Below, piece after piece: positions 1-64,000 of a stretch of 64,000 bases of DNA; positions within the stretch are counted from its first letter, which is position 1, and every line of letters starts with the position of its first letter. A program made the position numbers and the translations under genes. The notes under the pieces were generated by a model. That model had not been told where the DNA came from. It ran no database searches and saw only the letters and a program-made list of their open reading frames with translations. Source of the stretch: Natronolimnobius sp. AArcel1 (lineage in GTDB: Archaea; Halobacteriota; Halobacteria; Halobacteriales; Natrialbaceae); the NCBI RefSeq assembly GCF_011043775.1, contig NZ_JAAKXY010000002.1:744001-808000 (forward strand), given 5' to 3'.

Positions 1-729
1 GACGGTGGGATGGCTGTATCGGATTCCGGTGGTGTCCATCCGGATGCAGGTGAGTCGTCAACGATCGACGTTTCGTCGTTGACGAGCGTGGAAACGCGCG
101 ATGCGAGTGGATTTGGACGACTCGTCGATGCAGAGCTTCGATTGGCGCTTCGGGGACGGCAACGGTGGTGGTACGCCGGTGCGCTTGGATTCGTTTTCGT
201 TCCGCTTTTCAGCCTCGTCACCGCTGGTTCGGCAGACGTCCCGGTCGATACCTTCCGGCAACTAGCTCTTCCGCTCGCGTACGTGTGGCCGATATTCATC
301 TGGTCCGCGATGGGCGTTCGTCCGAGCCAACACCAGATGACAGAACTCGTGTGGTCGTCTCAACGACCGGTCGGTCAACTGCTCTCGGAGTGGATTGCTG
401 GCGTTCTCGTGGCCATCGGTATCGGGAGTGGGTTGCTTGTCGCGTTCCTCGCAGCGGGCGAGACAGCACTGGCTCTCGGATTCGCGAGTGCCATCCTGTT
501 TGCCCCGTCGCTGGCCATTGCGGCAGGTATCTGGAGTCGAACGCCTCGAATGTTCGAACTTACCTACCTGCTCCTGTGGTATTTTGGCCCGCTCAACGGC
601 GGCGTTCCGGTCGATTTCATCGGTGTGACGACAGCTAGCCTCGAGCAAGGCGTTCCAATCGCGTTCATTGGGGCAAGCGTCGTCTTGCTCGGTGTTGCAC
701 TCGCTCGCCGTAAATCCGAGATCCAATAG
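1..729 (+). CDS. Polytopic membrane protein, probable ABC-2-type permease subunit (possibly 5' partial)
   Basis: The reading frame is open from the first base of the window. An ATG lies at 10, but the true start may be upstream. From that ATG the product is 239 residues with about six hydrophobic segments (roughly 55-75, 85-105, 125-150, 153-175, 185-200 and 215-235) after a polar N-terminus. A cytoplasmic stretch TELVWSSQRPVGQLLSEW between segments 2 and 3 resembles the loop of ABC-2 efflux permeases. No ATPase partner is visible because it would lie to the left. The membrane location is clear from the hydrophobicity. The ABC-2 assignment is inferred from the layout only. Confidence 0.55.
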   Translation, partial: DGGMAVSDSGGVHPDAGESSTIDVSSLTSVETRDASGFGRLVDAELRLALRGRQRWWYAGALGFVFVPLFSLVTAGSADVPVDTFRQLALPLAYVWPIFIWSAMGVRPSQHQMTELVWSSQRPVGQLLSEWIAGVLVAIGIGSGLLVAFLAAGETALALGFASAILFAPSLAIAAGIWSRTPRMFELTYLLLWYFGPLNGGVPVDFIGVTTASLEQGVPIAFIGASVVLLGVALARRKSEIQ

Positions 730-849
730 CTTCTCTGTACGGCCCAACGATTCGGCTCCTTCGACAGTGTCTCGGATTCCTTCTTGAGTGCGTTTGTACA
801 ATACTGGATTACGTGAGCCGACGGACTCGAGTCCGAGTTCGAACCCGCG

Positions 850-1047
850 TTACTCGTGGCCAGTACCCGACGAGTTTGGGTCCGGCCCGACCAGCAGTTC
901 GGGGGCGACCCGACAGCCGCAGGGCTTGACGTAGGCGTTGCCGGGGCCGAGCACGACGGTCATCGTCGTCGGGTTGCCACAGGCGGAACAGGTGCCGAGG
1001 ACTGACGACTCGTCGGCTGGCTCGTCGCCAGTGGTATCGGCGGTCAT
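850..1047 (-). CDS. Small CxxC/CxC zinc-ribbon-like protein, function unknown
   Basis: This is a 65-residue acidic protein. A CSAC motif and a later CGC motif, about 18 residues apart, could bind one zinc ion. The ends are polar and probably disordered. It has no transmembrane segment. Small proteins with paired cysteine motifs are common in haloarchaea and many affect growth or stress, but I do not recognise this family. It stands alone, with a 120-base gap to the permease gene and a long intergenic region on its other side. The ATG start leaves the whole cysteine region intact. Confidence 0.6.
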   Translation of the reverse strand: MTADTTGDEPADESSVLGTCSACGNPTTMTVVLGPGNAYVKPCGCRVAPELLVGPDPNSSGTGHE

Positions 1048-1150
1048 CGGCGCTGCCCGCTGGTTGAGTGACTAGCCTCGAGTCGTCGTGTCGGGTCCTC
1101 GAGTGGTGGTGCTGGTGCTCGAGGTGTGCGATTCGACTGGTGTGCGGGAT

Positions 1151-1159
1151 GTTTATATC
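1151..1159 (+). promoter_or_regulatory. TATA box for the structured RNA candidate
   Basis: GTTTATATC fits the haloarchaeal TATA consensus. Initiation about 26 bases downstream would fall near 1180, just before the first hairpin of the RNA candidate. Confidence 0.4.
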
Positions 1160-1180
1160 CCGGTAGAATGAACGGAATCA

Positions 1181-1271
1181 TGCTTGCAAAACCTTGTGGG
1201 GTTTTGGAAGCCGTCTCGGGTGCTCTAACACCCGGGGCATTTCATTCATGCCCGGTTTGGCTTCCAGTTGG
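1181..1271 (+). ncRNA. Candidate structured small RNA
   Basis: Four perfect stems occur in about 80 bases. AAAACC (1188-1193) pairs with GGTTTT (1200-1205). TGGAAGCC (1205-1212) pairs with GGCTTCCA (1259-1266) and encloses two hairpins: CGGGTG/CACCCG (1217-1222 with 1229-1234) and GGGCAT/ATGCCC (1235-1240 with 1248-1253). Base T1205 can join only one of the first two stems. The result is a hairpin followed by a three-way junction. A TATA-like box lies at 1151-1159. The overlapping frame 1126-1341 has no coding character. It is not a tRNA, 5S or SRP RNA by its motifs. The identity is unknown, and the 3' end is a guess. Confidence 0.42.
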
Positions 1272-1483
1272 AATGTTGATGTGTGGTGACTTATATCTAC
1301 TGTTATGTGAGGAGAATAGATGTGTGTCCGGCAGTGGGTAGACAGGGTGTTTCGACGTCAGAGAGTGTGTGGGAGGGCCGTACATACGGTTCAAACACCA
1401 AATGAGAACACGACTGCTCGACCCGTGTGCATACTGACGGTTGGCGCTCTCTCACGTTCAGCCCCGGTTTGCACGAACCAAAC

Positions 1484-1492
1484 GGTTATTGG
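1484..1492 (+). promoter_or_regulatory. TATA box of the toxin-antitoxin operon
   Basis: GGTTATTGG is centred about 26 bases before the ATG at 1515. This spacing predicts a leaderless transcript and supports 1515 as the start rather than the upstream in-frame codon at 1320. Confidence 0.5.
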
Positions 1493-1514
1493 GCCCCGTC
1501 ACGATAGTCAGAGT

Positions 1515-1835
1515 ATGAGCCAAGGACGCGATGACGCGGGCCGGTTCGAGGAGTCCGTTACCGAACAAGATATCCTCAAAGTATTCGACTACGAGGATGA
1601 TCCAGTCCTCACAGCGCCAGAAGTTGCTGACGGTCTTCGGCGATTTGGGAAGCAAATCACCCCTGAAGGGGTCCGAAACCGACTTGGTGAGATGGACGAG
1701 AAAGGTCTTGTAAGCCGCAAAAAGCTCGGTGCGAGAGCTGTGGGATGGTGGGCAGAGGTAGCCCCCGAACTTGATTCTACCACTGCCGACACGATTGACT
1801 CGAGAAAAGAGTCTGACGAGTGGGAGGAATTGTAG
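1515..1835 (+). CDS. Winged-helix DNA-binding protein, probable antitoxin
   Basis: This 106-residue protein has a predicted winged-helix core at about residues 28-80: a helix-turn-helix (TAPEVADGLRRFGKQITPEGV), a recognition helix and a short wing ending in VGWW. The C-terminus is acidic. The gene lies six bases before a RelE/ParE-like gene in the same direction, the usual antitoxin-toxin order. I infer that it binds and neutralises the toxin and represses the shared promoter. The ATG at 1515 is favoured over an in-frame start at 1320 because of the TATA spacing and because the upstream extension has no acidic bias. It could instead be a plain regulator. Confidence 0.7.
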   Translation: MSQGRDDAGRFEESVTEQDILKVFDYEDDPVLTAPEVADGLRRFGKQITPEGVRNRLGEMDEKGLVSRKKLGARAVGWWAEVAPELDSTTADTIDSRKESDEWEEL

Positions 1836-1841
1836 CGAGAG

Positions 1842-2090
1842 ATGGCGACAGTGTTGTTGCATCCAGACGTAGAGAAGGAACTGGACTCTCTCCCAAACGA
1901 TATCGAGGATCGAATTCGATCAAAATTGACTGAGGCTGGGGAGAATCCGGACCGTCACCTCAAACCGCTTAACGGACGAGATGAGTACTCGCTCCGCATC
2001 GGGAAACGACGAGCAATTATCGATTGGATCCACGAACAGGACGAACTTCGCGTCCTGGAACTCGATACTCGAGACACAGTATATCAGTAG
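1842..2090 (+). CDS. RelE/ParE-superfamily toxin
   Basis: The 82 residues follow the RelE/ParE fold: two N-terminal helices (VEKELDSLPNDIEDRIRSKL), then strands with the basic core LRIGKRRAIIDWI and a final strand VLELDTRDTVY. RelE members are ribosome-dependent mRNA endonucleases and ParE members poison gyrase. The sequence alone does not decide which applies here. It has the usual length for the family. It starts six bases after the winged-helix gene and is almost certainly co-transcribed with it. The basic patch and C-terminal Tyr would suit RNA contact, but this is inference. Confidence 0.8.
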   Translation: MATVLLHPDVEKELDSLPNDIEDRIRSKLTEAGENPDRHLKPLNGRDEYSLRIGKRRAIIDWIHEQDELRVLELDTRDTVYQ

Positions 2091-2169
2091 AACAGCCAAT
2101 CGCGACTCGAGGCGGCGGGTTCCGATCATCGTCGGAGTCGCTCGTCGAGACCGGTTGGCCTGACCAGTA

Positions 2170-2559
2170 TCAGGATTGTGCCCACTCGAGGGCCGCCTCG
2201 AGGTCGGTAAAGTTCTCAACATCAGCGCCGTCGGACTCGATAGTCGATTTTACTGCCAACGCTGTGATTCCCGGGGCGACGAAGCCGGCTTTTTCGACGC
2301 CCGCGTAGGCGATGTTCGTGGACCAGGCGTCGCGCATGAACTCCTGGGTCTCTTTGGGCAGTTGCGTCGTTTCACCGAACACAGCAAGCGTCGCGTCGAT
2401 ATCGGCTCGTTTCCCACGTTCGCGATAGTGATCGCTTGCCGCCTCGAGGTCGCCATCGGCGAAGCCCTGCCAGCCGGTCATATCCCAGATGCCAACGCGA
2501 CCGCGTTTTTCGAAGCCCCACTCGTACTCTGCCGGGTCTGCAAATGTGCTCGATTGCAT
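2170..2559 (-). CDS. SpoIIAA/STAS-SEC14-like small protein
   Basis: The product has 129 residues. The alternation of strands and helices, GRVGIWDMTGWQGF near the middle of the first half and AWSTNIAYAGVEKAGFVAP followed by a helix, matches the SpoIIAA-like (STAS/SEC14) family, whose role is poorly known. The frame stays open far upstream, but a TATA box at 2581-2590 points to a leaderless start at the ATG at 2559. It lies downstream of pheA on the same strand with a 100-base gap and probably has its own transcript. The family call is moderate and the function is not known. Confidence 0.6.
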   Translation of the reverse strand: MQSSTFADPAEYEWGFEKRGRVGIWDMTGWQGFADGDLEAASDHYRERGKRADIDATLAVFGETTQLPKETQEFMRDAWSTNIAYAGVEKAGFVAPGITALAVKSTIESDGADVENFTDLEAALEWAQS

Positions 2560-2580
2560 ACCTGCTGCTACCGAGCATCC

Positions 2581-2590
2581 AGTTATAAAG
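2581..2590 (-). promoter_or_regulatory. TATA box of the SpoIIAA-like gene
   Basis: On the minus strand this reads CTTTATAACT. It is centred about 27 bases before the ATG at 2559, predicting a leaderless mRNA and fixing the start codon. Confidence 0.55.
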
Positions 2591-2662
2591 CGTCTTGCTA
2601 ACTGTGTCGTGACGGGCGCTAATACGGGTTTAGAGGTGGTGATCTCGAGACAGCAACCCGGC

Positions 2663-3481
2663 TTACTTGACGACGTGTTCCGTATCGTACGATCCCAGCC
2701 GGCGCACCCAGCCATTCTCCGCGAGCGCTTCAATCTCCTCGAGTGCGTCCTGCGTTCGCGTCTCGTACAGGCCGGCCTCGATATCGATGTGGAAGACGTA
2801 ATCGCCCAGTCGCTGGCCGCTCGGGCGCGACTCGACGCGGGCCATGTTGATATCGCGCTCGGCGAAGGGCTCGAGCATCTCGAGCAAGAGCCCGGGGTAG
2901 TCAACGTCGGGGTAGACGACGAGCGAGGTCTTGCCGCCGCCACTCGAGCGCGCGTCGGTCGGCGCGATGGCGAAGAAGCGGGTCGCGTTCGAGTCCTGAT
3001 CCTGAATATCCTCCGCGAGCACCTCGAGATTCGTTCCGTTCTCGGAATTTGCGGGGTGGCCGATTCCTGCCACCGACGGATCGTCGCGGGCGAACTCGAC
3101 GCCCTGGGCCGTGCTTGCGACGGCCTCGAGCGTCGCGTCCGGGAACTCTCGCTCGAGGTAGGATCGACACTGTGCGAGTGCCTGGGAGTGGCTGGCGATG
3201 GTGTCGAAGCCTTCACCCTGGGCGAGTAAGGCGTGGCGGATCGGCGTGACGATTTCGCGGACGACGGCGACGTCGTACTCTGCGAGCGCGTCCAGACTCT
3301 CCGTGACGGAGCCTTCGATACTGTTCTCGATAGGAATCACGCCGCGGTCGTACTCGCCGGTCGCGACGGCGTCGACGATTGCCGTCACCGACTGGCGGAA
3401 ATCGATTTCGCCGTCATCAGCGACTGCCGTCGTCGCGCGATGCGAATAGGTCCCTTCAGGTCCGAGCGTCACTGCAGTCAT
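2663..3481 (-). CDS. pheA: Prephenate dehydratase
   Basis: It converts prephenate to phenylpyruvate in phenylalanine synthesis. The 272 residues hold an N-terminal periplasmic-binding-like catalytic domain (GPEGTYSHRA at the start, IPIENSIEGSV near 50-60, and the catalytic NATRFF motif near 167-172). An ACT domain follows, with ESRPSGQRLGDYVFHID, the phenylalanine-binding signature for feedback inhibition. It is a monofunctional enzyme with no fused chorismate mutase, as is common in archaea. An AAAAG-type TATA element near 3508 gives a short leader. pheST lies 1.2 kb away. Confidence 0.95.
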   Translation of the reverse strand: MTAVTLGPEGTYSHRATTAVADDGEIDFRQSVTAIVDAVATGEYDRGVIPIENSIEGSVTESLDALAEYDVAVVREIVTPIRHALLAQGEGFDTIASHSQALAQCRSYLEREFPDATLEAVASTAQGVEFARDDPSVAGIGHPANSENGTNLEVLAEDIQDQDSNATRFFAIAPTDARSSGGGKTSLVVYPDVDYPGLLLEMLEPFAERDINMARVESRPSGQRLGDYVFHIDIEAGLYETRTQDALEEIEALAENGWVRRLGSYDTEHVVK

Positions 3482-3597
3482 TGGTGCCCTCTAACAGGGT
3501 TGGCGTCAAAAGAACGTCGGGATAGCACTCAGTTGCACAGCAATGGCTCTTGATATCGACTGACTGCCCGAAAAATCCCGTGCCCCAACGGTTTCCG

Positions 3598-3906
3598 TCA
3601 CTCCTCGAGGTGGTCGATTCCTTGCTTCGAGACGTTCGCCTCCGTAATCTCGCCCGGCATCCAGTCTGGTTTGTCGTCAGGCGCAGTCTGCTCCCACGCC
3701 CACCCTTCGTAAATGTGGACTTTATCCGTGCCCTTCTCGCGGAGTTGCAGTTCAACACGCTCTGCATCCTCCTCGCTCGAGCCAGGCTCGAGGCGTCGGG
3801 CTGCTTTCAGTGCCGCCTGTCGGGGCGTGTTCCCTGAGAAGACACTTGTTTCCTCCCCGCTCGATTCCCGCAGTGCGAAGTTGCGCTTACCGTCTTCACG
3901 TACCAT
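3598..3906 (-). CDS. Non-histone chromosomal protein MC1
   Basis: The product has 102 residues from the ATG at 3906. It matches MC1 along most of its length: NFALR near the start, then FSGNTPRQAALKAARR, REKGTDKVHIYEGW and DKPDWMPGEITEANVSKQGI. MC1 is a small monomeric DNA-binding protein of methanogens and haloarchaea that bends and compacts DNA. A GTG ten codons upstream (3936) would add residues absent from the family. A TATA-like sequence near 3944-3953 suits the shorter form. The central part carries an acidic insertion (SSEEDAERVE) compared with methanogen MC1, which fits halophilic adaptation. Confidence 0.9.
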   Translation of the reverse strand: MVREDGKRNFALRESSGEETSVFSGNTPRQAALKAARRLEPGSSEEDAERVELQLREKGTDKVHIYEGWAWEQTAPDDKPDWMPGEITEANVSKQGIDHLEE

Positions 3907-4104
3907 ATATTTCGCCTCCGTGTCAATCCAGCACACGGCCCGACATAAAGATATCCCCGCAAATCGACCGACTGCGGCGGTATCTTTAAGTAATTCGCCT
4001 GCGGATCATACCCGCACTACCTGCAATTTGTGACACTCGTTACCTTCCTAGATAGTCTCTCGAATCAGTGAATTTGGGGGTCATCTGATGTGCCGTCGAA
4101 AACA

Positions 4105-4117
4105 CTTAAGTATATCC
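4105..4117 (+). promoter_or_regulatory. TATA box of the small AbrB-like gene
   Basis: CTTAAGTATATCC lies about 30-40 bases before the ATG at 4147, so the leader would be at most a few bases. Confidence 0.5.
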
Positions 4118-4146
4118 TACGGCGAAGTTCGGCATAGAATCCCGCG

Positions 4147-4344
4147 ATGGTACGGAAAAAGAAGCTGAGTCCAAGCGGTGCGAAAGACGACGACGGTAAC
4201 TATCACAACGTACACCTCAACCTCCACGAGGATGAACTCGCAGTCGCGGGCATGGATATCGGTGACGAGGTCTTCGTCCGAGTCCGAGACGGCAAAATCA
4301 TCATCCAAAAGGCAGACGAAGAAGAGGTCGAACACGAGTTCTAA
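4147..4344 (+). CDS. Small AbrB/SpoVT-like (swapped-hairpin) protein
   Basis: The product has 65 residues: a basic N-terminus (MVRKKKLS), then ELAVAGMDIGDEVFVRVRDGKIIIQKAD, which reads as the beta-loop-beta pattern of AbrB-type swapped-hairpin DNA-binding domains, and an acidic tail. Such proteins bind DNA as dimers or act as antitoxins. No toxin gene is adjacent, so a stand-alone regulator is more likely. The gene has its own promoter and is followed by a string of hairpins that may end its transcript. The fold assignment is tentative. Confidence 0.7.
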   Translation: MVRKKKLSPSGAKDDDGNYHNVHLNLHEDELAVAGMDIGDEVFVRVRDGKIIIQKADEEEVEHEF

Positions 4345-4671
4345 ACCGACCTTTTGCTCTGCGCTCACAGCGGCGACGAGCGCCGCTGTTCGCTCGGCAA
4401 AATCTTCAAAAGAGCACTCCGAGCTCTTTTGGACTGGGCGATTCCTTCGGAATCGCTTGCAGTCGGGCGGCAGCGCCGCCCGACGACCTCGCGGGATCGA
4501 AGATCCCGCTTAGCTTCGATGAAAAGCACTCCTCTCTCCGTTCTCTCGCTCCTGTTAGTCGCTCGTTCACATCGGTCGTCGGCCCGCTCGCTCGTTATAC
4601 TCGCTCGCGGTAGCATTGCTGGTCACGGTTGAAAGCCGACCCTGTCCTCGAAAAAGCGGAATTGAGATCGA
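4345..4671. other. Non-coding gap with a hairpin array
   Basis: It lies between the AbrB-like gene and the end of pheT. The left half (4367-4509) is a run of five perfect hairpins, listed separately. The right half is rich in CTCGCTC-type repeats. Frames here are open only by chance and I see no gene. Confidence 0.6.
4367..4509. repeat. Five consecutive perfect inverted repeats
   Basis: The stems are: 9 bp at 4367-4375/4381-4389; 9 bp at 4407-4415/4423-4431; 8 bp at 4438-4445/4449-4456 with loop TTC; 10 bp at 4462-4471/4475-4484 with loop AGC; 8 bp at 4491-4498/4502-4509 with loop GAA. All differ in sequence, so this is not a CRISPR or a tandem repeat. Three stems have 3-base loops. The array sits between two genes that converge, where it could act as a bidirectional termination or mRNA-end element, or as a cruciform-forming site. 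Confidence 0.75.
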
Positions 4672-6495
4672 TCAGCGCAGTGCCGCGAGATCGAACTCGA
4701 AGCCTGCTACGGGCACCTCGAGGTCGTGCTCGACGAGCACCTTTGGATGTACCTCGCCGATGACGCCGACTTCCTCGCCATCGATGACGACGCTCGCCGT
4801 TCGACCCGAAATGTAGGTGGGGTGTTCCGTCGGCGGCGTCTCGAGGTCGACATCGAACTTGCGACAGAGCGCCTGCAGGCGCGCTTTGGCGTCCTCGTAG
4901 CCCGCATCGTGGCTTGCGAGGACGGCACCGACGCGGCGGCGTTCCGTAACGCCAGTATTTTCGCTTTCATCGACTTCAGCGGTGAACCCGATTTCCGCGA
5001 GATCCTGCGGGTACGCGCGGTGGGTGTTGCGCTCTAAGACCATCAATAGTGATGGCGTGACCCATGTCCGAAGCATGGTGAAGTCCTCGCTGTAGGGGCC
5101 TTTGATCGTCGCTGGCTTGCCCGCGCCGTAGACATCGTCGTCGGGCGAGACGTCGACGCGCTCGTAGTTCTCCTCCTCGCTGATCATGTGGAAGTTCAGC
5201 AGATCCTCGAAGCCGAGGCCGACGAGTTGCTCGCGGACGGATCGCTCGAGGCGAGAGCGCTCGTGGCGGCCACCGACGGTTCCCACGTCGGGATAGCGCG
5301 GCTCGAGTTCGTTGAACCCGTAGGCGCGCCCGAGGTCGTCGATGACGTCCAGCGGATGAAGGACGTCGACGCGGTACGGTGGGATCGTGACGTCGTAGAC
5401 GAGAGTGTCTGTTGGCGCGTCGCCGCCAGCCTGCGTCTCGCCCGAACCGTCTGGGGTGTCGCGTTCCTCGAGTCCATCTCGATCCGCAAGCGGTGTGATG
5501 GTGCTCTCGTCTTCATCTGTCTCTCCGTCCGTGCGTTTCGTGGCGTCGAGTCCCGACCGTTCGGCCAGATCAATCACGTCCTCGGGGTCGAGATCAATGC
5601 CAAGAATGGTCTCGATTCGACTGTGGGCGACCGTCTTCGTCTTCGTGGAGAGATCCGGCCGAACGAGTTCGTGATCTGGATAGTTGACCGTGACCTCCTC
5701 GATGGTTGCGCCGCGCGCCGCGAGGGCGTAGCAGACGATGTTCAGCATCTTATCAATCGTCCACTGGTCCGTGCCGGTCATCTCGACGAACAGGTCTCTC
5801 GAGTCGGTCGTGACCTCGGTGCGCCGGCCGTTGATCACCGGCGGGAACGAGAACAGCCCGAGATCGTCGTAGATCGCTGGGTAGCGCTCGTACTCACTGA
5901 CGAGGTCGGCGTAGGTCTGGCCGGTCTGGTGGTCCTCGAGAACGCCTGCGGGCGACATCTCGTCGTTCGAATCGAGTGGGACGAATGTGTCTTCTTCAGG
6001 TTCGACGCCGACGTACTCGATGGTTGGGTTGCCCTCGGTGGGCGCAGTCCCTTTTATCATCGTCAGGTCGTGAATCCCAATCGCGCCCTTCGCGCGCTTG
6101 CGCCCCATCGTCGCGTGCAGTTTCTCCTGTAACTGGATGAGCGAGTCGAGGCTGTCCTCGTCGAGGTTCACGTCGCGGATGATCGCCCCAGTGACGTACG
6201 GGCGCTCCTCGGGGACGGAGTCAGCGACCTCGATGGTCCACTCGGCCGAGTTCGTCGAGGGAACGTGCACACCTCGAGAGTCGCCGTACTGGTAGCCAAG
6301 CGAGCGGGCGACGCCTTCGACCGAGAGCCGGTCGAGACGGTCCGGCGCGAACTCGAGTTCGAACGCACCGTCTTCGGTTCGACCTTCGAACTCGAGGCCG
6401 AGGCCGAACAGGTCCTCCTTGAGTTGCTCGTCGTCCGTGTCGTCGCGGTCGGTCAGCGCACGCAGTTCGTCAGGGTCGATATCGACAGTGGGCAT
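4672..6495 (-). CDS. pheT: Phenylalanyl-tRNA synthetase beta subunit
   Basis: This is the beta subunit of the alpha2-beta2 enzyme that charges tRNA-Phe. The 607 residues follow the archaeal/eukaryal form without the bacterial N-terminal OB-domain. They include the B3/B4 editing region, the B5 domain and the catalytic-like fold with LERNTHRAYPQDLAEIG. Near residues 320-360 there is a long acidic insertion (between the segment ending in GLDATKR and DTLVYDVTIPPYRVD) that looks disordered and may be a haloarchaeal addition. It overlaps the pheS stop by one base, so the two are translationally coupled. Confidence 0.96.
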   Translation of the reverse strand: MPTVDIDPDELRALTDRDDTDDEQLKEDLFGLGLEFEGRTEDGAFELEFAPDRLDRLSVEGVARSLGYQYGDSRGVHVPSTNSAEWTIEVADSVPEERPYVTGAIIRDVNLDEDSLDSLIQLQEKLHATMGRKRAKGAIGIHDLTMIKGTAPTEGNPTIEYVGVEPEEDTFVPLDSNDEMSPAGVLEDHQTGQTYADLVSEYERYPAIYDDLGLFSFPPVINGRRTEVTTDSRDLFVEMTGTDQWTIDKMLNIVCYALAARGATIEEVTVNYPDHELVRPDLSTKTKTVAHSRIETILGIDLDPEDVIDLAERSGLDATKRTDGETDEDESTITPLADRDGLEERDTPDGSGETQAGGDAPTDTLVYDVTIPPYRVDVLHPLDVIDDLGRAYGFNELEPRYPDVGTVGGRHERSRLERSVREQLVGLGFEDLLNFHMISEEENYERVDVSPDDDVYGAGKPATIKGPYSEDFTMLRTWVTPSLLMVLERNTHRAYPQDLAEIGFTAEVDESENTGVTERRRVGAVLASHDAGYEDAKARLQALCRKFDVDLETPPTEHPTYISGRTASVVIDGEEVGVIGEVHPKVLVEHDLEVPVAGFEFDLAALR

Positions 6496-8021
6496 CAGTA
6501 GGTCACCTCCGTGTTGCGAAGCAGATCCAGATCACACAGCGTGCCGTGGATGTCGCGAATGTCCTCGAAGCCGTACATCAGCATGAGCAGGCGCTCGAGA
6601 GCGAGTCCCCAGGCCATCACGTCGCACTCCACGCCGAGTGGCTCGAGCATCTCCTCGCGGAAAATACCGGAGTTGCCGATTTCGACCAACTCGCCCGTTG
6701 TCGGATGCGTGCCGAACAGCTCGAAGCTTGGCTCGGTGTAGGGGTTGTAGTGGGGTTTGAACTGGATGTCCGTGATGCCGAACTGGGCGTAAAACTCCTC
6801 GAAGGTGCCCATCAGATCGCGCACGGAGAGGTCCTTAGCCATCACCCAGCCCTCGATCTGGAAGAACTCGAGCAAGTGAGTCGGATCGAGCGTATCGTTC
6901 CGGTACACCTTCTCGACGCTGAAGAAGCGTGCGGGCGGTTCAATCTCGCCGATTTCCTCACCCGAGAGATAGCGCGTCGACAGCGAGGTCGTGTGTCCCC
7001 GCAGCGCGAGCGCGCGGGCGAAGTCCTCGTCCCACGGCGAGTGATAGCCCTCGCCGTCCGGGCCGACGCCCTGGCGGTGTGCCTGCTCGACATCCGAGAC
7101 GAGCCCCTCGGGGAGGTCGTCGATGTGCGTCGGCTCCTCGAGTGCGAACCGATCCCAGTGCGTTCGTGCTGGGTGGTCCTGCGGCATGAACAGGCAGTCA
7201 TTGATCCAGAAGTCCGCATCGACGTGCGGGCCTTCCATCTCCTGAAAGCCCATCCCGACGAGGACGTCTTTGACGCGCTCGGCTGTCTGGCGCAGGATGT
7301 GGACGTTGCCGCCCTCGAAGCGCTCGGCGTCGGCTTCGACGTTGTATTCGGCGAACTCGACATCCTCCCACTCCCCGCTGGTCAGGAGTTCTGGCGTCAC
7401 CTGGCCGACAGTCTCGGCGGTCTCGAGACCGGCCATCAGTTCCGTCACGGCAAGTTCGGTTAGCGTCACCTCACGAACTGTTGTCTCCGAAATCTCGACG
7501 AGGCCGCGCCGCTCGAGTTGCTCGAGCGTCCCCTCGTCGATATCGACGCTATCGACGGGCGTCTCGTCTGCGCCCTCGAGTTCGGCGAGCGCGTTGGCCT
7601 CCGCGTCGGCTGTGGGGTCGGCGTCGGCATCTGCTGTAATCTCGCCGCTATCGATTACGCCGTAGCCCTTGCGCGCGTAGTTCGAGAGTGCGATGTCGAC
7701 GCCCGGCCCCTCGAGTCCCGACTGGCCGATAACTCGGCCCATCTGGGCTGGCTCGTCGTCCGCGCCGGCCTCGAGTGCGGCCTCGTAGAGCGTGATCTCG
7801 GGCAACTGGCTGTTGGCGTACTCGCTCCCTTCGTCGGTGAGTGTGAGCGTTTCGTCGACTCGTTCGGCGACGGCGACCAGCCCCTCGTCCTCGAGTTCGA
7901 AGACAGCGCCGGTGACGGTTTCCGGCGGGAGTTGGGTCGCCGCGGCGAGGGCGTCGACGGACTGTGCGTCGTCCGCGGTTGCGGCCTCCAAGACCGCGAC
8001 CTGTGATTCTGGAAGTTGCAT
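6495..8021 (-). CDS. pheS: Phenylalanyl-tRNA synthetase alpha subunit
   Basis: This is the catalytic subunit. The 508 residues start with winged-helix modules (about 1-200), typical of archaeal/eukaryal alpha subunits, followed by the class II core. Class II features seen are FMPQDHPARTHWD (motif 1 region), RYLSGEEIGEIEPPARFF and VEKVYRND (motif 2), the Phe pocket LEFFQIEGWVMAKD, and GLALERLLMLMYG (motif 3). The ATG at 8021 follows a leader of about 235 bases, unusual for a haloarchaeal gene. That leader holds a Phe-rich mini-ORF and hairpins and probably regulates the operon. Confidence 0.96.
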   Translation of the reverse strand: MQLPESQVAVLEAATADDAQSVDALAAATQLPPETVTGAVFELEDEGLVAVAERVDETLTLTDEGSEYANSQLPEITLYEAALEAGADDEPAQMGRVIGQSGLEGPGVDIALSNYARKGYGVIDSGEITADADADPTADAEANALAELEGADETPVDSVDIDEGTLEQLERRGLVEISETTVREVTLTELAVTELMAGLETAETVGQVTPELLTSGEWEDVEFAEYNVEADAERFEGGNVHILRQTAERVKDVLVGMGFQEMEGPHVDADFWINDCLFMPQDHPARTHWDRFALEEPTHIDDLPEGLVSDVEQAHRQGVGPDGEGYHSPWDEDFARALALRGHTTSLSTRYLSGEEIGEIEPPARFFSVEKVYRNDTLDPTHLLEFFQIEGWVMAKDLSVRDLMGTFEEFYAQFGITDIQFKPHYNPYTEPSFELFGTHPTTGELVEIGNSGIFREEMLEPLGVECDVMAWGLALERLLMLMYGFEDIRDIHGTLCDLDLLRNTEVTY

Positions 8022-8257
8022 TCGCTTGGTTGAATGGCTGCGTGGGTGTCAGTTAGCGGTTCCGACTCGCACCGGCCGGCAGTTGGTGCACCGACCGACC
8101 GCACTCGAGCAGACGGTTTCGCCGCGTCGTCCCGATATGGGACCGTTGGACGCGAGTCCACCGTCTCGAGGCCGTTAGGCGAAGAAAAAGCCGAATCCCG
8201 GGTGTGTCTGCTGTGGCTGGCTGGCGACGCCTCCGGCGTGGGATTCGGGTGCCATGT
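8022..8257 (-). promoter_or_regulatory. pheST leader region, candidate attenuator
   Basis: Read on the minus strand, it opens with a Phe-rich 26-codon ORF (8255-8175) that holds a 9-bp stem (8240-8248 with 8191-8199), a nested 5-bp stem (8235-8239 with 8227-8231), and right after the outer stem CTTTTTCTTC. Between this and pheS a second bulged hairpin spans 8124-8153 (GCGTC and GTCCC pairing with GACGC and GGGAC). A stem plus T-run that also encodes Phe codons is the layout of an amino-acid attenuator. That it regulates pheST is inference. Confidence 0.5.
8175..8255 (-). CDS. Candidate phenylalanine leader peptide upstream of pheS
   Basis: A 26-codon ORF, MAPESHAGGV...THPGFGFFFA, starts with ATG at 8255 and ends in TAA at 8175. 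Four of its last six residues are Phe, coded TTC, TTT, TTC and TTC. A weak TATA-like element (GTTTTTGC, about 8279-8286) lies about 27 bases before the ATG, so the ORF would be leaderless. It lies 153 bases before pheS on the same strand. In bacteria such as E. coli a Phe-rich peptide (pheM) precedes pheST and senses charged tRNA-Phe. I know of no archaeal case. Chance or a different role cannot be excluded. Confidence 0.5.
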   Translation of the reverse strand: MAPESHAGGVASQPQQTHPGFGFFFA

Positions 8258-8354
8258 ACAGTCGATGTAAGCACGCGAGCAAAAACGTTGCGAGATAGTG
8301 GCAGACGAGACTCGTTGGCAAAGAACTAACCGACTCCCTGCGCCACTCGAGGCT

Positions 8355-9440
8355 ATGACTGACTACACCGTCGCGTTCATCGGCACCGGCGACGCGGCCG
8401 ACCTGACCAATCCAGGCCCCGACGGCTTCGCGATGAACTACTACCACGCAGAGGCCTACGAGGCTCTCGAGAACTGTACGCTCGCTGCCTGTGCGGATAT
8501 CGACGCCGACCGCGCGGCCGCCTTCGCCGACGAGTTCGATATCGCGGGCGAACACACGTACGCGGATTACGAGACGATGCTCGCCAAAGCCGAGCCCGAT
8601 ATCGTCTCGATCTCCGTCTGGCCGGACATCCACGCCGACGTGGTCATCGACTGCGCCCGCGCCGACAGCGTCGAGGCGATCCACTGCGAGAAGCCCATGG
8701 ACCTCACCTGGGACGGCGCAGAGCGAATGGCTCGAGTCTGCCAGCAACGCGGCGTCCAACTCACGTTCAACCACATGCGCCGGTTCAAGCCGACGTGGGT
8801 TGAGGCCCGCGACCTCATCGAGTCGGGCGAAATCGGCTCTCTCGAGCGCGTCGAACTCTCACTTGGAAACATCTACGACGGCGGCACGCACGAGTTCGAT
8901 TTCGCGACCGGCGTGGTCGGCGACCGCCCGGCGGAGTGGGTGCTCGGCCAGATCGACTATCGCGAGGAGAACCGCTGGTTCGGCGTGCACAACGAGAATC
9001 AGGCGTTCGCCCAGTGGGAGTACGACAACGGCGTGTACGGCGTCGTCACCACCGGCAAGGGGAACTCGCTCATCCCCGCACACATGCGCTTTACCGGCAC
9101 CGACGGCGTCCTCGACGTGAATCCGGACGACGAAGACGCGGACAACGTCGTCCGCTGGCGCGGCCACGGCGAGGCCGACTGGAACCGACGCACGCTCGAG
9201 GAAGGTGCCTGGACGGACCCGATCAACGACGCCATTGCGCACGTCGTCGAGTGTCTCGAGACCGGCGCAGAACCGGAACTCAGCGCACGACGGGCGCTCA
9301 ACACGACCGAAATTATCTTCGGCATCTGGGAGTCCGCCCGCCGCCGCGGCCGCGTGGACTTCCCGCTCGAGATAGAGGGGAATCCACTCCACGAGATGGT
9401 CGAGTCGGGCGCGCTCGAGCCCGACCCTGCTGCTGACTAA
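8355..9440 (+). CDS. Gfo/Idh/MocA-family NAD(P)-dependent oxidoreductase
   Basis: The product has 361 residues. The N-terminal Rossmann fold starts with YTVAFIGTGDAADL, and the family motif CEKPMDLTWDGA gives the Lys-Pro dinucleotide pocket near residue 115. The C-terminal alpha/beta domain with NHMRRFKPTWVEA binds the substrate, usually a sugar, inositol or their derivatives. The substrate is not readable here. The ATG at 8355 places the Rossmann strand at residue 4. An in-frame GTG at 8298 would add 19 polar residues and is less likely. The gene stands alone. It is divergent from pheS and convergent with the next gene, 7 bases apart. Confidence 0.9.
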   Translation: MTDYTVAFIGTGDAADLTNPGPDGFAMNYYHAEAYEALENCTLAACADIDADRAAAFADEFDIAGEHTYADYETMLAKAEPDIVSISVWPDIHADVVIDCARADSVEAIHCEKPMDLTWDGAERMARVCQQRGVQLTFNHMRRFKPTWVEARDLIESGEIGSLERVELSLGNIYDGGTHEFDFATGVVGDRPAEWVLGQIDYREENRWFGVHNENQAFAQWEYDNGVYGVVTTGKGNSLIPAHMRFTGTDGVLDVNPDDEDADNVVRWRGHGEADWNRRTLEEGAWTDPINDAIAHVVECLETGAEPELSARRALNTTEIIFGIWESARRRGRVDFPLEIEGNPLHEMVESGALEPDPAAD

Positions 9441-9447
9441 CTAAGAC

Positions 9448-10875
9448 TCACCCGTTCGAGACCCGCGTCGTCTCGAGCGTTCCCGAATCGACCCAGACGA
9501 ATCCCGACTGCTCGGCGGCCGCTTTCGCCTCGCGGAGCGCGCCGGGGTCGAACGGGTCCTCGTATCGGAGGCGCGTCTCCTCGGGTTCCATCGCGGGCAG
9601 TTCCGGCAGGAACTCCTCATCCTCGAGCAGGCCACGAACGGAGACGTTGCCGCCAGCGCCGAGTGCGGCCCCGAGCGCTCGGTAGCGGTCGGTGTCGCTT
9701 TCCCATTCGACGTCGCTGCCGAAGGAGTCGTTCGAGACGCGGGCCGTGGTCGACGATCCTGACAGCGAGCTAAAGCCGTCGTTATCGTCGGTTTCCGCTG
9801 ATGAGTTCGAATCCGATTCACTCGAGGCCTCGTTCGAAATCCGTTCAGAACGGTCGTTATCGTCGGTCTCGGCTGACGTATTGGCGTCCTCGTCGCTAAC
9901 CCTCGAGACCGTCGGCGAACCACAGAGCTCGAAGCCGTCTCGCTCCGCTGTGGGCGCTGTCGTGTCGGCCGTCGCAGCCGTCGACTCACGCTGGTCAACG
10001 CTCGAGTTGTGGTCATCGCGACTCGAGGACTTTGAAGCATTGGGGCTCGAGGACTCCGGAGTACTGGCGCTCGAGTCGTCAGCTGTTGTGCCGCCATGCT
10101 CGGCTTCCTCGATGAGAGAGTCGACAGCGGCCGTATCAGTCGCGCCTGAGTGGGGGTCAGATTTTGCAGCTGATTGCGAGGCACTCGTCGGCTCGCGCTC
10201 GTGCGCCCACGCCGGCCACGGTCCATCCTCGCCGAAGCTAATCACCTCGCCCTCGTCGGGAGCGTACGCCTCGAGGCCATCTTCGGGAAGCAACGGCTGG
10301 CCCACGACCGAAATCCGCGACCCGTACCGTTCGCGCAGACGGTCGTCGTCGCGCCCGTCGACCAGCGCGGCCTGCCAGCGGTCGATGCCCGAGGAAAGCA
10401 GGACGAATCGGGCGTGCGTGCCCGACAACAGCGACTCGTTGATCGCACGCAACACGGCCGGCAGATTGTCGCTCCCGAGGGGCGTCGTCGGATACTCGAG
10501 CGTTGTCTCGCGCTCGCGTCCGCGGTGATCGCTCGTCCGAAGCGTCCATCGTTGTGTCCCCGACCCGCCCCAGCGTTCGCACTCGAGGGTCCAGTCGATG
10601 GCATCGAAAACAACTGTGAGTTCCGCCTCGAGTTCGCCCTCGCTGTAGCGGGCGGGACAACTCACGCCGCGGTCGCTCTGGGCGATGGTCCGCCGGAGGA
10701 CAGTCGTTCGGTCGCGCCCGTCGGCGAGCAGATTAGCGAGCGCGGCCTCGAGGCTGTCGTCGCTGGCGGGTGTGCGTCGTCGGCCGCGGGTAATATCCGC
10801 GGGTGTGACGCCGAACGCGCCGAGAACGTCAGCACAGATCAGGAGTTCGTCCGCGTCACGGGGAGGGCGGGACAT
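9448..10875 (-). CDS. Haloarchaeal protein of unknown function with Ser/Asp-rich linker
   Basis: The product has 475 residues in three parts. Residues 1-230 are an ordered alpha/beta region (TTLEYPTTPLGSDNLPAVL, FVLLSSGIDRWQAALVDG). Residues 235-400 are a low-complexity Ser/Asp/Glu/Thr stretch, almost surely disordered. A conserved-looking C-terminus of about 70 residues holds YRALGAALGAGGNVSVRGLL and FDPGALREAKAAAEQSGFVWVDSG. It has no membrane segment or recognised catalytic motif. A strong TATA box at 10901-10912 gives a near-leaderless start at 10875. The gene follows trpS with about 120 bases between them. I do not recognise the family. Confidence 0.75.
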   Translation of the reverse strand: MSRPPRDADELLICADVLGAFGVTPADITRGRRRTPASDDSLEAALANLLADGRDRTTVLRRTIAQSDRGVSCPARYSEGELEAELTVVFDAIDWTLECERWGGSGTQRWTLRTSDHRGRERETTLEYPTTPLGSDNLPAVLRAINESLLSGTHARFVLLSSGIDRWQAALVDGRDDDRLRERYGSRISVVGQPLLPEDGLEAYAPDEGEVISFGEDGPWPAWAHEREPTSASQSAAKSDPHSGATDTAAVDSLIEEAEHGGTTADDSSASTPESSSPNASKSSSRDDHNSSVDQRESTAATADTTAPTAERDGFELCGSPTVSRVSDEDANTSAETDDNDRSERISNEASSESDSNSSAETDDNDGFSSLSGSSTTARVSNDSFGSDVEWESDTDRYRALGAALGAGGNVSVRGLLEDEEFLPELPAMEPEETRLRYEDPFDPGALREAKAAAEQSGFVWVDSGTLETTRVSNG

Positions 10876-10900
10876 CCGTGCCCAGCCATTTCACGAACGG

Positions 10901-10912
10901 CCCTATATATTT
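10901..10912 (-). promoter_or_regulatory. TATA box of the 475-residue protein gene
   Basis: On the minus strand it reads AAAATATATAGG, centred about 32 bases before the ATG at 10875. The predicted leader is only a few bases. Confidence 0.55.
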
Positions 10913-10995
10913 TCGTCAGACATTCGCGCTCGAATAATTGGCTCGACTACAGTATGGATGTGGCTGCAGTCGTCGATGAGGAGTGACGCTGTCTC

Positions 10996-12585
10996 TTACC
11001 GTCGGCGCGGTGACTCGAGTTCGATATCCGTCTCCTCGAGCAGGTCTTCGACTTCGTCGCGTTTCTCTTGGTGGTCTGCGAGGAACTTGCGCATGAGTTC
11101 GGCGGCTTGTTCCTTACAGCCGCCACAGAGGCGTTCGCCGCCGACACATTCGTCGTAGACCTCTTTGGCGAACTCGTCGTCGTCCCCGGCGAGCAGGTAG
11201 GCGTAGAGTTCGTAGACGGGACACTCGTCGGCTTTGCCGCCTTTCTCGCGCTGCTCCTCGGCGGTTTCGCGGCCGCCGGTAGTCGCGGCTTTCACTTTGT
11301 CGTAGCCGTCCTCGGGGTCGTCAAGCAAGGAGATGTGGCTCGCTGGGTTCGATGAGGACATTTTCCCGCCCGTCAGCCCAGTCATGAAGCGGTGGTAGAT
11401 CGACGACGGTGGCTGAAAGCCGTAGCCGCCGTTGTCGACTTCGATCTCCCGAGCCAACGCTTCGGCCGCAGCGCGGTCGATCTCAAAGGCGTCGATGTGG
11501 TTCTCGTAGACGCGCTTTTCGCCCTCGATGGCGTCGATCAGCGCGTCGAAGGCGTCCTCGGTCGCCCGCCGGTCGGAAAATCGCGTACGCGGCCGAACCG
11601 GCTCCATACCTGCCTCCTCGAGTTTCGTCAGGACTGAACTCAACGTGTCGGCGTCGGTCTCGAGGTCGGCAAGCGGCGTTTCGGCGAGCGCGTCAGCGAC
11701 GTGGGTACAGCGCAGTGTGTCGTCGTCGAAGTCGGCCGGATCGAGGTCATCGTAGAACGTCGCCACGAGGGCGCGTTCTGCGGGCTCGAGTTCGAAGCTG
11801 GCGTACGCTTCGCTGACCTTGAAGAATCGCATCCGTTCGGCGAGGTCCCTCGCTAGGCGGACGTGTGGATCCTGATCCGGGCCGACGGGGATGACGGTGG
11901 GTTTTGGCTCCTCGAGTTGTGGGTAGAGGATGTCTGCCATCTGGGTGACGACGGACTGCATGTGCGAAACGTCGGTCTCGCCGTCGAAGCCGTAGATGGC
12001 CTGAAACTCGGAGAAGTTGGCCTCAGCGCCGAGTTCGAAGGAAAGATCCTGTAGTTCGCGGTTTTCGGACTGACGATAGAGCGTTCCCTCTTCGGGGTCG
12101 AAGCCGAGTGCGAGCAACGAGAGCAGGTAGTCGCGGGCGTGTTCGTCGATCTCCTCCCAGCTCATGCCGCGAGCAGAGTTCGCCTCGAGATCGGCGATTA
12201 GGCCGTAGGCGTCTGCGCCTTGTTGCTGGTGCCAGATGATCTCGTCGAAGACGAGTTTGTGGCCGATGTGGGGGTCGCCGGTGGGCATGAATCCCGACAG
12301 GACAGCCGCTGGTTCGTCGTTTTGCAGTGCTTCGGCGACCGGGCGGTAGTCGCGGTGGCCGAAGATGACGCCCCGGCGCATCAGATAGTGCGGATTCGGC
12401 ACCTCCTCGAGGACCTCGTCGAACTCCTCGATGCCGAACTCCTCGAACAGTTTGCGGTAGTCGGAGACGGACGAGGATCCCCAGGGGTCCAGTGCAACGT
12501 CATCTGCTCCGGCGGCTCCTCCATCGGGTACTGGGGTCCCTGACTCGTTCGCAGTAGGCTCCTCGCGTGAATCGTCTCCGGTCAT
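10996..12585 (-). CDS. trpS: Tryptophanyl-tRNA synthetase
   Basis: This class I enzyme charges tRNA-Trp. The 529 residues from the ATG at 12585 include TGDPHIGH (the HIGH motif, about 103-109) and GGKMSSSN (the KMSKS motif). The archaeal/eukaryal-type core contains VPVGPDQDPHVRLARD-like elements, and a late cysteine cluster CVGGERLCGGC in the C-terminal domain probably binds metal. The first 40 residues are polar and acidic. An upstream in-frame start at 12840 was rejected because it runs through the moxR promoter region and adds basic, non-haloarchaeal sequence. Haloarchaea often carry two trpS genes. Which paralog this is cannot be told here. Confidence 0.94.
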   Translation of the reverse strand: MTGDDSREEPTANESGTPVPDGGAAGADDVALDPWGSSSVSDYRKLFEEFGIEEFDEVLEEVPNPHYLMRRGVIFGHRDYRPVAEALQNDEPAAVLSGFMPTGDPHIGHKLVFDEIIWHQQQGADAYGLIADLEANSARGMSWEEIDEHARDYLLSLLALGFDPEEGTLYRQSENRELQDLSFELGAEANFSEFQAIYGFDGETDVSHMQSVVTQMADILYPQLEEPKPTVIPVGPDQDPHVRLARDLAERMRFFKVSEAYASFELEPAERALVATFYDDLDPADFDDDTLRCTHVADALAETPLADLETDADTLSSVLTKLEEAGMEPVRPRTRFSDRRATEDAFDALIDAIEGEKRVYENHIDAFEIDRAAAEALAREIEVDNGGYGFQPPSSIYHRFMTGLTGGKMSSSNPASHISLLDDPEDGYDKVKAATTGGRETAEEQREKGGKADECPVYELYAYLLAGDDDEFAKEVYDECVGGERLCGGCKEQAAELMRKFLADHQEKRDEVEDLLEETDIELESPRRR

Positions 12586-12705
12586 TAGTTTCGTGTTGTG
12601 CGTCCGGTTCGCAAAAGCCTTCGCTTCTCGAGTCTCCGTGCCGTCCCGCCCTTCGTAAGCTCGGGTGCCAGTATCTTCATGTGACGGCGCGGACAACACC
12701 GACCG

Positions 12706-13674
12706 ATGGCAGATGACGGCGTCTCCGTCGGTACGGCAAGCGACACCTGCACCGAGGTCCTCTCTCGGATCAGCGACGCAGTAATTACGGACCGGGAATT
12801 TCTCGAGCACGTTCTCACCGCGGCGCTGGCTCGCGGGCATATCCTGCTCGAGGACGTCCCGGGGACGGGAAAGACGCTTACGGCAGTCACCGTCGCACAG
12901 GCGCTCGGCCTCGAGTTCTCCCGGATTCAGTTTACGCCGGACCTCCTGCCGAACGACATCACGGGCTCACACATTTTCAACGAACAAAGCGGCGAGTTCG
13001 AGTTCACGCCCGGGCCGGTCTTCGCAAACGTCGTGCTGGCCGACGAGATCAATCGTGCGCCGCCAAAGACGCAGGCCGCGCTGCTTGAAGCGATGGACGA
13101 GGGACAGGTTACCGTCGATGGGGAAACCCGCGACCTGCCGGACCCATTCTTGGTGATTGCGACGCAGAACCCGGTCGAACAGGAGGGCACGTTCGAACTC
13201 CCCGAAGCCCAGCGCGACCGCTTCATGATGAAGACCTCGATTGGGTATCCCGGCCGCGAGGGCGAACTCGAGTTGCTCGAGCGACGGAGCCAACGCGAGA
13301 CGAAGCTGCCGACGGTCGATCCGGTCCTCGACACGGCGGGCGTCCAAGACCTGCAGGCTGTCCCCGAGCGCATCTCGATGGCACCCGCTGTCCGTGAGTA
13401 TCTCGTCGACCTCGCTCGTGAGACGCGCGCGGATAGCCGTGTTGAGATCGGCATCTCCCCGCGCGGGATTCAGCGCTACTACGAGGCTGCTCGAGCCAGA
13501 GCGACGCTCGAGGGGCGAGAGTACGTTGCACCGGACGATATCAAGCGAATCGCCGAGCCGATGATGCAACATCGACTTGTGTTGACTACGGATGCCAGAA
13601 TCGAGGGCGTCGACGGCGTGAGTGTCGTCCGCGACGTGTTGAACCGCGTCGAAGTGCCGGCGGTCGATCCGTAA
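12706..13674 (+). CDS. MoxR-family AAA+ ATPase
   Basis: The product has 322 residues. Walker A is VPGTGKT (51-57), Walker B is VLADEINRAPPKTQAALLEAM, and sensor 1 follows in IATQNPVEQEGTFELPEAQRDRF, all typical of MoxR. MoxR ATPases act as chaperones that mature partner complexes or insert cofactors. They usually sit beside DUF58 and von Willebrand or DUF4129 proteins. Here the gene is convergent with, not co-transcribed with, the DUF58 operon on the opposite strand. It ends 11 bases from the end of that operon. Confidence 0.93.
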   Translation: MADDGVSVGTASDTCTEVLSRISDAVITDREFLEHVLTAALARGHILLEDVPGTGKTLTAVTVAQALGLEFSRIQFTPDLLPNDITGSHIFNEQSGEFEFTPGPVFANVVLADEINRAPPKTQAALLEAMDEGQVTVDGETRDLPDPFLVIATQNPVEQEGTFELPEAQRDRFMMKTSIGYPGREGELELLERRSQRETKLPTVDPVLDTAGVQDLQAVPERISMAPAVREYLVDLARETRADSRVEIGISPRGIQRYYEAARARATLEGREYVAPDDIKRIAEPMMQHRLVLTTDARIEGVDGVSVVRDVLNRVEVPAVDP

Positions 13675-13685
13675 GGTCGCGTCAG

Positions 13686-15389
13686 TTACTGTTCCCGTCC
13701 GTCCGTTCGATCAGTGTTAGGACCTGACGAGTCGGGCGTCAGCGACTCCGGCGGCGCTTCCCACTCCGCGCCAGCCCAGCGTTTGAGCAGGACAAACAAG
13801 AGGACCAACGCGATGATTAGACTCGCAGCGACCGTGATTCCGGTACTGACGGTTAGTCGCTCGAGGAGTCGCGGAAGCGTGGCGACGAGCGCAACAGCGA
13901 CGACGCCGACGAGGACGGAGCCAGTCGTGTGTGCCAGTGCTGGCCGCCGGACGCCCGTCTCGCGGCCGAGTTCTTCGGTCACTGAGACGCCGTAGACGGC
14001 ACCGTCCCACGTGATGAGCGCGCAGACGACAACGGCGCTGACGACGAGTGCGCTTGCGCCGTCAATCCCCGCGATGATCGCGCCGAAAACGAGTGCGCCG
14101 GCACCCAGCGAGCCAGGTGCACCACGATCCGGGAGCGGGCCAATCGAGCCAAGTAGCCAGACAGTAACCAGCACTCCAGTGATCGTGCCGATCAGCGAAA
14201 TCGTCGCAATTGAAAGGAGGGCAATTCCATTTGGTGGCGCGAGAATGGGCACCAACTCTCCCGCCGGTACCACGTCGCCACCACCGGGAATCGCGAGTGG
14301 TTCGTTACTCACTGTCGCCTCCTCGAGTGCGGGCTGGATCCATCGCTCGAAGGCGGCTGGATAGCCGACCACGAGCAACACGCTGACGAAGAGGCCGCCC
14401 GAGAAGACGGGTGCCCAGGCGACGAACGGGTGATAGCGAAGCCGGTACAGGCTCGGCACCCACGAGAGCACGAGTAACGCCACCAGCACCGCGATCGCGG
14501 CCAGAACCGCGACGCGGATTCCGGTCATCGTCGTCAGTGGGAACACCCACGTCTCGAGCGTAGACGCAATCTCCGACGGGAACGCACCGGTTGCGCTGAG
14601 CGTTGCCGTGGCAGCCAGCCCAACACTCGTCGGCAAGAGCAACAGTCCGGCAAGCCCGGCCATCTTCGCGGTTCGCTCAATTTTCTGCCGAGTTCGATCA
14701 CGCCGGTCTCGAGCCACGAGTTCTGCAATCGGTAGTTTCGGGAGAACGTACGCGCACACCCAGAGCACCGCAACGACGAGCGTGACGAACGTCGCGATGG
14801 CGAGGACGGGTTCGTCCGGTGAGAGAACTGCATTTGTGACGACCGACCCGCCACTCGAGTCGCTTGCAACGCCAGCAAATTCATCGACTCGAGAGCGAAC
14901 AGCCTCGAGATAGGCGAGGGCAACGATACTCAGCGGAAGCGCCGTCAGGACGGGAATCGGCAACGCAGCGCGGACAGCGCCGCCGCCGACTGCGCCCGTC
15001 ACGGTCGCTGTCGCGCCAAACGTGGCCAGCGCAATGGCGAGAACGAGTCCGACTCGAGCGATGATCCCATCGGAAAGCGGGCCGTTCGTCGCCGCAAGCG
15101 CGATTGCGCCGGTTAGCCCGACTGCGGTGACCACGACGAGCATGCTGCCGACGCCACGCCCGCCCGGTGTCCCCCGTTTTGCTGCGGTGACGGTGGCCGT
15201 GAGCAAGCCACCCGTGATGACTGCGAGCGCTCCGGCGAGCGGGTCACTCCCGAGTGTGAGCAGCGCAATGCCGGCGAGCGTCGCGAGAATCGTCGTCACC
15301 GCGGTAACGGGCGCACTGACCGTTTCTGCCCCTGACGCTGAGGCCGCCGATTCGGAGTGCCGAGTCCTCGAGTCATGTGGGGGTGCCAT
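13686..15389 (-). CDS. Polytopic membrane protein of the MoxR/DUF58 locus
   Basis: The product has 567 residues and is almost entirely hydrophobic, with roughly a dozen membrane segments separated by short loops. The N- and C-termini are polar. Its ATG overlaps the stop of the DUF58 gene (ATGA), so it is translated as the last gene of a four-gene operon. I recognise no enzymatic motif. Proteins of this layout recur at the end of haloarchaeal MoxR-DUF58 operons as unnamed families. It probably forms the membrane scaffold of that system, which is inference from context. Confidence 0.8.
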   Translation of the reverse strand: MAPPHDSRTRHSESAASASGAETVSAPVTAVTTILATLAGIALLTLGSDPLAGALAVITGGLLTATVTAAKRGTPGGRGVGSMLVVVTAVGLTGAIALAATNGPLSDGIIARVGLVLAIALATFGATATVTGAVGGGAVRAALPIPVLTALPLSIVALAYLEAVRSRVDEFAGVASDSSGGSVVTNAVLSPDEPVLAIATFVTLVVAVLWVCAYVLPKLPIAELVARDRRDRTRQKIERTAKMAGLAGLLLLPTSVGLAATATLSATGAFPSEIASTLETWVFPLTTMTGIRVAVLAAIAVLVALLVLSWVPSLYRLRYHPFVAWAPVFSGGLFVSVLLVVGYPAAFERWIQPALEEATVSNEPLAIPGGGDVVPAGELVPILAPPNGIALLSIATISLIGTITGVLVTVWLLGSIGPLPDRGAPGSLGAGALVFGAIIAGIDGASALVVSAVVVCALITWDGAVYGVSVTEELGRETGVRRPALAHTTGSVLVGVVAVALVATLPRLLERLTVSTGITVAASLIIALVLLFVLLKRWAGAEWEAPPESLTPDSSGPNTDRTDGREQ

Positions 15390-16849
15390 CAGTGAATCAC
15401 CTCGCCGAAACCACGCCCCAGTGCTGTGACGAGCCGCGTTTCGGGGTCCCAGTCCGCAACCGGCACGTCGAGACGGCGCAGTCGCTCGAGGCGGGCCTTC
15501 CGCGTGACGGCTGCCAGTCGTGCGCCGGCGGTGTCCGCGCCGGTGACGTCCGGCGAGACGACCGACATGCGGTAGCCTCGTCGCCGGAGTGCAGTACCGT
15601 ACTCGATGATCTCGTCATCGACGGCTGGCGTACAGAGCACGAGTTGGCAGCCGGCCGGCAGCAAGGCATCGAGGTGGTCGACATCGGTCGCTGACACCGT
15701 GTTGCTGGCCGTCGTTTGACGAGTCGTCCGACCACGGCCGTCAGTCTGGAGCGGCGCCTGCTCGCCGCTCGAGTCAGGTGGCGACTGTGACTGCTCGCGT
15801 TTCTGGGAGCCACGCGGGCGTGTTGGCGAGGAATCAGCACTGCCACTACCCCCACTCGAGAGCGTCGTCCCGCTGGCACGGGCGGCGATGGCGTCACAGA
15901 CGCGAGCAATCCGGCCGCTAACGTCTGCGCTGGTGCCGGGTTCGACGTACGCTGGGGGACCAGTGTAAACGCCGGGTGTCTCGCCGCGCACGCCGAGACC
16001 AGCGAGGCCGACGTTGTGGCCGCCGTTCGAGAGCGTGGTGCTCGTGACAATGGCCGCGTAGGCAGCGAGCGTGAGTCCGTCTGGGCGTCCGGGTGCTGCT
16101 GCCATGCCTGCGTCGGAGCGTCCATCGACAAGAATGACGACGTTCGTCGACTCCTGCTCGCGATACTGGACCGTCCCGAGTTCGCCGGTTCGGGCATACC
16201 GTCGCCAGTTGATCCGGCTCAGCGGGTCACCCTGCTGGTACTCTCGCGTCGAGTGGAACTCGTAGCCGGGGCCGCCGCTATCGCTTGCGACCGACCCCGC
16301 GAACGGAATCGTCTCGCGATGTACTGGCAGGCCGTCGAGCGGAACTCGACACTCGAGGTCGGTGTCACCCGCGACCGCCACTTCGCCAGTGGCGACGGCT
16401 GTCGCGCTCAGGCTCCGCAGGCGAACCCATGGCGCGCCAAAAACGTACGTCCCGCGCCGGGGCTGCAGCGTGTACTCGAGCGTTGTCTCCTCGCCGGCCC
16501 GGAGTGTCATCGCAGCCATCGCCTCGCCGTCGATGACCTCGAGCGTGTCGGGAACGCCGTCTGCCACCCGAACGTCCGGCAGTGTTCGGTCAGACTCGTT
16601 GCGAACCGTGAGCGTCACCTCGATTTGCTCGCCCGGAAGCGGCGTTTTCGGTGCCCATTCGCGCTCGAGGGAGACCGCCGTTTCGGGGGCTGGAACGGAC
16701 GATAGCGCAGCGTATCCGAGGTACGTAATCGGGACGATTGCGGCGAGCAAGAGTGCAGCCGACCCCGACAGGATTCCAGCAGTCACGAGGACACTGGCGG
16801 CGACGACGCCAGAGTGCCAGCGCGAGACGCGGACCTGGCCGTTACGCAT
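15389..16849 (-). CDS. DUF58 domain membrane protein
   Basis: The product has 486 residues from the ATG at 16849. There are two N-terminal membrane segments (about 14-45), then a beta-rich region (60-180) resembling an Ig-like segment, and then the DUF58 core with YEFHSTREYQQGDPLSRINW (about 196-215) and RRYARTGELGTVQYREQE. A von Willebrand-like helix-strand part follows, with NVVILVDGRSDAG. A Ser/Gln-rich linker splits the C-terminal part. DUF58 proteins partner with MoxR ATPases in a chaperone-like system. The start overlaps the upstream gene by eight bases. Confidence 0.9.
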   Translation of the reverse strand: MRNGQVRVSRWHSGVVAASVLVTAGILSGSAALLLAAIVPITYLGYAALSSVPAPETAVSLEREWAPKTPLPGEQIEVTLTVRNESDRTLPDVRVADGVPDTLEVIDGEAMAAMTLRAGEETTLEYTLQPRRGTYVFGAPWVRLRSLSATAVATGEVAVAGDTDLECRVPLDGLPVHRETIPFAGSVASDSGGPGYEFHSTREYQQGDPLSRINWRRYARTGELGTVQYREQESTNVVILVDGRSDAGMAAAPGRPDGLTLAAYAAIVTSTTLSNGGHNVGLAGLGVRGETPGVYTGPPAYVEPGTSADVSGRIARVCDAIAARASGTTLSSGGSGSADSSPTRPRGSQKREQSQSPPDSSGEQAPLQTDGRGRTTRQTTASNTVSATDVDHLDALLPAGCQLVLCTPAVDDEIIEYGTALRRRGYRMSVVSPDVTGADTAGARLAAVTRKARLERLRRLDVPVADWDPETRLVTALGRGFGEVIH

Positions 16850-17513
16850 CGTCGCCCTCCGTTGTATACTGCTCGAGCGCGGTGAGTGTCCGCTCGAGGC
16901 GTTGTTCGAACGTGCGGCCGGGGAACAACCACATGCGAAGGCGCTGGCCGAGCGAGAACGTGCCGGCGGTTGCATCGCCGAGGAAGACGGCGGCGACGGT
17001 GTCGTCAGTCCACGCACCCGTTCGAATCCGTTCGTCGGCTTCGTCGCTCGAGTAGCCGTTGGCGCGTTCGACGGCGCGAAGTGAGTCGCGTACATCCTCG
17101 GTGACGGCATCGCGTTCCATCGTCGCTCGCTGGCCGCGCTCGAGTGCGGCGACCGTCCGCTCGACGCGTTCGGTTGCGCCCGCGCCGACGACGCGTGGCT
17201 CGGCCGACCCAGGCGCTGCGCCGGTTATCGCCGCTTTCAATGCTTCCTCCCTGCGTCTGTCCTGCTCGTCAGGGCCAGCATCTTGAACGTCCGTCGCACC
17301 TGAGAAGTACGATCGCCAGAGCGCGAACAGGCCGACGACGACGGCGATTGCGATGAGCGCGTGATCCGGGTCGACGGCCGTCTCGAGGGTGATTACGGCC
17401 TCGAGCACAGCCGGCGGGAGCAGTGCGGGTCGGATTGCCAGCACGCTCGCAAAGCCGAGTGCGACGAGCACGAGCGCGATGAGTACCCAATCGAGTAGCG
17501 AGCGTCGCCTCAT
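16842..17513 (-). CDS. Two-TM membrane protein of the MoxR/DUF58 operon
   Basis: The product has 223 residues. Two membrane helices near the N-terminus (about 9-28 and 50-68) are followed by a cytoplasmic, mostly helical domain with charged stretches (ERVERTVAALERGQRATMERDAV and FEQRLERTLTALEQY). It overlaps the upstream gene by four bases (ATGA) and the downstream DUF58 gene by eight. It has no catalytic motif and I do not recognise a named family. Its fixed place between DUF4129-like and DUF58 genes suggests a structural partner in the same complex. Confidence 0.8.
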   Translation of the reverse strand: MRRRSLLDWVLIALVLVALGFASVLAIRPALLPPAVLEAVITLETAVDPDHALIAIAVVVGLFALWRSYFSGATDVQDAGPDEQDRRREEALKAAITGAAPGSAEPRVVGAGATERVERTVAALERGQRATMERDAVTEDVRDSLRAVERANGYSSDEADERIRTGAWTDDTVAAVFLGDATAGTFSLGQRLRMWLFPGRTFEQRLERTLTALEQYTTEGDDA

Positions 17514-20164
17514 GGCTGTCCCTCCTCGCTGTGTCGATTTTCGTCGGTTTCGGTGTCGTCGGAGTCTGTCCCATCACTCTCGTCGTCACCGTCATCGTCA
17601 CCTGCGACCGTCCGAACCGCCGATTGAACCTGCTCGAGTCGTGAGTCTGATGGTGGTGTCTCGCCGTACTCGGCGTCTCGGAACGTCTCGACGACGGTTC
17701 GGACCGGTGGCTCGGGAAAGCCACGCTTGATTGCATGGCGGCCGATCTCGCCGGGGGTCTGCGTCCGCAGCCGCGGTGGTCGGACCAGTCGGACGAACTC
17801 CCGCCAGAGCGTCCGAAGCGTCCGGCTGTCCGCGTCGGTTTCGGTGCTGCCAGCACTCGGCGCGGATCGACCCTGACTCGCACTCGAGGCCGCGGCTTCG
17901 ACGCGCTGTTTTGACGAGCGCAGGAGTGACCGAAGCGCGCCGACGAGCAGCCGGTACAGTCGTCGGGGATGTATCGCCGCGAGCGCAGTCAGTCCCTGCG
18001 TGGCAAGCGCCCGTGGCAACGCCGCAAGCCAGCGCCCCGCTCGAGCCAGCGCGTCTCCGGCGTCCCGAAGTCGGGCGGCGAGCCACTGGCCGGCGGCCTC
18101 GAGTCCATGCGCGAGCCTGACGACGGCGTCGACGAGCCAGCGTCCGAGTGACTGGAACAGCGCGCCCGCGCGCCGGACGAGGTCGGCGACTCTTGCTGGT
18201 AGTGAGCGCACACTCGAGGCGCTAACGCCGAATCGGCGCCGAAGCAGCCACAAACCGGCGAGCACGAGGCTGACTGCACCGAGCGCGACGAGCGCGGCGT
18301 TCCGGTAAAGGCCGTCAATGACGGTCTCCGTCGTCGTCCCGCCAACCGTCGCGCCGAGCGTCGCCTCGCTTGCGACAGGGAGTTGGACGGCTGCCGTCCC
18401 GTCAGCGCCGGTCGTCCCCGCTTCCTCCCCGTCGACAAGCACTGTCGCGTTCTCGACCGGCTCGTCACCGTGCTCGAGAGTTGCATCGACGGTTCGGCCG
18501 GGAAGCGGAACGCGCTCTTCGACGGCAAGCGTCGGCGCTTGTACGTCGATCGTTCGCTTGGCGGTGATCTCATCGCGCTCGACGGCGACGGTCGTGTTTC
18601 CGTCTGAGTCTGGCAGCGTAATCTGTGCCGTTCCGTTGGCATCCGTCGAGCCGACTTCGGTGCCGTCGACGACGACGACTGTCCCGTCCGGAATTGGGTG
18701 GTCGTTGACCGCAGCAGCGAGCGTTACGTCCCCACCGGGAACCGCCGGGCCATCGACTGCGAGGGTCGTGTTCGTCTCCATCTCGATGACCGTTCCCGTC
18801 TCGTTCGCGGGTTCATCCTGTCGAACCGGTGCGAACTGTCTCGCCCCGTCACCTGATGCGCCTGGGGCACCTCGAGCCAACGATTCGCGGACGTCCTGGC
18901 TCTGATCGCCCTGTGCGCCGGGCGTATCGACCTCGAGCGTCTGAGTGTATGGCACCTCGCCGGAGACAGTTCCGGAGCTATCGGTCGTTCCAATCGGTTC
19001 GCCGTTGAACGTGACTGTTTCGCCGACAACTGGGTCGCCGTTTTCCGTGACGGTGACTGCGACGGTCGTGCCGGGCGACGGGTCGGGCTCGAGTGCGTAG
19101 TCGTAGGTTCCGGATCCGGCATCCTCGCTCGAGTCTTCGTCAGTATCGTCAGTTACTGTTTCCTCGGCGTCATCGTCATCGGTTATTTCCTCATCACCGT
19201 CAGTTGCTGCTTCTTCGTCGCCAGCCGTTGTTTCCTCGCCAGTATCGTCAGTCGCTTCTACGTCGCCAGTCTCGTCATCTGCAGTTTCGTCATCATCGCC
19301 CGCCGTCTCGTCACCTGTCTCCACTCCGTCGCCTTCATCGATGTCGTCGCTGTCAACGTCATCGTCGGCGAATTCGTCACCGTCGGTGCGTTCTCCGGCG
19401 TCGTCTCCGTCATCCGTGTCACCCGAATTTGGATCGTCACCGTCGGTGTCGTCCTCGAGTGGGGTGTCGCTCTCATGTTCACCGTCGGTGTCGTCATCCG
19501 GATCAAACTCGTCTGTGACGTCGTCGCCCGATTCATCGTCTGCCGCTGGGGCGTCATCGAACTCCCCGTCGTCTACGTCGTCACCGTCAGCAGCGTCTCC
19601 GAACTCGTCACCTCCCTCGTCTGCCTCACCAAACGCATCTGATTCGCGCTCGTCACCGTCCGCCCAGTCCCCATCACCGTTTTCACCCTCGCTATCGGGC
19701 GCATCCTCGAGGGAGTCGTCAATATCGCCGTTGTCGTTGTCCTCTGTGCTGTCGTCCGGTAGTTCGCCCTCACTGTCCCAGTCGTCACTTTCTGGGTCGA
19801 CTTCATCGCCGTCTGCTTCCTGGTCGTTCGGCTCGTCGCCCTCATCTGTCTCCGTTTCATCACCCGACTCGTCGTCTGATTCGTCGCCTTCGTTACCGGA
19901 GCGCTCGAGTGCGGAGCTGTCACCTGATCCATCCGAGCGCTGCTCGCCATCGCCGTCGAACAGCGAGGGCAGCGCCGATGGCCCATCCGCTTCGCGGTCA
20001 TCACCGCCAAAACCCAGTGTACCACCGCCCAATGCAGGAATTGCAACCGCCGCAAGCGCGAGGATGGCAATCGCTACGAGAACGAGCCCGAACTGCCCCC
20101 AATCGGGGCTTGCTGTCGGGCTCGTCGCCACTGCGTCGTCACCTGTTTTCGATTCAGATCCCAT
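17510..20164 (-). CDS. Hyperacidic membrane protein with Ig-like repeats and DUF4129-like C-terminus
   Basis: The product has 884 residues from the ATG at 20164. In order it has: a membrane helix (about 22-42); an extremely Asp/Glu/Gly/Ser-rich tract of about 280 residues; three or more beta domains resembling Ig-like or carboxypeptidase-regulatory repeats (VTVTENGDPVVGETVTFNG, LAAAVNDHPIPDGTVVVVDG); a second membrane helix (NAALVALGAVSLVLAGLWLL); and a cytoplasmic tail with TPGEIGRHAIKRGFPEPPVRT, the pattern of DUF4129. It is the first gene of the operon. A TATA-like element lies near 20201-20210. DUF4129 proteins often carry a transglutaminase-like domain; none is visible here. The tract is probably extracellular. 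Confidence 0.85.
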   Translation of the reverse strand: MGSESKTGDDAVATSPTASPDWGQFGLVLVAIAILALAAVAIPALGGGTLGFGGDDREADGPSALPSLFDGDGEQRSDGSGDSSALERSGNEGDESDDESGDETETDEGDEPNDQEADGDEVDPESDDWDSEGELPDDSTEDNDNGDIDDSLEDAPDSEGENGDGDWADGDERESDAFGEADEGGDEFGDAADGDDVDDGEFDDAPAADDESGDDVTDEFDPDDDTDGEHESDTPLEDDTDGDDPNSGDTDDGDDAGERTDGDEFADDDVDSDDIDEGDGVETGDETAGDDDETADDETGDVEATDDTGEETTAGDEEAATDGDEEITDDDDAEETVTDDTDEDSSEDAGSGTYDYALEPDPSPGTTVAVTVTENGDPVVGETVTFNGEPIGTTDSSGTVSGEVPYTQTLEVDTPGAQGDQSQDVRESLARGAPGASGDGARQFAPVRQDEPANETGTVIEMETNTTLAVDGPAVPGGDVTLAAAVNDHPIPDGTVVVVDGTEVGSTDANGTAQITLPDSDGNTTVAVERDEITAKRTIDVQAPTLAVEERVPLPGRTVDATLEHGDEPVENATVLVDGEEAGTTGADGTAAVQLPVASEATLGATVGGTTTETVIDGLYRNAALVALGAVSLVLAGLWLLRRRFGVSASSVRSLPARVADLVRRAGALFQSLGRWLVDAVVRLAHGLEAAGQWLAARLRDAGDALARAGRWLAALPRALATQGLTALAAIHPRRLYRLLVGALRSLLRSSKQRVEAAASSASQGRSAPSAGSTETDADSRTLRTLWREFVRLVRPPRLRTQTPGEIGRHAIKRGFPEPPVRTVVETFRDAEYGETPPSDSRLEQVQSAVRTVAGDDDGDDESDGTDSDDTETDENRHSEEGQP

Positions 20165-20312
20165 CCAAGACCGCTGTCTTGTGTCTCCTATCTGACCCAC
20201 TCCAATAAACGTATGCACACGTGACACATTGCCGGCCAAAACGGATTTATCCAGATGCGCGCGCAGTCGTTTGCAACATGACACGGCAATCGCCAATCTG
20301 CGGATCCACAGC

Positions 20313-20322
20313 GACTTAATGC
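20313..20322 (+). promoter_or_regulatory. TATA box of endA
   Basis: GACTTAATGC lies about 26 bases before the ATG at 20343. This supports a leaderless mRNA and that start over in-frame codons at 20229 and 20319. Confidence 0.5.
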
Positions 20323-20342
20323 CCGCTGACCAATCCACTGGT

Positions 20343-21422
20343 ATGTCACTCGAGGGGCGATTCGATGAGGACGCGGGCGTCGTCCGCGTCGGGGGCGATG
20401 CACGCCAGCGCTATCACGATTCGCGGGGCTATGGCTACCCGCTCGAGAGAAACGAGATCGAACTGGCACCCGTTGAGGCGGCGCATTTGCTCTACCGCGG
20501 CGACCTTGCGGCGGTGACCACTACCGACGGCGAGCGACTCGAGTTTCAGTCGTTCATCGCACGCGAACCCGGTGACGCCTTCGGCGTCCGCTTTCTGGTC
20601 TATGCTGATCTACGCTCTCGTGGCTTTTATCTCTCGCCAGCGGCCGAACCGTGGATCGACGACCCGCCCGAGGACGCTGTTGACTTTGCCGTGTTCCCAC
20701 GCGGCAACGGCCCCGGTGACGGCGTGATTGAGTACCCACTGCGGGTAATTGGCGAGCGCACCGACGTTCCAGCCGCCGATCTCGAGGAAGCCGTCTACGC
20801 AATCGTCGACGAAGAAAGTGAGATTACGTACTTCGACGTGAGTCGCCACGAGCCGACCGGATCGTCAAACCCCGACGTTTCGCTGCCCGACAACGCCGAA
20901 GCCGATCTGTTGGCGGACCGCGTCGTCGTCTGGGATCCGCCGCTGTCGCTGTACGAACGGACGTTTTACGGCCAGCCACTCGAGGGACGGGAGTACGACC
21001 GGCCAACGCTCCAGTGTTCACTGCTCGAGGCAGCGTATCTCACGGAGCGTGGGGCGCTCGATCTGGACCCCGAAACGGTTCGGGCGCGCGGCCGTGAGGT
21101 CGAAGGCGAGCGCTTCGACCGCCGGTTGGCCGTCTATACGCACTTGCGAGAACAGGCTGTCGTCCCGAAGACGGGCTATAAGTTCGGTGCGGATTTCCGA
21201 ACCTATGCGAACGTCGACTCGGTCGAGGAGTTAGACCACTCCGAGCTACTGGTTCGTGTTCATCCCGCAGCCTACGTCTTCGAGCCGCGAGACCTCTCGC
21301 TCGACGTGCGATTGGCCCACGGCGTACGCAAGACGATGGTGTTTGCACTGGTCGAGGACGCTAGTGCCGGATCGGGCGACCCCACTATCGACTGGTGGTC
21401 GATCGAGCGATTGACGCCCTAA
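20343..21422 (+). CDS. endA: tRNA-splicing endonuclease
   Basis: It cleaves introns at bulge-helix-bulge motifs in pre-tRNA and other RNAs. The 359 residues correspond to the double-length form in which two endonuclease repeats are fused and two copies make the active enzyme. The C-terminal repeat holds the full catalytic set: Tyr in FGADFRTY, His in DHSELLVRVHP and Lys in HGVRKTMVFALV. The N-terminal repeat (FQSFIAREPGDAFGVRFLVYADLRSRG) lacks them and is structural. The start at 20343 was chosen from the TATA spacing. It is divergent from the DUF4129-like gene. Confidence 0.95.
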   Translation: MSLEGRFDEDAGVVRVGGDARQRYHDSRGYGYPLERNEIELAPVEAAHLLYRGDLAAVTTTDGERLEFQSFIAREPGDAFGVRFLVYADLRSRGFYLSPAAEPWIDDPPEDAVDFAVFPRGNGPGDGVIEYPLRVIGERTDVPAADLEEAVYAIVDEESEITYFDVSRHEPTGSSNPDVSLPDNAEADLLADRVVVWDPPLSLYERTFYGQPLEGREYDRPTLQCSLLEAAYLTERGALDLDPETVRARGREVEGERFDRRLAVYTHLREQAVVPKTGYKFGADFRTYANVDSVEELDHSELLVRVHPAAYVFEPRDLSLDVRLAHGVRKTMVFALVEDASAGSGDPTIDWWSIERLTP

Positions 21423-21487
21423 ACTGTATCCTTACTGCCTCTGAAACGCATTCTCTCGCGTCCGATCACCCAGTGAGGCGAACGGAA

Positions 21488-21497
21488 CCATAAAATC
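21488..21497 (+). promoter_or_regulatory. TATA box of the CetZ-like gene
   Basis: CCATAAAATC is centred about 27 bases before the ATG at 21521, predicting a leaderless transcript. Confidence 0.55.
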
Positions 21498-21520
21498 CCG
21501 GCCCGCCGAACGGATCAGCT

Positions 21521-22864
21521 ATGCAACTCGAGGTGATCGGCGTCGGCGGCGGGGGGTGTCGCCTCGCCGCGGCGATCCGTGCGTGGGAGGCGGACACACC
21601 GCAGTCGTTCGTCCTCGATACGTTCGCGTTCGATACCGATACTGACACGCTGGCGTCACTGCCGGAGACAGTTCCCGAGGACAACCGCTATCGCTACGGC
21701 GACGGCGTCAACCACGGACTCAACGGCAACCTCCAGCGCGGGCTCGAACTCGGCACCGAACACGTCGACGAACTGGAACGCCAACTCGACGCTGGGAACC
21801 CGTCGATTGCGGATGGCTTTCTCGTCGCCATCGGCCTCGGCGGTGCGACCGGCGGCGGCACTGCACCCGCGCTCGTCTCGAGTCTGAAACGTCTCTACGA
21901 TGCCCCGGTGTACGTCCTCGCGACGCTGCCAGCCGCCTGCGAACTCGAGGAGCGCGACGACTCGCTCGTCGTCGAAGATGTCGTTGCTGATGCAGCCGAC
22001 ACCAGTGACTCGCCCGCGACTGCGGCGGCGGACCAACGTGGCGCAGCCAGCGAATCGGCGGCTGAGGCCAGTGACACCAAGGACACTGCTGGCAGTGCAG
22101 TCGCAGCGAGCAATGACGGTGACACCGCTACCGACGGGATCACAATCGCAGAGACACGCCCACTCGCCGACGAAAACGCGACACAGACACTCGCACAACT
22201 CGAGGGACTAGCGGATGCGATCATCTGTTTCGATAACGAGGCGTGGCTGAAAACGGGCGAGTCGCTGGCCGATGGGCGGGTGCGACTCAACGAGGCGTTC
22301 GCAACCCGTGTCGGGAAGTTTTTCGCTGCAACTGGCGATGCGGGCGAGGGGAGGGCACAGCCAGCCACGACTCCAGAGGCGGAGACGATTATCGACGCGA
22401 ACGACGTGGCGCGGATTCTGGGCTCGCGGAGTTCGATCGTCTCGATTGGCTACGGCACGCAGCAGGTCGACGCCCCCGGTGGCGGCTCGTTGCTCGGGCT
22501 TGGTTTCGGTCCTGACATCGGTCCGCAACTGTTCGCCGAGGACGAAGCTGTCGAGACCGCCGCAGCCTACAGCGCCGTCGAGACAGTGATCCAGAAGGCA
22601 CTGTACGGCAAGCACACCCTCGAGTGCGAGGCGGCTGACGCTGATCGGGCGCTGGTGATTGTTGGTGGTCCGCCAGCGTGGCTCAACCGGCAGGCGATCA
22701 CCGATGGGCGACGGACCGTCGAATCGGCGACTGAAACCGACGAACTCCTCGGTGGTGACGCACCGCGACCGGACGGTGACTCGGTCTTCGCACTCGTCGC
22801 GTTTGCCGGCGACACCCTTCGCGAGCGTCTCGAGGAGCGAACTGCGTCGATCTCATCGGACTGA
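21521..22864 (+). CDS. CetZ-like tubulin-superfamily GTPase, divergent
   Basis: The product has 447 residues. T1 is GVGGGGCRLAA (7-17). The T4 phosphate loop is GLGGATGGGTAP (106-115), altered from the usual GGGTGSG. The CetZ signatures IICFDNEAWLKTGES (about 234-248), RLNEAFATRVGKFF, VSIGYGTQQV and RALVIVGGPPAWLNRQAI follow the family order. CetZ proteins polymerise to control cell shape and motility in haloarchaea. An Ala/Asp/Thr-rich insertion of about 80 residues (145-225) interrupts the GTPase domain and looks disordered. The altered T4 loop and the insertion suggest a minor paralog with reduced or changed GTPase activity. It is monocistronic. Confidence 0.85.
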   Translation: MQLEVIGVGGGGCRLAAAIRAWEADTPQSFVLDTFAFDTDTDTLASLPETVPEDNRYRYGDGVNHGLNGNLQRGLELGTEHVDELERQLDAGNPSIADGFLVAIGLGGATGGGTAPALVSSLKRLYDAPVYVLATLPAACELEERDDSLVVEDVVADAADTSDSPATAAADQRGAASESAAEASDTKDTAGSAVAASNDGDTATDGITIAETRPLADENATQTLAQLEGLADAIICFDNEAWLKTGESLADGRVRLNEAFATRVGKFFAATGDAGEGRAQPATTPEAETIIDANDVARILGSRSSIVSIGYGTQQVDAPGGGSLLGLGFGPDIGPQLFAEDEAVETAAAYSAVETVIQKALYGKHTLECEAADADRALVIVGGPPAWLNRQAITDGRRTVESATETDELLGGDAPRPDGDSVFALVAFAGDTLRERLEERTASISSD

Positions 22865-22955
22865 CTGCGCTGTTAGCCGAGTTCATCCGTCGTGGTCACT
22901 GAGGGTACAACCGCGAACTGTCTTGGGGTGATCAGCAACTCGGCACTGCACTGAG

Positions 22956-23735
22956 TCAGTCGTCGCTTGGGACTTCCTCTGGCTCGAGTGTGTTGCGATG
23001 AAGTTGCTCACAGGTAGCGTCGAGACAGCGAGTGCCAGAGCGCGCATCGAACGTCGGAAGGCCACAGCCACAGTCGCCGTCGATTACGCCAGCGGGCATG
23101 GCGAAACCGGTGTCACATTCGGGATAGTGTTCGCAGCCAGCGATGAGGCCGCCTCGGCGAAGGATTCGCAGGTCGCCGTCACAGTCGGCTTCTGGGCAGT
23201 CCCATTCGCGGTCGAACGCTTCTTTGACGGCGGCGTCGAGTGACTCACAATCACGGTCGAGACAGACGTTAAACGCGAGACCGCGTTCGACACGCATACG
23301 CGGCAATCCACAGTCGCAATGGCTCTGGTCGGTCTGAATCGTCGCATCCGCCGGCACGCCATAGCGGGTGCCACAGTCGACACAGTGGACCCCTTTCGAG
23401 CGCACGAGCGCGCCGTCACAGTCCGGACACGTGCCGACGAGCGGACCCGCAGCCGAGACTGGATAGTGCGCGAAGCCATCCTGTTCGTGTGCGGCGATCC
23501 GCAACGTCTGGGTGTCTTTTTTCGCCACGAGGGTAAATCCGTCCGAACGCTCACTCGAGACGCTGTCGGCTCTCGTTAGCCAGGCAACGGGCTGGTAGCC
23601 GTCCCTGTCGTGGACGAGGACGGTGTTGTCCGGCTTGACCACTGTCGTCATGCGGCCGCGGTATTCCTCGCGTTCGACGCCCTCAGTAATGACGGTACAG
23701 TCGCCCGCGAGCACGCGAATCGCGTCGTCGATCAT
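22956..23735 (-). CDS. NucS N-domain-like protein with topoisomerase-type C4 zinc fingers
   Basis: The product has 259 residues. Positions 1-55 (VLAGDCTVITEG, GRMTTVVKPDNTVLVHDRDGYQPVAW) match the N-terminal DNA-binding domain of NucS/EndoMS. Instead of the nuclease domain there are successive cysteine clusters: CPDC with CVDC, CDC with CLDRDC, CPEADC with CEHYPEC, and CGCG with CLDATC. Several resemble the C4 fingers of topoisomerase I. It therefore looks like a DNA-binding protein without its own nuclease centre. The strong TATA box at 23758-23768 gives a leaderless ATG at 23735. A role in DNA repair or topology is inference. Confidence 0.8.
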   Translation of the reverse strand: MIDDAIRVLAGDCTVITEGVEREEYRGRMTTVVKPDNTVLVHDRDGYQPVAWLTRADSVSSERSDGFTLVAKKDTQTLRIAAHEQDGFAHYPVSAAGPLVGTCPDCDGALVRSKGVHCVDCGTRYGVPADATIQTDQSHCDCGLPRMRVERGLAFNVCLDRDCESLDAAVKEAFDREWDCPEADCDGDLRILRRGGLIAGCEHYPECDTGFAMPAGVIDGDCGCGLPTFDARSGTRCLDATCEQLHRNTLEPEEVPSDD

Positions 23736-23757
23736 ACCACCGTTGGCCCCGGTTTCG

Positions 23758-23768
23758 TATTTAAATTC
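23758..23768 (-). promoter_or_regulatory. TATA box of the zinc-finger protein gene
   Basis: On the minus strand it reads GAATTTAAATA, centred about 28 bases before the ATG at 23735. It implies a leaderless mRNA. Confidence 0.6.
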
Positions 23769-23797
23769 GCGGACAAGTGTACCGGTGACGCACCACG

Positions 23798-23805
23798 CTT
23801 ATCTA
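23798..23805 (+). promoter_or_regulatory. TATA box of the HD-domain gene
   Basis: CTTATCTA is centred about 26 bases before the ATG at 23828, supporting that start and a leaderless transcript. It lies back to back with the promoter of the zinc-finger gene. Confidence 0.5.
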
Positions 23806-23827
23806 GCTTGCCTTGGAGTCCCTGTGT

Positions 23828-24574
23828 ATGACTGATCCGACTGAGTCGCGGACCCACTCGAGGACTGGGACCGACGCTGATACCGAGTCGCTCGAGCGAG
23901 CACTCGAGCGGCTCGAGGTTAATTTCGAGGTGCTGTCGCAGTCGCTGACGGCGGCGGACGTCTCTGCGGACGACCAGCGCCACCTGTTCGAATCTGTTGC
24001 AGGGGCCGTACAGGATGCGTTTGCGGAGACGGCGGGCGGTCACTGGGAAATCAACACTCACTCGGGTGGCCAGATTACGCCGTTTGAGCCGGACCCGGAT
24101 GCAATTGCGCTCGTGGACATCGCCCACGCGCTTTCGAACCTGAGCCGGTTTGCCGGGCAAGGCACTCACTTCTACAGCGTTGCGCGCCACGCGATCCACG
24201 TCAGCCACGAGGTTGCAGCCCGCGACGGTTCGCTTGAGGCCCAGCGCTGGGGGCTGTTACACGACGCCAGTGAAGCCTACTTCGCAGACGTTCCCGCCCC
24301 GGTCAAGCGGAGTTTGCCCGGCTACACACATGCTGAAAAGCGCTTTCAAGAGACCGTCAAGACCGCTTTTGACCTCTCACTCGAGCCGGATGATGTCCGA
24401 CTTGTCGACGCTGTCGACTCGGCAGTCGGCCGGTTCGAATTAGCGACTCACTTCGGCGAGAGTCAGTTCGACCGACCGGCGCTTGCAGTTAAGCCAGCCG
24501 ACCTCGAGTGGGACGACGCAAAGACGGCTTTTCTCGAACGAGCACAGGGACTCAATATTGAGGACACACGGTAA
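23828..24574 (+). CDS. HD-domain phosphohydrolase, YfbR-like
   Basis: The product has 248 residues. After a charged N-terminal helix region it carries the YfbR-type HD signature: RHAIHVSHEVAARDG, LLHDASEAYFADVPAPVKRSLPGY, and a later Asp in DAVDSAVGRFE. YfbR hydrolyses deoxyribonucleoside 5'-monophosphates. The closest layout here is the larger YfbR-like proteins found in phages and archaea. The first 45 residues have no counterpart in YfbR and form a short coiled coil. It stands alone with its own promoter and shares the intergenic region with the zinc-finger gene. Confidence 0.88.
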   Translation: MTDPTESRTHSRTGTDADTESLERALERLEVNFEVLSQSLTAADVSADDQRHLFESVAGAVQDAFAETAGGHWEINTHSGGQITPFEPDPDAIALVDIAHALSNLSRFAGQGTHFYSVARHAIHVSHEVAARDGSLEAQRWGLLHDASEAYFADVPAPVKRSLPGYTHAEKRFQETVKTAFDLSLEPDDVRLVDAVDSAVGRFELATHFGESQFDRPALAVKPADLEWDDAKTAFLERAQGLNIEDTR

Positions 24575-24645
24575 TCGTGGTTACGTCATTCGTTCCCAAC
24601 CCGATCTGACATCGACCTAGTCAATGTATCACTCGGTAGCTGAAT

Positions 24646-24656
24646 TAGAAAAATAC
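24646..24656 (+). promoter_or_regulatory. TATA-like element of the phn operon
   Basis: TAGAAAAATAC lies about 35 bases before the phnD ATG (24686). It is AT-rich in a GC-rich setting. The initiation site would leave a leader of a few bases. Confidence 0.4.
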
Positions 24657-24685
24657 TTGGTGGTGTTATCGAATCCACTATACGA

Positions 24686-25864
24686 ATGTCTCGAGAAAGT
24701 GGTGGATCGAACAACACTCGACGTAGCTTTTTGACAAAAACCGGTGCTGTTGGTGTCGGCTCGGTTGCGCTGGCTGGCTGTCTTGGTGGTGACGATGGCA
24801 ATGGTGGAAGCAGTGATGATGGTGGAAACGGTGGCAATGGCGATGCGGACACCATTACGTGGGTCATGAATCCTGCCGAGGAAACGATCGATATCGAAAT
24901 TCAGTATCAGCCGCTGTTTGACCGCATCGAAGAGGAGTTCGACGTCGAAATCGAAGGTGAGCCAACATCGAGTTACTCGGGAACACTTGAGGAACTCGAT
25001 CGCGCCGGTGAAGGCGATGCAATTCTCGCTGATACGTCGCCAAATGCTGTTCCATTGCTCGGCCCCGATGTTGTCGACGTTGTCGGCATGCGCGAGCAAC
25101 ACGGCGCAGAGCAGTACTTCGGAACGATTGTCACCACGGCCGATAGCGGCATTACGGACATCTCCGACCTCGAGGGTGAATCGATTGCGACGGGCGATGC
25201 TGGCTCGGTGTCGGGCGGCGTTGCACCACTGTGGATTCTGCAAGATGCCGGTCTTGACATCGGCAACGCTGCACAGGGTGGCAGTGCCGAAGACTTCGAA
25301 TGGCGTGGCGGTGTCGCACACGACCTTGCCGTTGAGGAATTGATCGAAGACGATACGATCATGGCAGCCGGTGCAGGCGGATTCGCATCACTGCCACACG
25401 TTCCAGCTGACCAGATCGAATCGGACTTCCCAGAAGTCGCTGATATCTCTGCAGAAATGGCCAATGCTGGCTCGCGTGACCCAGAACTTCGCCTGATCGG
25501 TGCCTCGCCACCGATCCCACGTGCACCGATTCTCGTCAACACGCAGTGGGAAGACGATATTCGATACGAAATCGAGGAGTTCATGCTCGAACTCGAGACG
25601 GAGGACCTCGATCACGATGCGTTCGACCTCGCCGATGCGCTCGACCTGGATCTTCCTGAGGGCCTGCTCGAGGATTACAACGATCCGGATGCGGATGCCG
25701 ATCCCGACGAGTACGACCTCGACGAGGATCAGCAAGATGACTGGGACAACTTCGACGACCACACGCTGTGGTTTACGGACATCATCGACGCTGACCACGA
25801 CGACTACGAGCCGATTCGTGAGTTCGCCGAGGATCTCGGTATCGAACTCGAGGAGATGGGATAA
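24686..25864 (+). CDS. phnD: Phosphonate/phosphite ABC transporter substrate-binding lipoprotein
   Basis: The product has 392 residues. A twin-Arg signal (TRRSFLT at 11-17) precedes a lipobox with Cys32 (ALAGC), so the protein is exported folded and lipid-anchored. A Gly/Asp/Asn-rich linker is followed by the PhnD binding fold (AEETIDIEIQYQPLFDRIEE, ILADTSPNAVPLLGPD, VSGGVAPLWILQDAG). The C-terminus is very acidic. Ligands of the family are phosphonates, phosphite or phosphate and cannot be read here. It is first in phnDCE. No C-P lyase genes lie in this window. Confidence 0.9.
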   Translation: MSRESGGSNNTRRSFLTKTGAVGVGSVALAGCLGGDDGNGGSSDDGGNGGNGDADTITWVMNPAEETIDIEIQYQPLFDRIEEEFDVEIEGEPTSSYSGTLEELDRAGEGDAILADTSPNAVPLLGPDVVDVVGMREQHGAEQYFGTIVTTADSGITDISDLEGESIATGDAGSVSGGVAPLWILQDAGLDIGNAAQGGSAEDFEWRGGVAHDLAVEELIEDDTIMAAGAGGFASLPHVPADQIESDFPEVADISAEMANAGSRDPELRLIGASPPIPRAPILVNTQWEDDIRYEIEEFMLELETEDLDHDAFDLADALDLDLPEGLLEDYNDPDADADPDEYDLDEDQQDDWDNFDDHTLWFTDIIDADHDDYEPIREFAEDLGIELEEMG

Positions 25865-25925
25865 CGCGTTCGGTACAGGGATTGGACACGCAACAACTAA
25901 TCTAACTCCGAACTCAGGCTAACTA

Positions 25926-26723
25926 ATGAGCAAAATTGTCGTTGACAATCTGAGAAAAACGTACGGGGACACCGTTGCACTTGACGATATTTCGTTTGAA
26001 GTGCCGGCCGGTGAGTTCGTTATTATCCTCGGCGTTTCTGGCTCTGGGAAATCAACACTCTTGCGCTGTCTGTCGTCACTGACGAAGCCAACCGCTGGTG
26101 AGGTCGTGATCGATGGAGAGCCCATGGTCCGGCCACGTCCAGAGCTGGCAATGATTTTCCAGCAGCACAATATCATCGGTGACATGAGCGCCTACTCGAA
26201 CGCACTATCGGGTGGAATCAACCGCTGCTCGTTCACCGAGAGCGTCCTTCAACTGCAGGATCTCGAGGAAAAACAGCGCGCGCTCGAGGCGCTCGATACG
26301 GTCGGCTTACTCGATGACGCCGAAAAGAAAGCGCGACGAATGAGTGGGGGCCAACAACAACGTGTTGGCATTGCCCGTGCGCTGACACAGCAACCCGAAG
26401 TGTTGCTCGCTGACGAGCCGGTTGCAAGTCTCGATCCTGGGAGTGCACAGGATGTGATGCAGTATCTCCATCACGCGGCAACCGAACGGGAGCTAACGAC
26501 ATTTATCAGTCTTCATCAGGTCAACATCGCCCGGAAGTACGGCCAGCGATTTATCGGCCTCCACAACGGTCAAAAAGTCTTTGATGGCTATCGGGATGAG
26601 CTGACACTTGACGTTATCGACACAATCTATGGCGATATTGACACCGAGGGAATGTTCGTACAGACTGACGACGGACCGGCGAACCCTGCCGATGAAAACA
26701 ACGAAACGGGGGCCACACTGTGA
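25926..26723 (+). CDS. phnC: Phosphonate ABC transporter ATP-binding protein
   Basis: The product has 265 residues. Walker A is GVSGSGKSTLLR (about 38-48), the Q-loop is in MIFQQHNIIGDM, the ABC signature is RMSGGQQQRVGIARAL, and Walker B is VLLADEPVASLDPGS, followed by the switch His in ISLHQVN. These match PhnC, the ATPase of phosphonate importers. It follows phnD by 61 bases and overlaps phnE by three (GTGA). The acidic Asn/Glu tail after residue 240 fits haloarchaeal proteins. Confidence 0.94.
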   Translation: MSKIVVDNLRKTYGDTVALDDISFEVPAGEFVIILGVSGSGKSTLLRCLSSLTKPTAGEVVIDGEPMVRPRPELAMIFQQHNIIGDMSAYSNALSGGINRCSFTESVLQLQDLEEKQRALEALDTVGLLDDAEKKARRMSGGQQQRVGIARALTQQPEVLLADEPVASLDPGSAQDVMQYLHHAATERELTTFISLHQVNIARKYGQRFIGLHNGQKVFDGYRDELTLDVIDTIYGDIDTEGMFVQTDDGPANPADENNETGATL

Positions 26724-27820
26724 CTGACGCGACTGACAGCAATCGTCAGGAGCCAGCGACTGACGGTGGTACCGATAGGTCGGCGCGACTCGAGTCTGCT
26801 GGACCGGAGATCAACGAACAGTTCGAGAACATCCGACAGACACGCCGTCAGCGTGCACTGGGCTGGCTTGTCGGTACAGCGGCACTCGCGTTCGTCTTGC
26901 TTCAGGGGCTTGCAGCGACTGAGTTCTTCGACGATGGAACAGAATTCACTTGGAGTCACTTCTCGGGCAGGATGGGCGATTACTTCCCGCTCACGGATTA
27001 CGGCGGGATTCCGTTTCTCGATGTCGGCCGGTACTGGGAGTTCATCTGGGCCAACGACCTCATCTACGACAGCGACATCGGTGGCTTACTCTTTCAGTTC
27101 CCGCCAAGCGGTGCTGATCTCTACGCGTTCCTCTTCCAGGAACTGGGGATGTTCGCAATCTTCGGTGAGGCTGGCATCACACTCGCGATGGGGCTGGTCG
27201 GAACGATTCTTGGCTTCCCGATCGCGTTACTGTTCAGTATCCTCGGCTCTGAGCGCGTGACGCCGTTCCCGATCAACTTCATCTTCCGCGGAATCATGTC
27301 CTTTATCCGCGCTATCCCGGCGATTATCTGGGCGCTGATTTTCGTTGCCCTCGTCGGCCTCGGCGCTGCAGCCGCGACGCTTGCAATTGCGTTGAACACC
27401 ATCGGCAACCTCGGCCGTCTCTTCGTTGAGGAACTCGAGGAACTCGAGGAAGGGCCTATCGAGGCGATGCAGATGACCGGCGCGAACAAATCCCAGATTG
27501 TCTTCTTCGGGATGTTGAGCCAGGTCAAAACCTCGTTTATCGCCTGGACGCTGTATATCTTCGAGATCAACGTTCGGGCCGCGGTGACCGTCGGTGTGAT
27601 CGGTGCCGGCGGACTCGGTGCAGTCGTTGCTGCACAGGAGAACTTCTTCAACTTCGCGAACATGATGGCGACGCTGATCGTCATCTTCGTCCTCATCTTC
27701 CTCGTCGAACTGTTCAGTCAGCGCCTTCGCGCTCGACTGCGCTCTGACGAAGAGAAGATGGGCTGGCGCGAACTCATCGTCGGCATGCCCAACCGCTTTG
27801 CCGACTCCCTGACGAAGTAA
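26720..27820 (+). CDS. phnE: Phosphonate ABC transporter permease
   Basis: The product has 366 residues from the GTG at 26720, which overlaps the phnC stop. Membrane segments include LGWLVGTAALAFVLLQGL, ITLAMGLVGTILGFPIALLF, IRAIPAIIWALIFVALVG and VIFVLIFLVELFSQRL. The cytoplasmic EAA loop that contacts the ATPase is IEAMQMTGANKSQIVFFGML. It is longer than most PhnE because of a polar N-terminus and an extra segment with DGTEFTWSHFSGRMGDYF before the core. It completes phnDCE and no further phn gene follows. Confidence 0.92.
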   Translation: MTDATDSNRQEPATDGGTDRSARLESAGPEINEQFENIRQTRRQRALGWLVGTAALAFVLLQGLAATEFFDDGTEFTWSHFSGRMGDYFPLTDYGGIPFLDVGRYWEFIWANDLIYDSDIGGLLFQFPPSGADLYAFLFQELGMFAIFGEAGITLAMGLVGTILGFPIALLFSILGSERVTPFPINFIFRGIMSFIRAIPAIIWALIFVALVGLGAAAATLAIALNTIGNLGRLFVEELEELEEGPIEAMQMTGANKSQIVFFGMLSQVKTSFIAWTLYIFEINVRAAVTVGVIGAGGLGAVVAAQENFFNFANMMATLIVIFVLIFLVELFSQRLRARLRSDEEKMGWRELIVGMPNRFADSLTK

Positions 27821-27954
27821 CGTCTGGCACTCGAGTATTCCATTTCTACGCTCCTTGTTTTCCTTGCCGCCGGCGACCCTGACATGCGACACTGCAGAGA
27901 CGGCGTTCCAACGAATCGGTTTGATTTAGTACCGTCCCACCCCACACTGTACTC

Positions 27955-28476
27955 GTGCCCCGTCAACGACTCCTCGTCTACTGTGGCCTGCCTGGGGTTG
28001 GGAAGTCGGCAGCCTCTGCCTACACTGCAGATCAGTGTTCGGCAACGCGCTACCGGACCGACGAAATCCGCAAACAGTTGTTTGCCGACCCGGAGTATAC
28101 CGCCGAGGAAACTGAAGCGACCTACGACGAACTGTTCGCACGTACTCGCAGCGACCTCGAGGCCGGTGAGACCGTTGTCTGTGATGCAACCTTTCGCTCA
28201 CAACAGTTGCGAGCGCGTGCGGCCGACCTCGCCGACGCTATCGGCGTTGGCTTCGATATCGTCCACGTCACCTGCGATTCTGACGTTGTTATCGACCGCA
28301 TCGAGAGTCGCAGTTGCACGGACTCCGTCAGCGATGCCGACGTCCGCGTCTACAAACTTGTCCGTGACTCGTTCGAACCGATCGAACGCGACCACGTCGT
28401 CATCGACAACTCCAGCACGCTCGAGGAGACCTATGAACAGATCGACCGCTCGATTCTGGCAATGAGCAACGCATAG
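27955..28476 (+). CDS. P-loop kinase-like protein (AAA_33/zeta-toxin-like)
   Basis: The product has 173 residues from the GTG at 27955. Walker A is YCGLPGVGKSAAS (about 9-21). A later VVCDATFRSQQLRARA matches the pattern of small cytoplasmic kinases, with Asp as the Mg/substrate acid, and HVTCDSDVVIDRI is followed by a helical lid. Such proteins phosphorylate nucleosides, sugars or RNA ends. The substrate is unknown. It is followed after 29 bases by an HD-domain phosphohydrolase, so the pair may act on nucleotides together. The GTG start places the P-loop in its usual position and no nearby ATG fits. Confidence 0.82.
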   Translation: MPRQRLLVYCGLPGVGKSAASAYTADQCSATRYRTDEIRKQLFADPEYTAEETEATYDELFARTRSDLEAGETVVCDATFRSQQLRARAADLADAIGVGFDIVHVTCDSDVVIDRIESRSCTDSVSDADVRVYKLVRDSFEPIERDHVVIDNSSTLEETYEQIDRSILAMSNA

Positions 28477-28505
28477 CTCGCCCGTACCGACGCTTTCCGT
28501 CTGCT

Positions 28506-29681
28506 ATGACTACGATCAAAGACAGCATTCACGACTATATCGAACTGGACCCGACCGCCGAGGCGCTGCTCGATACGGCGGCGATGCAGCGACTGCGGAC
28601 GATCCGACAGCTAAGTACCGTTCAACTCGTCTACCCCTCGGCGAATCACACCCGCTTCGAGCACAGCCTCGGCGTCTATCACCTCGCCTCGAGAGCCGTT
28701 TCCCGACTCGAGGTCGATGAGTCTCTCGCTGATCGCCTTCGGGCCGCAGCACTCGTCCACGATGTCGGCCACGGTCCCTTCGGCCACCAAACTGAGGCCG
28801 CCATCGAGCGTCACGTCGGGCGTCATCACGACGAAATCGAGTGGTTGCTCGCCGACAGCGAGATTGGGAACGTTCTCGAGGAACACGGCCTTGAGCTCGA
28901 GGCTGTCGCAGCCACGGTCGACGGCCGTGGCCCACTCGGTGAACTCGTCTCGGGCTCGCTCGACGTAGATCGGATGGATTACCTCGTGCGCGACGCCCAT
29001 CACACTGGCGTTCCCTACGGGACAATCGACCACGCGCGCTTGCTCTACGCCCTGCGCATCGTCGACGGCGAACTTGCACTCGAGGCGGGCAACGTTGCGA
29101 CAGCTGAGAGCGCGCTGATCGCCCGGACGCTGATGAACGCAACGGTCTATCGCCATCACGTCTCTCGGATCGCCGGTGCAATGCTCGACCGGGCGAGCGA
29201 GCGATTGCTCGCAGACGGCCACATCGACCCGGATCGATTCGCCCGGCTCACCGACGCAGAACTGCTCGCGACGTTCGCCGACTACGAGCCAACGGCTGAT
29301 ATGGCGACTCGAATCCGTGAGCGCGACCTCTACAAACGAGCCATCTGGGCGCGCCGACAGGACGTTCCCGACCGATTCGCCGGCCTCGAGTACGATCGAA
29401 CACGCGGCCTCGAGCGCGAAATCGCCGATCTCGCAGGCGTCGACCCGTCAGCGGTTATCGTTGACAGTCCGTCGGAACCGAGTTCGCCCGAATCTCGCGC
29501 CCGACTTGTTGTCGACGGCGAACTGCAACGACTCGAGGAGCGCTCGTCACTGGTCGCTGGTCTCGATGCCTGTGCTCGAGAAATCTGGCGACTTGGTGTC
29601 TATGCACCAGAGCCTGTACTCGATGACGTCCAGGCAGCAGCAGCGACGGTACTCGAGACGGACGCGGTTGTTGTGCCGTAG
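28506..29681 (+). CDS. HD-domain phosphohydrolase (dGTPase/SAMHD1-like)
   Basis: The product has 391 residues. IKDSIHDYIELDPTAEALLDTAAMQRLRTIRQL at the start, HTRFEHSLGVYHLASRAVS (first metal His), ALVHDVGHGPFGHQTE (the HD pair) and GSLDVDRMDYLVRDAHHTG (final Asp) are the complete metal set of the dNTPase/SAMHD1-like HD family. The N-terminus fits the start. It hydrolyses dNTPs or related nucleotides in known members. The substrate here is unknown. It probably shares a transcript with the preceding kinase gene. Confidence 0.9.
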   Translation: MTTIKDSIHDYIELDPTAEALLDTAAMQRLRTIRQLSTVQLVYPSANHTRFEHSLGVYHLASRAVSRLEVDESLADRLRAAALVHDVGHGPFGHQTEAAIERHVGRHHDEIEWLLADSEIGNVLEEHGLELEAVAATVDGRGPLGELVSGSLDVDRMDYLVRDAHHTGVPYGTIDHARLLYALRIVDGELALEAGNVATAESALIARTLMNATVYRHHVSRIAGAMLDRASERLLADGHIDPDRFARLTDAELLATFADYEPTADMATRIRERDLYKRAIWARRQDVPDRFAGLEYDRTRGLEREIADLAGVDPSAVIVDSPSEPSSPESRARLVVDGELQRLEERSSLVAGLDACAREIWRLGVYAPEPVLDDVQAAAATVLETDAVVVP

Positions 29682-29790
29682 CCCCAGCGATAGATCTGGT
29701 GCTAAATCGACCCAGCTGAGTTTCCTTTCGGACGACAATCTGATTCCCCCTGCTCGAGAGCGGTGACGAATCTGGCGTGTGACGAACAAG

Positions 29791-29799
29791 AATTATATG
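29791..29799 (+). promoter_or_regulatory. TATA box of the small two-TM protein gene
   Basis: AATTATATG is centred about 27 bases before the ATG at 29823 and supports it over the in-frame GTG at 29763. Confidence 0.55.
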
Positions 29800-29822
29800 T
29801 TTCGATTATGCATCCACTAGTA

Positions 29823-30092
29823 ATGACAGATTCAAACGCAACCGTTCCACAATTAAATGGCTACGGTCTCCTCGTCGTGCTGAGCCTTTTTGCAGCGCTC
29901 GGAGCCGCAATAGTCGAGGGAATTGGGTCGCTGTCCGTTGGATTGGTTGTCTTTGCCGTGATCGTTGCTGCCGTCGCGATGTATCGAAATGATGCCGAAA
30001 CAGACGGTCCGAACACACGTAATTCCGACGAAGAGCGAGGAACGGGACGCAAGAAGTCCACGATGTCCAGCCCGGGCGAGGGAAACCTCTGA
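29823..30092 (+). CDS. Small two-TM membrane protein, function unknown
   Basis: The product has 89 residues. Two adjacent hydrophobic segments (LLVVLSLFAALGAAIVEGIG and LSVGLVVFAVIVAAVAMY) form a helical hairpin. The C-terminal tail is charged and polar and probably cytoplasmic. No family is recognised. The start at 29823 was chosen from the TATA spacing. It is convergent with the MazG gene, 30 bases away, and isolated from other genes. Confidence 0.65.
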   Translation: MTDSNATVPQLNGYGLLVVLSLFAALGAAIVEGIGSLSVGLVVFAVIVAAVAMYRNDAETDGPNTRNSDEERGTGRKKSTMSSPGEGNL

Positions 30093-30122
30093 GCGCGACT
30101 CCAGTTCCGTTCCGGGCGTCAG

Positions 30123-30443
30123 TTACTCTCCCGATCCAGGTGACTCCTCACCGGTTGCTGCCAACCGCTCTTCGTACTTCTCGAGTGCTTCCTCGAGCGC
30201 CGCGTTTGCGTCAATCTCGAGGTCGTCTGCGAGTGCGAGCAACGCAAAGAGGACGTCACCGATTTCGTCGGATTCGATTGTGAGGTCGTCGGGGCTTGCG
30301 CCATACCCTGTCGAGGTGTTTGCGTCCTTGGCGAGTTCACCGATTTCGGAGACGAGATCGAGCAGTCTGTACTCGGGTGGGATCTCGAGGTTGTGGGTTT
30401 TGACGAAGTCGGCAACGGCGGCTTGTGCGTCTGGCAAGTCCAT
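30123..30443 (-). CDS. MazG-like nucleotide pyrophosphohydrolase
   Basis: The product has 106 residues from the ATG at 30443. It has the EIGELAKDA metal-binding helix and the DEIGDVLFALLALADDL helix, the E-x2-E and E-x2-D pattern of MazG/iMazG all-alpha NTP pyrophosphatases. These enzymes clear non-canonical or excess nucleotides. The frame extends upstream to 30626, but that part overlaps the promoter and start of the DJ-1-like gene on the other strand and has no family match. It is divergent from that gene. Confidence 0.85.
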   Translation of the reverse strand: MDLPDAQAAVADFVKTHNLEIPPEYRLLDLVSEIGELAKDANTSTGYGASPDDLTIESDEIGDVLFALLALADDLEIDANAALEEALEKYEERLAATGEESPGSGE

Positions 30444-30533
30444 AGTAGGTTCACTGAGAGATGCTGCAAAAATGTCACGAAACCCGTTGTGAGTGAAGAA
30501 ACTGGTTTGGTCGTTCGTGTCCGAGACGCAAGT

Positions 30534-31127
30534 ATGTCCGAGACAACCGCCGAAATTGTGCTCTTCGAGGGATTCGACGAACTCGATGCAATCGGACCCT
30601 ACGAGGTCTTCGAAAACGCTGCCCAAGCCGGCGCATCGCTCGAGACCGATCTAGTCACGCTCGAGCAAACGGACCTCGTGACGGCCAGTCACGGTTTGCG
30701 AGTCGAACCGGACGGGACGTTGGGCGAACCCGACTTGCTCGTCGTCCCCGGTGGGGGCTGGACAACCGCAGCTGGTGGCGTCCGCGCTGCAGTCGAGGAC
30801 GGTGCCCTTCCCGATGCCGTCGACGAGTGGTACACCCACGGTGCGACGGTCGCCTCGGTCTGTACCGGCGCGATGATCCTCGCTGAGGCTGGCTTGCTCG
30901 AGGGCCGGCCTGCCACAACCCACCACGTCGCCGTCGAGGACCTCGCGGAGACGGCTTCAATGGTTGACGAGCGTGTCGTCGATGACGGCGACATCTTGAC
31001 CGCGGGTGGCGTCACGTCGGGGATTGATCTGGCGCTGTGGCTTGTCGAACGCGAGTTCGGCGCGGAAATCGCGGACGCAGTTAGTGAGGAGATGGCTCAC
31101 GACCGGCGCGGTTCGGTCTTTGCTTAA
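30534..31127 (+). CDS. DJ-1/PfpI-superfamily protein
   Basis: The product has 197 residues. EIVLFEGFDELDAIGPYEVF at the start, LLVVPGGGW near 68-76, and the nucleophile elbow ASVCTGAMILAEAG with Cys110 identify the DJ-1/PfpI fold, closest in layout to the InhA-like hydratase branch. Members include isonitrile hydratases, glyoxalases and chaperones. A late motif GGVTSGIDLALWLVE is typical of that branch. The exact reaction is unknown. The ATG at 30534 removes an implausible upstream stretch. The HAD gene follows after about 55 bases. Confidence 0.9.
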   Translation: MSETTAEIVLFEGFDELDAIGPYEVFENAAQAGASLETDLVTLEQTDLVTASHGLRVEPDGTLGEPDLLVVPGGGWTTAAGGVRAAVEDGALPDAVDEWYTHGATVASVCTGAMILAEAGLLEGRPATTHHVAVEDLAETASMVDERVVDDGDILTAGGVTSGIDLALWLVEREFGAEIADAVSEEMAHDRRGSVFA

Positions 31128-31181
31128 TTCGAGTCCGGCCAAATGGCTATACGGGACCGTCCGGTAACCAGATGTACTGAC

Positions 31182-31835
31182 ATGCAGGCAGTGCTCTTTG
31201 ATATGGACGGCGTGCTCGTCAACAGCGAGGACTACTGGACCGACTTCCAGCGCGATCAACTCCTCCCCGCGGCGGTTCCCGACAACGATGTCGACGTCGC
31301 CGAAGTCACCGGGATGAACTACCGCGAAACCTACGACTATCTCGAGGAGACCTACGGCACCGCTATCGGGCGCGATGACTTTGAAAATCGCTTCGAGACG
31401 GCAGCCCAGACGATGTATCGCGACCACGTCGACCTGCTGGATGGACTCCCGGGATTGCTCGACCGACTCGACGAACGCGGCCTCGAGACGGCCGTTGTCT
31501 CTTCGTCGCCCCAGGAGTGGATCGGCTGGGTGCTCGAGCGCTTCGATCTCGAGGATGCGTTCGACGAAGTTATCAGCGCCGAAGATATCGACGCTGACGG
31601 AAAACCTGCACCGGACGTCTTCGAGTACGCCGCAAGCGAGGTTGGCGCGGTTCCCGAGTCGTGTGTTGTCATCGAGGATTCCGAACATGGCGTCGAGGCA
31701 GGCACTCGAGCGGGTGCGTTCGTTATCGCCTATCGAATCGACGCCCATGACGGGCTGGACCTCTCGACTGCGGATGACGTGGTCGAGTCGCCGGCCGAGT
31801 TACGGAAGACGGTGCTCGAGGCGAGCGGTCACTAG
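31182..31835 (+). CDS. HAD-superfamily hydrolase, beta-phosphoglucomutase-like
   Basis: The product has 217 residues from the ATG at 31182. Motif I is LFDMDGVLVNSE (Asp7 nucleophile and Asp9), motif II is VVSSSPQEW, motif III is the Lys in DADGKPAPDVF, and motif IV is VVIEDSEHGVEAG. A helical C1 cap lies between motifs I and II. This is the phosphoglucomutase/phosphatase branch of the HAD family and the substrate is unknown. Its TAG stop and the TAG stop of urtE on the other strand share the palindrome CTAG at 31832-31835. Confidence 0.92.
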   Translation: MQAVLFDMDGVLVNSEDYWTDFQRDQLLPAAVPDNDVDVAEVTGMNYRETYDYLEETYGTAIGRDDFENRFETAAQTMYRDHVDLLDGLPGLLDRLDERGLETAVVSSSPQEWIGWVLERFDLEDAFDEVISAEDIDADGKPAPDVFEYAASEVGAVPESCVVIEDSEHGVEAGTRAGAFVIAYRIDAHDGLDLSTADDVVESPAELRKTVLEASGH

Positions 31836-32623
31836 ACTGCCAGATACTCTGTGACCTCTTCGCGCGACTGGATTCGGTCGGGTCCGAGTTCGTCGATGAT
31901 CGTTCCCTTGTCGATTGCATAGCATCGTTCGGCCAGATTCTGGACGACGTGGAGATTTTGCTCGACGAACAGAATCGTCGTTCCAAGGTCGCGATTGACC
32001 TGTTTGAGGTCGCGCGTAATGTCTTGGACGATCGATGGCTGGACGCCCTCAGAGGGTTCATCCAGCAACAAGAGATCCGGATTGCCGATCAGCGCCCGGC
32101 CGATCGCGAGCATCTGCTGTTGGCCGCCGCTCATGGTCCCGGCCTTCTGGGTACGCCGTTCCTCGAGGATAGGGAAGTAGTCATAGACGTCATCATAGCG
32201 GACCGTCGAATCGGCGGCGTTGATTCCTTCGCCCATTCGGAGGTTTTCCTCGACAGTGAGGTCCGGAAAGACGTCTCGTCCCTGCGGAATGTACCCCATT
32301 CCACGGCGGGCGCGTTCGTCGGCACTCACCCAGACCTGTGGCGTCGAATCCGTACGGAAGACTCTCCCGAGGTTCGCAAGCCCACCGGAATCCGTGTCCT
32401 CCGTCTCAGTTGTCGTCGCATCGACGACGCGCTCATCCTTGAAGACGATCCGGCCGTTGTTGGCCTCGAGCAGCCCCATGATTGCCTTGACGAGCGTCGT
32501 CTTCCCGACGCCGTTTTTTCCCATGATGCCGACGATTTCGCCGTCATCGACGCTGATGTTGATATCCCGCAAGATCGGCGTTTTGCCGTACGATACATCG
32601 AGGTGTTCGACTGTGAGCATCAT
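31832..32623 (-). CDS. urtE: Urea ABC transporter ATP-binding protein UrtE
   Basis: The product has 263 residues. Walker A is GKNGVGKTTLVKAI, the Q-loop region is GMGYIPQGRDVFPDL, the signature is TMSGGQQQMLAIGRALI and Walker B is LLLLDEPSEGVQP. The pattern matches the LivF/UrtE group of branched-chain/urea importers. An acidic insertion of about 30 residues (VVDATTTETEDTDSGG and onward) before the Q-loop is not usual for the family. It is last in the leftward urtABCDE operon. Its start overlaps urtD by four bases. The urea assignment rests on the adjacent urease operon. Confidence 0.9.
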   Translation of the reverse strand: MMLTVEHLDVSYGKTPILRDINISVDDGEIVGIMGKNGVGKTTLVKAIMGLLEANNGRIVFKDERVVDATTTETEDTDSGGLANLGRVFRTDSTPQVWVSADERARRGMGYIPQGRDVFPDLTVEENLRMGEGINAADSTVRYDDVYDYFPILEERRTQKAGTMSGGQQQMLAIGRALIGNPDLLLLDEPSEGVQPSIVQDITRDLKQVNRDLGTTILFVEQNLHVVQNLAERCYAIDKGTIIDELGPDRIQSREEVTEYLAV

Positions 32624-33399
32624 TCTTCTTCACCCAGGTAGATTCGTCTGACATCAGGGTCGGTGCGAACGTCCTCGATCGAGCCTTCGGTGAAAATACT
32701 CCCCTGATGGAGGACTGTCACCTGATCGGCGATCGCTTCAACGAAGTCGATATCGTGTTCGATGACGATGAACGCGACGCCGTCTTCTTCGTTAATCGTC
32801 GTCAACAACTCGGCAATCTCGCTAGTCTCTTCGACTGACAGTCCGGCGACCGGCTCATCGAGTAGCATGAGTGTTGGCTCGAGTGTCATCGCCATCGCGA
32901 TCTCGAGGCGTTGTTGCTGGCCGTGTGAGAGACTCGACGCTGTCTGGTCGGCCGTCTCAGCCAGGTGGAATCGCTCGAGAATATCGTGGGTTCGCTCCTC
33001 GAAGGCCGCGGCATCAGCGACCGTTTGGAGCGGAATGCGAACGTTTTCCCGGACGGTCAGGTTCGGGTAGATACTTGGCACCTGGAACTTGATGCTGATT
33101 CCGCGTTTGACTCGTTTGTAGGATGGCAGTGACGTAATCTCGCTTCCGTTGTAGTAGATAGACCCGTCGGTTGGCTCGAGGCGGCCGGTGAGGAGTTTCA
33201 CGAACGTACTCTTGCCAGCGCCGTTTGGGCCGATCAGACAGCGAAGTTCTCCTTCGTCGATACCGAAGTCGACGTCGTCAGTTGCAGTCAGGCCGCCAAA
33301 CTGTTTGCGGAGGTCGCGCGTTTGGAGGATCGTATCCGTGTCAACGCCGGTTTCGTCGACTGCGACGTTGGTTTTGACCGTAGGATCGCTTGTTCCCAT
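32620..33399 (-). CDS. urtD: Urea ABC transporter ATP-binding protein UrtD
   Basis: The product has 259 residues. Walker A is GPNGAGKSTFVKLLTG, the signature is SSLSHGQQQRLEIAMAM, Walker B is LMLLDEPVAGLSVEE and the switch region is FIVIEHDIDFVEAIAD. This fits the LivG/UrtD ATPase of the same importer. The N-terminal 25 residues are a polar extension. The ATG overlaps the urtC stop, so the genes are coupled. Confidence 0.9.
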   Translation of the reverse strand: MGTSDPTVKTNVAVDETGVDTDTILQTRDLRKQFGGLTATDDVDFGIDEGELRCLIGPNGAGKSTFVKLLTGRLEPTDGSIYYNGSEITSLPSYKRVKRGISIKFQVPSIYPNLTVRENVRIPLQTVADAAAFEERTHDILERFHLAETADQTASSLSHGQQQRLEIAMAMTLEPTLMLLDEPVAGLSVEETSEIAELLTTINEEDGVAFIVIEHDIDFVEAIADQVTVLHQGSIFTEGSIEDVRTDPDVRRIYLGEEE

Positions 33400-34496
33400 T
33401 AGTCACTCACCTCCTCGGCTGCAGCAGGCGTTCCGGCGTCTTTGTCACGGTTTTCCTGAAAGGAGGCAACGAGATCCCGAACTCCTGGCGCAATCCCGTT
33501 GGGAAGGACGAGTATCACGACGATTAGTAACGAGCCAACGATGACGAGCGCCCACTCGCCGATAAGTTGGAGCTGAAGCCATTGGATAACGATCGCTGCG
33601 GCGACCGTCCCGACGAGTGACTCGCGACCGCCGATGCTGGCCCAGATGACCGGCATCGCGGCAGCGGTAATCGCGAACTCGCTCGGGTCAATGTAGTTGC
33701 CCCATGTGACGAAAAGGACGCCACTGAGTCCAGCGAGTGCACCGCCAATCGTGAACGTCGCGAATTTGATGAACGTCGTGTTGTAGCCGAACATCTCGGT
33801 TCGTGTTTCGTCCTCTCGCGTCGCGACCATGGCGTAGCCGAACTGGCTGTTGACGAGCGCGCGGAGTCCAAGCACCGTCGCGACTAACACGAGTAATGCG
33901 ATGTAGTAGTGCATCGCACCGGCGAACTCGAGGCCGGTGGTGCCAAAACCGACTGCGAGGTCAGGGACGCCGACCATGCCGTTGAACCCGCCCAGTCGGG
34001 CATCGCCGATGGCCCACTCGCTGCCTGCGGTCTGGCCCATGAACGTGTGTAACACGAGCGCGACGACCAGCGTGATGATCGTCACGTAGACCTCGCGGAT
34101 CCCGCCGTAGAACATGAAGTACCCGAGCAGGGCTGCAAACAGGGTTGCAACGAGCACGCCCGTGAGGAGGCCGAGGGTAACGCCGGTGTACGTCGAGATG
34201 TTAATCGAGACGATCCCGAAGGTGTAGCCGGCGATGCCGAAGAAGGCGACCTGTCCGAAACTGAGGATACCACAGAATCCCCAGATGAACGCCAGGCTCA
34301 CACCCAATAGTGCGTAGACGAGATAGACGGAACTTGATTCGGCGGCGTATGCACCGAACAGGACCGGGTACAGTCCTAGCAGGACGATTCCCAGTGTGAA
34401 ACTCGCCCAGAACGCGTTCGAGTTGCCAATCGTGTTTGGCCCCTCGAATGGACTGCGAACGCGAGCAAGCAGCGATGACTTCGATTCCGAACTCAT
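33399..34496 (-). CDS. urtC: Urea ABC transporter permease UrtC
   Basis: The product has 365 residues from the ATG at 34496. It is a LivM/UrtC-type permease with about nine membrane segments (for example YLVYALLGVSLAFIWGFCGI and VYVTIITLVVALVLHTFMG). The conserved GILSFGQVAFFGIAGYTFGI lies near the N-terminal part and the loop ALVNSQFGYAMVATREDETR contacts an ATPase. The start overlaps the urtB stop (ATGA). The longer in-frame start at 34511 adds only five residues. Confidence 0.9.
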   Translation of the reverse strand: MSSESKSSLLARVRSPFEGPNTIGNSNAFWASFTLGIVLLGLYPVLFGAYAAESSSVYLVYALLGVSLAFIWGFCGILSFGQVAFFGIAGYTFGIVSINISTYTGVTLGLLTGVLVATLFAALLGYFMFYGGIREVYVTIITLVVALVLHTFMGQTAGSEWAIGDARLGGFNGMVGVPDLAVGFGTTGLEFAGAMHYYIALLVLVATVLGLRALVNSQFGYAMVATREDETRTEMFGYNTTFIKFATFTIGGALAGLSGVLFVTWGNYIDPSEFAITAAAMPVIWASIGGRESLVGTVAAAIVIQWLQLQLIGEWALVIVGSLLIVVILVLPNGIAPGVRDLVASFQENRDKDAGTPAAAEEVSD

Positions 34497-35386
34497 TCTG
34501 ACTGCCCCCATTTTTCACGGAGATCTCTGAGCAAGCCGGTGATGCCATCGGGCATGAGCCGGATCGCAATGATCGCCGTCAGGAGCAAGAAGACTGTTCC
34601 CATGAACTGTCCCCACAGATTGGCGAAAAACGCATCAACGGTCCCGAGTAGCACGCCGGCAAGTGGCGTTCCGAGCAACACTGATGGCCCGCCGACAACG
34701 ACGGCGACGAACGCTTCCACGAGGAAGTACGTGCCGAGCTCGGGCGACATTGTCGTTGCTGGCGCGTACAGTGCGCCGGTCAGCCCAGCCAGTGCAGACC
34801 CAATTGCGAACGTCGAGAGGTACATTCGATCGGTATCGACGCCCATGCTGCGGGCAGTCTCTTCGTCCTGAATCGTTGCGCGAGCGCAGACTCCAAACGT
34901 CGTTCGCGTGAACACGACGTATAGTGCGACGAGCGCCACGACCGCAACCGACGCGAGAAAGACGCTTCGGTACGTCGAGTAGGAGTACGGCCCGTAGCTG
35001 ATGCCACCAAACGGCGTCCCGATCTGGGGGAGTGAGTTGCCAAAGACGATTCTGGTCAACTGAATCATCACGAGGCTAATCCCAAACGTAACGACCATCG
35101 AATCGAGTAACCGACCGTACAGTCGATGGATGATCGTCCGCTCGAGGATGATGCCGAAAATCGTCGTCACGACGACACCAGCGACCATCGCAAGTGGGAG
35201 CGGCAACCCAGCGTGAAACGATAGTGTCGTCGCGTACGCCCCGACGAGGATGAACTCGCCGTGAGCGAGATTGATGATGCCCATCATCCCGAAGATGATC
35301 GCCAATCCCACCGTTGCGAGGACGATAAACGCGAAGCTATCGAGGAACTGAAAGCCAAAGTTCAGCAGTTCATACAGAGCATCCAT
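34493..35386 (-). CDS. urtB: Urea ABC transporter permease UrtB
   Basis: The product has 297 residues. It is a LivH/UrtB-type permease with eight or so membrane segments, the conserved GIINLAHGEFILVGAYA near the N-terminus, and FGVCARATIQDEETARSMG as the ATPase-facing loop. It starts one base after the urtA stop and overlaps urtC by four, so the five genes form one transcript. It forms the transmembrane channel with UrtC. Confidence 0.9.
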   Translation of the reverse strand: MDALYELLNFGFQFLDSFAFIVLATVGLAIIFGMMGIINLAHGEFILVGAYATTLSFHAGLPLPLAMVAGVVVTTIFGIILERTIIHRLYGRLLDSMVVTFGISLVMIQLTRIVFGNSLPQIGTPFGGISYGPYSYSTYRSVFLASVAVVALVALYVVFTRTTFGVCARATIQDEETARSMGVDTDRMYLSTFAIGSALAGLTGALYAPATTMSPELGTYFLVEAFVAVVVGGPSVLLGTPLAGVLLGTVDAFFANLWGQFMGTVFLLLTAIIAIRLMPDGITGLLRDLREKWGQSE

Positions 35387-35387
35387 A

Positions 35388-36659
35388 CTAGATCTCGTCG
35401 TAGAACTCTTCTGGCTCGTACTGGGTTTGTTCGGGCTCTTCGGTCAAGTCACACCCAACTTCGTGAAGGAATGTCGGCTCGATGTACTGTTCCTCGTCGA
35501 AGGTCACCTCGTGGTTCTCGTCTGCGTGCCCGATCCGCATGTGGTGAGTCATGTGATGCGTTGCCGGATCGAGTTCGATCGTTCCCTCAGGAGCATCGAT
35601 TTCAACCCCGCTCTCGAGTTCGGCGATGACCTCTTCTTGATCGAACGTCCCGGCGGCCTCGACGGCTTCGGCCCACATGTGGACCGAGAAGTAGTTGTTC
35701 TGTGCCTCCTGGTTGAGGTAGTCTGCGTCCGGGTACTCCTCGTAGAAGGCGTCGACGAACGTCTGGCTCTCGTCGGTCTCGAGTTCTTCCATGTAGTTGA
35801 CGCCGACGTACATATCCTCGAGTGCGGGTGGGTCAAGACGCAGGTGTTCGTAGCCTTGGGCCATTGTTGTCGACGATCCCATGGGGATGTCGAGGCCGGT
35901 ATCAGCACGCTGTTCGTAGAAGTTGGCGTGACTATCGCCGACAAGCATCGAGGCGATGAAGTCTGGGTCTTCACTCTGGATATTGTTGATCGTTGAGCCG
36001 AAGTCGGTCTCGCCCAGTGGGATGTACTCTTCGTCAACGACCTCTGCGCCGTGTTCCTCTGCGAGGATGTGGATCCAGTCACCCGAAATCTGTCCGAAGT
36101 TGTAGTCTGCAGCAATCGTGTAAATACGTGGGCCGTATTCTTCGATCATGTACGGGATGACTGCACCCAGTTGCTGACGAGCGGTCGCCCCCATTGCAAA
36201 CGTCGTACTGTCACAGACGCCACCCTCGTACTGGGTCGTGTAGAAGTACAACTGCTCTTCGTCGTTGATGATCGGGCGAATCGCCTCGCGCGTCGCACTC
36301 GAGTAGCCTGCCCACAGCGCATCGACACCCTCGTCGTTGATCGCCTCACGAGTCAGTTCCTGGTAGCGCTGGTTGTCCGACTGTGGGTCAGGATCGTACA
36401 CCTCGATCTCCTCGCCGAGGACGCCGCCATCTGCGTTGATCTCTTCGACAGCAAGCAGTGAGGCCTGCCACTTCGATTCGCCGTTGAGTGCGAACTCACC
36501 GGAGCGGTCCTCGAGGATGCCGATCGTCGGTGCCCCATCGTCGTCGTCATCCGAGTCGCCGAGTACCCCCCCATCACTGAGACATCCAGAGACACCAAGC
36601 AGCGTCCCAGCTGTTCCGGCAGCAAGAATGTCCCGGCGCGAGATCGATCGGCGACTCAT
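35388..36659 (-). CDS. urtA: Urea ABC transporter substrate-binding lipoprotein UrtA
   Basis: The product has 423 residues from the ATG at 36659. A twin-Arg signal (SRRDIL, about 7-12) and lipobox Cys26 (GVSGC) give a Tat-exported, lipid-anchored protein. The binding domain follows the UrtA/AmiC-like fold (GILEDRSGEFALNGESKWQA and YFYTTQYEGGVCD), with length and motifs typical of urea-type binders rather than Leu/Ile/Val. It is the first gene, divergent from the urease operon across about 510 bases. The linker after Cys26 is Asp-rich. Confidence 0.92.
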   Translation of the reverse strand: MSRRSISRRDILAAGTAGTLLGVSGCLSDGGVLGDSDDDDDGAPTIGILEDRSGEFALNGESKWQASLLAVEEINADGGVLGEEIEVYDPDPQSDNQRYQELTREAINDEGVDALWAGYSSATREAIRPIINDEEQLYFYTTQYEGGVCDSTTFAMGATARQQLGAVIPYMIEEYGPRIYTIAADYNFGQISGDWIHILAEEHGAEVVDEEYIPLGETDFGSTINNIQSEDPDFIASMLVGDSHANFYEQRADTGLDIPMGSSTTMAQGYEHLRLDPPALEDMYVGVNYMEELETDESQTFVDAFYEEYPDADYLNQEAQNNYFSVHMWAEAVEAAGTFDQEEVIAELESGVEIDAPEGTIELDPATHHMTHHMRIGHADENHEVTFDEEQYIEPTFLHEVGCDLTEEPEQTQYEPEEFYDEI

Positions 36660-37167
36660 TGTGACACCCCACAACCGATCTCCTGTTCATTTCCGCTATC
36701 GTAATCCATTCGAGTAGTATTAGACAACATTTGTCCGATCATTAGCCATTCTTTTCGAGATGGTGGGAGATATAAAAGGGTTGCTTCAAGGATATGCGTA
36801 ACCGTAGGTAGAATGAAAGTCACACTAATCGGGTGATGAGTCACTGGATATCCTATTATTCTGGACGTATGTTTGGTTCGATCGTCGTTCTTGAGTGTTG
36901 ACTCGAGTGTACTGTGTTCGGCTGCGTGAGACAATTCATTTCCATGCCATAGCTGTCTGTACAGAACCAGTTTGCGTGAATGGCCGTTTCTGTAGTGGAC
37001 GATCTAACACGAACAGCGTATTAATTATATTATTCACTCAAAACACAGGCTTAGTGGGCAAATATTGTCTCGCAGCCATGCGTTTACATCGAACGTGTTC
37101 CTATGATGGGCCGTGATACACTATTGTTCCGAACACCTATCTATCGCCAATCCGGCGGTGAGTCCAT
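36660..37167. promoter_or_regulatory. Divergent urt/ure control region
   Basis: This is an AT-rich, 508-base non-coding region between urtA and ureB. Possible promoter elements are a TATA sequence at 36769-36778 (TTTTATATCT read on the minus strand, for urtA), TTAATTATATTATTC at about 37022-37036, and ACACCTATCTATCG at 37133-37146, which is 26 bases before the ureB ATG. It would be the place for nitrogen control of uptake and hydrolysis together. No gene is convincing here. The 73-codon frame at 36895-37116 is atypical in composition. Confidence 0.5.
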
Positions 37168-37560
37168 ATGAGTGACCACATTCCGGGTGAGTTGCTGCCA
37201 GCAGACGAGCCTGTTCGAATCAACGAGGGACGGGAAACGGCGACCGTCACGGTCGAAAACACCGGTGACCGTCCCGCACAGGTTGGTTCCCATTTTCACT
37301 TCTTCGAGGTCAATCCTGGCCTCACGTTCGATCGTGAGGCGGCTTATGGCATGCGACTCGATATTCCGGCAGGCACAGCCGTCCGGTTTGAACCCGGCTG
37401 CGAACGCGATGTCGACCTCGTCGCCATTGGCGGCGACCGAATCGTTCACGGGATGGGCGGGCTGGTCAACGGCAACCTCGACGATGAGGACGTGAAAACG
37501 CGGGCGATAGAACGCGCTCGAGAGAAGGGCTATCTGTCTGCGGGGGACGGTGACGAATGA
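37168..37560 (+). CDS. ureB: Urease beta subunit
   Basis: The product has 130 residues. It is a structural beta subunit with the conserved [67 protein letters not shown] and a C-terminal helix. It forms part of the (alpha-beta-gamma)3 urease with UreC and UreA. The ATG at 37168 places the conserved core at residue 5. It overlaps ureC by four bases (ATGA), so translation is coupled. It is the first gene of the operon. Confidence 0.95.
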
Positions 37561-39263
37561 GTCGGGACCTCTCGAGGCGTGAGTATACGGATCTGTTCGG
37601 CGCGACGGAGGGAGATCGACTCCGCCTCGGTGATACGGATCTGTTCGCAAAGATCGAAACGGATCATACGGTTCCGGGCGAGGAGGCAGTTTTCGGCGGC
37701 GGAAAGACGATGCGTGACGGGATGGGAATGCAGTCGGGGACCACACAGGCCGAGGGGACGCTCGACTGGGCGTTTACGAACGTCGTCATCATTGATCCCA
37801 TCCTTGGCGTCCGAAAGGGCGATATCGGCGTCCGAAACGGTGAAATCGTCGGCGTTGGCAAGGCTGGCAACCCCGACACGATGGACGACGTGGATATGGT
37901 CATCGGTGCGAGCACCGACACTATCCCGGCGGACGGCCTGATCGCGACGGCCGGTGCGCTCGATATTCACGTCCATTTCAACAGCCCGCAACTCGTCGAC
38001 CACGCGCTCGCCTCGGGCGTCACGACGATGTTCGGTGGCGGCTTCGGCGGCGGCGCGACGACCTGTACGCCGGGTCCCGAAAACATCAAGCGATTCCTCC
38101 AGGCCGCCGAGGAGTGGCCGGTCAACGTCGGCTTCTACGGCAAGGGTAATAGCAGCCAGCCCGCTGCCCTCTACGAACAGATCGAGGCCGGCGTTGCCGG
38201 GCTCAAACTCCACGAAGACTGGGGCTCGACGCCCGCTGCAATCGACACCTGCCTCGAGGTCGCAGACGAGGAAGATATCCAGGTCTGTATCCACACGGAC
38301 ACGCTGAACGAGTCCGGCTTTGTCGAGCACACCTTCGACGCCGTCGACGGCCGGACGATCCACACCTTCCACATCGAGGGTGCCGGCGGCGGCCACGCGC
38401 CGGACGTGCTCGAGTTGATCGGCCACGAGCACATGTTGCCATCCTCAACGAATCCGTCGATGCCGTACACGGCAAACACATTCGACGAGCACCTGGACAT
38501 GGTGATGGTCTGCCATCATCTGAATCCGGATGTCCCCGAAGATGTTGCCTTCGCCGAATCCCGAATTCGTGCAGAAACAATCGGTGCAGAGGACGTCCTC
38601 CACGACACCGGCGCCATCTCGATGATGACGACCGACTCGCAAGCAATGGGCCGCATGGCCGAACTCGTCTGCCGTACCTGGCAGACCGCCCACAAGATGA
38701 AGAATCAGCGAGGGCCGCTCGAGGCCGACGAGGGAACCGAAGCCGATAACGCCCGCATCGAACGCTACGTCGCCAAGTATACGATCAACCCGGCGATTAC
38801 GGCAGGGATCGACGACTACGTCGGCAGCCTCGAGCCGGGCAAACTCGCGGATATCGTGCTGTGGGACCCGGCCTTCTTCGGAATCAAGCCGAAGGCGGTG
38901 ATCAAGGGCGGCTTTCCGGTCTGGTCGCAGATGGGTGAAGCCAACGGCTCGCTGATGACCTGTGAGCCGGTGAAAGGGCGAGAGCGCGCCGGCGCGCAGG
39001 GACGGGCCAAACACGACCTCTCCGTGACGTTCGTCAGCGAGGCGGCTGCTGAAAACGAGGTCGGCGAGGCCTACGACCTGAAGACGCCCGTTCGCCCGGT
39101 TTCCGGGACACGAGCCGTCGAGAAATCAGATATGTTGCATAACGACCACTGCCCGGACGACATCGAAATCGACGCACAGACGTTCGAGGTTGCAGTCGAC
39201 GGCGAACACGTCACCTGCGATCCAGCGGACGAGATTCCACTGGCCCAGCGGTACCTGCTATGA
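37557..39263 (+). CDS. ureC: Urease alpha subunit, first copy
   Basis: This is the catalytic subunit, which hydrolyses urea with two nickel ions. The 568 residues carry all active-site residues: His138 and His140 (LDIHVHF), the Lys to be carbamylated at 217 with His219 (LKLHEDWG), His246 ([10 protein letters not shown]), His272 ([12 protein letters not shown]), the flap Cys319-His320 (MVCHHLNPD) and Asp360 (TTDSQAMG). It retains the ATTCTPGP element. The N-terminal motif reads GATEGD in place of the usual GPTTGD. It overlaps ureB and the second ureC by four bases each. It is one of two tandem copies. Confidence 0.96.
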
Positions 39264-40972
39264 CACGCGACCTCGAGGCTGGCGAGTACGCCAGTCTGTA
39301 CGGGCCGACGACGGGCGATCAGGTCCGGCTTGCGGACACGTCGTTAATCGCAGAGATCGAGGAGGATCAGATTGCTCGCGGAGACGAAGCCGTCTTCGGC
39401 GGCGGAAAGACGCTTCGCGACGGCCTCGGACTCAAGCCCGGATTCACGGCCGAGGAGGGTGCGCTCGATTGGGTGCTGACGAACCTCACCATCCTCGATC
39501 CCGTACTCGGCATCCAAAAGGCCGATATCGGAATCAAAGACGGCTACATTGCGGGCGTCGGGAACGCTGGGAATCCCGAGACGATGAACGATGTCGATGA
39601 AGAATTGATCGTCAGCGCGAATACCGAGGTCATCTCCGCGGAGGGGCTGATCGCGACCGCAGGCGGTATCGACGCTCACGTCCACTTCAACTCCGCGCAG
39701 TTGCCCACTCACGCCATCGCCTCGGGCATAACGACAATGTTCGGCGGCGGCGTCGGCCCATCGACAGTCGGCATCATCACGAGCGGCGCGCGAAACCTGC
39801 AACTGATGATGCAAGCCGCAGAAGCCTGGCCGATTAACTTCGGCTTCTACGGCAAAGGCAACTCCTCAAAACCGGCAGTCATCCACGAACAGGTCGATGC
39901 CGGCGCGGTCGCGCTGAAAATCCACGAAGACTGGGGCGCAACACCCGAAGTCATCGACACCTGTCTCGAGGTCGCCGACGAGACGGGGGTGCAGGTAGCG
40001 ATCCATACGGACACGCTGAACGAGTCTGGCTTCGTCGAACACACGTTCGACGCCATCGACGGCCGAACGATCCACGCGTTCCACATCGAGGGGGCTGGAG
40101 GTGGCCACGCACCCGACGTGCTCGAACTCGTTGGGAAGAAGCACATGCTGCCGTCGTCGACGAACCCGTCGATGCCCTACACCGAAAACACGTTCGACGA
40201 GCACCTGGACATGGTGATGGTCTGCCATCACCTGAATCCGGACGTGCCCGAAGATGTCGCCTTTGCCGAGTCACGCATTCGGGCCGAAACCATCGCCGCA
40301 GAAGACGTGCTCCACGATGAGGGCGCAATCGCGATGATGACGACTGACTCCCAGGCGATGGGGCGGATGGGCGAACTCATCTCCCGAACCTGGCAGACCG
40401 CGGATAAGATGAAACAACAGCGCGGCCCACTCGAGCCTGATGCGGACACGGACAACGACAACTTCCGAATCAAGCGCTATCTGGCGAAGTACACGATCAA
40501 CCCGGCGATCACGGCGGGCATCGACAGCTACGTCGGCAGCCTCGAGCCGGGCAAACTCGCGGATATCGTGCTGTGGGACCCGGCCTTCTTCGGGCTGCAG
40601 CCCGAGGTCGTCATCAAAGGTGGCTTCCCGGCGTACGCCTCGATGGGCGAGGCAAACGCCTCGTTGATGACCTGTGAGCCGATGATGCAACGGCCTCAGT
40701 ACGGGGCCTTCGGCTCGGCAAAGCACGCGACGAGCGTCCAGTTCGTCAGCCAGCAGGCCTACGACGACAATATTGGCGACACGTACGGCCTCTCCTCGAT
40801 GACGCTTCCCGTCGGGAACACGCGGTCGCTCTCGACTGATGACTTCCTGTACAACACGTATAGCCCGTCTGTCGATGTCGACTCCCAGACGTTCGAGGTG
40901 TCGATTGACGGCGAACCAGCGACATGCGACCCAGCCGAGCGCGTCGCGCTCGCACAGCGATACACACTATGA
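39260..40972 (+). CDS. ureC: Urease alpha subunit, second copy
   Basis: The product has 570 residues. Active-site residues are intact: His140 and His142, Lys220 with His222, His249, His275, Cys322-His323 and Asp363. Compared with the first copy it keeps the canonical GPTTGD N-terminus and an [16 protein letters not shown] stretch, but it lacks ATTCTPGP (here VGIITSGA) and has a different C-terminal part ([11 protein letters not shown] in place of the usual Lys-Ala-Asp-Met region). The two proteins are closely similar in the centre and diverge at these elements. So it looks like a working, diverged paralog. It overlaps ureA by four bases. Confidence 0.95.
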
Positions 40973-41379
40973 ATCTCTCACCAAAAGAGTCCGAACGACT
41001 CACGATCTTCATGGCCGCAGAGCTCGCTCGCCGCCGCAAGTCTCGCGGCGTCAAGCTGAATCACCCCGAAACGGTTGCCTACATCTCCGACTGGGCCTGC
41101 GAGGCTGCCCGTGACGGCAAATCCGTCTCACAGATCCGAGCGGAGGCAACCCAGTTACTCACCCGCGAGGACGTCATGAGCGGCGTTCCCGAAATGGTCG
41201 ACATGATTCAAGTCGAACCCGTCTTCCCCGACGGCACGAAGCTCGTCACCATCCACGAACCGATCCGAGCCGATAGTCGTGACCAACTCGAGGCCGTCGA
41301 CCCCGATCCGGACGAGGACCTCGAGACGGCTGGACGCGAACCGGGCGACAGTCTCGAGACCGAGACGGAGGGTGAATAG
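40969..41379 (+). CDS. ureA: Urease gamma subunit
   Basis: The product has 136 residues from the ATG at 40969. [42 protein letters not shown] and [19 protein letters not shown] match UreA. Ordinary UreA ends about residue 100 (LVTIHEPI). Here an acidic tail of about 37 residues ([19 protein letters not shown] and onward) follows, probably a halophilic extension. It follows the second ureC with a four-base overlap and is directly followed by ureG. Confidence 0.94.
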
Positions 41380-42000
41380 ATGGGGTACCGAGACGTCGCA
41401 AAAGTTGGTCTCGGCGGTCCGGTCGGGTCGGGAAAGACCGCACTGGTCAAACATCTCGTGCCGGCGCTTGTGGAGGAGGGATACGAGGTTGGCGTCATCG
41501 CAAACGACATTATGACGCAGGAGGACGCTGACGTGTTCCGCGAGACGTTCGCCGATCTCCTCCCTGAGGACCTCGTGGATGGCGTCGAAACGGGTGCCTG
41601 TCCGCACACCGGCATTCGTGAAGATCCGTCGATGAACCTCGCGGCGATCGATGAGTTCACCGAACGACATCCCGACCTCGATGTCGTCTTGATCGAGAGC
41701 GGCGGTGACAACCTCGCCGCAACCTTCAACCCCGAACTCGCCGACTATTTCCTGTTCATTATCTCGGTCGCAGAAGGTGAGGACATCCCACGAAAACGTG
41801 GCCCCGGCGTCACGCAGGCCGATCTGCTGGTCGTCAACAAAACTGATCTCGCGCCCCACGTCGATGCCGATCTGGATGTGATCGAATCCGACGCCGCAGC
41901 CGTTCGTGGTGACGACCCGTTCGTCTTCACCAACTGCAAGGACGGCTCAGGCATCGACGAAACCCTCGAGCATATCGAGCGAGAGGTGCTGTTCGCGTGA
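41380..42000 (+). CDS. ureG: Urease accessory GTPase UreG
   Basis: The product has 206 residues. The P-loop is [15 protein letters not shown] (about 12-26), the Ni-binding CPH motif is [13 protein letters not shown], the G3 region is [11 protein letters not shown], and the G4 box is [10 protein letters not shown]. UreG binds and hydrolyses GTP while delivering nickel to the apo-urease with UreD, UreF and UreE. It directly follows the ureA stop with no gap. The ureD GTG overlaps its stop. Confidence 0.96.
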
Positions 42001-43004
42001 GCGGCACCGAGACGACCGCCCGCAGCGAAACCGGGCAACTGCCACCCGCGTTCGCTGGCTACGCCGACGAGTCGCTCGCACAGGCTCCCGCCGGCGGCCC
42101 CGGAAAGAACGGCCTGCTCGAGGCGACGTTTGCCCGCGAGGGCGACGCTCCGACTCGACTCATCCACGACCGTGCGAAGGTTCCGTACCATCACACCGGC
42201 ACGCTCGAGACCGATCCAGCGCCCAGCCTCACGACGCTCGTGGCCCAGGAACCGACGGGCGGCGTCGCACAGGGTGATCGTCACCGAATGCAAATCGACG
42301 CGAAAGCGGGCGCACGCGCACACGTCACCACCCAGAGTGCAACGAAAGTCCACAGCATGCATGCGAACTACGCGCATCTCGATGCCTCGCTGTCGGTGGC
42401 AGCCGATGGCTACCTCGAGTACATGCCGGGGCCGACTATCCTCAACGAGGATGCGCGGTGCTTGCAAACCGTGAGCGTCGATATCGAAAGCGGGGCGGTG
42501 GCCGTTATCGCAGACGTGCTCGTGCCTGATGGTCTGTCCGACCACGAGTCGTTCAGTTTTGACCACTACCATGCACGCGTCGATGCCGACCACGAGGGCC
42601 GACTCATCTGTGCGGACGCGGTCGACCTGCGGCCGGCAGAGCGCGACCCGCGCGATCCGGCGACCGTCGGCGAGTACAGCACTGTTGGCTCGCTGTATAT
42701 TATCGCACCGACGGCGGATGCCGATGCGAACGAGGGTGAGCGCGATGCTGCGAACGCCACCAATTCCAACCCTGCACCCGCGATCACACCCGATCTCGAG
42801 GATCTTACGGACGCCATCCACGACCGGCTTGCCGACTTCGAGGGCGTCCACGCGGGCGTTTCGACGCTTCCCTTCGAGTCGGGTGCAGTCGTTCGCCTGC
42901 TTGGTCATCGAGAGGCAGACGTCACCGAGGCCCTGCGACAGGCATGGGACGAAACGCGACAGCAGACACTGGGGGTCGGCGCACCTGCCGACCGGCGATA
43001 CTGA
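41997..43004 (+). CDS. ureD: Urease accessory protein UreD
   Basis: The product has 335 residues from the GTG at 41997, overlapping ureG by four bases. [35 protein letters not shown] and the beta-rich core with [11 protein letters not shown] and [13 protein letters not shown] match UreD (UreH), the scaffold of the nickel-insertion complex. A linker of about 40 residues rich in Asn/Ala ([17 protein letters not shown]) is inserted in the C-terminal part. The end GDRRY is followed by ureE with a one-base overlap. Confidence 0.92.
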
Positions 43005-43705
43005 TGGAGCAAATCGACGGCATCGTCGGCAATGTCCACGCCGACGCTGAACTCGCCGCGCTGCGGGCCGAACACGCCGATGCGGGCACGCTCGAGCGTG
43101 TCGTCATCGACGCCGGCCGGCGCAGGCGGTCGCGCTTTCGTGAGATGACAGATGCGGGAACAGATGTCGGTGTCGTCGTCGACAGCGCCGCAATCTCCGC
43201 GGGCGACGTGTTGCTCGTCGATGATGAGCGCATGATCGTCGTCGCGTTCGAACCTCGCGAGGCACTCGCCGTGACGTTGCCCGAGGCGACGCCCCAGACG
43301 CTCGAGGCGGCGGTTGAACTCGGCCATCGCGTCGGGAACCAGCACTGGGATCTGGCAGTTGAGGATGGCATCGCCTATGTTCCGCTCGAGGCCGACCAGC
43401 ATATCGTCGAGCGGGTCGTCACCGACGTGATTCCAGGAGCAAGCGTCGAGGCGGTGACAGTCGAGGCCGAACTGTTCGTTTCCGACGGCGCTGAGACGGT
43501 CCCAGACCACGAGCACGAACACGGCGGCGCTGACCACGCCCATGGCGACGGTGGCCACTCCCACACGCACGGTCACGGCGATCACTCGCATTCACACGAG
43601 CACGAACATGCACACGGTGACGCCGATCACTCACACTCTCGCGGACACGAACACAGGCATACAGACACCACTGACCACTCCCATCCACACGATCATGACC
43701 ACTGA
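43004..43705 (+). CDS. ureE: Urease nickel-binding accessory protein UreE
   Basis: The product has 233 residues from the ATG at 43004. The N-terminal and peptide-binding domains (EQIDGIVGNVHADAEL; VGNQHWDLAVEDGIAYVPL) precede a long tail with about 25 His in some 65 residues, rich in HGDHSH and HEHEH repeats. UreE brings nickel to UreG. The long tail exceeds the usual His-rich tail and probably stores several Ni ions. The tail codons overlap the start of ureF by 11 bases. Confidence 0.93.
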   Translation: MEQIDGIVGNVHADAELAALRAEHADAGTLERVVIDAGRRRRSRFREMTDAGTDVGVVVDSAAISAGDVLLVDDERMIVVAFEPREALAVTLPEATPQTLEAAVELGHRVGNQHWDLAVEDGIAYVPLEADQHIVERVVTDVIPGASVEAVTVEAELFVSDGAETVPDHEHEHGGADHAHGDGGHSHTHGHGDHSHSHEHEHAHGDADHSHSRGHEHRHTDTTDHSHPHDHDH

Positions 43706-44393
43706 CGCCGACGCGTTCCTCTCGGCCCTCCGCCTGTCCGACTCGTTTCTACCAGTCGGGGGCTACACGGCCTCCTACGGCCTCGAGCAGTACCTGAACG
43801 AAGGGCGAATAGAGACTCACGACGAGCTCGAGGCGGTGGTCGCTGCGTTCCTCCGTCGGGTTGTCGGCCCCTGTGAGGTGGTGGCGCTGTCGAACGCCCA
43901 CGCGGCGAGTGCGGACGCAGCTCTTGACGCATTTTGTGCGGTCGACGAACGGCTTCACGCGGTGACGATGCCTCGAGAGTTCCGCGAGAGTTCGACAAAA
44001 GCCGGTGCGAAGCTGTGCGAGTTGCTGTTCGAAGTGGACGGCGACCGCGCGTTTGACGCTGCGGTTGCGAACGCTATCGACGCCGACGAGACGCCGGGGC
44101 ACTATCCCGTTGTCTTCGGCGCGGTCGCCCAGACACGCGGGCTGTCGCGACGCGAGGCCTGCCTCGCCTACGCCCACGCGTTCGTCACCGGCCTGCTCGG
44201 GGCCGCACAGCGACTTGGCCGGTTCGGCCACACCGCGATTCAGTCCATTCTCGAGTCGCTGCGACCCGTGATTGCCGCAGTCTGTGATCGCTACGTCGAG
44301 CGCGATCCGTCAGCGATGGTGTCGTTCGCGCCGCTTGCCGAAATCATGGGGATGCGACACGAACGCGCGGGTCGGCGACTGTTCATGAGCTGA
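43695..44393 (+). CDS. ureF: Urease accessory protein UreF
   Basis: The product has 232 residues from the ATG at 43695. LRLSDSFLPVGGYTASYGLEQYLNEG near the N-terminus, GAKLCELLFEVDGDRAFD in the middle and GRFGHTAIQSILESLRPVIA in the C-terminal half match UreF, an all-helical protein that bridges UreD and UreG. An upstream in-frame ATG (43542) lies within the ureE His tail and was rejected. It is the last gene of the operon. Confidence 0.93.
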   Translation: MTTDADAFLSALRLSDSFLPVGGYTASYGLEQYLNEGRIETHDELEAVVAAFLRRVVGPCEVVALSNAHAASADAALDAFCAVDERLHAVTMPREFRESSTKAGAKLCELLFEVDGDRAFDAAVANAIDADETPGHYPVVFGAVAQTRGLSRREACLAYAHAFVTGLLGAAQRLGRFGHTAIQSILESLRPVIAAVCDRYVERDPSAMVSFAPLAEIMGMRHERAGRRLFMS

Positions 44394-44434
44394 TTTTCTG
44401 ACCCAACTCGTTCGTTCTCAGCTGGGGAATCCTC

Positions 44435-44692
44435 TCACGACGTTCGTTTGAACTGATTGTAGAGCCAGCCGAATGCAACGCCAGCGGCAAAGCCATCGAG
44501 ACCGCCCCAGACGATTCCAGTTAACGTGCCGCCCTGATCGGCTTCGAAGCCGGGATACAGGTCGGCGAACAGCGTCCGCCACTGGTTCCCCCAGCCAATT
44601 CTCGAGGCGACACCGATGAAGCCGATACTCGCCGCGACTGTCGTGCCGAGTGCGAACCCGAATGCTAGGATCGAGTCGACTGTGCAGTTCAC
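44435..44692 (-). CDS. Small membrane protein, holin-like family
   Basis: The product has 85 residues from a GTG at 44692. There are two hydrophobic segments, one at about 8-29 (AFGFALGTTVAASIGFIGVASR) and one at about 60-80 (VWGGLDGFAAGVAFGWLYNQF), with LFADLYPGFEADQGGTL between. Haloarchaeal genomes encode many such proteins, labelled 'bacteriophage holin', but no phage genes lie nearby and lysis is unlikely. The function is unknown. It sits alone between the urease operon and the next operon. Other starts upstream are possible. Confidence 0.6.
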   Translation of the reverse strand: MNCTVDSILAFGFALGTTVAASIGFIGVASRIGWGNQWRTLFADLYPGFEADQGGTLTGIVWGGLDGFAAGVAFGWLYNQFKRTS

Positions 44693-44866
44693 GGGACGAC
44701 TTCGTCTCCGGTGCCGTCCGTTGTGGTTGCGTTTTCGATTGCATCCTCGAAGCGTACCGTCGTTCCGGTGGTAAATCTATGACATGCGTCTGCGCGCTGT
44801 ATTTTCCCGTCCAACCGTGGAATTAAATTCGTACGTGTTACCCCCTCAACGGCCGATGGGCGCAAG

Positions 44867-44875
44867 TTTTAGTAT
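44867..44875 (+). promoter_or_regulatory. TATA box of the ESCRT-like operon
   Basis: TTTTAGTAT is centred about 28 bases before the ATG at 44899, predicting an almost leaderless transcript. It supports 44899 over the in-frame ATG at 44884. Confidence 0.55.
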
Positions 44876-44898
44876 GCGAGCATGTGTGTCATTTTACA

Positions 44899-46017
44899 AT
44901 GACTCTCTTACCTGTTGATACTGACGTTCTGGAAGATGTCTGTCGAGACATCGCACAGGACAATTACGGATTTATCTACGTCTCCGATCAGAAGGGGGAG
45001 ATCAAATCCGCGTACGAGAGTTCAGACGTCGGGTTCGTCAACGCACGGTCGCTTTCTGTCAGTGATATGCGCAAGGCACTGGCCGAGATGGCGACCGACG
45101 AGTTCGTCGACGTTGAGCAACTTCGGGACGGCGTTTTCTACGTCGATCCGTTCGGTGTCAAAGGGAACATGAACATCACTCGCGAACTCACGAACTTATT
45201 CGGTCAACGTCTTGTTGTCACCGGCGAGACGCTCCGTTCGCGGTTTTCGCTGGCGATTGATGACATGGAGTTCTTCGCCGACGAACTCGCGGAACGAAAC
45301 TACCTCCGGCGGATCACCGCTGGCAAACGCGATTACTACACAATCGGCCCGCAACTCAAAGAACACGCCGACGACGTCGGTCTCGACTCCCGACTCGAGC
45401 GAGAGGCGTCAGACGGAAAGATTGCCCACAGTGACCTCGAGAACGTCATCGACGTCGACGCAACCTCGGACGTGATTCGGTATCTCGATCGGGAGGGATA
45501 CATTGTCGACCTGGATGGAGAGTATCTGGTCGAGGAGGCGCTCGACGAGTACGCTCGGTACCTGGCCGAAGAGATTGAAGACGCCGTCGAAGCGGTGTTC
45601 GAGGACTCGAGTTACGTGCTTCAAACCAACGAGTTTGACCGCGTCGTTGAAAATGAGATTGAGAGTCGGTTCGATGTTCTCTCGCAGGCTCGCAGTGTTC
45701 GCCGGGAACTCCTCGAGAGCACCGCCGATACACTGGTTGATCGCCTCGGTCTCGAGGCGGGACGGGAGATGGTCGAGGCGGTCGATCCGTTCGAGGACGT
45801 GGCCGAGGACCACGCCAGGCGGATTCGAACCGATCTGAAAGCCGATCAGGAACAGCTTCCTGGAACACTGCCGGAGTGGGTCGAACTGGCTGAGGAGTAT
45901 TTCGAGGAACTACATGTTAGCAACGCGACGGCGGTCAACGAGTACGTTCGCGACGCAGTTCGAGAACGGTACCGAGAACTCGTTAATGAGGAGGAGTTCG
46001 GCGGAATGGCCGAATAA
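44899..46017 (+). CDS. Tandem winged-helix protein, first gene of the ESCRT-like operon
   Basis: The product has 372 residues. At least three stretches read as winged helices: about 50-95 (LSVSDMRKALAEMATDEFV, a wing ending in FYVDPFG), 110-155 (VTGETLRSRFSLAIDDMEFF, wing YLRRITAGKRDYYTIG) and 170-215 (IAHSDLENVIDVDATSDVI, wing IVDLDGEYLV). A helical C-terminal part follows. Tandem winged helices occur in ESCRT-II and in the UFM1 ligase UFL1, and the order of helices here recalls both. That is resemblance only. The gene opens an operon with a coiled-coil and an AAA ATPase. No membrane segment or catalytic motif is visible. Confidence 0.6.
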   Translation: MTLLPVDTDVLEDVCRDIAQDNYGFIYVSDQKGEIKSAYESSDVGFVNARSLSVSDMRKALAEMATDEFVDVEQLRDGVFYVDPFGVKGNMNITRELTNLFGQRLVVTGETLRSRFSLAIDDMEFFADELAERNYLRRITAGKRDYYTIGPQLKEHADDVGLDSRLEREASDGKIAHSDLENVIDVDATSDVIRYLDREGYIVDLDGEYLVEEALDEYARYLAEEIEDAVEAVFEDSSYVLQTNEFDRVVENEIESRFDVLSQARSVRRELLESTADTLVDRLGLEAGREMVEAVDPFEDVAEDHARRIRTDLKADQEQLPGTLPEWVELAEEYFEELHVSNATAVNEYVRDAVRERYRELVNEEEFGGMAE

Positions 46018-46052
46018 TTGATACCAAAACGACATACAGCAACTGATCAACA

Positions 46053-47114
46053 ATGCCGCAAAAATACGAATTCGAACGCATAGAAAGCGACGGACGGGAA
46101 TACGTGATCGCGGATCCGGTCAACCAGACGGCTGACCCAGTCCGTCTCGACGCCAGGTGGATTGAGGGCGACGATATCGAAGGCGAGTGGGAACGTGCTG
46201 TTCGGGCGATCATCAAGACTGACTTGCTCGGTTCGATGGAACTTAAAGAGGGGAATGGGCGAATCGATCGCAGACAGGCAATCGAGACGCTCGCAGCCGC
46301 CAGCGACGAGGACGGCGATATCGTCACCAGCACGCAGCAAGCCGAGGCGCTGATCGAGTTCTTCGCTGACGAGGACATCCTCGAGTTACAAAGTGGACAG
46401 GTCGTGATGCTTCGCAATCCCGGCAAGAACCCCGAAGAGATAAATGGACGGATGATCCTGAACTGGGCGGCCGCAATCGACGCCTGTGTGGAAAAGATCA
46501 CCGAGACTATCGGACGAGTCGACGACGCAAAGAAAAAACTTGAGAATCGGATCGACGACATCGACCAGGAATCAGGAAAGATCGACGAACATTTGGAAGA
46601 AACTGCCCAGGAACTCAGGAGCCTTGGCGATGGACCTGGCGTTCCGGACGATCCGTCGGCGCTTTCTCAGGACGAACGTGACCGCTTCCAACAGCTCAAA
46701 CGGAAGCTGATCTACCACAAGAAGATGAAAGAGGCGGATCAAGAGAACTTAGCGGAGAAAGTCGAGAGCGGGGCCGATAGACTCGCTGATAACATCGAAA
46801 TGTTGGAATCAGCCAAGACGACACTCGGGAACAAGCGAGAGCAGGTTCGTACTCAGGCGCTGAAAAAGCAGACGTTCCCAGACGAGGCGATGAACATTGT
46901 TGACAATATGGGCGAACTGACAACTCAACTTGCGGGTGTCGGCGGCATTCAAGAAGCAATCGAGCAGACGCCGGACCACGAAGTCGGCAGCGTGGTTGAC
47001 GACGTCCTTGGCAGCATCGACGGGGTCGGTGAAACCGCACAGCAGACCGCTGGCGAGGAGATGCAAAGTGAGGCGGAACGGGAGGCGGAAGCGAACGAAC
47101 TCGAGATGTCGTAG
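46053..47114 (+). CDS. Winged-helix plus coiled-coil protein resembling ESCRT-III (Snf7)
   Basis: The product has 353 residues. Residues 1-70 are mixed; 72-122 look like a winged helix (RRQAIETLAAAS to GQVVMLRNPGK); 136-190 form a long helix; 204-275 form helix pairs including LKRKLIYHKKMKEADQENLA and DNIEMLESAKTT. This matches, position by position, the core of Snf7 (LKRKKLYEKQLEQID and EALENANTN). A hinge ALKK is followed by MNIVDNMGELTTQLAG, like the Snf7 alpha4-alpha5 region, and a charged tail. A winged helix before an Snf7 core occurs in CHMP7. No MIM motif is certain. It is followed by a Vps4-like ATPase. Confidence 0.6.
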   Translation: MPQKYEFERIESDGREYVIADPVNQTADPVRLDARWIEGDDIEGEWERAVRAIIKTDLLGSMELKEGNGRIDRRQAIETLAAASDEDGDIVTSTQQAEALIEFFADEDILELQSGQVVMLRNPGKNPEEINGRMILNWAAAIDACVEKITETIGRVDDAKKKLENRIDDIDQESGKIDEHLEETAQELRSLGDGPGVPDDPSALSQDERDRFQQLKRKLIYHKKMKEADQENLAEKVESGADRLADNIEMLESAKTTLGNKREQVRTQALKKQTFPDEAMNIVDNMGELTTQLAGVGGIQEAIEQTPDHEVGSVVDDVLGSIDGVGETAQQTAGEEMQSEAEREAEANELEMS

Positions 47115-47115
47115 G

Positions 47116-47826
47116 ATGCGTGCGGACTCGCTACTGCAAGGAATCCGACGGATCGATCGGCAGGGAGAACAGCTCCTCTCCTTGCGAACATTTTCAGGGG
47201 TCGAACTGGGTCACCGGATCGATGCGACGATGGACGCACTTGTCGATTTAGCCGAGTTGCTCCGCGCCGGGGCGCCGTTTCCACCGCGAGTGGAACTCGT
47301 ATCGAATGCGGGCGGTGGTCGCAGCAGTCGAACGAACGTGACAAACCCAAACTGTACTGACGCTGATCGAGACGAATTCCCCCTCGTACGTCGCGTTCTT
47401 GAGACTAGTTACGAACGCGGTGGGGCGACAACCGACCAACTTGACCCGGGGATCGCCAACCGAGTTGTGACTGACGAACGGTTTGAGACAGTCGATTCCT
47501 GGGTTCTTGTTCCGCTTTCGGGCGCCGAACCGTACGCGTCTAACTGGCGTCCGGTCATCGAAACGCTCTCGGCCCGACTTGATAGAATTGTTGAGGATTT
47601 CAGGAGAATCGTCCGTCGGGTGCGGGCCGCAGAGACAGATCGCCTACTCATCAACGGCTGCGAGGCGGTCGTCGAGATGCTTGAGACACTGTTGCTTGTT
47701 GTTCAGCGAGCCGATGCTGATTCACGGTACGTTCGTAATCGGACTGACCAGCGCCAGGGAGAACTGTTATCGACGATCGAGCAAGCCACGACGCAGCTAC
47801 AACCACAGAGTAACGACAATGCTTAA
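47116..47826 (+). CDS. Unknown protein of the ESCRT-like operon
   Basis: The product has 236 residues from the ATG at 47116, one base after the preceding stop. It is helical and charged. The N-terminal part (IDRQGEQLLSLRTFSG, IDATMDALVDLAELLRAG) is followed by a polar loop of about 25 residues. The second half has long helices with LDRIVEDFRRIVRRVRAAETD and VEMLETLLLVVQRADADS. I recognise no domain. Its stop lies beyond the start of the AAA gene (eight-base overlap), so it is translated with its neighbours. It could be an adaptor between the coiled-coil protein and the ATPase. Confidence 0.65.
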   Translation: MRADSLLQGIRRIDRQGEQLLSLRTFSGVELGHRIDATMDALVDLAELLRAGAPFPPRVELVSNAGGGRSSRTNVTNPNCTDADRDEFPLVRRVLETSYERGGATTDQLDPGIANRVVTDERFETVDSWVLVPLSGAEPYASNWRPVIETLSARLDRIVEDFRRIVRRVRAAETDRLLINGCEAVVEMLETLLLVVQRADADSRYVRNRTDQRQGELLSTIEQATTQLQPQSNDNA

Positions 47827-49609
47827 TCTGACGCCAATACTGAAACGAGATCAGCCAACCTCGAAAATCAAAATCGGGGCGAAAAAAGTCGGTCCAAACA
47901 CCGACACCGTCGAGATCCGTCACAACGATGGGCGGGCATTTTTCTATGTCGAGCCGATTGATGACTCAATTGTTGACGGTATCGGGAACAAAGTTCGAAT
48001 GCACCAGAACGTCAAGACGGTGTTCGGGGGAATCGACCGTGGGACTGACTTTCTCGTCGATCCTGATGCCGGCAAACGTGACGTCGTAGAGTGTTCCAGA
48101 GCGAAGATTCACACGAGTGAAGTCGCCCCGGACGACCTCGAGCCGTTCCTCCGGGAGAACGATTACCTGTTACACCCGATGGAAGAGGTCGTTCCGAAAG
48201 GCGACGATCTGGCGACGTTCGAGGTTGCTGAGATGGAGCCCTCGGGCTACACCACGCTTCGAGTCACTCCGAACACGGACCTTGAGTTCATTGACGCCGG
48301 CGAACTGCGGGAACTGCGAGCAACGAGAAACGCAACCGGGCGCGGTCCTGGTGGCGGTGCGGGAGAAGGCGAAGCCGGCGATGATGAGGAGGTACAGGTA
48401 TCGCTCGAGCCCAAGAAGCCGACAGTCAGCTTTGAGGAGGATGTCGCTGGGCTGCCGGAGGTGAAACGAACAGCGGAGAACCTGCTTGCGCTGTTTGATC
48501 CCGACGTTCGTGACGAGGTTGTCGAACGGTACGGTGACGAGTTCGCCTCGCGAGGTAACAGTATGCTGCTGTACGGGCCGCCTGGTTGCGGGAAGACGCT
48601 GATCTCTGAGGCAATCGCCTACGAGGCTAAATACAACTCAAACATTGAGGATAGCTACGGCGAGGTAAAGTTCCTCGAGATCAAGGGCAGCGACGTGCTC
48701 TCGAAGTACTCCGGCGAGTCCGAGAAACGCGTCGAGGCGATTTTCGAGAAGGCTCACGGAATCGCCCAGGAGGGGTTTGCTGTCCTCTTTTTTGACGAGG
48801 TTGATACCCTTATTCCAGACCGCGGTGACGACTCGTTGCAGCGCCACGAGCGGTCGCTGACTAACGCCTTCCTCCAGGAGATGAACGAGATCGAAGACAA
48901 CCTCCTCGTAATCGGCGCGACGAATATGCCGTTTACGATTGATCCGGCTGCGACCCGGCGGTTTCCGATCCAGCAGTTCATCCCACAGCCCGATCGGGAA
49001 GTAATGGCCGAGGTCTGGCGGAAACATCTTTCGTCGATGACGGAGACTGAAACCATTGATTACGAGCGTCTCGGCGTCGCCTCGGAAGGATACACTCCGG
49101 CTGAAATCGCCGATCGCGTCCTCGGCAGCGATCTCCAGCGGGAGTTCGTCGAGAGCGTCTATCTTCCGGAACGAGACCCGATCGAGCCCGACACTGAGTA
49201 CTTCGTTGATCGCCTCGAGCGGACCGATCCGAAGACGATTCGCCAGTACGTCGCTAGCGTCCGCACCAAGATCGACGATCTCGAGGGGTATCCAGAACTG
49301 CGCCGATACGTTGAGGCACAGGCGGACCGGTTGGGGATGCAACTCGGGAACGAACCGTCGTCGCTCGAGCGGCTGTTAGGTGGCGGCTCTGGCGGTAATT
49401 CTGCTAGTGAATCTGGCGGGGGCTCTGGTGGCGATTCCAGATCGGACGGCGCTCAAGCGAGGGACATGGACGGTTTCGCGATGACCGAGTCCGCAACCAG
49501 CGACGCCGTTGGAAGGGATGACGTTGGTGTTGACGGTGCTAGTGCCACTGACGGATCAGACGAAGACGGCTTTGAGTTCGGTACTGGGGGTGAGTCCGAT
49601 GACCGATAA
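47819..49609 (+). CDS. Single-ring AAA ATPase resembling Vps4/CdvC
   Basis: The product has 596 residues from the ATG at 47819. Residues 1-170 are a beta-rich domain in place of the MIT domain of Vps4, faintly like the Cdc48 N-domain. A Gly/Glu linker leads to the AAA module: Walker A GPPGCGKT (253-260), pore loop LSKYSGESEK (294-303, close to the Vps4 form SKWxGESEK), Walker B FFDEVD (324-329), sensor GATN (366-369) and Arg finger pair R380-R381. The C-terminal helices include SEGYTPAEIADRV and DPKTIRQYVASVRTKI. A Gly/Ser-rich tail ends the protein. It probably remodels the upstream coiled-coil protein. Confidence 0.78.
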   Translation: MLNLTPILKRDQPTSKIKIGAKKVGPNTDTVEIRHNDGRAFFYVEPIDDSIVDGIGNKVRMHQNVKTVFGGIDRGTDFLVDPDAGKRDVVECSRAKIHTSEVAPDDLEPFLRENDYLLHPMEEVVPKGDDLATFEVAEMEPSGYTTLRVTPNTDLEFIDAGELRELRATRNATGRGPGGGAGEGEAGDDEEVQVSLEPKKPTVSFEEDVAGLPEVKRTAENLLALFDPDVRDEVVERYGDEFASRGNSMLLYGPPGCGKTLISEAIAYEAKYNSNIEDSYGEVKFLEIKGSDVLSKYSGESEKRVEAIFEKAHGIAQEGFAVLFFDEVDTLIPDRGDDSLQRHERSLTNAFLQEMNEIEDNLLVIGATNMPFTIDPAATRRFPIQQFIPQPDREVMAEVWRKHLSSMTETETIDYERLGVASEGYTPAEIADRVLGSDLQREFVESVYLPERDPIEPDTEYFVDRLERTDPKTIRQYVASVRTKIDDLEGYPELRRYVEAQADRLGMQLGNEPSSLERLLGGGSGGNSASESGGGSGGDSRSDGAQARDMDGFAMTESATSDAVGRDDVGVDGASATDGSDEDGFEFGTGGESDDR

Positions 49610-52526
49610 CTACAGACAGGTCGGTTCCTTCGAGAGTCGGCGGGTTGAGGCTGTCGGTGTCGGCCACGATGTGATCGCGATCGGACTCGAGGATCGCCTC
49701 GAACTGGTTACAGGGAGTGACTCGACCGGGATCGACCACGGCGACCGGATCCTCGACGTTGCCGTTGCGGACCGGGTGATCGTTCTTTCTCCCGGCGAAC
49801 TCACCACATACTCGCGGACGGGTGACCGATTGTGGACTCAGTCCGTCGAGGATGCCCATGCGATTGCTGCTATCACCAACGCAGACATCTGCGGCGTGCT
49901 CGGTCCCGATCGGGTATCTGGAATCGACGTCTCGAGTGGCCGCGAGCGATTCGACGTTGAACGATCTCGACCCGGTGGCCCTGATGACGCCCTTATCGCG
50001 GTTCCAACCGGGTTTTTGATCGCCACCTGGACGTTCCTCACCCATGTCGACGTCGAGGGACACGTCGACTTCGATCGTGACCTTTCGGCGGTCGTTCGAA
50101 GCGTTGGACGCTGTGATGACACGCTCGTCGCAGCCCTGCAGAGCGATCAACTCGTCGGGCTTCAGGCCGGTACCGGCGACCCGCGGTGGCGGACGGAACT
50201 CGAAGCAAACCACGTCGCACCGGTCGGCGAAGGCACGGTACTCGTGAGCACGACCGACGGAACACGGTCGGTCAGTTCTGACGGGACGACCGAACCGGTC
50301 GGCGACCTCCCTGGCGGCGAGACGTACACCACGCCCTCGGGGACACTCGTTTGTGCGGTGCGAGGCGGAACGGTAGCCACGTATGTTCACACGCGCGAGC
50401 AACTCGGCCTCGAGGTCGCGACCGAGACTGTCGGCATCGGTGGAACCATCGACATTCACGTCTCGAACCCGACGGATCGGGAGCGGACCGCAACGCTCAC
50501 CGTTGACGTCACGGGCTGTTCGCTCTCGCCGGCGGAGCGGACGGTGTCCGTTGCGCCCGGAGTAACAGAACTCGTTGATTTTCCAGTGTCGGCGGTCCGC
50601 GCGGAGGGTGTGGCTGATCTCTCAATCGCCGTCGATGGCTCGGTGGCCTCCGAGACGTCGATTACAGTCGAAGACGCCGCTAGCGGGGGACTGGCTGTCG
50701 ACGCCGCTCTTGAGACAGCGTCGATCGATGATGGCGTAGCCAAACTCGCGGTGACCGTCGAGAATGTTGGCGGCGTGGCGCTCGATTCGGTCTCGCTGCT
50801 CGAGACCGAAACCGGGACGGACGAACTCCAACCTGGTGAGACGTGGACGGGGTCGGTAACCCGACCCTACGAGCCCGATCGGCGCGTTTCAGTTGGCCTC
50901 GAGGTGTTTCGCGGGGATCGCCGTCGGGAATACGCGCCGACCTGTACGCTCCCTGCGCTCCCGACGATCGACGTCGAATCCGGTCGCGACGCGATTCGAG
51001 CGACGATCGTGACCGATGGCGACCCGCCGGTCTCGGATAGGCTGGTGATCGAGGTGCCCGGTGCCGGCCGTGTTCGATCGCCGGTGACGATCGACGGTGA
51101 CGAACTCCTCGTAGTCGTCCCTCTGTACGAAGATGGGACCGCGCGTATCGCACTCGATGCAATCGATGTCGACGAGCGGGTCCAGGTCTCCGATTTGAGT
51201 CTGTTCACGACGTCATCGGGAACCAGGTCCACTCGCGAGCGCCGTGGTAACCGTTCCAGTTCTCGTTCCCGTTCCGACCCACCATCGCGCCAGCCTGGTT
51301 CCGATTCGCGCTCCGACCCCGGGTCTGACCCGGGAGCAGCCGATACGTTTGCTGCATCCGACCCGACTGACTCGAGGGGTCCGAAACGCCATCTCTCAGG
51401 CCCTCCAGACCAGAGCCAGAGCACCACCGCGACCGACGCTGACTCTCAATCACTTTCTGTAACTCGTCGCGTCGACGACTCTCTCGTGCTCGGCCACGCA
51501 GTCCGAGATCGTATCGTCGTCTCGGCAGTGGACGGTCGCGCTGAGGAGGTTTCGGTTATCATCGATGATGAACGGGTCGAACTTGGATCTGTTCCGGCTG
51601 GCGAAACGGCAACCGTAGAGCGCGCTGTCGGTGCTGTCTCCATCGACGGCGTGGTTCTAGCGCCCGCGACGGTCGAGGCTGGCGGAACCATCGTCGACCG
51701 GCTTCCCGAGCGCCGACTCGAGGTCTCGAGCGAGGGACTCGCCGTCAGGGCAGCAGTCGACCCAACGGACGGAACCGTCGTCGCAGATCTGGCGAACCGC
51801 GACGACCGCAACTGTCGGGTGCTTGGCGTTGAAATCGACGGACCGAGCCGTCCAGAGTCGATCGACGAGCGACTCGAGGCTGGTGCAACGGCGACCGTTA
51901 CCGCCTCTCTCGACACTGTCGGCGGAGATGGGCGCGGATTGGGTGTTGAACGCGACGCCGTTGGCCTCTCGATCGCCGTTCGCTACGACGACGGCAAAGA
52001 GGAGACGATTGACGCGCTGGCGGCGGTGACGCCGCTCGAGGGGGGTGGAACGGCCACCGGCTCATCGTCGCCCGAGAACATGTTGCTCACTGCCGCCATC
52101 GGGCCTGAGACTCAGGCTGCGGGAGAGTACGGTTCTGTTGTGCTCGTCTTCAAGAACGAAAGCAACCGACCGCTGCTGGATGTCTCAGTGTCAGCAACTG
52201 GCGACCCAATCAATGATATGTTTTATTCCGAGGCGCGCCGCGGCGAACTGGCGGCCGGTGACTGGATCGAACATTTCGTCGACTTGGAAAGTGGTATTGA
52301 CGAACCGACCTTCGAAGCAACCGTGAGCTACATGCTCGAGGACAGTTCTGAACGAGCGTATACCGTCCGTGCGTCAGGGCCAGCAGTCACCAACGAAGCG
52401 GAGTGGACTGACGACCATCTCGCGGCGTGGTCTGTCGAACGACTTGACGAGGCGACAGCTGGCAACGAGACCCTCTCGGTCCCCGAATTACCGTCGTCGC
52501 TGTCAACGTCGCTTCGTCGGCGGTAG
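49599..52526 (+). CDS. Beta-propeller plus Ig-like repeat protein of the ESCRT-like operon
   Basis: The product has 975 residues from the ATG at 49599, overlapping the AAA gene by 11 bases. The first 290 residues show about six repeats of a beta-propeller blade pattern, PQQ/WD-like (ILDVAVADRVIVLSPGELTTYS, IAAITNADICGVLG, LVAALQSDQLVGLQ). The rest is a chain of Ig/CARDB-like beta domains (TVENVGGVALDSVSLLETETG, FKNESNRPLLDVSVSATG) with a Ser/Arg-rich linker near 575-630. There is no signal peptide or membrane segment, so it is probably cytosolic, which is unusual for such repeats. It may be a scaffold. Confidence 0.75.
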   Translation: MTDNYRQVGSFESRRVEAVGVGHDVIAIGLEDRLELVTGSDSTGIDHGDRILDVAVADRVIVLSPGELTTYSRTGDRLWTQSVEDAHAIAAITNADICGVLGPDRVSGIDVSSGRERFDVERSRPGGPDDALIAVPTGFLIATWTFLTHVDVEGHVDFDRDLSAVVRSVGRCDDTLVAALQSDQLVGLQAGTGDPRWRTELEANHVAPVGEGTVLVSTTDGTRSVSSDGTTEPVGDLPGGETYTTPSGTLVCAVRGGTVATYVHTREQLGLEVATETVGIGGTIDIHVSNPTDRERTATLTVDVTGCSLSPAERTVSVAPGVTELVDFPVSAVRAEGVADLSIAVDGSVASETSITVEDAASGGLAVDAALETASIDDGVAKLAVTVENVGGVALDSVSLLETETGTDELQPGETWTGSVTRPYEPDRRVSVGLEVFRGDRRREYAPTCTLPALPTIDVESGRDAIRATIVTDGDPPVSDRLVIEVPGAGRVRSPVTIDGDELLVVVPLYEDGTARIALDAIDVDERVQVSDLSLFTTSSGTRSTRERRGNRSSSRSRSDPPSRQPGSDSRSDPGSDPGAADTFAASDPTDSRGPKRHLSGPPDQSQSTTATDADSQSLSVTRRVDDSLVLGHAVRDRIVVSAVDGRAEEVSVIIDDERVELGSVPAGETATVERAVGAVSIDGVVLAPATVEAGGTIVDRLPERRLEVSSEGLAVRAAVDPTDGTVVADLANRDDRNCRVLGVEIDGPSRPESIDERLEAGATATVTASLDTVGGDGRGLGVERDAVGLSIAVRYDDGKEETIDALAAVTPLEGGGTATGSSSPENMLLTAAIGPETQAAGEYGSVVLVFKNESNRPLLDVSVSATGDPINDMFYSEARRGELAAGDWIEHFVDLESGIDEPTFEATVSYMLEDSSERAYTVRASGPAVTNEAEWTDDHLAAWSVERLDEATAGNETLSVPELPSSLSTSLRRR

Positions 52527-52661
52527 CTTTCTTTTCAGGATTTCACCTCGTTATCTGGCACTGATGCCATTGAAACAACTTCCGTAAGTTACGGTTCCGG
52601 TTCTTCTTGCTCTGAAACTGAGACGATTCGGAATAGACGGATCGATGCTTGGGTCTGATAC

Positions 52662-55019
52662 CTACATGAGGAAGTCGCCAGTGACCGACTCGCGAGCGTC
52701 GCGGAGGTACCAGTACATCCGTCTGGAGATTCGGGTGACGATTCCGATGGCAACGAGCCCGTAGACGCCGGTGGCGACGAATAACGACGTCTGCGCGATA
52801 GTGAGCGACCCGCTTCGGTCCTCGTGTTCGCTTGCAACTACTTCGGCGCGGCTGGATTCACCTGCATCCTCAAACGCAGTCACCGACGCATCATATGAAT
52901 CGTGTAACTCGTCGGTTCTGTCGGTGAACGTGTCGTACTCCGCCGGATTGACCATCAACGGCTGGCCAAGTACTGTCACGAACTGCTCGGACTCCATCGT
53001 CTGCCAGGTATCTTCGCTCGACTGGGCCGCCCCTTCACCGTCTGAGACCGCCTCGGAGTACTCCTCGAACGCCGACTCTGCATCGCTCTCGAGTGCGTCC
53101 GCGCGTTCGTCGTCACCCTGCAGGAGGGCAATACGGGCGAGCTCTCGTTGGATCGTCGCCTCCTCAAGCAACGAGAGTTCGCCGGACTCGAGGCGCTGTT
53201 CGTAGTGGGCTTCCTGTGCGTCGATCAACTCTTCCAGATCCGCTTCGGCGGTCTCGAGGATGGCCTCACTGTCGTCACGTTGTTGGTCGCCCTCGATCTG
53301 GTCTGCGTAGAGCGTCATCGTGTTGTAGGCGGCCGACGACTGGACAATTTCAGCCTGTGCCTCCTCGTGGTCGTCGTCGTCAACCAGCTCGTTTGCCTCC
53401 TCTGCGGCGTCGAGGTAAAGCGTCGACGCGCTGCCGAAGGTCAGCACCGTCGAGATGTCGTCATCGTCAGCCTCGCCGGCTTGCATCTGCTCGTCCATCG
53501 TCTCGACCATCTCAAGGGTTCCGTCGGCAACAGGCCCACTGTGACCAGAGAGGTCGTCACGGATCGGATCGAGGTCGAGCGGAACCGGCGAGGCAGAAAC
53601 GGAGATGGATTCGGCTTCGACGCCGTCACCGTCAGCGGTGTGAACCCATTCGTAGTTCTCGCCCAGTTCAGCATCCGTATCGAACTCGAGGTCGAAGACG
53701 ACGTCGTCGGTTTCGCCGGCTGACAGCGACGTTGGTTCCTCTTCGACGACCAGCCACTCGTCGGGCCCCTCATCTTGGGCTAACTCGAGGTCGTCAATGT
53801 CGTTGTAGCCGAGTTCTTCCTTGAGTTCGGTCGCGACTTGCTCGCTCTCACCAATCGCCACCTCGCCGATTGAGACGCTCTCAACGGTAAGTTCGGTCTC
53901 ATGTATGATTTCGATATCACCGTCATACGTTCCATCGTCGGTGTCAACATCGTCGGCGCTCGCAGTCGCAGAGAAGTCGTACTCGCCTTCCGAGAGATCG
54001 GTGTCCGCGGCGACGACGACGTCTATCGTTTCGCTCGACTGCGCATCGATTTCATCGGGAACATTCTCGGTGTCGACGCTGATGTCGGCGTTCGACGCTG
54101 ATCCCCTTATGCTACCGACCTCGAGTGGCTCATCGCCGTCGTTCGGCACGTCCAACTCGAGCGTCTGCGTGATCACGTCATTTTCGTCCCTCGGTTCGTC
54201 AAAGACCATCGTTTCCTCGAACTCGAGGGTCCCGTAGTAGCCGGGATAGATCACATTCGCCTCGACATCGACCTCACGGGCCTCGTCAGGGTTGTTCTCG
54301 TCCCAGAGGTCGACCGTCCAGGACAGTGACTCGTGTTGGTCCGCGTCGTCATCGACTGAGACCTCCCATTCAGCGGTGTCCTCGCCGCCGGGATCAGTCT
54401 GGACGCCGTCGCTCCCGCCCCAGCCGCCACTGCTGCTCAAATCGTCGAAGCTGAGATCGGCGTCGGGGTCATCGCTGACGATATCCCACTCAACGCCGTC
54501 GAGTCCCTCGTCCCCACCGAGTTCCTCAACGACGAACTCGTCGGACACCGTTTCGCCGACGAGAATGTCGCCGGCGTCGAGGGGTTCGTCCTCGAAACCA
54601 GGAAGCGGCGGTTGCGATTCGACGGTCACGTCAAACGAGAACGGTTCGCCGTTCACATCTCCGGAAACGGAGTATGTATCGGGGTCGGCGTCGTCGTCCA
54701 CGTCAACCTCGAGATTGACGGTTTCGGTGTCGCCCGGCGGGATTGTCACGGTTGTTTCCTCGACGTCGAACGGCAGTCCGGTATCGTCAACGGAAATATC
54801 GGCGTCGACGTCGTCGGCCTCTTCTTCCTCGCCAGTGTTGTCGATCGTCGACACTTCGATCGTGGTTTCGTCACTCTCGCCGGTCAGTATCTCGACGTCG
54901 TCGTTCCCAGTGACGTCGATGACTTCACCAGCCTGCGCCACCGGTAGTGTCCCCAGTATTGCCACTACAACGACGGCAAGAATCGCGAGTGTCGCAACCG
55001 TTCGCCTAGACATCGCCAT
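52662..55019 (-). CDS. Membrane-anchored ectodomain protein with CARDB-like repeats
   Basis: The product has 785 residues. An N-terminal signal or anchor (AILAVVVVAILGTLPVAQAG) is followed by about 450 residues of Ig/CARDB-like beta repeats (VTIPPGDTETVNLEVDVDD, LELDVPNDGDEPLEVG). An alpha-helical segment comes next (AEEANELVDDDDHEEAQAE and EAVSDGEGAAQSSEDTWQ), then a C-terminal membrane helix (LTIAQTSLFVATGVYGLVAI) with a short cytoplasmic end. A start at 55013 is also possible. It is the last gene of the leftward operon and its start overlaps the previous gene. The function is unknown. Confidence 0.75.
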   Translation of the reverse strand: MAMSRRTVATLAILAVVVVAILGTLPVAQAGEVIDVTGNDDVEILTGESDETTIEVSTIDNTGEEEEADDVDADISVDDTGLPFDVEETTVTIPPGDTETVNLEVDVDDDADPDTYSVSGDVNGEPFSFDVTVESQPPLPGFEDEPLDAGDILVGETVSDEFVVEELGGDEGLDGVEWDIVSDDPDADLSFDDLSSSGGWGGSDGVQTDPGGEDTAEWEVSVDDDADQHESLSWTVDLWDENNPDEAREVDVEANVIYPGYYGTLEFEETMVFDEPRDENDVITQTLELDVPNDGDEPLEVGSIRGSASNADISVDTENVPDEIDAQSSETIDVVVAADTDLSEGEYDFSATASADDVDTDDGTYDGDIEIIHETELTVESVSIGEVAIGESEQVATELKEELGYNDIDDLELAQDEGPDEWLVVEEEPTSLSAGETDDVVFDLEFDTDAELGENYEWVHTADGDGVEAESISVSASPVPLDLDPIRDDLSGHSGPVADGTLEMVETMDEQMQAGEADDDDISTVLTFGSASTLYLDAAEEANELVDDDDHEEAQAEIVQSSAAYNTMTLYADQIEGDQQRDDSEAILETAEADLEELIDAQEAHYEQRLESGELSLLEEATIQRELARIALLQGDDERADALESDAESAFEEYSEAVSDGEGAAQSSEDTWQTMESEQFVTVLGQPLMVNPAEYDTFTDRTDELHDSYDASVTAFEDAGESSRAEVVASEHEDRSGSLTIAQTSLFVATGVYGLVAIGIVTRISRRMYWYLRDARESVTGDFLM

Positions 55020-56031
55020 CACCCACCGTCACAACCGAACCGACTTGCGCCCTGTCGTATGTTCGTTTCCAGAGGAAAATCCGCCCAAGGAGGACTGTCC
55101 CCAACAAGCCGACGATGATGCCATATCCTACGAGTACCGAGGTCGATGCGACCGCGAGCGAGAGATGGGCGTTCCCGGCCTCCTCGTCGATCGTCGCGAG
55201 TTCTTCCTCTCGCTCCTCTAATCCATGCGTTTCAGCCTCTCCACGGACGTCTCCGACCTTGGCATTGACCGATTGGATCTCTTGATACCTCTCGAAAGTC
55301 TCGAGGGCGTTCGGCGCACCGGCGACGGCGCTGCCCACGTTATCGCAGTCCACACAGTCCCCGAAGAACGCCTCAGCGTCATTCTCAGTGTCGTTCATTT
55401 CCTCGAGCGCGGCCTCGTAGGCTGCGGTCTCTTGTTCGACTTGCAAATTGAACTCCGCTGCCTCGTCGGGCATGTTCGCTCGCTCGTAGGCTGTCGCGGT
55501 CAGCGAGAGCAGGTCGAGTCGATCTGGCGTCCGATCAACGGCTTCAGCATCATCGTGAAGGCCGTCAGCCAGCCCTTCGTAGAACCGCGTCACTGCAAGA
55601 TCGGCGAGTGTTGCCTGAGTCTGTTCGTGCTCCTCGAGTTCGTCGACGTGACTGTCGACCTCTTCAGCGTACTCGAGGCTTTCCTCGTAGTCGCCGCCCT
55701 CCGCGTGTTCGTACGCCTGCTCGAAGGCGAGCATCGTCTGGCGGACGGCTTCGAGTTCGGCTTGTTCGTCTGCATCGAGGGTGCCGATTTCCTGTACTTG
55801 CGTGACGGCGAACGTCCGAAGGGTTTCGAACTCGTCGTACTCTTCGTAGGCTTCGGTTCCTTCCATTGCACGGAACTCGTCGAAGTACTCGTTCGCTGTC
55901 TCTGGCTCGTCCGCGGCGACGCTCGCGACGAACAGAGTCGCCGTTGCGACGGCTGCGACGGCAACGATCGCAACGAGGATCACCGATCGAGCGCTGGGTC
56001 CAGTCGTGTTGGTGTGTGTCTGTTCGTACAT
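55006..56031 (-). CDS. Membrane protein with helical ectodomain
   Basis: The product has 341 residues. An N-terminal anchor (SVILVAIVAVAAVATATLFVASVAA) is followed by about 240 residues that are almost all helical and acidic (FRAMEGTEAYEEYDEFETLR; FEQAYEHAEGGDYEESLEYA), resembling a TPR-like or coiled-coil bundle. A CVDC pair sits near residue 235. A C-terminal membrane helix (SVLVGYGIIVGLLGTVLLGRIF) ends in a basic cytoplasmic tail. It starts directly next to the stop of the preceding gene. I know no family match. It probably presents a helical stalk outside the cell. Confidence 0.72.
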   Translation of the reverse strand: MYEQTHTNTTGPSARSVILVAIVAVAAVATATLFVASVAADEPETANEYFDEFRAMEGTEAYEEYDEFETLRTFAVTQVQEIGTLDADEQAELEAVRQTMLAFEQAYEHAEGGDYEESLEYAEEVDSHVDELEEHEQTQATLADLAVTRFYEGLADGLHDDAEAVDRTPDRLDLLSLTATAYERANMPDEAAEFNLQVEQETAAYEAALEEMNDTENDAEAFFGDCVDCDNVGSAVAGAPNALETFERYQEIQSVNAKVGDVRGEAETHGLEEREEELATIDEEAGNAHLSLAVASTSVLVGYGIIVGLLGTVLLGRIFLWKRTYDRAQVGSVVTVGDGDV

Positions 56032-58977
56032 CTAGAACACCGTCCGTGAGAGTCGTTCGCGGAGGAAATCGTGCTCAAACATCTTTTCGACCGAATCGAG
56101 CACGAGCAGGGACGCATAGACAATGGCTATCGCGTCGTCACCACGGTCGGTGTCACCGACCATATCCCAAGCGCGCCGGTGCATCTCACGCGCCGGTGCA
56201 ACCTCGGAGACATCTTGACGGGCGTCTTCGATCTGACCAGCGACGGCCTCGTAGCGTTGTTTGAGCTCGTTACGCTGGCTCATCGGATCGTCTGCAAGCC
56301 GCTCGAGCAGTTCCTCAAGATCGTGTTCGCCGCGCCACCGAGCGCCGGAACGCGGTTCGGACATATCTGCGCAGGCGGCAAAGAGATCGATGTTGCGTTT
56401 CGTTGTCATCGCATCATTAATCGCATCGGTCGTCTTTGCAGCAGCCTCAAGCACGGCGTCAGCGACCGAATCGGGGTCAGCGCCGGCCCCGGCGAAGTGA
56501 TGGCCAGCGTCTGGCATCGATTCAACAGTCTCGAGCATCGATTCGACAACCGACGCGTAGTAGGCTGGAATCGACGTATCACGCCCGGAGTGTGCCGAAA
56601 GCGACCGCAAGTCGTCCCGGATTCGGGCGATTTGATCCTTGTGGGTTGGTGAGAGCGTCCAGGTGAACTGCGCATCGACGTCAACCCGCGCCGTGTCACC
56701 TTCCCGGATGACGACGTCAGTTTCGCCTTGGGCGAAGATATCCGAACGGTTGCCGGGCGAAGAGATCCCGACCCGGTACGTGCCGACGAGCACGTCATCT
56801 CGGGTTGCGACCCCGTCTCCACCGGTCGTCTCTTCGAATCCTTCAGAGCGGTATCTGAGGAACTGTTCGTTCTCGGCCGGCGTCACTCGAAGCGCCATGG
56901 ACTCCGTCGCGACGCCGTCAATTCGTGAGACGATCTGCATGCGCCCAGTTCGCGGCGCGAGTCTGACCCTCCCGTCGGCACGTCGATCAAAGCGAACGGT
57001 TTTCGACTGCTCGTGGTACTTTTCATGATCAAACTCGGCCTCGAGGTGCGTACTCGAGTCGTCGGTTGGTGGCTCAATGGTAACCCGGCCGCGTTTGTCC
57101 GTTGCTATCGAACCATCGGTGGTGCGAACCGTTGCGTTCGGGATCGCCTCACCGCTCGCCTGATCGACCACGGCAAGCGTCGTCGCGGAGGTAACAGTGA
57201 GGGTGGCACTCGCACTTCGATGACTGATCTCGACGGGGTCGGACCTATCAGTGCCACGTTCGGCGACCAGTTTCCACGCGCCGCGGCTGGGAAGGCGGAT
57301 GTTTCCTCCGCCCCCGCTAATCTGTTCTTTCCCAGCCCGGCTGCCGTCGCCTTTCTCGTAATAGACCGTGATCGGCTCTGTTATCGGGTCGCTCCCGTCG
57401 GTGATTGCTACATCGGCCGTAAATCCTGTCGGTCCCGCGGCGAATCGCTTTCCAAGCAGATAGTACGACGTCGGAGCCAGCACCGTCGCAAGGAGAACAC
57501 CGCTTGCAGCAATTCCGTGGGTGAGTGAATCTATCGGTTGAACGCTGTCTGTCATCAGAAGGACGATCAAGGTCGTCGCAAGCGTCAGGCAGAATCCGAT
57601 CAGACTTGCGAGGCCGACCGTCACCGGCGTCGGAGAACCGCCAAAACGAGCCCCGACAACGCCGATTCCGAGCCCGAACGCAAGCGAAAGTACGACTGGT
57701 GTGGCGAGTTGCCCAGCACTGAGGACGGCCCCCATCGTGTCGCTCTCTTCATCGGTCTCTCCAGGAGTCGACTCCTCGAGTGTGACCGATGCCACACCGG
57801 CTGGCGTTTGCAACAAGAGTGAGTCGTCTTCGGTCAGCGCGCCGTCTTCGAGAGTGACCGAAAGACTGCCATCCTCGTCGATCCCATCGGTGTCAAGTGA
57901 CTGCGGCTGATCGTCTTCTGACTCGAGAACGGCGCTTGTCACCTCGAGATCGGCAGCCCACTCATTCTCATCGAACATGACGGTCGAGTCACCGCCCTGA
58001 ACTGTCCCCATCATCTCGAACGCGCCGTTGTACTCGAGTTCCGTCTCCTCAAGTTCGAAGTCATTGCCGGTGACGTCTATGTCTATGGTTGCGTCAGGTG
58101 ATAGTGAGGAAAGTTCGAGGGCACCAGGCTGACTCGGTTCGACGGAGGAGCTCACGTACTGACCGTTGCCGTCATCAGCGACGATGTCGTACGTTTGTCT
58201 GTCCACGAGCAGGGGATGCCAGAAGACGAGTTGATCGTCAATCGAACGCAGTTCGGCTTCGAGGATGTGGGGGTCTTCGGTAACGGATTCATCGTCGGCC
58301 CGTACATCGACTCCGATTTCTGATTCGACCGATACGTCCTCGAGTGCCTTGAGTTCCTCACGCTCGAGAGCGAGTTGGCTGGCGTTAGCGCTAACGATGC
58401 CGGTGAGCGGCGCCTCCTCGTCGCCGTTTACAACGACGGAAACCTCATCCCCGTCGGCGACACCGGTCGTTGCCGACTCGTAAAGCGGAACACGAAGTAT
58501 GTCGCTTTCGCCCTCGTTGACGGCCTCGTCGATCCACACAGGTGCCTCGGAGGCAAACGAGACAGCGTGGAGTCCGACCGGTACGCCGTCGACGAGCGTC
58601 TCTTCGTCTTCGTCAGTCACGGCCGTGACGGTGACGTTTGGATCAATGAGCGACGTTCCGCCAACGGTTCCCTCTTCGGGTTGGGTGACGTCGATGTCGA
58701 TTTGGCTTTCGTCAGTCGCGTTCTGTTCGTACAGCACGTCTGTGTCCTCAACAGTGACGCGTACCTCGTTGACGTCGCCGTCGACATCCGTGAGCCCAAT
58801 GCTCAGATTATGACCGCTTCGTTCGATTGCGTCTTCGCTGTCGTCTTGACTGTCTTCACCGACCGCGACGTCAGCGATTACCGCGCCGGCGAACGCAATC
58901 GCGATGACGAGAAGGAAGACCGTCAGTAGTCGTCGGGCGCTCGAGCGTTGATCGGCGTGGGTTCCGTGTACTACCAT
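56032..58977 (-). CDS. Large multi-domain membrane protein of the tubulin operon
   Basis: The product has 981 residues. An N-terminal signal/anchor (LLTVFLLVIAIAFAGAVIAD) is followed by an ectodomain of about 400 residues in beta sheets, then four membrane helices (for example AGQLATPVVLSLAFGLGIGV, TVGLASLIGFCLTLATTLIV and SGVLLATVLAPTSYYLLGKRF). Beta domains with the carboxypeptidase-regulatory pattern follow (AVVDQASGEAIPNATVRTTDG; APRTGRMQIVSRIDGVATES). The C-terminal 200 residues are helical (HKDQIARIRDDLRSLSAHSG). So it may link the outside to the cytoplasmic tubulin-like protein. It begins nine bases after the tubulin-like gene. Confidence 0.75.
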   Translation of the reverse strand: MVVHGTHADQRSSARRLLTVFLLVIAIAFAGAVIADVAVGEDSQDDSEDAIERSGHNLSIGLTDVDGDVNEVRVTVEDTDVLYEQNATDESQIDIDVTQPEEGTVGGTSLIDPNVTVTAVTDEDEETLVDGVPVGLHAVSFASEAPVWIDEAVNEGESDILRVPLYESATTGVADGDEVSVVVNGDEEAPLTGIVSANASQLALEREELKALEDVSVESEIGVDVRADDESVTEDPHILEAELRSIDDQLVFWHPLLVDRQTYDIVADDGNGQYVSSSVEPSQPGALELSSLSPDATIDIDVTGNDFELEETELEYNGAFEMMGTVQGGDSTVMFDENEWAADLEVTSAVLESEDDQPQSLDTDGIDEDGSLSVTLEDGALTEDDSLLLQTPAGVASVTLEESTPGETDEESDTMGAVLSAGQLATPVVLSLAFGLGIGVVGARFGGSPTPVTVGLASLIGFCLTLATTLIVLLMTDSVQPIDSLTHGIAASGVLLATVLAPTSYYLLGKRFAAGPTGFTADVAITDGSDPITEPITVYYEKGDGSRAGKEQISGGGGNIRLPSRGAWKLVAERGTDRSDPVEISHRSASATLTVTSATTLAVVDQASGEAIPNATVRTTDGSIATDKRGRVTIEPPTDDSSTHLEAEFDHEKYHEQSKTVRFDRRADGRVRLAPRTGRMQIVSRIDGVATESMALRVTPAENEQFLRYRSEGFEETTGGDGVATRDDVLVGTYRVGISSPGNRSDIFAQGETDVVIREGDTARVDVDAQFTWTLSPTHKDQIARIRDDLRSLSAHSGRDTSIPAYYASVVESMLETVESMPDAGHHFAGAGADPDSVADAVLEAAAKTTDAINDAMTTKRNIDLFAACADMSEPRSGARWRGEHDLEELLERLADDPMSQRNELKQRYEAVAGQIEDARQDVSEVAPAREMHRRAWDMVGDTDRGDDAIAIVYASLLVLDSVEKMFEHDFLRERLSRTVF

Positions 58978-58986
58978 CGGTCACCG

Positions 58987-60219
58987 TCACTCCGCGTTCC
59001 GTTCGACGTACGATTCGAGGTTCTCGACAATACGATCGAGTTCCGTGCGTGTGAGGTCGCCCCCACCCCCGCTTCCCCCCTGGCCAGCGAGGCTGTCGCC
59101 GAGCATCTCAAACTCGTCTCGAGAGTGCTCGAGTAGCGGATTTAAGTCAAACCCGCCCAGCAACAGTAGGACGTCGACGTCGCTGCCTCGTCCGCGTTTA
59201 GGCGTCAGACTGGCTTGGCCGGCAACGTTGATGCCGTGTTTGTCTGTCCAGTCCTGAAAGGCACTGTAAACGTCCGGCTCGGTAATCTCCTCGTTGTCGA
59301 TCATGCTTTCAGGTGCGCGGACGATAGCGTATGCCGCCTGCGTGGTGGCGACATCCATCGGAACGTACGTGTTCTCTGCGGCCTGATCAAGCATGTACTT
59401 GAGTTCGTAGACATCGCCGTTGAGGTCCGTCGCGACGGCAGGCGTGAAGTGGTAGGCGTCCATCTGGGACGGAATCGTGACGTAATCTTTGATATCGATC
59501 ACGCTGTGGGTCTCGCGTCCGGCTCCGATCATCAGGTCAACCGCGGTGATGATCGCGTCGTTGATCGAGTCGTAGTGACGCCCACTCCCACGACCCTCGT
59601 CATCGAGGTGGGAGTTCGCTGCGAGCAGAACCATGTCGGCGTTCTGGTTTCCGTCAGCGTTCCGGAGCAACCGCGAAAGCCCGGAGACAGCGTTGAAGTG
59701 TCGTTGTGGCGGCTCAGTGTAATACGGCCAGACGCCGAATGCTGTGTGGATCACGCTGTCCATCCAGTCTTCTGACGCTCCGTCGTCATCCAAGTCGGCG
59801 AGGCCGTTTTTGAACTGATCAACAGCGTACGGAATCGACCCGTTTCCGGTGCCTCCTCCAAGCGTCGCAACGTGCATGAACGCATCAGCTCCATTGAAGT
59901 CACTAATTCGCCTGACGATGCGATCCAGGTCCTCTCGAGCACAGGCCTCCCCATTCGGGAAGAAGTTGCCGGCCCCCTGCTGAGTCCCGAACTCCAGTGC
60001 GTGTGACTGCATCATCTCCTCTTCGCCTTGATCAGACGCCATCTCGCCCCGCATTCGGTCGATTGTATTCCGGAGGTCAGCCCGGTTCGTATTCATTACC
60101 AGAATGCGGTCATCGATCCCCGGATTCTCGCTACGGTTGAAAAACTGCGAGGCGATTCGGCCGCCTCCCTCTCCCGACGCAATGACGCTCCATCTCGTAA
60201 ACGTATCTATCTGTGCCAT
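58987..60219 (-). CDS. Tubulin/FtsZ-like GTPase (FtsZl/Tubulin_2-like)
   Basis: The product has 410 residues from the ATG at 60219 (a TTG at 60234 is not needed). The GTP-binding loops are T1 SGEGGGRIA (15-23), T3 MNTNRADLR (42-50), GAGNFFPNGEACAREDL (82-98), T4 GGGTGNG (121-127), helix 7 with SINDAI (Asn220) and T7 VIDIKDYVTI, where Asp242 and Asp245 match the catalytic NxDxxD of FtsZ. The C-terminal domain includes AAYAIVRAPESM and VDVLLLLGGFD. So polymerisation and GTP hydrolysis are likely. It is not CetZ or canonical FtsZ. The next gene upstream is a coiled-coil protein, one base apart. Confidence 0.85.
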   Translation of the reverse strand: MAQIDTFTRWSVIASGEGGGRIASQFFNRSENPGIDDRILVMNTNRADLRNTIDRMRGEMASDQGEEEMMQSHALEFGTQQGAGNFFPNGEACAREDLDRIVRRISDFNGADAFMHVATLGGGTGNGSIPYAVDQFKNGLADLDDDGASEDWMDSVIHTAFGVWPYYTEPPQRHFNAVSGLSRLLRNADGNQNADMVLLAANSHLDDEGRGSGRHYDSINDAIITAVDLMIGAGRETHSVIDIKDYVTIPSQMDAYHFTPAVATDLNGDVYELKYMLDQAAENTYVPMDVATTQAAYAIVRAPESMIDNEEITEPDVYSAFQDWTDKHGINVAGQASLTPKRGRGSDVDVLLLLGGFDLNPLLEHSRDEFEMLGDSLAGQGGSGGGGDLTRTELDRIVENLESYVERNAE

Positions 60220-60220
60220 A

Positions 60221-62320
60221 TTATTGTGATTCAATCGCTGTTTCGCTTGTCGTCACGCTGTACTCTCCATCACCGTTGATCTCGCGGACAACGTCCCGTA
60301 TTACCGGCCTCGGAACCGGTGCAGACAGGAAGTTCCGCTCGAGGTCGTCGTACGTCAGCCGGTCGCCCGACTCCAGGTTGTACCGCAGGACGTTGGTCAG
60401 CTCCCGCTCGAGTTCTGCCCTGTCGTAGACGACGATTTCGTCGCCATCCTGACACACCGCATAGCTCGTTTGCTCGCTCCAGACTGCGAGCAAACACGGG
60501 GCGTGGGAGTCTCGAACGGGGAGGTCCATCTTGGTCGAGACGTACCCCTCGTCGTCGAACAGTTCCTTGAGGTGTGGGCGCATATCCCCTAGGACAGCCA
60601 CCATGTCAGTCTCGACACCCTCGCAGAGTTGATCGCGAAGATCTCGTTCGGCGAACTCCACGGTGATTTCGCGATCCTCGTTGACGCGTACCGCTCGCTC
60701 GATGGGTGCGAACGCTTCGTCACCCGGATCTGCCAAGAGCGTATGAGTCCCTTCGGGAACGTCGACAAACGTCGCCTTCCCGGCAATCCGGGTTTTGACA
60801 GTTTCGCTCGCCGCGTAGCCATCCGTCAACTCGAGCGTCGCCGTTCGGACATCGCCGCCTTTCTCGTAGGTCACCGCAATATCGAGGTCATAGGTCTCGA
60901 CGTCGCCACGTCTGAGCACGGGCACCGCAGGATCGAACTCGACACCGTCGTTTCGACGGAAGTAGAGCCCGAGGAACTGATCGGCGTGACGCATCGGCAG
61001 ATCGTCGCCGACCACCTCACCCTCCTGTTCGAGTGTTGTTTGAATCGTGTCAGCGACATCACCGTAGGCGTCGACGACCGCCGCCTTTGTGCTCGCCGTC
61101 TCAAGGGCCGTACTCAATCGGTCTGCAATCTCTCCCCACCGTTCAGCGAGCCCCTCGAGATCGTCGGCATCCTGCAGTTCGTCGACGTGTCGTTCGTCAA
61201 CGATCTCTGGCTCGGAGTAGTAGCCGGAGGGAAGTTCTGCATTCCGCAACGTCTCCACGTCGTCTGCGAGGTCGCGTTCCATCGCCGCAATCATGTCGAT
61301 ACACGTCCGACGCAGTTCCGATCGTGGACGACTCAATTCGGACAGATCCAGCGCCGAGTCGAGTTCCTCGATGGTCGAATCGATCCGATCGATATCGTCG
61401 ACGTACTCGGCGTTGACGTACGCCTCGACTTCAGCGTCTTTAACCGTCTCGACTAACCCGCGCATTGCGTCGCGTTCGCTTTCGAACGAGCCGGAGAATT
61501 GATCACGAAGTCGGTCACGGGCCTCGAGGATCCGCTCGACGGCCGTTCCAAAGTCGGTGCGTTCGAGGGCCGCCTCGGCCTCTTTTAGCTCCTGCTCGAT
61601 AGCGTTGCCATCGTCAGGTCGCGTTCCGCCTCGTCCCATCTCGCGGACGGTTCCGATCGCCGTCCTGACGATCTCGACTGCCTCCACTCGAAGCGCGTCG
61701 ATTGCGTCTCGACACTCTGGTATCGTTGCACTCTTGTCTGGTTCGAGTTCGGGGTAGGAGCCACCGGCTCCGTCGATGAGACCGACATCCGCGAGGCGAT
61801 CGATAGCGTCCTCGATGCGGTCTTGTTCTTGTGCGCCAAACTCCCGGAACGACGATTCGACGTCCTGCTCGATCGTTTCGATCTCGGTCGAAAGCCGCTC
61901 AAATTCCTGAAGATCAGCGCTTTTGACTCCCTTTCCGAGGTCGAACGCGCCCGTCTCGAGATCGAACGTAACGCCTTCCGTGCGGAAGTCGCCCGCGATC
62001 GATTCAAGCTGCGCGTCGACGCCGGCATTCCACTCTGGATAGTCGTTCTCGAGATCGTTTATCTGTCTGATGCACGCCTGAAACTCTTCTGCAATCGACC
62101 GGGCGCGCGTGCGGACGAATTGCTGTTCGCTCGTGCCGCTACGGGCAACGACGCCGCGAACGTACAGCGTAATTCCTGTAACGACGATTAGTGGGATGCC
62201 GACGAGGACGAACCAAGTCGCGGCCTGCGAACCGGACCAGACGAAGACGCCAGCTCCAATCGCTGCCGCGACGACGACGAGCGCGCCGACTCCTGCAGCC
62301 GTCTTTGCGTTCCCGCTCAT
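60221..62320 (-). CDS. Membrane-anchored coiled-coil protein of the tubulin operon
   Basis: The product has 699 residues. Two membrane helices near the N-terminus (about 8-30 and 36-55) are followed by some 400 residues of helical, spectrin-like repeats (FQACIRQINDLENDYPEW; FERLSTEIETIEQDVESSFR). Next is a beta domain around 480-560 (YDLDIAVTYEKGGDVRTATL) and a final alpha/beta part with Cys residues (SHAPCLLAVWSEQTSYAVC). The topology puts the coil and beta domain in the cytoplasm, so it could tether the tubulin-like filament, as EzrA or ZipA-like proteins do. This parallel is inference. Confidence 0.75.
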   Translation of the reverse strand: MSGNAKTAAGVGALVVVAAAIGAGVFVWSGSQAATWFVLVGIPLIVVTGITLYVRGVVARSGTSEQQFVRTRARSIAEEFQACIRQINDLENDYPEWNAGVDAQLESIAGDFRTEGVTFDLETGAFDLGKGVKSADLQEFERLSTEIETIEQDVESSFREFGAQEQDRIEDAIDRLADVGLIDGAGGSYPELEPDKSATIPECRDAIDALRVEAVEIVRTAIGTVREMGRGGTRPDDGNAIEQELKEAEAALERTDFGTAVERILEARDRLRDQFSGSFESERDAMRGLVETVKDAEVEAYVNAEYVDDIDRIDSTIEELDSALDLSELSRPRSELRRTCIDMIAAMERDLADDVETLRNAELPSGYYSEPEIVDERHVDELQDADDLEGLAERWGEIADRLSTALETASTKAAVVDAYGDVADTIQTTLEQEGEVVGDDLPMRHADQFLGLYFRRNDGVEFDPAVPVLRRGDVETYDLDIAVTYEKGGDVRTATLELTDGYAASETVKTRIAGKATFVDVPEGTHTLLADPGDEAFAPIERAVRVNEDREITVEFAERDLRDQLCEGVETDMVAVLGDMRPHLKELFDDEGYVSTKMDLPVRDSHAPCLLAVWSEQTSYAVCQDGDEIVVYDRAELERELTNVLRYNLESGDRLTYDDLERNFLSAPVPRPVIRDVVREINGDGEYSVTTSETAIESQ

Positions 62321-63390
62321 CGAATCACCCTGAACAAGTCGAGGCCATCACCGAGCAGAACGGTCAAGACGACCAGTCCTGCAATCACGAGTGCGGTCCC
62401 GACCAGCATCGGCAACAGCGCCGTCTTTCGATCGTAGTTTACGTTCCGACTCAGTTTCATTTTCTCCTCGACACGCCGTGCTGCCACAAGCGGTATCGCC
62501 GCCCCGGCAACCGCACCGACAAGCAGTCCACCGATCAGCGATCCGAACAGCGAGAACTGAACTGTCGATTGCGGCTCGGTTCGTTCGTTCGCAACCGCGT
62601 CACGGTACTCGCTGGTTGCATCCTCGAGCGCCGCAGTTCGGTCCGCTTGCTCTGTTTCGATCACGTCGATCGCACTGAACGTTCCTGTCGTGTTCCCCGC
62701 CGCCGCTTCCGCGTTCAAATAGTCGACAATTTTGGTTTCGTTCGTCGTCATAGCCTCGTGTCGGTCCTCGAGCTTTTCGAGCGTCTTTGCTCCCGCCTCG
62801 AGGTCGAGTCCGTCGTCGCTCGCGGTCGTTTCGTTCAGTTCCTCAATGCTCGCCGTGAGATCCTCGCTAGCCCCGAGGTAGTTCTCTTCGTGGAGTTCGT
62901 ACTCCGATCCAGTTCCGGCGATCCAGTCCACACCTGCGAACGCTTCGTCAGTCGCATACTCGCTCGTGGCGACCGTCACCGTGATCGCCTCGGGCGTCTC
63001 TTCGTACTCAGGGACCGTGACGGCGTCCTCGAAGACAATCTCGTCGGTGATACCGACAACGACGAACTCGTAGTGCTCATCACTCTCGGTCGGTCTCTCG
63101 GTCACCTCAAGGCCCTCGAGCTCACTTTCGTTGAGCCACTCATCTTCGGGTTCGTCGTCCGCGTCGCAGAACACTACTTCAACCGTCGAGTTGACGTGAA
63201 GCTCCAGGTTTTCGTCAGGTTTGTAGGTCTCGTCTGCGACGACGCCAACGACGGCTGGTTCGTCGACATCTTCACAGTGGTCCTCGACGGCCGCAACGGA
63301 ACCCGTCGCAGCGACGGCGACCGCTACCAGCCCAATCGCGAACAACGCCACGGCAACGACGATTCGTCCGTCATTGCTGGTCTCGTTCAT
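62317..63390 (-). CDS. Membrane protein with acidic ectodomain and two C-terminal TM helices
   Basis: The product has 357 residues. A signal/anchor (IVVAVALFAIGLVAVAVAATGSVAA) is followed by an acidic ectodomain of about 230 residues: first a beta-rich part with two Cys (EDHCEDVDEP and EVVFCDADDE), then helical (ASIEELNETTASDDGLDLEAG). Two membrane helices (SLFGSLIGGLLVGAVAGAAIPL and LLPMLVGTALVIAGLVVLTVLL) end the chain, with the loop RVEEKMKLSRNVNYDRKT between them. Its stop overlaps the coiled-coil gene by four bases. The function is not known. The disulphide is a guess. Confidence 0.72.
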   Translation of the reverse strand: MNETSNDGRIVVAVALFAIGLVAVAVAATGSVAAVEDHCEDVDEPAVVGVVADETYKPDENLELHVNSTVEVVFCDADDEPEDEWLNESELEGLEVTERPTESDEHYEFVVVGITDEIVFEDAVTVPEYEETPEAITVTVATSEYATDEAFAGVDWIAGTGSEYELHEENYLGASEDLTASIEELNETTASDDGLDLEAGAKTLEKLEDRHEAMTTNETKIVDYLNAEAAAGNTTGTFSAIDVIETEQADRTAALEDATSEYRDAVANERTEPQSTVQFSLFGSLIGGLLVGAVAGAAIPLVAARRVEEKMKLSRNVNYDRKTALLPMLVGTALVIAGLVVLTVLLGDGLDLFRVIR

Positions 63391-63671
63391 CCCAATCGTC
63401 CCCCAATTTCCTTGTTTTTGTACCAGTAGGTCACGCCGCTTGCGACGACTATTCCGACTCCAAGCCCCAGCAGAAGGCCCCCGCCCACGACGAGCAACGC
63501 CTGGTCAGCGAACTCGTGGGTCAACGCCGCGGTCTCCGTCGCAGTGATATCGTCTTGTATCGACAATTCGCCCGCTGAGTCGCTCGCTCCGGCGACAGCA
63601 ACGAAACCGAACCAAAAGACGGCAAGCACACTCGCTCCGAACGTTGCCCGTCGTGTCCCACCCCACCTCAT
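63387..63671 (-). CDS. Small membrane protein with signal peptide and one TM helix
   Basis: The product has 94 residues. A signal sequence (FGASVLAVFWFGFVAVAGAS) is followed by a short helical ectodomain (SIQDDITATETAALTHEFAD) and a membrane helix rich in Gly/Val (LLVVGGGLLLGLGVGIVVASG), ending in a basic tail YWYKNKEIGG. It overlaps the genes on both sides by four bases each. It has no family match. It may be a small helper of the membrane complex. Confidence 0.7.
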   Translation of the reverse strand: MRWGGTRRATFGASVLAVFWFGFVAVAGASDSAGELSIQDDITATETAALTHEFADQALLVVGGGLLLGLGVGIVVASGVTYWYKNKEIGGRLG

Positions 63672-64000
63672 GCCAGTAACTCCTCCGTCTCCCGCTCGTA
63701 GGCGTCGGCCGCCGCCTCGATCTCCTTGAGTCGGTCGATATCTTCTCGGCGATAAGTCAACAACGTCGTCACCGATGCCAGATTCCGGTCACTAAGTGCA
63801 ACTCCCAAGTTCACCTCATTCAGCCCGCAACTGCGCTCAAGGAACTCCTTAACGGTCCCTGTCTCGACGCTGTGTGAGCCGCCGCCGAGGGTCGCACTCG
63901 GCGCTCGGATCAGTGCGATGGCTTTCTGTGCGTCCTCAACATCGGCGTTTGCGAGCGTCTGTTTCGACGCCGACAGCCGCGAGAGTGCAGCGCTGTCGAT
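63668..64000 (-). CDS. Tubulin/FtsZ-like protein, C-terminal part (cut by window edge)
   Basis: The last 110 residues are seen, open to base 64000 with no start in the window. The order of elements, ADVEDAQKAIALIRAP, then TVKEFLERSCGLNEVNLGVA, then DRNLASVTTLLTYRRED, is the FtsZ C-terminal domain pattern (in B. subtilis DGAQGVLMNITGG, then VNMIFGSVI, then VVTVIATGF). IALIRAP also resembles YAIVRAP of the tubulin-like protein at 58987-60219. So this may be a second tubulin-family protein. It overlaps the next gene by four bases (ATGA). The GTP-binding part lies outside the window. Confidence 0.6.
   Translation of the reverse strand: MDSAALSRLSASKQTLANADVEDAQKAIALIRAPSATLGGGSHSVETGTVKEFLERSCGLNEVNLGVALSDRNLASVTTLLTYRREDIDRLKEIEAAADAYERETEELLA

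Follow-up and report, generated by a model that had tools for sequence, protein, structure and literature searches.

What does a phenylalanine-rich open reading frame (ORF) do just ahead of the phenylalanine-tRNA ligase operon of a haloarchaeon? Leader-peptide attenuation, familiar from textbooks as a mechanism of bacteria, requires coupled transcription and translation, and Escherichia coli pheST is controlled in this way by the pheM attenuator, with its Phe-rich peptide, hairpin and U-run. Here, we propose that the haloarchaeal pheST leader works like bacterial leader-peptide attenuation, a kind of control to which it may belong. The window is the whole stretch of 64,000 nucleotides from Natronolimnobius sp. 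AArcel1, and coordinates refer to it. A preliminary description had placed a 26-codon ORF ending PGFGFFFA on the minus strand, 153 bases upstream of pheS. The ORF is present as claimed, and the position given for it (8175-8257) is right at the 3' end and extends 2 nt too far at the 5' end, as its ATG lies at 8255-8253, its TAA at 8177-8175 and the ATG of pheS, 153 nt further on, at 8021. That description rightly recognised leader, stem and T-run; it overlooked a second RNA element (SL2), a promoter-like element close to pheS and a parallel case at trpS. The features that carry the argument are these:

8255 to 8175, minus strand: leader ORF pheL, 26 codons, MAPESHAGGVASQPQQTHPGFGFFFA and stop, with homologues at 72 of 82 pheS loci
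6495 to 8021, minus strand: pheS, phenylalanine-tRNA ligase alpha subunit, from homologues and a match to the NCBIfam PheS model
4672 to 6495, minus strand: pheT, beta subunit, identified by sequence and position, its start overlapping the stop of pheS
8280 to 8292, minus strand: predicted promoter P1, BRE/TATA-like, CGCAACGTTTTTG, with a predicted transcription start site (TSS) at the leader ATG or 1-3 nt before it
8240 to 8248, minus strand: 5' arm of stem SL1, CCGAATCCC, in codons 3-6
8191 to 8199, minus strand: 3' arm of SL1, GGGATTCGG, holding the first Phe codon TTC and covarying with the 5' arm
8181 to 8189, minus strand: Phe codons TTT TTC TTC, forming the T-run (TTTTTC at 8189-8184) after SL1

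The neighbourhood has an aromatic flavour of its own: downstream of pheT there is a gene for a prephenate dehydratase domain (pheA, 2960-3469), and upstream of pheS a second type of trpS (10996-12840), which together with pheST make a loose aromatic amino-acid cluster. Scans for a cognate leader of pheA or of this second trpS type near pheST found none.

How widespread is the leader? Our sample of 82 pheS loci comprised 80 from other Halobacteria, one from a genome of the same genus and the window itself. The homologous ORFs lie 103-245 nt upstream of pheS and share the consensus M-x-x-E-[SP]...GFGFFFA. The leader is absent or broken at 9 of the 82 loci, and its presence switches 6 times along the PheS tree. 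Outside the 72, it is altered at L030, frameshifted at L057, decayed at L061 and missing from the remainder. A frame-blind DNA pattern for it matched 164 of 394 Halobacteria genomes and 50 of 86 genera, nearly always with one match each; the reversed-pattern control had no match in any genome listed. Counts across species, here and above, are not phylogenetically independent. A similar scan of pheS upstream regions in other families of the phylum, outside Halobacteria, gave 1 Phe-rich ORF in 70, at -613, which is a chance match. Upstream of hisS, leuS, pheA, thrS and trpE in Halobacteria, a scan for at least 3 Phe per 7 residues found nothing in 113 regions, and cognate-rich leaders of these genes were likewise lacking. 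Failure of the ORF, its Phe run or the stem to be conserved in close relatives had been named as grounds for abandoning the idea, and all three are conserved.

The locus L061, of Halomicrobium katesii (upstream of 3001), is a natural decay case in which the start ATG has become ACG, two Phe codons have become Leu (GLGFLFA) and the usual stop is missing, while SL2 is still recognisable. A contig titled Candidatus Pacearchaeota (L015, PWGL01000012.1) also carries a haloarchaeal pheS with leader, at 85% identity, and is probably mis-binned.

The reading frame is itself under constraint. The distance between the arms of SL1 varies from 43 to 112 nt, and in the frame-blind scan this spacing keeps, with few exceptions, one frame with the ATG 8 nt upstream. 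Along the PheS tree about 29 changes of leader length are all in frame (72 loci), a tally that drew on leaders selected as ORFs, so the frame-blind scan is the unbiased test. The Phe codons on either side of Gly (positions 2 and 4 of GFGFFF) encode Phe in 72 of 72 leaders. The preliminary description had suggested weighing the Phe codons against synonymous change, and on that test Phe is retained while the third base alternates, with TTC in 52 and TTT in 20 leaders at the second Gly-flanking codon. Comparative evidence of this kind strongly supports translation of pheL. Beyond its stem-coding and Phe parts the peptide is poorly conserved, and searches of Pfam and NCBIfam with the pheS and trpS leader peptides returned no family.

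Translation would begin at the very 5' end of the message. Counted from the leader ATG, position -37 is C, -34/-33 are A and -29 to -26 are T with hardly any variation among the 72 loci, and the P1 motif C-G-[CG]-A-A-C-G-[TC]-TTTT stands at a fixed distance from that ATG at almost all of them, so that the mRNA should begin at the leader ATG and be leaderless. The fixed promoter spacing thus supports the earlier suggestion of a plausible leaderless start.

In SL1, 98.3% of cells across the alignment pair over 9 bp, as against 13-65% for slid partners. Compensatory changes (TCC/GGA, CCC/GGG, CTC/GAC, AGC/GCG, and GAC with a C-ending codon) alter the peptide in step, and the most variable pair has changed 6-8 times per side on the PheS tree. 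Such covariation strongly supports SL1 as a real RNA structure. The stem had been described as running directly into TTTTTC; the stem holds, and one C (8190) intervenes. That the Phe codons double as the T-run was borne out, and the T-run is retained beyond what Phe requires: TTT makes up 30% (58/195) of the Phe codons that SL1 abuts against 3.8% in pheS and pheT of the same loci (odds 10.8, about 8-fold), Val in place of Phe is encoded by GTT in 9 of 9 cases, and the longest leader T-run averages 4.1 against 2.8 simulated. The TTT excess and the use of GTT for Val argue that T-richness is selected besides Phe identity; alternatively, TTT could be enriched as a rare codon that is read slowly. 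Since the longest T-run is 3 or shorter in 28 of 71 leaders, a simple intrinsic terminator of bacterial type is not general. No conserved antiterminator or helix competing with SL1 was found at pheST. As one candidate we considered competition of the SL1 3' arm (GGRTTCG) with the SL2 strand CGAAACC and rejected it, because there is one fixed mismatch and covariation was not seen.

Are leader and operon transcribed together? In the dRNA-seq TSS map of Haloferax volcanii by Babski et al. (2016), which reports small ORFs in 5'-UTRs of 150-250 nt (PMC4983044, Table 2), pheS (HVO_2948) has a 26-aa upstream ORF (uORF) in its 5'-UTR with the TSS mapped upstream of it, and the tryptophan-tRNA ligase gene HVO_A0127 has a 23-aa uORF. 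Very probably these uORFs are the pheS and trpS leaders described here. Table 2 lists no additional TSS for either main gene. The uORFs are given there by length and mass; the section that reports them does not mention cognate codons, structures, conservation or attenuation, and free-standing micropeptide genes are proposed for some uORFs. Transcripts of pheS starting downstream of 8175 would have spoken against a leader, and the TSS of this relative, lying upstream of the uORF, supports transcription of the leader within the pheS 5'-UTR, on one mRNA with the operon.

Between the leader and pheS lie two further elements:

8109 to 8168, minus strand: RNA element SL2, whose internal loop is GGYGRA / CGAAACCG and whose inner hairpin varies
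8048 to 8065, minus strand: promoter-like element P2, TCGGAACCGCTAACTGAC, BRE/TATA-like, 27-44 nt upstream of the pheS ATG

The 18 pairs of SL2 are formed in 90.9% of cells, with 93 double-change cells against 28.7 in shuffled alignments, and none of 500 shuffles reached its score. The helices covary freely around the invariant internal loop. SL2 is predicted to fold alone, with no predicted competition with SL1 or the pheS start, and a kink-turn was rejected, since the loop misfits and position 11 can be A. In a genome search its single significant match is the one at pheS (E 1.6e-7). P2 is highly conserved, persists at loci without the leader and is probably a second promoter, one that might bypass the leader.

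In light of these constraints, how might the leader act? That pheL is a translated Phe-codon leader regulating pheST in cis we regard as very likely; the complete model, ribosome-mediated attenuation through stalling at the cognate Phe codons, is probable, and for transcription termination as its output we would give about even chances. RNA polymerase would start at P1, and a ribosome would load onto the leaderless 5' end of an mRNA beginning at the leader AUG. With Phe-tRNA plentiful, the ribosome would clear the Phe codons and be released one or a few codons further on, SL1 would form beside the U-rich tract, and transcription would stop or pause there by U-tract/aCPSF1-FttA termination, both U-tracts and aCPSF1/FttA being known in archaeal termination (PMC8716108, PMC8116511). 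With Phe-tRNA scarce, a ribosome stalled on the Phe codons would cover the SL1 3' arm and the U-tract, and transcription would proceed via SL2 into pheST, with P2 supplying a basal level. We infer the response to Phe, the stalling, which way the switch works and that its output is termination.

Other readings of the same elements have to be weighed. That the ORF is there by chance, as its shortness and GC-rich surroundings might suggest, is refuted by conservation, frame retention, SL1 covariation and the control scans, and can practically be dismissed. More substantial, though still rather unlikely, is a translational version of the mechanism, in which a ribosome stalled on the leader alters folding of the spacer from SL2 onward, or reinitiation, and so controls pheS translation. 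It fits with leader and pheS sharing one mRNA, as the Haloferax volcanii map indicates, with the position of SL2 just 3' of the leader stop and with the start region of pheS, which has no obvious Shine-Dalgarno sequence; yet SL2 is predicted to fold alone rather than against SL1 or the pheS start, and the T-run bias would require a separate cause.

SL2 could also be a binding site through which PheRS, or another protein, controls the operon, with the leader a minor modifier. An invariant loop amid covarying helices resembles a protein or ligand site, and the lone significant copy in the genome adjoins pheS; such autoregulation leaves the conserved frame and Phe codons unexplained, and we consider it distinctly unlikely as the main control. 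Less probable again, to the point of being improbable, is a free-standing micropeptide gene that has its own terminator in SL1 and the T-run and stands by chance before a P2-driven pheST. The survival of a P2-like element at leaderless loci agrees with it, as does the micropeptide reading that Babski et al. propose for some uORFs (PMC4983044). Against it are the presence of cognate codons, for Phe and for Trp, before a synthetase gene in two separate cases, a peptide poorly conserved outside the parts that encode stem and Phe, and the lack of an additional TSS for Haloferax volcanii pheS in the published table.

The proposed attenuation at the Phe codons has bacterial parallels. As at Escherichia coli pheM-pheST, a Phe-rich leader with hairpin and U-run precedes pheS, and induction would be expected when Phe-tRNA is scarce; in contrast, the haloarchaeal leader has a leaderless start with an archaeal promoter and polymerase, its Phe codons reach into the 3' arm of the hairpin and themselves make the U-run, and the locus shows the additional SL2 rather than a conserved antiterminator. 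With the bacterial pheST T-box of Rfam it would share control of a synthetase operon in cis by tRNA charging, whereas the haloarchaeal sensor would be a translated ORF; the pheS leader region of the window matched no Rfam family, T-box included, at gathering or permissive thresholds.

The literature that we searched, mostly without subscription papers, contains no report of leader-peptide attenuation in archaea, in agreement with the preliminary description, which knew of none. A review on archaeal transcription-translation coupling mentions neither attenuation nor leader peptides, and a tool paper states in passing that uORF attenuation occurs in archaea too, with no archaeal example in the passages available. 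The mechanism is thus apparently undescribed for this domain. If true, this would bring leader-peptide attenuation to light in Archaea for the first time and provide evidence for functional transcription-translation coupling there. With a class-wide, covarying case that has cognate codons at two synthetase genes, both coupling and the regulation of premature termination can be tested directly in the genetically tractable Haloferax, and the leaders would supply a role for uORFs already mapped in Haloferax volcanii.

The second synthetase gene is an accessory trpS. A leader with Trp codons precedes one of the two trpS types, in this genome MTAALEWQWRWPPSSRADSIVAAGDAA (L284; pattern match G000:C2:355192-355239; also L333), outside the window, with its Trp codons inside a stem CCGCTCYC / GRGAGCGG. 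Among loci of the leader-bearing type, 11 of 13 were found by scan and L279 and L282 by eye, with one Trp each. The pattern matched 22 of 117 genomes in 13 genera, with no control matches, and spans six families of Halobacteria as well as Haloferax plasmids (L389, L390), on two of which the leader is 23 aa long; tblastn placed trpS downstream of the Trp leaders examined. Stem arms pair better within a species (-20.9 kcal/mol) than across species (-17.3) or when shuffled (-10.3). On these comparisons, the trpS leader is an independent parallel to pheST, with Trp codons and a covarying stem.

As in the trpL/trpEDCBA attenuator, the Trp codons lie between stem arms and a stalled ribosome would mask one of them, here the 5' arm, preventing the leader stem; unlike trpL, the haloarchaeal leader is leaderless and stands ahead of trpS, not trp biosynthesis genes, and its 2:3 pairing is possible but statistically unsupported. 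Such a competing downstream helix folds in 36 of 36 constrained models; as a candidate it was set aside, as its 7-11 bp in one register have a mean energy of -12.4 against -11.1 for shuffles and show no gain over cross-species pairs. It is an evenly balanced proposition that Halobacteria evolved a ribosome-mediated attenuation of their own, serving synthetase genes (pheST and accessory trpS), in which the stalled ribosome would hide a U-rich tract from RNA polymerase and aCPSF1/FttA, directly at pheST and possibly via an alternative helix at trpS. Two plasmid copies of trpS (L391 and L392, in Haloprofundus and Natrinema) retain the stem arms with a possible GTG leader start, a stop inside the loop and one Trp, the candidate leader of L391 being MSTSPETDERLWR.
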